From Desulfobacterales bacterium (GTDB lineage Bacteria > Desulfobacterota > Desulfobacteria > Desulfobacterales > JAUWMJ01), in the NCBI GenBank assembly GCA_030613225.1, contig JAUWMJ010000091.1, positions 1 through 8,881 of the forward strand: a DNA stretch of 8,881 nt. The letters run 5' to 3'. Below, one piece after another: positions 1-8,881 of the stretch (position 1 is the stretch's first letter; the number at the start of each line of letters is the position of its first letter). The position numbers and the translations under genes are program-made. Below the pieces are notes generated by a model that worked only from the letters and a program-made list of their open reading frames with translations, ran no database searches and had not been told where the DNA came from.

Positions 1-329
1 AGGCCACATCCACCGGCCGTACCAAGGAAGGTGTCCCCCACGAAAATCGGAGCAGCCACTTTCGCCAGAGCGATGTCGCACTCCCCGATCATAGGTTTCC
101 GGGTTGCCTTTGTCTCCGCAGTAAAATTCTGCGCCGCCACAGCGCAGATGGCCCCGATTGACTCGGGTTTCTTCTTGATGACCGGGCAAATCCGATTGCA
201 CCAGTTTTCATAATGGCTCACATTAACGACCTCCGCATCCCAAACAGCACAGCATATGCCGAATTTTTCGTGGAGGTCTTTTACAAAGTTGTTCCATTCC
301 TTTTCACTTAACAGGTCCGTTAATGTCAT
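1..329 (-). CDS. PocR ligand-binding-domain protein (partial, C-terminus off the left edge)
   Basis: The first 109 residues are present, starting at an ATG at 329-327 with an AAGGAG ribosome site about 8 nt upstream. The protein matches my recollection of the PocR sensory domain, the ligand-binding module named after the propanediol regulator PocR. Diagnostic stretches are NRICPVIKKKPESIGAICA (45-63), the KPMIGECD block (78-85), PIFVGDTFLGTAGGCG (94-109), and conserved cysteines at 48, 62, 84 and 108. Nothing precedes the domain, so this is either a stand-alone PocR-domain protein or one with an output domain (HTH, histidine kinase or GGDEF) beyond the edge. No signal peptide is seen, so it should be cytoplasmic. 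The next gene rightwards, lysC, is on the same strand about 450 bp upstream, and an operon is unlikely. The domain call is firm; the full protein's function cannot be judged from this fragment. Confidence 0.82.
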   Translation of the reverse strand, partial: MTLTDLLSEKEWNNFVKDLHEKFGICCAVWDAEVVNVSHYENWCNRICPVIKKKPESIGAICAVAAQNFTAETKATRKPMIGECDIALAKVAAPIFVGDTFLGTAGGCG

Positions 330-779
330 GCTTACTGCTCCTTTAATTTCCTTGTTTCCAGCCGATAATAAGAAACTGCCGCCGGGTTAAATAAATTGGA
401 TCAATAATGGGATGCCGCATAAAAAATCCAAATCGCACCGAGCCCTGGCCTGGAATCTTATATGCAACATGAAACTCGTCCCCACTGTTGGTTACTCATA
501 AATCGTAAGCTTTCTTCAAGCTATGCCTAAAATGAACTGGCGACGCCCGAAAATCAAATACCGGCTGCTGGTCGCATTGTCAACCCTCTCTTTTCCTCTT
601 TTTTGATAGACAACGATTTATCCGAATACGAGACGTTACCGCCGGTGCAAGAGAAAATCGTTGATAATACGAAAATAGGGGCTGGCCATGATTTATGATT
701 TCATTAACGGTCTTAATAACTGAGCAATGTTTTAATCTGATTAGACCCTTCTTGACCGCCTCGATTTTCCTTTCTACTT
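330..779. other. Intergenic spacer, no gene recognised
   Basis: The 450 bp between the aspartate kinase stop and the PocR-protein start contain no convincing coding region on either strand. It must hold the promoter of the PocR gene, but no -35/-10 pair or -24/-12 element stands out. The only structure seen is a perfect 9-bp inverted repeat, CAACGATTT (611-619) and AAATCGTTG (655-663), 35 nt apart, which could be an operator or chance. No T-tailed hairpin was found to end lysC transcription. A 27-codon ATG frame at 523-606 has no ribosome site and is not called. Confidence 0.55.
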
Positions 780-1997
780 CTAATCAAGGCCGTTCATTAC
801 CCAGCGGGCATGGCAAAGCTGGACACTTTGATCTATTCTGTCCTGCGGTACCAGCAACGAAATCCGGAATGAAGTGGTGGTGATGCCGGATACGGTGATG
901 TCATGCTGCTTCAGCAGATCGATGGTTCCCAGCAATGTCTGGTTGTTGCGGTTCAGCCCTTCGCCAATAAGGGACACCGTCGCCAGATCGTTATCAAAGA
1001 TAATATCCAAACCGACTTTTTCCTTCATGCCGTCCTTGATCTGTTCCCAGCCGTAAATATGACCTGCGGACACAACAAAGGAAGCTTTTGAGTGATCACC
1101 AGCGTCATCGATCCGGGTGACGTTGACTTCTTTAACCGGCACCTGCTCGTATTCCAGATAAGACAGCACCTGGTTAAAACGCTGCAGAACATCACTTCCG
1201 CTTAGCCGAATGCGCTCAACACGCTCTTCTCTGACCACCGCCTGTACTCCGATGATGGTACCGGGCGAAAGTCTGCGAATGATCGTCTCTCTGCCGGGCT
1301 GGAAGGAGCTGCGAGCATAGATAGCAATATTTTTTTCTTTAGCGAATTGCACGGCGTGGGCGTTGAGCACCTTGGCCCCGGCAGTGCTCATCTCCTGCAT
1401 CTCCGGGTAAGAAACCTCCGGCAGATGGCGGGCATCGGACACCATGGCAGGATCTGCCGAATAAACGCCATCAACATCCGAATAAATTTCGCAGCGCTCG
1501 GCATCCAACGCAGCCGCCAGGGCTACCGCCGTGGTATCCGACCCCCCGCGACCCAGCGTGGTAATATCCCGTTTATAGCTCACCCCCTGAAACCCGCCGA
1601 TGATCACCACCTTTCCCTTGGCCATTTCATCCTGCACACGGAAAGGGCGGACTTCGATAACCTGGGCGTCGTTGTGCCGATCATTGGTGATAATGCCGGC
1701 CTGGGAACCTGTCAGTGAAACCGCGTCAATACCGAGCTCGTGCAAGGCCATGCATAGCAGTGACATGGTGATCCGTTCTCCGGTGGAAAGGAGCATATCC
1801 AATTCGCGCCGTGGTGGTTTAGGGGAAATGTCGCGAGCCATGGACAAGAGTTTGTCGGTGGTTTTTCCCATAGCCGAAACCACTACAGCAACATCGATCC
1901 TCTTACGCTTCACTTCAGCGACAAGACGAGCGATTTTACGCAGCTTATCCACATCGGCAACACTGCTGCCTCCGTATTTTTGTACAATACAGGTCAT
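780..1997 (-). CDS. lysC: Aspartate kinase (monofunctional, ACT-domain type)
   Basis: Phosphorylates aspartate to 4-phospho-aspartate, the committed step to lysine/diaminopimelate, threonine and methionine. The protein has 405 aa, the usual length of a monofunctional enzyme. The amino-acid-kinase domain fills residues 1 to about 245. Landmarks are KYGGSS (7-12), VSAMG (40-44), STGER (71-75), GGFQG (134-138), [12 protein letters not shown] (146-157), [11 protein letters not shown] (173-183) and [13 protein letters not shown] (209-221). A regulatory ACT pair occupies about 250-405, but it is divergent. The first repeat lacks the usual PG-containing ligand loop, and the second reads [10 protein letters not shown] where most homologues have a TSEIKIS-like strand. 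Feedback control may therefore be altered (inference). The ATG start has AAGGA about 10 nt upstream. The gene is visibly more GC-rich than the genes to its right. Its upstream gap is largely filled by element A, so the earlier promoter arrangement may have been disturbed. Confidence 0.96.
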
Positions 1998-2045
1998 TTA
2001 TGATAATCCTTCATTTTCCCGTCAATAATCTAACCCTTTTTCTTT

Positions 2046-2058
2046 GTTATCTTTATTC
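2046..2058. repeat. Left 13-bp direct repeat flanking element A
   Basis: GTTATCTTTATTC occurs here and again at 2310-2322, on either side of the inverted-repeat element. A direct repeat in this position is what a target-site duplication looks like; 13 bp is long for most DNA transposons. Confidence 0.7.
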
Positions 2059-2312
2059 GTAACCGTTCACGGGTTAAACGTTCAAAGGTTCAGGGTTGCC
2101 TTTCCACTCATTCCGGCGCTCTACGCCGTCTGCCGGTGTGCAAAAAACGGAAAAGATGCCCCTCTTAATGATCTCTGATGAGGTATCGGTCTCTGGTCAT
2201 CGGTCACTCATATGCCGGCGCTTAAGCACGGATGTACGTCCCACAGCGAAGCATGGGAACGAGGGCAACCTCTGAACCCTGAACCTCTGAACCTCTGAAC
2301 CCGTGAACGGTT
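2059..2312. mobile_element. Element A: MITE-like non-coding element with terminal inverted repeats
   Basis: It is bounded by a perfect 15-bp inverted repeat, AACCGTTCACGGGTT (2061-2075) and AACCCGTGAACGGTT (2298-2312), and flanked by a 13-bp direct repeat. The interior has no ORF worth calling but several nested inverted repeats, including the CCGGCGCTTAAG region at 2215-2226. An inverted, diverged copy (element B) lies at 5881-6120. By eye the two cores match at roughly 85-90%, differing mainly by three extra TGAAC units here and small indels. It sits between the stop of the ChaN-like gene and the lysC start; removing it leaves only about 60 bp between them. It could be a MITE, a large REP/BIME-type element or a non-autonomous derivative of a larger element. 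No transposase is present in the window. Confidence 0.78.
2266..2308. repeat. TGAAC-based short tandem repeat inside element A
   Basis: GAAC starts at 2274, 2281, 2289, 2297 and 2305, giving units of 7, 8, 8 and 8 bp (CCCTGAAC / CTCTGAAC type). Element B has fewer units at the corresponding end, so copy number varies between copies, as expected of slippage. Confidence 0.8.
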
Positions 2313-2322
2313 ATCTTTATTC
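2310..2322. repeat. Right 13-bp direct repeat flanking element A
   Basis: Second copy of GTTATCTTTATTC, ending 2 bp before the stop codon of the ChaN-like gene. Its first 3 bases overlap the end of the terminal inverted repeat, so the true duplicated target may be slightly shorter than 13 bp. Confidence 0.7.
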
Positions 2323-2324
2323 TT

Positions 2325-4001
2325 TTATAACCGGCTAACGTGTTTTACCTTTTTAACTCGATTACTTATTTCAAGGTAGCAGTTAAAGGCCTTCATCGGC
2401 TCATCAAAGGAATCACGAAAATAGCCCTGGACCCTTCTTAATGAAAATTTTCCCCCTTTTAAAGCATAATATAGCTTGTTACCCAGGATATAACCCAGCT
2501 GTGTGCTGAATATTCGAGTGACAGCGGATTTACTGTTATATTGGAGAAAAAACTTATTGATAAATTCCGTTGCATCAGAAGTTTTTCTCTGAAGGTAAAA
2601 ATGCTGCAAAATGTACCGGGCGACCTGTAAGATTTCCTGATCGGTATGTTTAAGTTCACCGCGCTTTACCTGACCTAAAAACATCCTGATGGAATTTTCT
2701 GAATGTGACTTTCGCTTTTCATTTATAAATTTACTGCCGAAAAATCCCAGACATTCGGTGATTACATTCCAATAAAAACAATCGAAAGCACTACCAGCTT
2801 TTTTTAAAGGTCCCCTGAGCACGGCATTTAAAAAATGAGTTGCTTCCTCGGCAGCCATGTTAATATTAGAGTTTGCCAGGTAGATAAGATACGCATTCTC
2901 ACTTGAAACCTCGTATTCCAGGAGGAATCCTTCTTCTTTTTTTATCTTACTTCGGATGAGTCGAAGCTGGCCCTTGAACTCGGAAGTATTATGAACGAAC
3001 TCCATAAAATTCAGGTTGTTCGGATAATAAATAGTCAATTTTTCCAGGGCATCCGGAGGGAAATCCAGATTGAGGATTTTAGCTAGGTTGGTAACCATTT
3101 CATACACCATTTCTCCCCTGTCTTCAAAAGCATCATCTTCCCAATCCTGATGCACTGGAAAATATGCGTCTTTGGAATATTCAAGCCAGTTTAAATAGGA
3201 CTGGATTTTATTCGCCGGCATCGTATTCATAACGCAGTATTTGTTGTCATTGATTTTTAGAACATCCGATTCTTCCAGCTTCCGGCTGCACAGCTTCCAG
3301 TAAAGGTTTTCAGCGTTCTGGAAAATAATAAGGGTCTTTGCGGACTCGTCCAACAGTTTTAGCAACTGCTCAACATTTTTTGGAAGATGATTGGGGGCGA
3401 TGTGATAATCGCCATCAACAATGTAAATCAGCTTGCCTGGATTCTTAATCAAAGTCTTAGCGATAATACGGGCCGAGTATTGGTCACGCTTTCTTAATCT
3501 TTTAATCCCCTTTTCATCATCAATTTCGGTATTAATACCCAGTATGGAAATTTGATTATCCCTGCAAAAAGAAATAATAGGGCTCCAGTTACCCCAATGA
3601 AATGGCCACTTTTTGGCATAATCGATTCTTTCCAGAAACATTTTTTCAGATAATTCTCCGGCCATGAACCGATCGACATATTTTTGATCACCTCCATGAA
3701 ACATCTCCAGGCACAGGATAATATCCCTTTTACCCTTAATTTCCCTGAGGATGCGCAGCACGGAATGTTGAGATTGTTTTAGCGTGTGATAGTCGCCATG
3801 GTAGACCAGATCAGCAGCCAGGACCTTTTGAATCAGTTCTGTTTTATTCGAAATTTCCTCATACGATTTCAAATAGCGTAAATACTCTTTTTCGTAAATT
3901 TTAATTCCAGGGTTATAACCTGAACTCTCACGAACCAAATTGACATTCCGGCGATAATTTATTTTTTGAATTCGGATAAGCTGGTCTCTTAGATTTGTCA
4001 C
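2325..4001 (-). CDS. ChaN/TIKI-superfamily protein with long uncharacterised C-terminal region
   Basis: The protein has 558 aa. Residues about 50-235 resemble the ChaN haem-binding / TIKI-EreA superfamily: GDYHTLKQSQ (69-78, in place of the usual GE.H motif), EMFHGGDQKYVDRFMAGEL (99-117), WGNWSPII (136-143) and a second GDYHIAP (197-203) near the end of the fold. ChaN proteins are usually surface lipoproteins of about 280 aa. This one has no signal peptide or lipobox, so it is probably cytoplasmic. Residues 240-558 are mostly helical-looking and I do not recognise them. The start is a GTG; the GGAGG ribosome site about 10 nt upstream (CCGGAGGTAGAG) supports it. It lies on the same strand downstream of the sigma-54 activator, separated by a 107-nt hairpin, and upstream of lysC, separated by element A. 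The function is unknown; haem binding or hydrolase activity is only suggested by superfamily membership. Confidence 0.75.
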   Translation of the reverse strand: MTNLRDQLIRIQKINYRRNVNLVRESSGYNPGIKIYEKEYLRYLKSYEEISNKTELIQKVLAADLVYHGDYHTLKQSQHSVLRILREIKGKRDIILCLEMFHGGDQKYVDRFMAGELSEKMFLERIDYAKKWPFHWGNWSPIISFCRDNQISILGINTEIDDEKGIKRLRKRDQYSARIIAKTLIKNPGKLIYIVDGDYHIAPNHLPKNVEQLLKLLDESAKTLIIFQNAENLYWKLCSRKLEESDVLKINDNKYCVMNTMPANKIQSYLNWLEYSKDAYFPVHQDWEDDAFEDRGEMVYEMVTNLAKILNLDFPPDALEKLTIYYPNNLNFMEFVHNTSEFKGQLRLIRSKIKKEEGFLLEYEVSSENAYLIYLANSNINMAAEEATHFLNAVLRGPLKKAGSAFDCFYWNVITECLGFFGSKFINEKRKSHSENSIRMFLGQVKRGELKHTDQEILQVARYILQHFYLQRKTSDATEFINKFFLQYNSKSAVTRIFSTQLGYILGNKLYYALKGGKFSLRRVQGYFRDSFDEPMKAFNCYLEISNRVKKVKHVSRL

Positions 4002-4053
4002 CCGTGCTCTACCTCCGGCTCTCTACAGTCAAAATGCGGTACAATAAATTGAT

Positions 4054-4059
4054 ATTATA
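4054..4059 (-). promoter_or_regulatory. Possible -10 hexamer for the ChaN-like gene
   Basis: On the minus strand this reads TATAAT in an AT-rich stretch about 50 nt upstream of the GTG start. No good -35 hexamer lies at the right distance, so this is a weak call. Confidence 0.25.
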
Positions 4060-4141
4060 TTATTAAATTGGGCAATTATGATAGACTACTGGTACTCGTT
4101 CACGCCCGTTCGAAACATAAAGGTTGCACAATCTGTGTCCT

Positions 4142-4248
4142 GTAAGCGTCCACAGGTGCTGCAGGTGTGCGTGATCAGGGCGACCAGCTATAGTCTGCTA
4201 TGCTGGTTGCCCTGATCACGCGCAGATGCGGTGCCTGTGAACGCTTAC
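4142..4248. repeat. 107-nt long-stem palindromic element
   Basis: Two 47-nt arms (4142-4188 and 4202-4248) are reverse complements with about 8 mismatches, around a 13-nt loop. Its end, CCTGTGAACGCTTAC (4234-4248), is identical over 15 nt to the right end of element B (6105-6119), which ties the hairpin to the same repeat family. It begins 13 nt after the stop codon of the sigma-54 activator. In RNA it would be a very stable stem that could stabilise the upstream mRNA or hinder read-through into the ChaN-like gene. No U-run follows it, so it is not a standard intrinsic terminator. Confidence 0.88.
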
Positions 4249-4261
4249 GAATACTGTAATG

Positions 4262-5635
4262 TTACCTAAGGTGTATTCCATGTTTCTTAATGCGCTTCCA
4301 TACGGTTATCCGGCTGACACCTAAAATCTTGGCAGCTTTAGTCTGATTCCCGTCAGCCTGTTGAAGCGCATTAAGAAGCGCTTCTTTTTCAGACAGTCCA
4401 ACCGTGACTGTACTGTTGTGTTCTACCTTTTTTAAAGGTTTGGTATCCAGAGGATTGAAGCTTGTGATTTTTTCCGGCAGATGTTCAGGCCCGATACTTT
4501 TTCCCCTTGCCAGGACAAAAGCATACTCTACACTGTTTCTCAATTCCCTGATATTCCCGGGCCAGCGGTATGCCACCATTAATCGCATGGCTTCCGGTGT
4601 AAATCCTAAAATATTTTTCCCTGTCTTTTCGGCATGAAAACTGATAAAATGCTGAATAATCAACGTAATATCATCTTTGCGCCGGCGTAGCGGGGGGCAG
4701 GTTAAAGGAAAAACATTGATTCTGAAAAACAGGTCTTCCCTGAATGATCCTTCTTCGATCATTTTTTCAAGATTTTTATTTGTTGCTGTAATTATCCTGA
4801 CATCAACGGAAATGGATTTGTTGGCTCCTACCCGCTGAATCATTTTTTCTTCCAGAACCCTGAGCAGTTTAACCTGAACCGAAAGGGGAATATCTCCGAT
4901 TTCATCCAGGAAAATGGTTCCTTTGTGGGCGGCTTCAAACCTTCCTATCCTGTCACTGTCTGCACCGGTATAGGCACCCTTTACATGGCCGAATAATTCA
5001 CTTTCAAGAATATTTTCACTTAACGAGGCACAATCTAATTTAATAAAGGGTTTGGATGCCCTGTCCCCGGTTTCATGTAGTGCTTTGGCGACCATTTCCT
5101 TTCCGGTGCCGCTCTCCCCCAAAATCATTACCGGCGTATCGAGTGACGCCACGCTCTCTATATGTTCATAAAGGCTCTGCATCACCGGCGTTCTTCCGAT
5201 AATGCCATGAAAGCCGTCATCAATGTAATACATCCGTTTGATGGATGCCAGTTCATTTTTATAGTTGATGTTTTCAGATATGTCTTTCAGGGTCTCAACT
5301 GCACCAACAATTTCATTTTTCTCATTAAAAAGAACGGTTGCACTCTTAATAATCGGTATGGTCCTGTTATGGCTGTTGGTAATCACACATTTTTTTTCCC
5401 TGACAAGCCCCTCAGAAAAAAGTTCGCACCACTTTTTCCCTTTACCTTTCCCGACAAGTTTACATCCGGTGCAATTCAAAATCCGGCAGGATTGGCCTTT
5501 CAATTCTTCTTCAGTGTACCCTGTGATCAATTGGGCAGTCTGATTGGCTGCAATAAAATCCCCTTTGTCATCAACAATGATGATGCCGTCCTGGACAGAA
5601 TCAATGATAGGCCGCCATTGTTTTCCGATATCCAT
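4262..5635 (-). CDS. Sigma-54-dependent transcriptional activator (PAS - AAA+ - Fis HTH)
   Basis: A 457-aa bacterial enhancer-binding protein. Residues 5-125 form a PAS sensor (SVQDGIIIVDDKGDFIAAN, 13-31). The PAS carries an unusual set of cysteines at 50, 55, 58, 70 and 83, possibly binding metal or an Fe-S cluster or acting as redox thiols (inference). The AAA+ domain, about 145-375, has Walker A GESGTGKE (173-180), a sigma-54 contact loop GAYTGA (220-225, Tyr for the common Phe), Walker B GTIFLDEIGD (239-248) and FREDLFFRINVFPL (298-311) with the arginine fingers. The C-terminal Fis-type helix-turn-helix, about 425-455 (TKAAKILGVSRITVWKRIKK), binds enhancer DNA. All parts needed to activate sigma-54 polymerase are intact. 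There is no receiver domain, so the signal is sensed directly. ATG start with GAGGA closely upstream. It is divergent from the rhodanese gene, whose -24/-12 promoter and TTAACA operators make it the probable target. TTAACA sites lie next to its own start, so autoregulation is plausible. Confidence 0.96.
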   Translation of the reverse strand: MDIGKQWRPIIDSVQDGIIIVDDKGDFIAANQTAQLITGYTEEELKGQSCRILNCTGCKLVGKGKGKKWCELFSEGLVREKKCVITNSHNRTIPIIKSATVLFNEKNEIVGAVETLKDISENINYKNELASIKRMYYIDDGFHGIIGRTPVMQSLYEHIESVASLDTPVMILGESGTGKEMVAKALHETGDRASKPFIKLDCASLSENILESELFGHVKGAYTGADSDRIGRFEAAHKGTIFLDEIGDIPLSVQVKLLRVLEEKMIQRVGANKSISVDVRIITATNKNLEKMIEEGSFREDLFFRINVFPLTCPPLRRRKDDITLIIQHFISFHAEKTGKNILGFTPEAMRLMVAYRWPGNIRELRNSVEYAFVLARGKSIGPEHLPEKITSFNPLDTKPLKKVEHNSTVTVGLSEKEALLNALQQADGNQTKAAKILGVSRITVWKRIKKHGIHLR

Positions 5636-5651
5636 ATTGTCCTCGCAATTA

Positions 5652-5689
5652 TTAACACTGTTAACAATTAAGTTAACACATCATTAACA
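5652..5689. promoter_or_regulatory. Probable upstream activating sequence (TTAACA repeats)
   Basis: A perfect 13-bp palindrome, TTAACACTGTTAA (5652-5664), is followed by further TTAACA copies at 5673-5678 and 5684-5689. With the copy at 5661-5666 the spacings are 9, 12 and 11 bp, close to helical phasing. The cluster lies about 135-170 bp upstream of the predicted sigma-54 start, a normal enhancer distance, and next to the activator's own start codon. Binding by the neighbouring Fis-type activator is inferred, not shown. Another TTAACA is at 5866-5871. Confidence 0.6.
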
Positions 5690-5796
5690 CTCTTGCAATA
5701 AAAATAATTTATAAAAAACCGACAGAATAAGTATCCTGCTACAAATATCCTTTATATTTAATTAGTTACAATAATAGTTGGTAAATTTTTTTATAA

Positions 5797-5812
5797 TGGC
5801 ACGCTCATTGCT
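5797..5812 (+). promoter_or_regulatory. Sigma-54 (-24/-12) promoter of the rhodanese lipoprotein gene
   Basis: TGGCACGCTCATTGCT matches the TGGCAC-N5-TTGC consensus. The invariant GG (5798-5799) and GC (5810-5811) are exactly 10 bp apart. Transcription should start near 5823 and run right into the gene at 6140. The promoter follows an AT-rich stretch (about 5691-5796) that would help DNA looping from the upstream operators. The predicted leader is about 317 nt, of which about 240 nt is element B. Confidence 0.85.
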
Positions 5813-5880
5813 CTATATCGGTTAACGCTGAAATATATATGAATTGTGATATTCGTAAACATAACTTAACAATTAAAACT

Positions 5881-6120
5881 GGTAACCATTCACGGGTTCA
5901 GAGGTTGCTCTCGTTCCCATGCTGCTTCGCTGTGGGAACGTACATCCGGCGCTTAAGCGCCGGCATATGAGTAACCGATGACCAGAGACCGATTCCGCAT
6001 CAGAGATCATAAAGAGGGGCATCATTTCCGGTTCTTACACATCGGCAGTCGGCGTTGAGCGCTGGAATGAGTGGAAAGGCAACCCTGAACCGTTGAACCC
6101 TGAACCTGTGAACGCTTACT
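5881..6120. mobile_element. Element B: inverted second copy of element A, inside the rhodanese leader
   Basis: Matches the reverse complement of element A along its length. Imperfect 19-bp terminal inverted repeats lie at 5882-5900 and 6101-6119 (16 of 19 paired). It is flanked by a 7-bp direct repeat, TAAAACT (5874-5880 and 6120-6126). Internal hairpins include CGTTCCCA (5912-5919) with TGGGAACG (5933-5940), and the perfect palindrome CCGGCGCTTAAGCGCCGG (5946-5963). It lies between the sigma-54 promoter and the ribosome site of the rhodanese gene, and it ends about 10 nt before that site. The transcript must therefore carry a strongly folded leader. No coding content is seen. Confidence 0.78.
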
Positions 6121-6139
6121 AAAACTTAAAGGAGAATAA

Positions 6140-7264
6140 ATGAAAGCAAACAATGCAAAAACCTTGATCTTGGCCTTGTTGGCAGGTCTGGTACTGTTGA
6201 CAGGATGTACGGCAACAAAAACGGCAAAAACCGATGTAACTCCCGTCAAAGATACGTCATGGATGTTTCATGGCATCGTGGATGCCAAGTTTGTAAAAGC
6301 ACACATGGCTGTTCCCATGCCTGAAAACGTTATGATTATAGATGCAAGGCCTTACAAGGTAAAATACACGAAAGGTCATATCCCAGGGGCGGTAAGCATT
6401 CCATTTTCAGAATTTGATAAAAAGGCTAATCTTCTGCCAAAAGATAAAAATACCCTGTTAATTTATTATTGCGGCGGACTTAAATGCAAACTCAGCCACA
6501 AATCAGCTAAAAAGGCTGAAAAACTCGGGTATAAAAACATTAAAGTTTTTGCCAAGGGATATCCTGAATGGGTCAGCCGGAAAGGAAATTATGCCTCTGT
6601 AAGTGCTGAGTATGTGGCAAAACAGATTGCTGAAAACAATACCGTAATTGTTGACGCAAGACCCCAGAAAACTAAATTTAATAAAGGACATATCCCCACA
6701 GCCATCAATATTCCTTTTACTCAATTTGACGTCCTTAATGGGAAACTGCCAAGGGACCTTAACACCCCGATTACTTTCTATTGCGGTGGTCTCAAATGCA
6801 GATTAAGCCATAAATCAGCAACAAAAGCCCTTGAAATGGGATACACCAACGTTAAGGTGTTTGCCAAAGGATACCCTGAATGGAAAAAGACCTATGGTGA
6901 ATCCAATGAGACCATACAGGTCCAAGCCGGTGAGGTTGAAGGTTCAATTGATCTTGAACGATTCAAATCCATTATCGCAAATAATCCTGAATCCATCATG
7001 CTCATCGACGTAAGAGATGCAGATGAGTTTGCCAAAGGGTCTTTTAAAACAGCCGTTAATATACCCGTTGAAAACCTTGAGCCTAAAATCAAGGATCTTC
7101 CGGATGACAAGCCCATCGTTTTTGTATGTCCAACCGGTGCAAGGAGCGGAGAGGCTTATTACATGATAAAAGATGTAAGAGAATCCTTAAAAGACGTCTA
7201 TTATGTGGAAGCTGAAATTGATTTTAAAGGTGACGGAAACTATGAGATTAAGAAACTCAAATAA
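6140..7264 (+). CDS. Lipoprotein with three tandem rhodanese domains
   Basis: A 374-aa exported sulfurtransferase-like protein. A hydrophobic signal (7-20) ends in lipobox LTGC with Cys23; Thr at +2 suggests the outer membrane. Rhodanese domain 1 has DAR (68-70), GHIPGA (79-84) and active-loop Cys111. Domain 2 has DAR (172-174), GHIPTA (183-188) and Cys215. Domain 3 has DVRD (290-293) and Cys330 in CPTGARSG. Domains 1 and 2 are near duplicates, both with loop CGGLKC and a second cysteine (116, 220) followed by LSHKSA, while domain 3 has a different loop. The family carries sulfane sulfur as a persulfide on the loop cysteine; physiological substrates here are unknown. The start is set by AAAGGAG 5-6 nt before the ATG and by the signal peptide. 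Expression is probably sigma-54 dependent, controlled by the divergent PAS activator. Confidence 0.93.
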   Translation: MKANNAKTLILALLAGLVLLTGCTATKTAKTDVTPVKDTSWMFHGIVDAKFVKAHMAVPMPENVMIIDARPYKVKYTKGHIPGAVSIPFSEFDKKANLLPKDKNTLLIYYCGGLKCKLSHKSAKKAEKLGYKNIKVFAKGYPEWVSRKGNYASVSAEYVAKQIAENNTVIVDARPQKTKFNKGHIPTAINIPFTQFDVLNGKLPRDLNTPITFYCGGLKCRLSHKSATKALEMGYTNVKVFAKGYPEWKKTYGESNETIQVQAGEVEGSIDLERFKSIIANNPESIMLIDVRDADEFAKGSFKTAVNIPVENLEPKIKDLPDDKPIVFVCPTGARSGEAYYMIKDVRESLKDVYYVEAEIDFKGDGNYEIKKLK

Positions 7265-7267
7265 CCC

Positions 7268-7417
7268 ATTTGAGCCAATTTCAAAACGTCCCCTTTTGTC
7301 CGATATCTGCGTCAGGCTCAAATTTTAATCCTCGAAATACTACATATATTCCTGTGGTTAAAATTTTCGCCTTCCTTGATCTCGAACAAAATTGAACATT
7401 TTGAAACTGCCTCATTT
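7268..7417. repeat. Nested inverted-repeat element between the rhodanese and cytochrome-like genes
   Basis: Outer arms ATTTGAGCCAATTTCAAAA (7268-7286) and TTTTGAAACTGCCTCATTT (7399-7417) pair at 15 of 19 positions. Inside, AAATTTTAA (7320-7328) is the reverse complement of TTAAAATTT (7358-7366). GGCTCAAAT (7315-7323) can pair instead with ATTTGAGCC at 7268-7276, giving an alternative fold. It starts 3 bp after the rhodanese stop. It is unrelated in sequence to elements A and B. It could be a dispersed intergenic repeat or a structured 3' end; no clear intrinsic terminator is present. Confidence 0.6.
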
Positions 7418-7451
7418 CTATAAAAAATAAAAGAACACAAGGAGATATAAC

Positions 7452-7802
7452 ATGTTTAAAAAAAGTATCATTACCATCATGGTGTTTATCTTTACAATTG
7501 TATCCTTTTCAATGGCGTTTGCTTCCGAAGGACCTGACGGCAATAAAAGAAAAGGCAAATACACCTATCGAAAAGTATATAAAGCCTGCGCGGCAACTGG
7601 TGAGGTTGAATCCAAAACCCCTAAAATGAGCCCGGCGGATAAAACAATGAAACAATGGAAAGATATTTTTGAAAACAAAAAATTTGATGAATTCGGCTGC
7701 AAGGACAATTGGGCAGAACTTTCTGATAAAGATATTCGTGATATTTATTCATATTTCTATCATCACGCTGCAGATTCACCAACACCTGCGAAATGCCAAT
7801 AA
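7452..7802 (+). CDS. Small secreted cytochrome-c-like protein lacking the CxxCH haem motif
   Basis: A 116-aa protein with an evident Sec signal: KK, then a hydrophobic run, then a likely cut after AFA near residue 24. The mature part resembles small c-type cytochromes of sulfate reducers: GKYTYRKVYKAC (35-46), SPADKTMKQWKDIF (60-73), LSDKDIRDIYSYFYHHA (90-106) and a PAKC end (112-115). Where homologues usually carry CxxCH, this protein has CAATG (46-50), so covalent haem attachment in the normal way should be impossible. Its three cysteines are 46, 83 and 115. Family placement is from remembered patterns and is moderate. The ATG is preceded by AAGGAGATATAAC, a strong ribosome site. It is 187 bp downstream of the rhodanese gene on the same strand with the nested repeat between, so co-transcription is possible but unproven. 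No clear promoter of its own was found. Confidence 0.8.
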   Translation: MFKKSIITIMVFIFTIVSFSMAFASEGPDGNKRKGKYTYRKVYKACAATGEVESKTPKMSPADKTMKQWKDIFENKKFDEFGCKDNWAELSDKDIRDIYSYFYHHAADSPTPAKCQ

Positions 7803-7852
7803 ATGATGAAAAAGAGTGGCGTTTTTTTAACCCGCCCTTTTTGGGAAGTATG

Positions 7853-8065
7853 TTTGTAACTCAGGTTCAAAGTTCCATGGTTCACGGTTCAAGGTTAACT
7901 GATGAAAACTGCACGGTTTGGAGATATCGAGGGGTGGCATATTGCGCGCAACTGCTGCCGTTCATAGGTCCATCAACTATGTTGGGCAATATGAAAAATG
8001 CGACGACGCCACAGGCAAAACAACCCTGAACCCTGAACTGTGAACCTGACAACCTGAGTTACAAA
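7853..8065. mobile_element. TIR-bounded element carrying a collapsed gene remnant
   Basis: Perfect 15-bp inverted repeats, TTTGTAACTCAGGTT (7853-7867) and AACCTGAGTTACAAA (8051-8065), enclose about 180 bp. Just inside both ends are GGTTCA/TGAACC-type short repeats like those at the ends of elements A and B. The centre is different and holds a broken coding fragment (see the pseudogene entry). A possible 5-bp flanking repeat AGTAT (7847-7851, 8067-8071) is too short to rely on. It is probably an internally deleted member of a repeat-bounded element family; no transposase is present. Confidence 0.68.
7902..8043 (+). pseudogene. Probable remnant of an S23-type four-helix-bundle (23S intervening-sequence) protein gene
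   Basis: An ATG at 7902 opens a 21-codon frame containing RFGDIEGWHIAR, stopped by TAG at 7965-7967. This resembles the conserved start of S23/IVP four-helix-bundle proteins (F.DIEAWQ.AREL type). In another frame, 7972-8043 reads INYVGQYEKC...TTLNPEL, resembling the C-terminal part (YEKADE.G) and the repeat-encoded tail such proteins often have. The intact family is about 120 aa, so most of the middle appears deleted along with a frameshift. The similarity is from memory and short, so a chance match is possible. The repeat-bounded setting supports the reading. Confidence 0.42.
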
Positions 8066-8080
8066 TAGTATTAGATACAC

Positions 8081-8116
8081 AAAAAAAAGCAGGAAGTCCA
8101 TACAAAGTCTTCCTGC
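8081..8116 (-). terminator. Intrinsic terminator of the M23-bactofilin transcript
   Basis: Read on the minus strand, GCAGGAAG (8116-8109) pairs perfectly with CTTCCTGC (8096-8089) around a 12-nt loop and is followed directly by eight U (8088-8081). It lies about 35 nt beyond the bactofilin stop codon, the expected place. Confidence 0.93.
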
Positions 8117-8150
8117 CTACAAGTTCCGAATTTCTAAGATATGTTATTTC

Positions 8151-8567
8151 TCACTTAAGAAGTCCCGGTGGAGCAGAAGACACAAGTGGTGCAGGCAGTG
8201 AAAGAGAGTCCACTGGCTCCAGGAGAACCTGCCTGGAATTCATATGGCATCTACCATCAAAAATTACGCCGGGTGCCATTACGAATTTTGCAGTAGTAAC
8301 ATCCCCATTCACCTTTCCCTTTTCAGTGATTTCCAACCGGTCTTTTGCAGTGATATTACCTGTAAACTCCCCGGCAATTAACACATTATCCGCCACAATA
8401 TCTGCCGCCACCTTTCCCGCACTTCCAATAACCAAACTCCCTTCACATTGGATGTTTCCTTTTACGTTTCCATCGATACGGAGGCCTTCTTTGGAGGATA
8501 TTGTGCCTTCAAAATGCGCATGGTGTCCGATGATGGTGTCTATTCTTTCTATCTTTGCTTTCCCCAT
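8151..8567 (-). CDS. Bactofilin (polymer-forming cytoskeletal protein)
   Basis: A 138-aa protein of the bactofilin (DUF583) family. These self-assemble into filaments at the inner face of the membrane and position cell-wall enzymes. The beta-helical core, about residues 10-115, shows the regular glycine/valine ladder: IIGHHAHFEGTISSKEGLRI, then DGNVKGNI, GKVAADIVADNVLIAGEFTGNI and GKVNGDV. A short proline-rich tail (123-138) follows. Length is normal. The ATG is chosen because the core begins soon after; a GGAG lies about 12 nt upstream, a rather long spacing. It starts 32 bp after the M23 peptidase stop on the same strand and ends at a strong terminator. This reproduces the common M23-bactofilin pairing, in which the bactofilin localises the peptidoglycan hydrolase. 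Confidence 0.94.
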   Translation of the reverse strand: MGKAKIERIDTIIGHHAHFEGTISSKEGLRIDGNVKGNIQCEGSLVIGSAGKVAADIVADNVLIAGEFTGNITAKDRLEITEKGKVNGDVTTAKFVMAPGVIFDGRCHMNSRQVLLEPVDSLSLPAPLVSSAPPGLLK

Positions 8568-8599
8568 TACTATTTGTATCTCCAGATGTTATACCCTAC

Positions 8600-8881
8600 C
8601 TACCCCTCACTCGACGCCATCAAGGTGCTGTTCTTATCCCAGTCCATCATATGGAAGAAAGGATTTATGCGTTTCCCGTTTTTGCGTACTTCATAATGGA
8701 GGTGATAACCGGTACTTCGACCGGAATTCCCCATATATCCGATTACTTCTCCCCGCTTTATGCGTTGACCTCTTTTCACCGCCGCCTTAAGGAGGTGACC
8801 GTATACGGTCTGATAAGTTGAATCATGCTTTATTTTTACCATTAGTCCCATGGACCCCCATTTCCTTACAGAAGTGACCTT
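8600..8881 (-). CDS. M23 (LytM-type) peptidase, C-terminal part, open at the right edge
   Basis: The last 93 codons of a zinc peptidoglycan endopeptidase. The frame is open through to 8881, and the residues before the internal ATG at 8851 (KVTSVRKWGS) fit an M23 strand, so that ATG is not the real start. Visible motifs are YGHL in TVYGHLLKAAVKRGQ, GEVIGYMGNSGRSTG and HLHYEV, which supplies the H.H zinc and catalytic histidines. A short tail follows after RINPFF. The upstream HxxxD ligand pair and any signal peptide, membrane segment or coiled coil lie outside the window. It is co-directional with bactofilin 32 bp downstream and presumably co-transcribed to the terminator at 8081-8116. Role: cell-wall remodelling and cell shape. 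Confidence 0.93.
   Translation of the reverse strand, partial: KVTSVRKWGSMGLMVKIKHDSTYQTVYGHLLKAAVKRGQRIKRGEVIGYMGNSGRSTGYHLHYEVRKNGKRINPFFHMMDWDKNSTLMASSEG

What the first reader, a model, noticed from the sequence alone, without database searches (positions are those of the whole stretch)
4262..7264. Candidate sulfur/redox response module: cysteine-rich PAS sigma-54 activator driving a triple-rhodanese lipoprotein
The sequence shows a complete local circuit: a one-component sigma-54 activator, operator-like TTAACA palindromes, a consensus -24/-12 promoter, and a divergent exported three-domain rhodanese. I know of no named system with this layout. The signal is unknown; reactive sulfur species or redox state would fit the PAS cysteines and the target.
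Basis: partly seen in the sequence, partly recalled or inferred. Interest (0 to 1): 0.7.

Follow-up and report, generated by a model that had tools for sequence, protein, structure and literature searches.

The report
Sulfur-respiration regulator with triple rhodanese
A cysteine-rich gene switch sits back to back with an exported three-domain sulfur-carrier protein and a former cytochrome, a trio kept together in many sulfate-reducing bacteria, usually as the front part of a gene set that looks built for respiring sulfur compounds and that is incomplete in this stretch of DNA.

Summary
The window encodes a PAS/sigma-54 activator (ACT, 4262-5635 -), TTAACA operators (5652-5689), an exact -24/-12 promoter (5797-5812) and a divergent three-rhodanese lipoprotein (RHO, 6140-7264 +). 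A third gene belongs: CYT (7452-7802 +), a former c-type cytochrome. In 57 of 80 related loci ACT lies upstream; a -24/-12 site is present in 51 of 51 close divergent gaps, window included (0.8 expected). The layout is real and selected. The lone-rhodanese circuit is only part of it: most relatives go on to an octaheme cytochrome of the tetrathionate-reductase family plus cytochrome b561, others carry a PhsABC-like molybdoenzyme. Here those genes are missing, with repeats at both joints (rearrangement or misassembly). Rhodanese loops 1 and 2 end in Cys where loop 3 has Arg; seven relatives have in-frame TGA (selenocysteine) there. The five PAS cysteines are invariant in 56 of 56. Best reading: a sulfane-sulfur- or redox-responsive switch for periplasmic sulfur-compound reduction, RHO handing persulfide sulfur to the reductase. 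Signal and chemistry are inferred. Precedents exist (DVU3142-Ohc regulon; triple-rhodanese lipoprotein in a Psr operon): a new variant of a known kind.

The parts
4262..5635 (-). ACT: one-component sigma-54 activator (PAS, AAA+, Fis-type HTH; 457 aa)
   Evidence: Pfam; best NCBIfam match PrdR 375 bits, cut-off 795; none of the 25 families shown reaches its cut-off
5387..5488 (-). Cysteine-rich segment of the PAS domain: C50, C55, C58, C70, C83
   Evidence: all five invariant in 56 of 56 aligned ACT proteins (56 of the 61 cluster members, the rest dropped by length or as remote paralogues)
4961..4978 (-). GAYTGA loop, residues 220-225 (sigma-54 contact loop; role recalled)
5652..5689 (.). Operator: five TTAACA/TGTTAA sites, 108-145 nt upstream of the -24 element and 17-54 nt upstream of the ACT start codon
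   Evidence: 49 of 51 gaps; TTAAYA-N5-TTAAY direct repeat in 30 of 51 (0.27 expected)
5797..5812 (+). -24/-12 promoter TGGCACGCTCATTGCT
   Evidence: 0 mismatches; 51 of 51 gaps with at most 2 mismatches
5881..6119 (.). 239-bp repeat element in the leader, with a 7-bp duplication TAAAACT at 5874-5880 and 6120-6126
   Evidence: absent from L001, where the two flanks overlap by 7 bp at 2507-2513; at least 44 matches in the genome of L001, none in four other genomes searched
6140..7264 (+). RHO: exported lipoprotein with three rhodanese domains (374 aa)
   Evidence: Pfam; the predicted model matches rhodanese folds in the PDB, with low TM-scores over the whole chain
6470..6487 (+). Loop 1, C111-GGLK-C116
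   Evidence: C111 in 80 of 80 aligned; residue 116 C 73, TGA 7
6782..6799 (+). Loop 2, C215-GGLK-C220
   Evidence: C215 in 81 of 81; residue 220 C 78, TGA 3
7127..7144 (+). Loop 3, C330-PTGA-R335, canonical
   Evidence: C330 in 81 of 81; R335 in 80 of 81
7452..7802 (+). CYT: small exported protein descended from a c-type cytochrome, heme motif lost, C46, C83 and C115 kept (116 aa)
   Evidence: three Cys in 72 of 72; CxxCH present in 13, absent in 59 (window included); heme-keeping relative L062 hits PF13442
4097..4251 (.). Left joint: palindromic repeat between ACT and an unrelated ChaN-like gene
7853..8054 (.). Right joint: repeat at whose end homology to L001 stops; L001 goes on to the octaheme cytochrome gene

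Best explanation
ACT-RHO-CYT is the regulatory and sulfur-carrier part of a respiratory module of sulfate reducers that reduces sulfane-sulfur compounds (polysulfide, tetrathionate or thiosulfate) in the periplasm. Mechanism: (1) the cysteines of the ACT PAS domain sense the compound or the redox state that goes with it (inferred); (2) ACT binds the TTAACA array beside its own start codon and activates sigma-54 polymerase at -24/-12 (sites shown, action inferred); (3) RHO takes up sulfane sulfur as persulfide on its loop cysteines, the Cys/Sec pairs of domains 1 and 2 allowing redox release and domain 3 acting as an ordinary rhodanese, and hands it to the reductase (inferred); (4) CYT, once an electron carrier, now works through its cysteines or as a structural subunit (inferred, weak); (5) an octaheme cytochrome with cytochrome b561, or a PhsABC-like enzyme, does the reduction (adjacency shown in relatives; these genes are absent from the window).
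For: ACT upstream of and divergent from RHO/CYT in 57 of 80 loci. Promoter and operator conserved. An octaheme-cytochrome gene cluster, whose sampled members L063, L056 and L010 pass the TIGR04315 cut-off, is in 63 of 81 loci and cytochrome b561 in 53 of 81. A PhsA-like cluster is in 12 of 81; a relative of ACT is divergent from such an operon in L200, L202, L205 and L207. Other relatives of ACT have DsrE (L199), TusA (L203), a pyridine-nucleotide disulfide reductase with a rhodanese domain (L204, L208) or a metallo-beta-lactamase-fold protein with rhodanese domains (L175) within about 4 kb on the divergent side. Invariant Cys in PAS, RHO loops and CYT. In-frame TGA at the RHO loops arose or was lost in at least 3 changes on the tree, each of the 10 sites followed by a similar hairpin. 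In Desulfurivibrio dismutans the Psr operon, strongly upregulated in sulfur disproportionation, encodes a secreted lipoprotein with three rhodanese domains (PMC12142623, section 16).
Against: No substrate, signal or regulation was tested. Shewanella OTR also reduces nitrite and hydroxylamine (PMC4484225 passages). In the ACT-centred sample RHO is near ACT in 11 of 40 regions and the octaheme gene in 29 of 40, so RHO is an optional member there. The window shows no reductase. Twelve RHO loci with more than 5 kb upstream have no ACT there, seven of them of the PhsA-like type. Other ACT relatives have divergent neighbours with no obvious sulfur link: a phosphotransferase (L157), class III cytochrome and Fe-S genes (L173), an alginate-export-type protein (L176), and for several none was identified. 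Activators outside this Cys-PAS family were not sampled as a control.
Confidence: 0.6

Rival explanations
1. Selenium or tellurium oxyanion handling: the operon reduces selenite or tellurite, as the Geobacter ext cluster (rhodanese, porin, cytochromes, Sec-containing cytochrome) is thought to do.
For: A DUF3373 porin gene occurs in 20 of the 121 loci searched, some of them the same contigs fetched twice; RHO and octaheme relatives carry in-frame TGA; the ext cluster has a rhodanese, a porin and a putative Sec cytochrome (PMC5877670 passages).
Against: RHO scores 27.7 bits against the ExtH model with cut-off 200; the porins of L056 and L031 hit no NCBIfam model at E 0.001; 74 of 81 RHO show no in-frame TGA.
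Confidence: 0.12
2. Oxygen, NO or thiol-redox defence: the PAS cysteines hold an iron-sulfur cluster as in staphylococcal NreB, and the operon serves detoxification or repair during oxygen or nitrosative stress.
For: NreB has four Cys in a PAS domain that bind a 4Fe-4S cluster (PMC4601167 passages); a cytochrome bd subunit I cluster lies downstream on the same strand in 15 of 80 loci (one member, L010, checked in Pfam); OTR can reduce nitrite and hydroxylamine.
Against: Rhodanese and PhsA-like partners are sulfur proteins; neighbours of some ACT relatives include TusA, DsrE and rhodanese fusions. A redox cue and a sulfur target can both be true.
Confidence: 0.2
3. In this genome the trio is a decaying remnant: the reductase was lost by recombination between repeats, and the insertion in the leader damages expression.
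For: Both joints lie at repeats, L001 keeps the octaheme and cytochrome b genes, a 239-bp element sits in the leader and the assumed leader folds strongly (z -4.8).
Against: The three reading frames, operator, promoter and catalytic residues are intact; the joints may be misassembly; the reductase genes may lie elsewhere (no whole genome is held).
Confidence: 0.25

Closest known systems
DVU3142-Ohc sigma-54 regulon of Desulfovibrio (PMC4641369, passages)
   Same: Activator gene divergent from an octaheme-cytochrome operon with a sigma-54 promoter and activator sites; in D. alaskensis the operon is reduced to one gene that keeps promoter and site, as the window keeps its promoter without the reductase.
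   Different: The ohcBAC operon has an iron-sulfur protein and no rhodanese in the passages read; these are predictions of that paper; whether ACT is an orthologue of DVU3142 was not tested.
Psr operon with a triple-rhodanese lipoprotein, Desulfurivibrio dismutans RS06465 (PMC12142623, section 16 and passages)
   Same: Secreted lipoprotein with three rhodanese domains encoded with a periplasmic sulfur reductase; operon upregulated on sulfur.
   Different: Sequence not compared here; no activator is mentioned in the section read; the window has no reductase beside it.
Sud of Wolinella succinogenes (recalled; one search gave a search listing only)
   Same: Periplasmic rhodanese that carries polysulfide sulfur to polysulfide reductase.
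   Different: Sud is recalled as single-domain, without the CX4C/U loops.
FisR (PMC11211675, passages)
   Same: Regulator that responds to sulfane sulfur by multiple sulfur links; sigma-54-dependent by the title of a cited paper not held.
   Different: Controls sulfide-oxidising genes; its sensor region was not compared with the Cys-rich PAS here.
TsoB and related selenoprotein rhodaneses (PMC13188914 table, passages)
   Same: Rhodanese listed with the motif UxxxxU; best NCBIfam match of RHO (123 bits).
   Different: TsoB is a rhodanese/DsbD fusion, cut-off 805; RHO keeps Cys at the first position and has Cys or Sec at the last.

Membership tests
Sigma-54 enhancer-binding proteins | Sigma-54 interaction AAA+ domain with GAFTGA-type loop and Fis-type HTH | tested here: met
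   PF00158 239 bits and HTH_8; GAYTGA
Sigma-54 enhancer-binding proteins | -24/-12 promoter at the target | tested here: met
   0 mismatches; 51 of 51 gaps
Rhodanese superfamily | PF00581 domains with catalytic Cys | tested here: met
   three stretches; C111, C215, C330 invariant where aligned
Canonical thiosulfate sulfurtransferase | six-residue loop starting with Cys and ending with Arg (feature recalled) | tested here: not met
   loops 1 and 2 end in Cys or TGA-coded residue in all aligned relatives; only loop 3 has Arg
TsoB | NCBIfam NF045694 cut-off 805 bits | tested here: not met
   123.3 bits
Geobacter ExtH | NCBIfam NF040901 cut-off 200 bits | tested here: not met
   27.7 bits
DVU3142-Ohc regulon | octaheme cytochrome gene under the activator | tested here: not met
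   none in the window; present in relatives, as TIGR04315 in the members sampled; identity with OhcA not tested
DVU3142-Ohc regulon | activator orthologous to DVU3142 | not tested
   named Desulfovibrio sequences were not compared
Psr/Phs-associated sulfur carriers (Sud-like role) | encoded beside a periplasmic polysulfide or thiosulfate reductase | tested here: inconclusive
   not in the window; PhsA-like gene in 12 of 81 loci; L062 and L064 score 572 and 527 bits against PhsA, cut-off 694
NreB-type iron-sulfur PAS sensors | PAS cysteines that bind a 4Fe-4S cluster | not testable with these tools
   five invariant Cys; cluster binding needs protein
c-type cytochromes (CYT) | CxxCH heme motif | tested here: not met
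   absent in the window and in 59 of 72 in all; present in 13 relatives

The most novel reading that the evidence does not exclude
A large family of cysteine-rich PAS sigma-54 activators is the sulfane-sulfur switch of anaerobic sulfate reducers, and it drives a respiratory unit in which the terminal reductase is exchangeable (octaheme cytochrome or molybdoenzyme) while a rhodanese with redox-active CX4C/CX4U loops and a cytochrome turned thiol protein form the recurring sulfur-delivery part.
Probability: 0.3. Interest if true: 0.75.

Novelty: new variant of a known kind. Interest (0 to 1): 0.55.

Why it matters
How sulfate reducers sense and reduce polysulfide, thiosulfate or tetrathionate outside the cell is, to my knowledge, poorly known. 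A conserved switch, promoter, sulfur carrier and exchangeable reductase give a concrete set of genes to test in cultured strains whose genomes hold the locus (Desulfocicer vacuolatum L031 and Desulfosarcina alkanivorans L056 with all five genes; Desulfospira joergensenii L015 without a detected CYT). The Cys/Sec interchange in rhodanese loops points to a redox use of the rhodanese fold.

Tried and rejected
Reading the window as a complete rhodanese-only circuit was dropped once relatives showed the longer operon. Ext (Geobacter) membership was rejected on model scores. A plasmid origin found no support: no near DNA match and, in 59 records with a weak protein match to RHO, none covering 80% of it. 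The bactofilin search in five relatives' genomes gave only 28-34% matches and could not place the right flank. Loss of the reductase from this genome could not be settled: no whole genome is held. tRNA-Sec is over the cut-off in 15 of 16 genomes, including Cys-only ones, so it permits Sec but does not discriminate; G007 (L052) has no hit over the cut-off, and 5 of 14 named control genomes have one. The hairpin comparison after TGA used no composition control. The structure models were used only to confirm rhodanese and PAS folds (RHO pTM 0.56, PAS pTM 0.69); no coordinates were read. The lipobox count (28 of 81) is unreliable because start codons were set mechanically. The sigma-70 promoter and terminator scan of 4001-8200 gave numbers near chance.
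Full report
What is there. The window comes from a Desulfobacula-like sulfate reducer: RHO is 95% identical to L001 (Desulfobacteraceae MAG) and to L002 (Desulfobacula MAG), and the tree puts the three together. ACT (4262-5635 -) has PAS, sigma-54 AAA+ and Fis-type HTH domains; RHO (6140-7264 +) has three rhodanese domains. The promoter at 5797 matches TGGCACGNNNNTTGC exactly; the other 18 matches found at up to 3 mismatches all have 3. A third gene, CYT (7452-7802 +), has no Pfam or NCBIfam match at E 0.001 but has 1103 relatives among proteins, several of the 120 listed named cytochrome c family protein by their sources.

Conservation. A scan of one genome per species with a RHO alignment confirmed 129 stretches, of which the best 80 were kept; the set is therefore biased to close relatives. 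ACT lies upstream and divergent in 57 of the 80 (50 within 1.2 kb, 7 farther). Of the other 23, nine have less than 1.3 kb before RHO/CYT, two have 2.6-3.3 kb, and twelve have more than 5 kb and no ACT there: L039, L043, L047, L049, L068 and the PhsA-like loci L064, L070, L073, L075, L076, L077, L079. In the 51 close gaps, window included, a -24/-12 site with at most 2 mismatches is found in 51 (0.77 expected from shuffles) and with at most 1 in 42 (0.08 expected). TTAACA/TGTTAA occurs in 49 of 51 gaps, 155 sites against 18 expected, with a control hexamer pair at chance (15 against 16), and the TTAAYA-N5-TTAAY direct repeat in 30 of 51 (0.27 expected). The array lies next to the ACT start codon, so ACT probably also controls itself (inference).

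The larger operon. Clustering of the open frames in the 81 loci (window included) gives RHO in 81, CYT in 72, an octaheme cytochrome in 63, ACT in 59, cytochrome b561 in 53, a 4Fe-4S protein in 39 and a thioredoxin-like protein in 29. The clusters were built by BLAST linkage and only sampled members were checked: octaheme L063, L056 and L010 pass TIGR04315; cytochrome b L063 and L010 hit PF01292. A common order in the Desulfobacula and Desulfotignum loci is thioredoxin-ACT || RHO-CYT-octaheme-cytb, with a cytochrome bd subunit I gene downstream on the same strand in 15 of 80 loci; in many more distant loci CYT precedes RHO; in the Desulfovibrio-type loci and L062 the order is CYT-PhsA-like-FeS-cytb-RHO. 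The PhsA-like cluster is in 12 of 81 loci. The PhsA-like proteins of L062 and L064 score 572 and 527 bits against PhsA, below its cut-off of 694.

Test from the activator side. In 96 genomes drawn from the order of G015, 68 have a match to ACT at E 1e-100 or better. The octaheme gene is present in 29 of 40, cytochrome b in 25, CYT in 23 and RHO in 11; a -24/-12 site with at most 2 mismatches lies within 450 bp in 20 of the 29 with the octaheme gene and in 3 of the 11 without. So the octaheme unit, rather than RHO, is the most frequent partner in that sample. The five-cysteine pattern is found in 39 of the 40; the exception, L161, is an overlong frame whose PAS part was not read. In 61 genomes of the order of G017, 31 match at E 1e-110 or better. 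Of 14 regions looked at, 6 have RHO; two of these are the contigs of L034 and L035, and four (L200, L202, L205, L207) show an ACT relative divergent from CYT-PhsA-like-...-RHO. In these four the TTAACA count is 0 or 1 and the promoter match has 1 to 3 mismatches, so that operator is not conserved there.

Other company of ACT relatives. Within about 4 kb on the divergent side: TusA, FlpD and an FAD/4Fe-4S protein (L203), DsrE (L199), a disulfide reductase with a rhodanese domain (L204, L208, not the nearest gene), a metallo-beta-lactamase-fold protein with two rhodanese stretches (L175, not the nearest frame), FAD/4Fe-4S proteins (L171, L172). Not fitting or unclear: a phosphotransferase (L157), class III cytochrome with Fe-S protein (L173), an alginate-export-type protein (L176), and no identified neighbour in L140, L146, L155, L161, L163 and L174. 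Among 20 lower-scoring relatives, 12 fit the strict five-cysteine pattern and 8 do not, though those keep several of the cysteines. No control set of activators outside this family was sampled, so the sulfur enrichment is an impression, not a test.

Chemistry. In RHO the first loop cysteine of each domain is invariant where aligned. The sixth loop residue is Arg in domain 3 (80 of 81), but Cys or in-frame TGA in domain 1 (73 C, 7 TGA of 80; L078 is cut) and domain 2 (78 C, 3 TGA of 81). All 10 TGA sites are followed by a similar small hairpin; the mean fold energy of 48 nt is -14.9 kcal/mol against -9.3 (sd 3.6) for 128 Cys sites, without a control for composition, and 6 of the 7 genomes concerned have a tRNA-Sec over the cut-off. 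The Sec label needs 4 changes on the RHO tree of 80 rows, at least 3 forced by well-supported branches; the bootstrap had not settled. CYT keeps C46, C83 and C115 in 72 of 72; the heme motif CxxCH is present in 13 and absent in 59. All 11 loci with the PhsA-like gene and no octaheme gene keep it, as do L067 (both kinds) and L065; 58 of the 59 loci with the octaheme gene alone, and the window, lack it.

What the window lacks. Compared with L001, the window is colinear from the ACT stop codon (4264) to 8054, except for 239 bp at 5881-6119 flanked by a 7-bp duplication, so a repeat element inserted between promoter and RHO. The repeat has at least 44 matches in the genome of L001 and none in four other relatives' genomes. 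At 8054, the edge of another repeat, homology ends; L001 goes on to the octaheme gene. On the left the thioredoxin-like gene of L001 is replaced by a ChaN-like gene (2325-4001 -) behind a palindromic repeat. Rearrangement between repeats and misassembly at repeats cannot be told apart here.

Literature. Ten searches of an open-access library were made. I saw no paper on this activator-rhodanese-CYT layout in their listings; subscription journals are mostly missing. Closest: the DVU3142-Ohc regulon (PMC4641369, passages); a Psr operon with a secreted three-rhodanese lipoprotein, upregulated in sulfur disproportionation (PMC12142623, section 16 read in full); OTR of Shewanella, which reduces tetrathionate, nitrite and hydroxylamine (PMC4484225, passages); rhodanese genes beside SirA-like octahemes in Dethiobacter (PMC10376724, passages); a PAS kinase NreB reported to sense H2S in Bacillus licheniformis (PMC9918477, passages). 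Passages of PMC12998232, PMC8318568 and PMC7602056 added nothing specific to this layout.

Verdict. The best reading is a regulated periplasmic sulfur-reduction module whose front part is seen here. The layout and residues are shown; signal, binding, transfer and substrate are inferred.

Noticed in passing
window 5881-6119, 2056-2300, 4142-4248: Dispersed repeats, the two long ones inverted copies of each other, with related ends (GTAAnCnTTCACnGG, read by eye); one copy has a 7-bp target duplication. At least 44 matches to the first in the genome of L001.
   Followed up: partly
window 7272-7412: About 140 bp between RHO and CYT that L001 shares and L002 lacks, possibly another insertion.
   Followed up: no
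window 2325-4001 (-): 558-aa protein with a ChaN/Tiki-type domain at residues 56-160 and an unmatched remainder; 92% identical copy in the genome of L001, no match in four other relatives' genomes.
   Followed up: partly
L152 10373-12037, L150 15469-17133, L060 14069-15733: Octaheme cytochrome genes with in-frame TGA after SINNF, where L063 and L031 have Cys.
   Followed up: partly
L046 and L048: RHO nearly identical in records filed under Lentisphaeria and Desulfobacteraceae; perhaps a contaminating contig in the former.
   Followed up: no
window 3-329 (-): Start of a protein with a PocR sensory domain, cut by the window end.
   Followed up: no
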